The notes under the pieces: model-generated
The model's input: the letters and a program-made list of their open reading frames with translations, nothing else
The model's database searches: none
What the model was told of the DNA's origin: nothing
In this document: positions 1 through 6,463 of the stretch, one piece after another
Numbering within the stretch: position 1 is the stretch's first letter
Layout of the letters: every line of letters starts with the position of its first letter
Origin: an uncultured Eubacteriales bacterium
Lineage (GTDB): Bacteria > Bacillota > Clostridia > Oscillospirales > UMGS1783
Assembly: GCA_905209135.1 (NCBI GenBank)
Contig: CAJLRT010000066.1
Coordinates: 1 to 6,463 of the forward strand
DNA: 6,463 nt
Direction: 5' to 3'
Translations under genes and position numbers: made by a program

Positions 1-166
1 GCGCGGGCAGGGGCGCGGGCGCAAGGCGTGGGCGTGGGGGCGCAGGCGCGGGCACAGGGCGCAGGCGCAGGCGTGGGCGTGGGCGTGGGGGCGCAGGTAC
101 GGAGCGCAGGCGCGGGGCGCGGGGCGCAGGGCACGGGGGCAGGGCACGGGCGCGGGGTGCAGGGCG
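1..166. repeat. G-rich low-complexity tract with G-quadruplex potential
   Basis: The plus strand is almost entirely G, C and A in short degenerate units such as GGGCGT, GGCGCA and GGGCAC. GGGCGT-type units occur in tandem around 71-91. Between 114 and 164 there are eight consecutive runs of three or more G separated by loops of 2-4 bases, which is a strong G-quadruplex pattern. At least two plus-strand frames are open through the tract, as expected for DNA nearly free of T, so open frames here say nothing about coding. No start, ribosome binding site or recognisable protein is visible. It could be intergenic repeat DNA or the low-complexity end of a gene entering from the left; I favour non-coding. 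Confidence 0.6.
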
Positions 167-167
167 C

Positions 168-201
168 AAAACGGCCCGGACGCGAAATCGCGTCCGGGCC
201 G
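168..201 (-). terminator. Intrinsic terminator of the phosphodiesterase-adhesin operon
   Basis: A perfect 13-bp stem (172-184 with 189-201) encloses the four-base loop AAAT. Read on the minus strand, the stem is followed directly by TTTT (168-171). This GC-rich hairpin with a short U-tract lies about 120 bp downstream of the adhesin stop codon and is the first good terminator after it. The interval 202-321 holds no gene; it shows only small hairpins (for example CATACG at 243-248 with CGTATG at 258-263) without a U-tract. On the plus strand no T-run follows the stem, so it works best for minus-strand transcripts. Confidence 0.8.
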
Positions 202-321
202 GCCTGACAGGAAATACGCCGGGCTGGAATCAGTGGGAGGATCATACGACAGGGGGGCGTATGTGCACTGCGCTTTCCCGCAGGATGGAAGATAGCTGTG
301 CCGGGGCAGAGCTGCGCGGGG

Positions 322-2958
322 CTATGCTCTGTTCAGTTTCTTTTTCCATATGAGCGCTGCGGCGCCGCAGGCGGACAGGAGAAGCAGTCCGCACCAGAGC
401 GCGACGCTGCCGTCGCCCGTACTGGGGCTGCCGTCGCCCGTACTGGGGCTGCCGTCGCCCGTGCTGGGGCTGCCGCCGTTTCCAAGGGCGGGCAGGACGG
501 TCTGTTCCTGCGTGAGCTCTTTCGTCATCGCTTCGTCGGCAAACAGCCTGCCGCATGCAAGGCAGCGCCAGTACTCGATATTGCCCGGCTCCGCCGCGGT
601 GGGTTCGACGCGGGCCACCTTTTCAGGGGTGTGCGCCGCGAGCGGCGTGGCGACGTCCGCCTCGTCTATCGGGGTTGCGCAGGCCGCGTCGGCAAAGAGC
701 ATGCCGCAGGCGCAGCGCCAGTATTCAATATTGCCGGTCTCCGTGCATGTGGCGGCCTTTGCGGGGACGCGTTCGGCGCTGTGCGTGATGGTCGCCGTCA
801 GGCCCTCGGGCTGTACGAGCACGTAGTTTGCGGCCTTTTCGCCGGTCAGAACAATATTTGTCACCACGGGTTTATCCTCACCCACGGCCGTATCCGCCAG
901 CTTGCCTTTGCCCAGTTCAAAGCCCACTTCGTCATTGTAGAGGACGCCGCTGAGCGCGCCGCCGGTCAGCACGACTTCGTCCGTGCCGTCACAGGCTCTG
1001 TCCTCCGCCTGCACGCCGGTGATCGTGAGCTCGACCGGCTTGATATTCACTGTGTATTCGCCGCCTGTCGCGTCATAGGCGTCGACATAGTAGAGCTCGT
1101 TCCCGGCGTTGTCGGTGGCGGTGTAGCGGAAATATTTGAGGCGGTACACGCCGCTGTCCGCCACGCCTTTCAGCCAGATCACATTCGGCCACTCATAGCC
1201 CTCCGAATCCATATAATAGCTCTCGGGCACTTCGGTCCAGCCGTCGCCGGTCTTTTTCTCGAATACGGCCCGGCCGCCTTCATACCCGTCGTTCCTGCCG
1301 GCTACATAATGGCCGCTCAGGCCCATCATGCTTATAATATTGAAGTAGGGGTCGCCGTACGAGAGGTCCGCCGCGCTGTTCACTACGCTGCCGGCGGAGA
1401 TATTCCCGACCGTCAGTTTGCAGTACACGGTGTAGCTCTCCCCGGCTTTGCCGTCAGGGAATTCCGCGGCCTGCGTGAATGCCGCGTCGCCGAACCACAT
1501 CTCGCCGTTGCTCGGCACGTACAGGCTGCCCTTCTGCGCCGCGAGCAGCACAAACGCTCTGAAGTGGGTTGCAAACTCGCCTGTGGCGGGGAAGGCGTTC
1601 GACGGGTCGTCCACCATATATTCCACCGCGCCCATGACCATGCCCGCGTTTGTCTTATAGACGACGGTAAAGGTTTCGATCGTCACGCTCCCGCCGGCCG
1701 GAACGTCCTCGCCGTTGGCGGTGACGCTGCCCGTGCCGCTGTTGGAAACGGTGACGTCGCCGGGAATGCCGGTGAGCGCAACGTCGCCCTGCAGAATGTC
1801 GATCGTATCGCCGGAGGCCGCGGCCGCGGCGCCGGCGGCTACGTCCGCGCCGACATAGTACGCGGTGCCGCCGCCCGACGAGAGGCCGAGCACGGCGGCG
1901 TCAGGGTCCGCAAAGGCCAGGGGAGACGCCGTATACGAGCCGCCGGAGACGGAGAGCACGTCGCTTTCCTGCTCGCCCGCATCCGCGCCGCTCATCAGCA
2001 CCGCAACGGCGGGCGCGTCGAACGCGCCGCCGAGGATGGTATTGTCCGGATTGTGCCGGCCGCTGAACACCGCCGCGCCGGCTGTGACGGAGGGGCCTGT
2101 CCCGTCCGCCGCGCCGATGGTGGCGCACTTGGTCTGGAACGCATAGGTGCCCGCGTCGATCGTGCCGCCGGTCACCTTGACTTCGACAGAAGAATCCACA
2201 GAATAAACGCCTACGCCGTCGGATTCGATCGTACCGGCGGAGATCTCGACGGCCTGGGCGCTGACATTGGCGCGCAGGGCGCCGTTGCTGCCCGTGTCGG
2301 ATATTACGCCGCCCGTCTGCGCAAAGGAGCCGTTGTTCACATACACCGCGTTGGCGAGGCTGCCGTCGCCCGTGTTCTCAATCCGGCCCGTGCCGGAGAG
2401 CGTGAGGCTGCCGCTGCTGCCGTTGACCTGCGCCGCATGCCCGCCGGAGGCGGAATTTTTCAGCGTGCCGCCGGTCACGGACCCGCCGCCACCGTTGAGC
2501 ATCAGCGCCTGGCTGCCGGCGGTGTTTTCAACCGTGCCGCCGCTCATGGAAAACACGCCGCCGCCGTTGACAAATATGAGCGCATGGCCGCCGCTTTGCG
2601 CGCCGCTGTCGGTAATCAGGCCGCCGCCGGCGCTGTCCTCCAGCGCAAGCGTGCCGCCGCTGAAAACAAAGTAGGCCTTGTCGCTGTATCCGGAGGGCGC
2701 AAGGGTCACCTTGTGGCCGTTCAGGTCCAGCGTGAGCGCGCTGCGGACCTCTGTTTGACCCGTGACGGTGACGTCGGTCGTCAGCCGGTATGTACCGCTG
2801 GAGGGCAGGGCGTTCGCATTGGTCCAGTCCGCGTATTCCGCCGCCTGCGCGGGCGCGGGCAGAAGCGTAAGGACCATGGCCATGGCCATGAAAAGAACCG
2901 CCAGCCGTAAAACCGTTTTCCTCACCGGTAGAATCACGGCCCTTGCCTGTGTTTTCAT
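322..2958 (-). CDS. Secreted adhesin-like surface protein with SPxTG sortase anchor
   Basis: 878 residues, predicted to be exported and attached to the cell wall. The N-terminus has a basic segment, a hydrophobic core (about 18-33) and a likely signal-peptidase site after AQA or AQAA (37-40). Residues 70-345 are rich in GGT/SGGT/TGGxI turns with regular spacing, typical of a right-handed parallel beta-helix (pectate-lyase-like fold). Residues 430-640 are not recognised; their later part looks Ig-like. Residues 640-727 resemble a YDG-type domain (xCDGTD, then LTGGALSG, ending GLTATIT). Two related repeats follow (731-777 and 778-824), each with the core GNIEYWRC and paired cysteines: C749/C751 in the first, C799/C802 in the second. 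The C-terminus is three SPSTGDG units (830-850), a hydrophobic helix (about 852-870) and a WKKK tail, the layout of a cell-wall sorting signal with SPSTG in place of LPxTG. SPxTG-type motifs are substrates of sortase B in Clostridioides difficile. No sortase gene is in this window. The start is set by a strong ribosome binding site. Ligand unknown; the adhesin role is inferred. Confidence 0.85.
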   Translation of the reverse strand: MKTQARAVILPVRKTVLRLAVLFMAMAMVLTLLPAPAQAAEYADWTNANALPSSGTYRLTTDVTVTGQTEVRSALTLDLNGHKVTLAPSGYSDKAYFVFSGGTLALEDSAGGGLITDSGAQSGGHALIFVNGGGVFSMSGGTVENTAGSQALMLNGGGGSVTGGTLKNSASGGHAAQVNGSSGSLTLSGTGRIENTGDGSLANAVYVNNGSFAQTGGVISDTGSNGALRANVSAQAVEISAGTIESDGVGVYSVDSSVEVKVTGGTIDAGTYAFQTKCATIGAADGTGPSVTAGAAVFSGRHNPDNTILGGAFDAPAVAVLMSGADAGEQESDVLSVSGGSYTASPLAFADPDAAVLGLSSGGGTAYYVGADVAAGAAAAASGDTIDILQGDVALTGIPGDVTVSNSGTGSVTANGEDVPAGGSVTIETFTVVYKTNAGMVMGAVEYMVDDPSNAFPATGEFATHFRAFVLLAAQKGSLYVPSNGEMWFGDAAFTQAAEFPDGKAGESYTVYCKLTVGNISAGSVVNSAADLSYGDPYFNIISMMGLSGHYVAGRNDGYEGGRAVFEKKTGDGWTEVPESYYMDSEGYEWPNVIWLKGVADSGVYRLKYFRYTATDNAGNELYYVDAYDATGGEYTVNIKPVELTITGVQAEDRACDGTDEVVLTGGALSGVLYNDEVGFELGKGKLADTAVGEDKPVVTNIVLTGEKAANYVLVQPEGLTATITHSAERVPAKAATCTETGNIEYWRCACGMLFADAACATPIDEADVATPLAAHTPEKVARVEPTAAEPGNIEYWRCLACGRLFADEAMTKELTQEQTVLPALGNGGSPSTGDGSPSTGDGSPSTGDGSVALWCGLLLLSACGAAALIWKKKLNRA
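406..468 (-). repeat. Three tandem 21-bp units encoding SPSTGDG
   Basis: Units at 406-426, 427-447 and 448-468 are identical except for one base in the third (G at 463 where the others have A). Each encodes the seven residues SPSTGDG, so the sorting-type motif appears three times in a row. Only the last copy is at the usual distance from the membrane helix. Because 21 is a multiple of three, gain or loss of a unit would keep the frame. Confidence 0.9.
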
Positions 2959-2966
2959 GTTATTCT

Positions 2967-2972
2967 CTCCTT
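2967..2972 (-). promoter_or_regulatory. Ribosome binding site of the adhesin gene
   Basis: AAGGAG on the minus strand sits eight bases before the ATG at 2958, in the 34-bp gap after the phosphodiesterase stop codon. No promoter is visible in this short gap, which supports co-transcription of the two genes. Confidence 0.85.
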
Positions 2973-2992
2973 ATAATAAAAATATGGAAACT

Positions 2993-4330
2993 TTATGATA
3001 TGTTCCGCATTTCCGCAGGCAAGACGCGGGGGCTGTCCCTGTCCAGAAGCGGGTCGGCCGCAGGCGTGGCGCGCTCCATCAGCGCAATAAACTGCGGCGC
3101 GGGCATCGGCTTGTAGAAGTAATAGCCCTGGACCAGGTCGCAGCCGATTTCACGCATGTAATCCCATTGGGCCCTGGTCTCCACTCCCTCCGCGACCACC
3201 AGCAGGTCCAGCCGCTTTGCCATGCCGACGACGGATTCCAGGATCACGCGCGCCTTGGGGTTCGCGCCGATGTCGGAAAGAAACGTACGGTCCACCTTCA
3301 GCACGTCTACGGGATAGTCCTTGAGCATGCCGAGAGAGGATTCGCCGCTGCCGAAATCGTCCATCAGCACCTTAAAGCCGAACGCGTGCAGCTTTGTGAT
3401 CGCACGCTGCACGGGGGCCGGGTCGGCCGCATAGGACGACTCGGTGATCTCTATGCGCAGGTAGTCCGGCGGAACGCCGTGCCGGCAGACGGTTGCATAC
3501 AGGTCCTCAAACGAGCTCGCGTCGTAAAACTCGGCTTTGGAGACGTTGAGCGCGACGGGCACGGTCTGTTCGCCCGCGGCCAGCCGCTTGCCGACTGTGG
3601 CGCAGACCTCCTCCCACACATAGCGGTCCAGCGCGCTGATCAGGCCGTTGCGCTCAAACTGCGGGACAAACCTGGCGGGGACAAGCAGGCCCCGCTGCGG
3701 ATGGTTCCAGCGGATCAGGGCTTCCGCGCCCGTGACCATGCCGTCCGCCGCGCGGCAGATGGGCTGGTAGTACACCTCGAACTGCTTTTCCCGGATTGCG
3801 GTTGCAAAGTCCATATTGAGCTGCTGCTCCTCGACAATCGCATCCCACATGCTCTCGTCAAACCAGACGCAGGGCTTGAGATAGCTGTCGCGCGCGCACT
3901 CCATGGCGACGAGCGCTTTGTCCGCCATCATTTCCAGGGGCAGTTCGCGGTTCTCGATCCGGTACGCGCCGCAGCAGGCGAAAAAGTGGTACTCCGCGCC
4001 GCCGGCGATATAGCGGATGACGGAGACGGACTCCCATGCGCCGTCCGCAAGCCGCCGCGCGGGCACAAGGCAGAGAAAGCGGTCCTGCTCAATACGGCCG
4101 CAGGCGGACAAATCGCCGCCGAACTCCTTCTGGAGCGTTTCCCCAAACTCGATCAGTATCCGGCTGCCGGCGCTGTGGCCGAACATATCGTTGATGACTT
4201 TAAGCTGCCGGATGTTCCAGTAAAGCAGGCAAAACCCTTCTTCCGGGTTCTGCCCCAAAAGCTGCGCGGCTGCCTTGTAAAACCCGCTTTTGTTATAGAG
4301 GCCGGTTAAATTGTCGATACAGGACGCCAT
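2993..4330 (-). CDS. Degenerate GGDEF-EAL protein, likely c-di-GMP phosphodiesterase
   Basis: 445 residues from the preferred start. It should hydrolyse the second messenger c-di-GMP to pGpG in the cytosol; there is no signal peptide, membrane helix or separate sensor domain. Residues 1-160 form a GGDEF-type domain (DNLTGLYNK at 6-14), but the signature loop reads RIEQDRF (79-85) instead of GGDEF, so cyclase activity is unlikely; a regulatory role is possible. Residues 180-420 form an EAL domain with every usual metal-binding and catalytic position: EAL at 203-205, N262 in LNVS, E294 in EITE, D324-D325 in DDFGSGESSL, K345 in LKVD, E381 in VAEGVET and Q401 in QGYY. The frame is open upstream to an ATG at 4408, and another ATG lies at 4357, but only the ATG at 4330 has a good ribosome binding site and it begins just before the GGDEF fold. 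It is the first gene of a two-gene operon with the adhesin, and its likely promoter lies in the invertible segment. Confidence 0.92.
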   Translation of the reverse strand: MASCIDNLTGLYNKSGFYKAAAQLLGQNPEEGFCLLYWNIRQLKVINDMFGHSAGSRILIEFGETLQKEFGGDLSACGRIEQDRFLCLVPARRLADGAWESVSVIRYIAGGAEYHFFACCGAYRIENRELPLEMMADKALVAMECARDSYLKPCVWFDESMWDAIVEEQQLNMDFATAIREKQFEVYYQPICRAADGMVTGAEALIRWNHPQRGLLVPARFVPQFERNGLISALDRYVWEEVCATVGKRLAAGEQTVPVALNVSKAEFYDASSFEDLYATVCRHGVPPDYLRIEITESSYAADPAPVQRAITKLHAFGFKVLMDDFGSGESSLGMLKDYPVDVLKVDRTFLSDIGANPKARVILESVVGMAKRLDLLVVAEGVETRAQWDYMREIGCDLVQGYYFYKPMPAPQFIALMERATPAADPLLDRDSPRVLPAEMRNIS

Positions 4331-4338
4331 GACGCGTT

Positions 4339-4344
4339 CCTCCT
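4339..4344 (-). promoter_or_regulatory. Ribosome binding site that sets the phosphodiesterase start
   Basis: AGGAGG on the minus strand is eight bases before the ATG at 4330. The two upstream in-frame ATGs (4357 and 4408) have no comparable site, and the one at 4408 lies inside the invertible segment. The shorter protein is therefore preferred. Confidence 0.88.
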
Positions 4345-4374
4345 CTTGATTCTTCATGAAAGGCAAAACCCGAC

Positions 4375-4403
4375 ACAACATAATGTTGATTATGTAGTAA
4401 AAA
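4375..4403. repeat. Left inverted repeat (IRL) of the putative invertible promoter
   Basis: 29 bp, an exact reverse complement of 4610-4638. Each copy contains an internal dyad, ACATAAT (4378-4384) and ATTATGT (4389-4395) around the four bases GTTG, and an overlapping near-palindrome CAACAT-A-ATGTTG (4376-4388). Inverted core arms around a short centre are usual for tyrosine recombinase crossover sites. In the orientation shown this copy lies in the 5' leader of the phosphodiesterase mRNA. The repeat match ends sharply: the flanking bases on both sides differ between the copies. Confidence 0.93.
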
Positions 4404-4431
4404 ACCATTTACATAATAAAGATTCAGATTT

Positions 4432-4460
4432 ATTATAGCATACACTTCTTTATAAAACAA
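4432..4460 (-). promoter_or_regulatory. SigmaA-type promoter with extended -10, facing the operon
   Basis: On the minus strand the -35 is TTGTTT (4455-4460), the spacer is exactly 17 bp, and the -10 is a perfect TATAAT (4432-4437) preceded by TGC (extended -10, 4438-4440). Transcription should begin near 4425, giving a leader of about 95 nt that crosses the left repeat before the start codon at 4330. The repeat's internal dyad could form a hairpin in this leader. No other comparable promoter is seen upstream of the operon, so its orientation should decide expression. Confidence 0.85.
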
Positions 4461-4503
4461 TGATTTTAGACAAAAAATGACATAAAGGGCAAAAAACCGC
4501 AGG

Positions 4504-4549
4504 AAAAACCAGGCCGGCATCAGGTTGAGACAATCCCGGCTTGGTTTTT
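4504..4549. terminator. Bidirectional terminator-like hairpin inside the invertible segment
   Basis: AAAAACCAGGCCGG (4504-4517) pairs with CCGGCTTGGTTTTT (4536-4549) over 14 positions with one G-U wobble in plus-strand RNA, around an 18-base loop. An A-tract precedes and a T-tract follows in both directions; in minus-strand RNA one pair becomes a mismatch. As written it can stop recombinase transcripts before they reach the operon promoter. In the inverted state its better orientation would face the operon. The left arm AAAAACCAGG also matches CCTGGTTTTT at 4562-4571 perfectly, so an alternative fold is possible. Confidence 0.65.
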
Positions 4550-4590
4550 AGCGCCTTTTTTCCTGGTTTTTGCAGCGCTGAAAAAAATAT

Positions 4591-4614
4591 GGCTGCAATT
4601 CTTACAGCCTTTTT
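4591..4614 (+). terminator. Short terminator-like hairpin next to the right repeat
   Basis: GGCTG (4591-4595) and CAGCC (4605-4609) form a 5-bp stem with a 9-base loop, followed directly by TTTTT (4610-4614), which is also the edge of the right repeat. On the minus strand the stem is followed after a few bases by a run of seven T. The stem is short, so strength is uncertain. After inversion it would sit just upstream of the operon, facing it. Confidence 0.4.
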
Positions 4615-4638
4615 ACTACATAATCAACATTATGTTGT
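4610..4638. repeat. Right inverted repeat (IRR) of the putative invertible promoter
   Basis: This is an exact 29-bp reverse complement of 4375-4403. The recombinase stop codon (4630-4632) and its last two sense codons lie within it. Because both copies are identical, exchange between them would leave the recombinase coding end unchanged. The internal dyad is ACATAAT (4618-4624) and ATTATGT (4629-4635) around CAAC. Confidence 0.93.
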
Positions 4639-5463
4639 CAGAATGATCTGGACCCGTTCCAGTCGGCTTCGGTGCTGCCAGCCCGAATCGATGGTGTATA
4701 TCCGCGTGGTATTGATACTGCTGTGACCAAGCAGGTCCGCCAGGCGCACAATGTCCTTTTCAATGCTGTAAAACGTACGCGCGAACAGGTGGCGCAGGTT
4801 GTGCGGAAACACCTTGTCCGGCGAAACGCCGGCCGACGCGCACAGCGCTTTCATCTCCCGCCATATATTGCTGCGGTTGAGCGGCGCGCCGTTTTTGCTC
4901 ACAAATACCGGCCCGGTTTTCAGGCCGGTTTTTTTGATGCGTTCCTTTAACGTTTTCTGCAGGGACGAGGGGATGAATATGACCCTTGTCTTGTTCTTGC
5001 AGCTGACGACGGCCTTGCCCGCATACACCGCCTCTACCGTGATATACTGCAGTTCGCTCACCCGGATTCCCGTGCCGCAGATCGTTTGCAGCACAAGGGC
5101 CAGGCGCGTGCCGCCCGCCGCCTTCACCAGCCGCTGGTATTCCTGCCGGGTCAGCTCGCGCTGTTCGCTGCAGAAGATCTGGCGCTGAATTTTCAGGAGC
5201 TTTACGCAGCAGTGCGCCTGCCCGGTGTAACGCAGAAAGCTGTTGACGGACACCAGCATGGAATTGACGCTTGCGGGCGCGTACCGCGCCGCCAGGTATT
5301 CCTTGAATGCGATCATCTGATCCTTGCCGATTTCGCCGCCGGTCATATAGTTCAAAAAGGCGCGCACATCGCGCATGTATTTCTCTATTGTAGCCTGGCT
5401 CTTTTCTTCGTGATGCAGATACTGTTCAAATTCTGTCAGATTTTTTTCATGGTTGGGATTCAT
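4630..5463 (-). CDS. Tyrosine site-specific recombinase, candidate promoter invertase
   Basis: 277 residues from the preferred start, the usual length for a compact XerC/XerD-like recombinase. Residues 7-80 match the N-terminal SAM-like core-binding domain; 103-277 are the catalytic domain. The full active-site set is visible: R134 in GTGIRVSEL, a lysine in the CKNKTR hairpin (K156 or K158), H221 and R224 in HNLRHLF, H247 in LLGHSS, and the nucleophile Y256 in TTRIYT. Such enzymes cut and rejoin DNA through a phosphotyrosine link. Its 3' end lies inside one of two perfect inverted repeats that enclose a promoter, so the likely job is inverting that promoter. A longer frame opens at 5550, but the ATG at 5463 has a strong ribosome binding site (GGAGG, nine bases upstream). 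A divergent GntR-type regulator lies upstream and may control it. It could instead be a housekeeping or element-borne integrase, but no other mobile-element gene is visible. Confidence 0.93.
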   Translation of the reverse strand: MNPNHEKNLTEFEQYLHHEEKSQATIEKYMRDVRAFLNYMTGGEIGKDQMIAFKEYLAARYAPASVNSMLVSVNSFLRYTGQAHCCVKLLKIQRQIFCSEQRELTRQEYQRLVKAAGGTRLALVLQTICGTGIRVSELQYITVEAVYAGKAVVSCKNKTRVIFIPSSLQKTLKERIKKTGLKTGPVFVSKNGAPLNRSNIWREMKALCASAGVSPDKVFPHNLRHLFARTFYSIEKDIVRLADLLGHSSINTTRIYTIDSGWQHRSRLERVQIILTT

Positions 5464-5472
5464 GGTCAACTT

Positions 5473-5477
5473 CCTCC
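5473..5477 (-). promoter_or_regulatory. Ribosome binding site that sets the recombinase start
   Basis: GGAGG on the minus strand is nine bases before the ATG at 5463. The upstream in-frame ATG at 5550 lacks such a site, and starting there would use up most of the divergent promoter region. Confidence 0.85.
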
Positions 5478-5487
5478 GTGGGCATAA

Positions 5488-5495
5488 TGTTAACA
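5488..5495. promoter_or_regulatory. Candidate GntR-type operator, TGTTAACA
   Basis: This 8-bp perfect palindrome fits the general GntR-family pattern yGT-N-ACr. It lies about 25 bp before the recombinase start codon, where a bound repressor could block transcription. A second site of the same form (TGTAAACA) lies 70 bp away. The regulator encoded next door is the natural candidate, but this is inference from pattern alone. Confidence 0.3.
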
Positions 5496-5556
5496 CTATC
5501 ATTCCCGAATGGTATGTATAGTATCCAATGAAATGCGCATATGATCCCATTCCTTA

Positions 5557-5566
5557 TTGTAAACAA
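5557..5566. promoter_or_regulatory. Candidate GntR-type operator, TTGTAAACAA
   Basis: The half-sites TTGT and ACAA flank a two-base centre and match the GntR-family pattern. On the minus strand the site contains TTTACA, a possible -35 for the recombinase gene, with a weak -10-like TATGCG or CATATG about 16 bp downstream. No convincing promoter for either divergent gene could be fixed in 5464-5639. Confidence 0.3.
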
Positions 5567-5600
5567 GCTCCCTGAATAAACAAGGCCTGTCTGGGCACAT

Positions 5601-5627
5601 TAGCATATAGGTTTAAAAAATATGCTA
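5601..5627. promoter_or_regulatory. 8-bp dyad upstream of the GntR-type gene
   Basis: TAGCATAT (5601-5608) and ATATGCTA (5620-5627) are perfect inverted arms separated by 11 AT-rich bases, ending 12 bp before the start codon at 5640. The position suits an autoregulatory operator or a small leader hairpin just ahead of the ribosome binding site. Confidence 0.45.
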
Positions 5628-5628
5628 T

Positions 5629-5634
5629 GAGGTG
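5629..5634 (+). promoter_or_regulatory. Ribosome binding site of the GntR-type gene
   Basis: GAGGTG lies five bases before the ATG at 5640. It is closer to the start than ideal but is the only purine-rich site here, and the reading frame it serves stays open to the right edge and begins with a recognisable DNA-binding domain. Confidence 0.65.
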
Positions 5635-5639
5635 GGACA

Positions 5640-6463
5640 ATGGAACCCAAACAGACCAAACTGGATTTTTTATACAATCTTCTCCGAAAACAGATTCTCA
5701 GCGGATTGCTGGAATACGGAAGCAGGCTCCCGTCGGCCCGGCGAATCGCGCAGACATACCAGACGAGCATCCGGACTTCAAAGGCGGCGCTGAAGCTGCT
5801 TTGCGAGGAGGGACTGATTCAAACCGAGCCGCGCAGACGCGCCGTTGTGATCTACAAAGCCCCGTTTACAAGCGGCGAGCACAGCGCCGTACTGGCGGTT
5901 CTCGCGAAGCGCAAATCCATTATGGCGGCTTATGAGACCATGGAGGCGCTTATGCCCGATATTTTTACCTACTGCTTCCGCGTTACGCCCGTGTCGGCGC
6001 TGAAACACTATGAAACCGCGCTGAAACAGGCGCGGCGGGCCAACCCGGCGGGGAGCTGGTCCGCGGCTTCCGACCTCCTGCGCGACAGCCTGCACGCCTC
6101 CGGCAACCTCCTGTTCCGCAGCGTGTTCAGCGCGCTGGAACAGCACGCAGAGGTCTCCTTTCTGCTGGATTACCAGCAGCCGCTTACGACGTATTCCCCG
6201 TATACGGAGACGGCGAGCCTGCGAACGATGATTCACATCATGCAGCACGCCGACAGCGCCCAGCTACGCGAACGCTTTACACAGAACTTTCACGCGACAA
6301 CGGTTTCCATGCAAAAATCCCTTGATAAGCTGCAGGAAAAATACCCGGGCGCCGAGGAGGAGGATACGGTCGGGTTTTCCTGGAAGCCGGCGGGAGGGCA
6401 GTTCCCCTGTTATATAAAAATCATACGCCTGCTGCTTGAACAGATCGGCGCGGGCCGCTATCC
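5640..6463 (+). CDS. GntR-family transcriptional regulator (3' end cut off)
   Basis: 274 residues are visible and the frame is still open at the window edge. Residues 8-72 are a winged helix-turn-helix of the GntR type: FLYNLLRKQILSGLLEYGSR, then LPSARRIAQTY, the recognition helix TSIRTSKAALKLL, EEGLI and the wing ending AVVIY. The rest (about 80-274) is helical-looking and does not resemble the common FCD, UTRA or aminotransferase-like GntR effector domains, so the ligand is unknown. The region has no obvious membrane helix or signal peptide, so it should act in the cytosol. It is divergent from the recombinase with 176 bp between the start codons, an arrangement typical of a regulator that controls itself and its neighbour. 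Candidate palindromic sites occur in that gap. Regulation of the recombinase is inferred. Confidence 0.85.
   Translation, partial: MEPKQTKLDFLYNLLRKQILSGLLEYGSRLPSARRIAQTYQTSIRTSKAALKLLCEEGLIQTEPRRRAVVIYKAPFTSGEHSAVLAVLAKRKSIMAAYETMEALMPDIFTYCFRVTPVSALKHYETALKQARRANPAGSWSAASDLLRDSLHASGNLLFRSVFSALEQHAEVSFLLDYQQPLTTYSPYTETASLRTMIHIMQHADSAQLRERFTQNFHATTVSMQKSLDKLQEKYPGAEEEDTVGFSWKPAGGQFPCYIKIIRLLLEQIGAGRY

What the first reader, a model, noticed from the sequence alone, without database searches (positions are those of the whole stretch)
4375..4638. Invertible promoter bounded by 29-bp perfect inverted repeats
Two exact 29-bp inverted copies enclose 206 bp that holds a TGC-TATAAT promoter with 17-bp spacing, in the orientation that reads into the downstream operon. 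A repeat this long and exact, with sharp edges, intergenic placement, an internal dyad like a recombinase core site and an adjacent recombinase, is the classic layout of a phase-variable promoter. As written the switch is ON.
Basis: partly seen in the sequence, partly recalled or inferred. Interest (0 to 1): 0.93.

Follow-up and report, generated by a model that had tools for sequence, protein, structure and literature searches.

The report
Self-flipping promoter beside its recombinase
A 206-base DNA segment between two perfect 29-base mirror-image repeats carries a predicted promoter aimed at a predicted c-di-GMP-degrading enzyme gene, and it is likely flipped by the recombinase encoded beside it, which would switch that gene on and off in individual bacteria; related loci carry such segments in both orientations, so this is a well-supported new example of a known kind of switch.

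Summary
In detail: arms 4375-4403 and 4610-4638 are 29 bp, 100% complementary, 206 bp apart. Relatives support the reading as an invertible promoter. The neighbouring gene encodes a tyrosine recombinase with conserved catalytic residues. Of 80 related loci, 62 have a repeat pair just 3' of the recombinase, with core ACATAAT-N4-ATTATGT; the four central bases match within a locus and differ between loci. Homologous segments occur in both orientations, and contigs often end on the 3' side, five within 5 bp of a core. Outward extended -10 promoters are enriched near one arm (41 versus 1.1 in shuffles). By that rule the window is ON; relatives are 33 OFF, 5 ON, 1 both, 23 uncalled. The gene switched encodes a degenerate-GGDEF/EAL protein, followed by a predicted surface protein. 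The closest known case is PdcB of Clostridioides difficile (PMC9286219). Against: the simple scan lists an opposing promoter match inside the segment and not this one. Without reads or a second genome of this organism, inversion here is inferred. New member of a known kind, apparently widespread.

The parts
4610..4638 (-). Right inverted-repeat arm (recombinase side); contains core ACATAAT-GTTG-ATTATGT and overlaps the last codons and stop of the recombinase gene
   Evidence: 29 nt, 100%; arm starts 9 bp before the end of the recombinase gene; core
4375..4403 (+). Left inverted-repeat arm (phosphodiesterase side)
4404..4609 (.). Invertible segment, 206 bp
   Evidence: homologous segments of relatives occur in both orientations
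4432..4460 (-). Predicted sigma-70-type promoter: -35 TTGTTT (4460-4455), 17 nt, extended -10 TG-C-TATAAT (4437-4432), aimed at the GGDEF/EAL gene (ON)
   Evidence: the -10 starts 63 bp from the outer arm end, within the 50-90 bp zone where such promoters are enriched (41 seen, shuffle mean 1.12, max 3 in 50 rounds). Not listed by the simpler scan
4504..4549 (-). Hairpin followed by a T run (4496-4491), between the recombinase-side arm and the promoter: probable terminator that would stop recombinase read-through
   Evidence: whole 206-nt segment z = -3.03, none of 200 shuffles as stable; coordinates read off by hand; function inferred
4591..4609 (.). Short hairpin GGCTGTAAGAATTGCAGCC beside the right arm, terminator-like on the - strand; on the + strand it is followed by the TTTTT of the arm (read directly)
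   Evidence: (- strand)
4630..5463 (-). Tyrosine recombinase, 277 aa; likely the enzyme that flips the segment
   Evidence: R134, K158, H221, R224, Y256 invariant in 22 sequences, H247 in 21 of 22; nearest solved relatives XerC-like, XerA, XerD
2993..4330 (-). Degenerate GGDEF (EQDRF) plus EAL domain with its motifs kept, 445 aa: predicted c-di-GMP phosphodiesterase
   Evidence: (aligned with MorA, 4rnh)
322..2958 (-). Predicted secreted surface protein, 878 aa (signal peptide, YDG domain, PSTGD-hydrophobic-KKK tail), 34 bp after the previous gene: probable same operon
   Evidence: signal peptide and sorting signal judged by eye
172..201 (-). 14-bp perfect hairpin followed by TTTT: probable end of the operon

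Best explanation
The 264-bp element at 4375-4638 is likely a promoter switch that the adjacent tyrosine recombinase would flip, and as written its predicted promoter points at the predicted c-di-GMP phosphodiesterase gene (ON). Shown by sequence: the perfect 29-bp arms, the recombinase with its catalytic residues, the EAL motifs, the promoter match and its direction. Shown in relatives: the same core pair beside the same kind of enzyme, and segments in both orientations. Inferred: the enzyme binds the two ACATAAT half-sites of each arm and exchanges strands across the 4-bp centre; after inversion the promoter would face the recombinase gene, and the phosphodiesterase and the surface-protein gene behind it would fall silent; cells would therefore split into types that differ in c-di-GMP level and surface coat.
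For: (1) Arms 29 bp, perfect. (2) Recombinase with its catalytic set (five residues invariant in 22 sequences, H247 in 21 of 22). (3) 62 of 80 related loci have a core-type repeat pair starting -8 to +76 bp from the recombinase match end (L068, with only an unrelated hairpin, not counted). (4) In 8 genomes all 14 exact-core loci lie within 55 bp of the 3' end of one of 24 recombinase genes. (5) The 4-nt centre is matched in all 43 paired loci of 30 genomes; it is palindromic in 0 of 91 paired sites versus 7 of 48 unpaired sites (from the listed rows). (6) Homologous segments fall into two orientations, e.g. L034 vs L036 same 24, opposite 158; L025 vs L034 same 101, opposite 24; maximum of 300 shuffles 35. 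Where the promoter gives a call, it agrees with this split. (7) Contigs end within 400 bp 3' of the recombinase in 14 of 80 loci against 2 of 80 on the 5' side, five within 5 bp after a core. (8) 41 outward promoters among 126 segment ends in the 50-90 bp zone, shuffle mean 1.12. (9) EAL motifs conserved against MorA.
Against: No copy of this locus in the opposite orientation was seen; the window's organism has no genome here. The simple scan does not list the promoter (its -35 matches 3 of 6) but lists an opposing + strand match, TTTACA-17-TATTAT at 4408-4436 (10 of 12), so the direction rests on the extended -10 and its position. The 50-90 bp zone and the score limit were chosen after seeing the list on the same loci; 23 of 63 segments got no call. 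Four of the 80 relatives have 200 bp or more of 3' sequence but no clear site pair (L033, L058, L064, L075). The two viral contigs of one lineage had the same orientation (L084, L085). Enzyme activity, transcription and operon structure are predicted.
Confidence: 0.85

Rival explanations
1. The repeats are the recombination sites of a mobile or integrated element (an integrase with its attachment sites), not a promoter switch.
For: The enzyme is a tyrosine recombinase of the Xer/integrase superfamily, and ten relatives lie in contigs called viral.
Against: Attachment sites would be direct repeats flanking cargo (established knowledge); here the 43 paired loci have cores in inverted order 168-423 bp apart, with no close direct pair in the 100-600 bp range, a promoter in the segment, and genes outside that often have surface or signalling domains.
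Confidence: 0.04
2. The repeat is a cruciform, a terminator structure or a binding site for a regulator, and does not recombine.
For: Each arm is itself a dyad, and the segment is strongly folded as RNA (z -3.03).
Against: Centres are matched within each locus and not palindromic in 91 paired sites; homologous segments are found in both orientations; contigs break at cores.
Confidence: 0.04
3. A fossil switch: the layout is that of an inverton, but this copy is locked ON.
For: Only one orientation is seen here, and it is the rarer one among relatives with a call (5 ON versus 33 OFF, window excluded).
Against: Arms are identical over 29 bp and the recombinase is intact, whereas some relatives without a pair show damaged cores (L033, L064).
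Confidence: 0.07

Closest known systems
pdcB (Cdi2) and pdcC (Cdi3) switches of Clostridioides difficile (PMC9286219; abstract, section 8 and passages seen)
   Same: Invertible promoter upstream of a degenerate-GGDEF/EAL c-di-GMP phosphodiesterase; the pdcB element is 174 bp, of similar size.
   Different: PdcB has a PAS domain, 19-bp imperfect repeats and the switch 840 bp upstream; its recombinase was not identified there, and RecV was only partly required for Cdi2 in PMC5903667. Here there is no PAS hit, the arms are 29 bp and perfect, the gene starts 44 bp from the arm, and a recombinase is adjacent.
Inverton group 139 with invertase group 35 in the hCom2 gut community (PMC11892184; section 8 and passages seen)
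   Same: 33 invertons, 32 from Clostridia, nearly all with a tyrosine-type recombinase nearby; that study detected invertons from reads. Probably the same family as here.
   Different: The repeat motif and enzyme sequences were not in the passages seen, so identity was not tested. Searches of its text for antisense, spacer, palindrom and ATTATGT found nothing.
Cdi7 with CDR20291_3416 in C. difficile (PMC5903667; section 13 and passages seen)
   Same: The only R20291 switch with a recombinase in its vicinity, suggested there as its possible enzyme.
   Different: Cdi7 spans a small ORF of 228 nt rather than a bare promoter; sequences were not compared here.
fim switch of Escherichia coli with FimB/FimE (recalled; size 314 bp from a passage of PMC5903667)
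   Same: Tyrosine recombinase genes beside an invertible promoter bounded by short inverted repeats.
   Different: Two enzymes with different bias, 9-bp repeats and fimbrial target genes (all recalled).

Membership tests
Invertible promoter (inverton) | Perfect or near-perfect inverted repeats bounding a short intergenic segment | tested here: met
Invertible promoter (inverton) | Promoter inside the segment, aimed at the neighbouring gene in one orientation | tested here: met
   Sequence level only; one search does not list this promoter and lists an opposing match
Invertible promoter (inverton) | Both orientations exist | tested here: inconclusive
   Met among relatives; could not be tested for this organism
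Invertible promoter (inverton) | Orientation changes expression | not testable with these tools
   Needs RNA or a reporter
Tyrosine recombinase | Catalytic R-K-H-R-H-Y | tested here: met
   In the window's protein all six are present; R134, K158, H221, R224, Y256 invariant in A1, H247 in 21 of 22 (residue roles recalled)
Tyrosine recombinase | Core site of two inverted half-sites around a short centre shared by both recombining sites | tested here: met
PdcB-type phase-variable c-di-GMP phosphodiesterase | Degenerate GGDEF plus EAL with conserved catalytic motifs | tested here: met
   (EQDRF in place of GGDEF; EAL, DDFGSG and EGVE motifs kept)
PdcB-type phase-variable c-di-GMP phosphodiesterase | N-terminal PAS domain as in PdcB | tested here: not met
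   one search shows only GGDEF and EAL; so it works like PdcB but is not filed as PdcB
hCom2 inverton group 139 / invertase group 35 | Repeat motif and enzyme in the same sequence groups | not tested

The most novel reading that the evidence does not exclude
This is one copy of a widespread Clostridia family of self-contained, self-addressed switches. All enzymes read the same ACATAAT half-sites, while a non-palindromic 4-bp centre serves as the address and direction code, so that several cassettes can run side by side in one genome. In the OFF state the promoter fires antisense into the switch's own recombinase gene, damping the enzyme and making OFF self-locking, which would explain why relatives with a promoter call are mostly OFF (33 versus 5).
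Probability: 0.25. Interest if true: 0.65.

Novelty: new member of a known kind. Interest (0 to 1): 0.45.

Why it matters
It would link a heritable coin-flip to c-di-GMP turnover and a surface protein in a bacterium (by its homologues a Clostridia relative) whose genome is not held here, extending what is known from C. difficile to a locus that carries its own likely enzyme. The family gives a simple motif, ACATAAT-N4-ATTATGT in an inverted pair beside the recombinase, with which such switches, and often their ON/OFF state, can be read from assemblies. The orientation bias and the antisense geometry make a feedback hypothesis directly testable.

Tried and rejected
Upstream target of the OFF orientation: if the flipped promoter were meant to drive a gene beyond the recombinase, that neighbour should usually lie on the opposite strand; it does not (31 same, 29 opposite), so this was dropped as a general rule, although in the window the GntR-type gene at 5640 does lie that way.

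Loss of an N-terminal sensor from the phosphodiesterase: I assumed this from homologue lengths (and noted it wrongly in notebook entry 2); one search showed that the longer homologues have an extra C-terminal part instead, so the idea was rejected.

Distinct centres within one genome as proof of an address code: 0 coincidences in 8 genomes with more than one paired locus, but with so many possible centres few are expected anyway, so it proves little. Likewise 0 palindromic centres among the 43 paired loci alone is weak (P 0.06 under a uniform 1/16 model), and the contrast with unpaired sites (Fisher P 0.0004) counts both sites of each pair and may partly reflect AT-rich chance matches.

Same-species comparison: viral contigs gave one pair, L084 and L085, identical over 8,822 bp and so in the same orientation. 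Close relatives were few: 7 of 397 family genomes at E 1e-100, 5 of 64 genus genomes at 1e-80, and genera of only 1, 1 and 2 held genomes. No inner segment resembled the window's well enough to compare; L043 in the opposite sense scored 43 against a shuffle maximum of 35, too weak with 1,953 pairs. No Rfam family matched the window. Three literature searches naming Lachnospiraceae, Roseburia or Blautia returned nothing.

Mended on checking: H247 is in 21 of 22 sequences, not all; the five contigs end within 5 bp after a core, not exactly at it; the opposing promoter match is now told. Confidence was lowered from 0.88 to 0.85 for the last reason, and the fossil rival set to 0.07 so that the odds add up.

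Full report
The observation. The window contains a perfect 29-bp inverted repeat at 4375-4403 and 4610-4638 with 206 bp between. On the - strand a GGDEF/EAL gene (2993-4330) lies on one side and a tyrosine recombinase gene (4630-5463) on the other. The recombinase's stop lies inside the right arm. Each arm carries a 24-bp dyad with the core ACATAAT-GTTG-ATTATGT. A promoter match, TTGTTT-17 nt-TATAAT with TG before the -10, lies inside the segment and points at the GGDEF/EAL gene. The simple consensus scan does not list this promoter, whose -35 matches 3 of 6; it lists an opposing match on the + strand at 4408-4436 and a - strand match at 4492-4463.

The enzyme. The recombinase has thousands of homologues (7,998 scored and matched, where only the candidates sharing most words are scored). 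Apart from the window's own protein, the listed ones are 68-74% identical, with named examples in Blautia and Lactonifactor. In an alignment of 22, the residues I recall as the catalytic set are conserved: R134, K158, H221, R224 and Y256 in all, H247 in 21 (P0100 has Y). The nearest solved structures by sequence are XerC-like, XerA and XerD enzymes.

The family. In 62 of the 80, a core-type inverted repeat pair starts between 8 bp before and 76 bp after the end of the recombinase match (from the 63 loci I dropped L068, whose repeat there was an unrelated hairpin). The other 17 were inspected, which printed the first 110 bp: five contigs end within 5 bp after a first core (L001, L008, L051, L065, L076); seven show one core and hold no second that forms a pair before the contig ends (L022, L023, L032, L038, L047, L059, L080); one ends in what looks like the start of a core (L041); four show no clear pair with 200 bp or more of sequence present (L033, L058, L064, L075).

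The core. Over 62 loci plus the window, all cores match ACATAAT-N4-ATTATGT at 12 or more of the 14 fixed positions; the centre takes 45 forms and is palindromic in none of 63. The two arms of each locus share the centre in the listing. Exact cores in whole genomes give the same picture. In eight genomes that hold a relative, six have exact cores and none has the reversed control pattern; all 14 exact-core loci lie within 55 bp of the 3' end of one of 24 recombinase genes. One genome, that of L040 (Clostridium transplantifaecale by its record title), has eight recombinases and six exact paired loci, each beside its own recombinase. In samples of a family and a class, 19 of 150 and 69 of 391 genomes have at least one exact core; by my count of the rows the control pattern hits 5 of 150 and 19 of 391, so some single cores are chance. 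Among the 139 sites that I took from the listed rows, 91 are paired, forming 43 loci in 30 genomes; every pair 100-600 bp apart has complementary centres, and palindromic centres occur in 0 of 91 paired but 7 of 48 unpaired sites. A symmetric centre would leave a site without direction, so its absence fits an inversion system; this is inference.

Evidence that the segments flip. I compared inner segments, arms excluded, in both senses (the 45 best of 1,953 pairs were listed). Nine homologous segments split into two groups, and in each listed pair the larger score agrees with the split: L014, L017, L035, L036, L069, L077 in one sense and L021, L025, L034 in the other. A second set does the same (L012, L062 versus L024, L027), with one undecided pair (L024/L062, 45 versus 44); it is weaker, because L012 scores 71 against its own reverse, above its score of 65 with L024. 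The promoter calls agree with the split wherever one was made (L014, L035, L036, L069, L077 and L027 OFF; L021, L012 and L062 ON; the other four uncalled). In addition, contigs stop within 400 bp on the 3' side of the recombinase in 14 of 80 loci but on the 5' side in only 2, and five stop within 5 bp after a core. Six of the 139 whole-genome sites begin within 5 bp of a contig start. Assemblers tend to break where two orientations coexist, so this suggests flipping in the sampled populations; repeats in nearby surface genes could contribute.

The promoter and its state. After seeing the unrestricted list, I looked 50-90 bp from the outer end of each arm for an outward promoter. At a score of 10.5 or more there are 41 among 126 segment ends, against a mean of 1.12 and a maximum of 3 in 50 rounds of shuffled segments; zone and limit were thus chosen on the same loci. 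By this rule 33 segments point at the recombinase (OFF for the downstream gene), 6 point downstream (ON, including the window), one has both (L009) and 23 get no call. Thus the window is in the rarer state. In the OFF state the promoter reads antisense into the recombinase. That could damp the enzyme and favour OFF, but nothing here tests it.

What is switched. The GGDEF domain is degenerate (EQDRF) while the EAL domain keeps its motifs in an alignment with MorA, PDB 4rnh. Its start at 4330 lines up with homologues, several of which are longer at the C-terminus. A predicted cell-wall surface protein follows after 34 bp, and a hairpin with a T run closes the stretch at 172-201. Of the 62 relatives, 53 had a same-strand ORF of 100 aa or more within 1 kb of the switch. 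Among these 53 the commonest Pfam hits are SLH 4, Peptidase_M73 4, Listeria-Bacteroides repeat 3, LRR_5 3, InlB-type repeat 3, dockerin 3 and TetR_N 3; c-di-GMP-type domains are GGDEF 2, EAL 1 and HD_5 1. L018 has a GGDEF/EAL gene starting at the end of its switch.

Comparison with what is known. The phase-variable phosphodiesterases PdcB and PdcC of C. difficile are the closest functional precedent; for pdcB the recombinase was not identified (PMC9286219, abstract, section 8 and passages). Invertible sites near signalling genes were reported as prevalent in Clostridia (PMC5903667, section 13 and passages). A read-based survey linked an inverton group of 33 members, 32 from Clostridia, to one group of tyrosine recombinases (PMC11892184, section 8 and passages); this is probably the same family, but I could not compare sequences. 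The finding is therefore a new member of a known kind. What I did not find in the passages seen, nor in the listings of searches, are the core motif with its centre rule, the outward promoter at a similar distance, and the OFF bias; most subscription papers, including the first inverton survey (recalled), are outside that library.

Noticed in passing
window 1-168: Very GC-rich low-complexity tract of imperfect tandem repeats after the operon's end (periods 6 to 45).
   Followed up: partly
window 406-475: Near-perfect 21-bp tandem repeat (3.3 copies) at the 3' end of the surface-protein gene, encoding repeated SPSTGDG units next to the predicted cell-wall anchor.
   Followed up: partly
window 5640-6461: GntR-type regulator gene diverging from the recombinase; a flipped promoter would read antisense through the recombinase towards this gene.
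   Followed up: partly
G007 C10:164921 and 186778; G533 C15:7661; G553 C5:71040; G746 C25:58: Five switches have a third core 31-63 bp from one of the pair, in direct orientation with it, giving two alternative inversion boundaries.
   Followed up: no
L009, 1260-1660: Segment with near-perfect outward promoters at both ends, so it would be ON in either orientation.
   Followed up: no
L081-L090: Ten relatives of the recombinase lie on contigs classed as viral in IMG/VR, some with the same inverted cores (L083, L087), which hints at prophage-borne or prophage-adjacent switches.
   Followed up: partly
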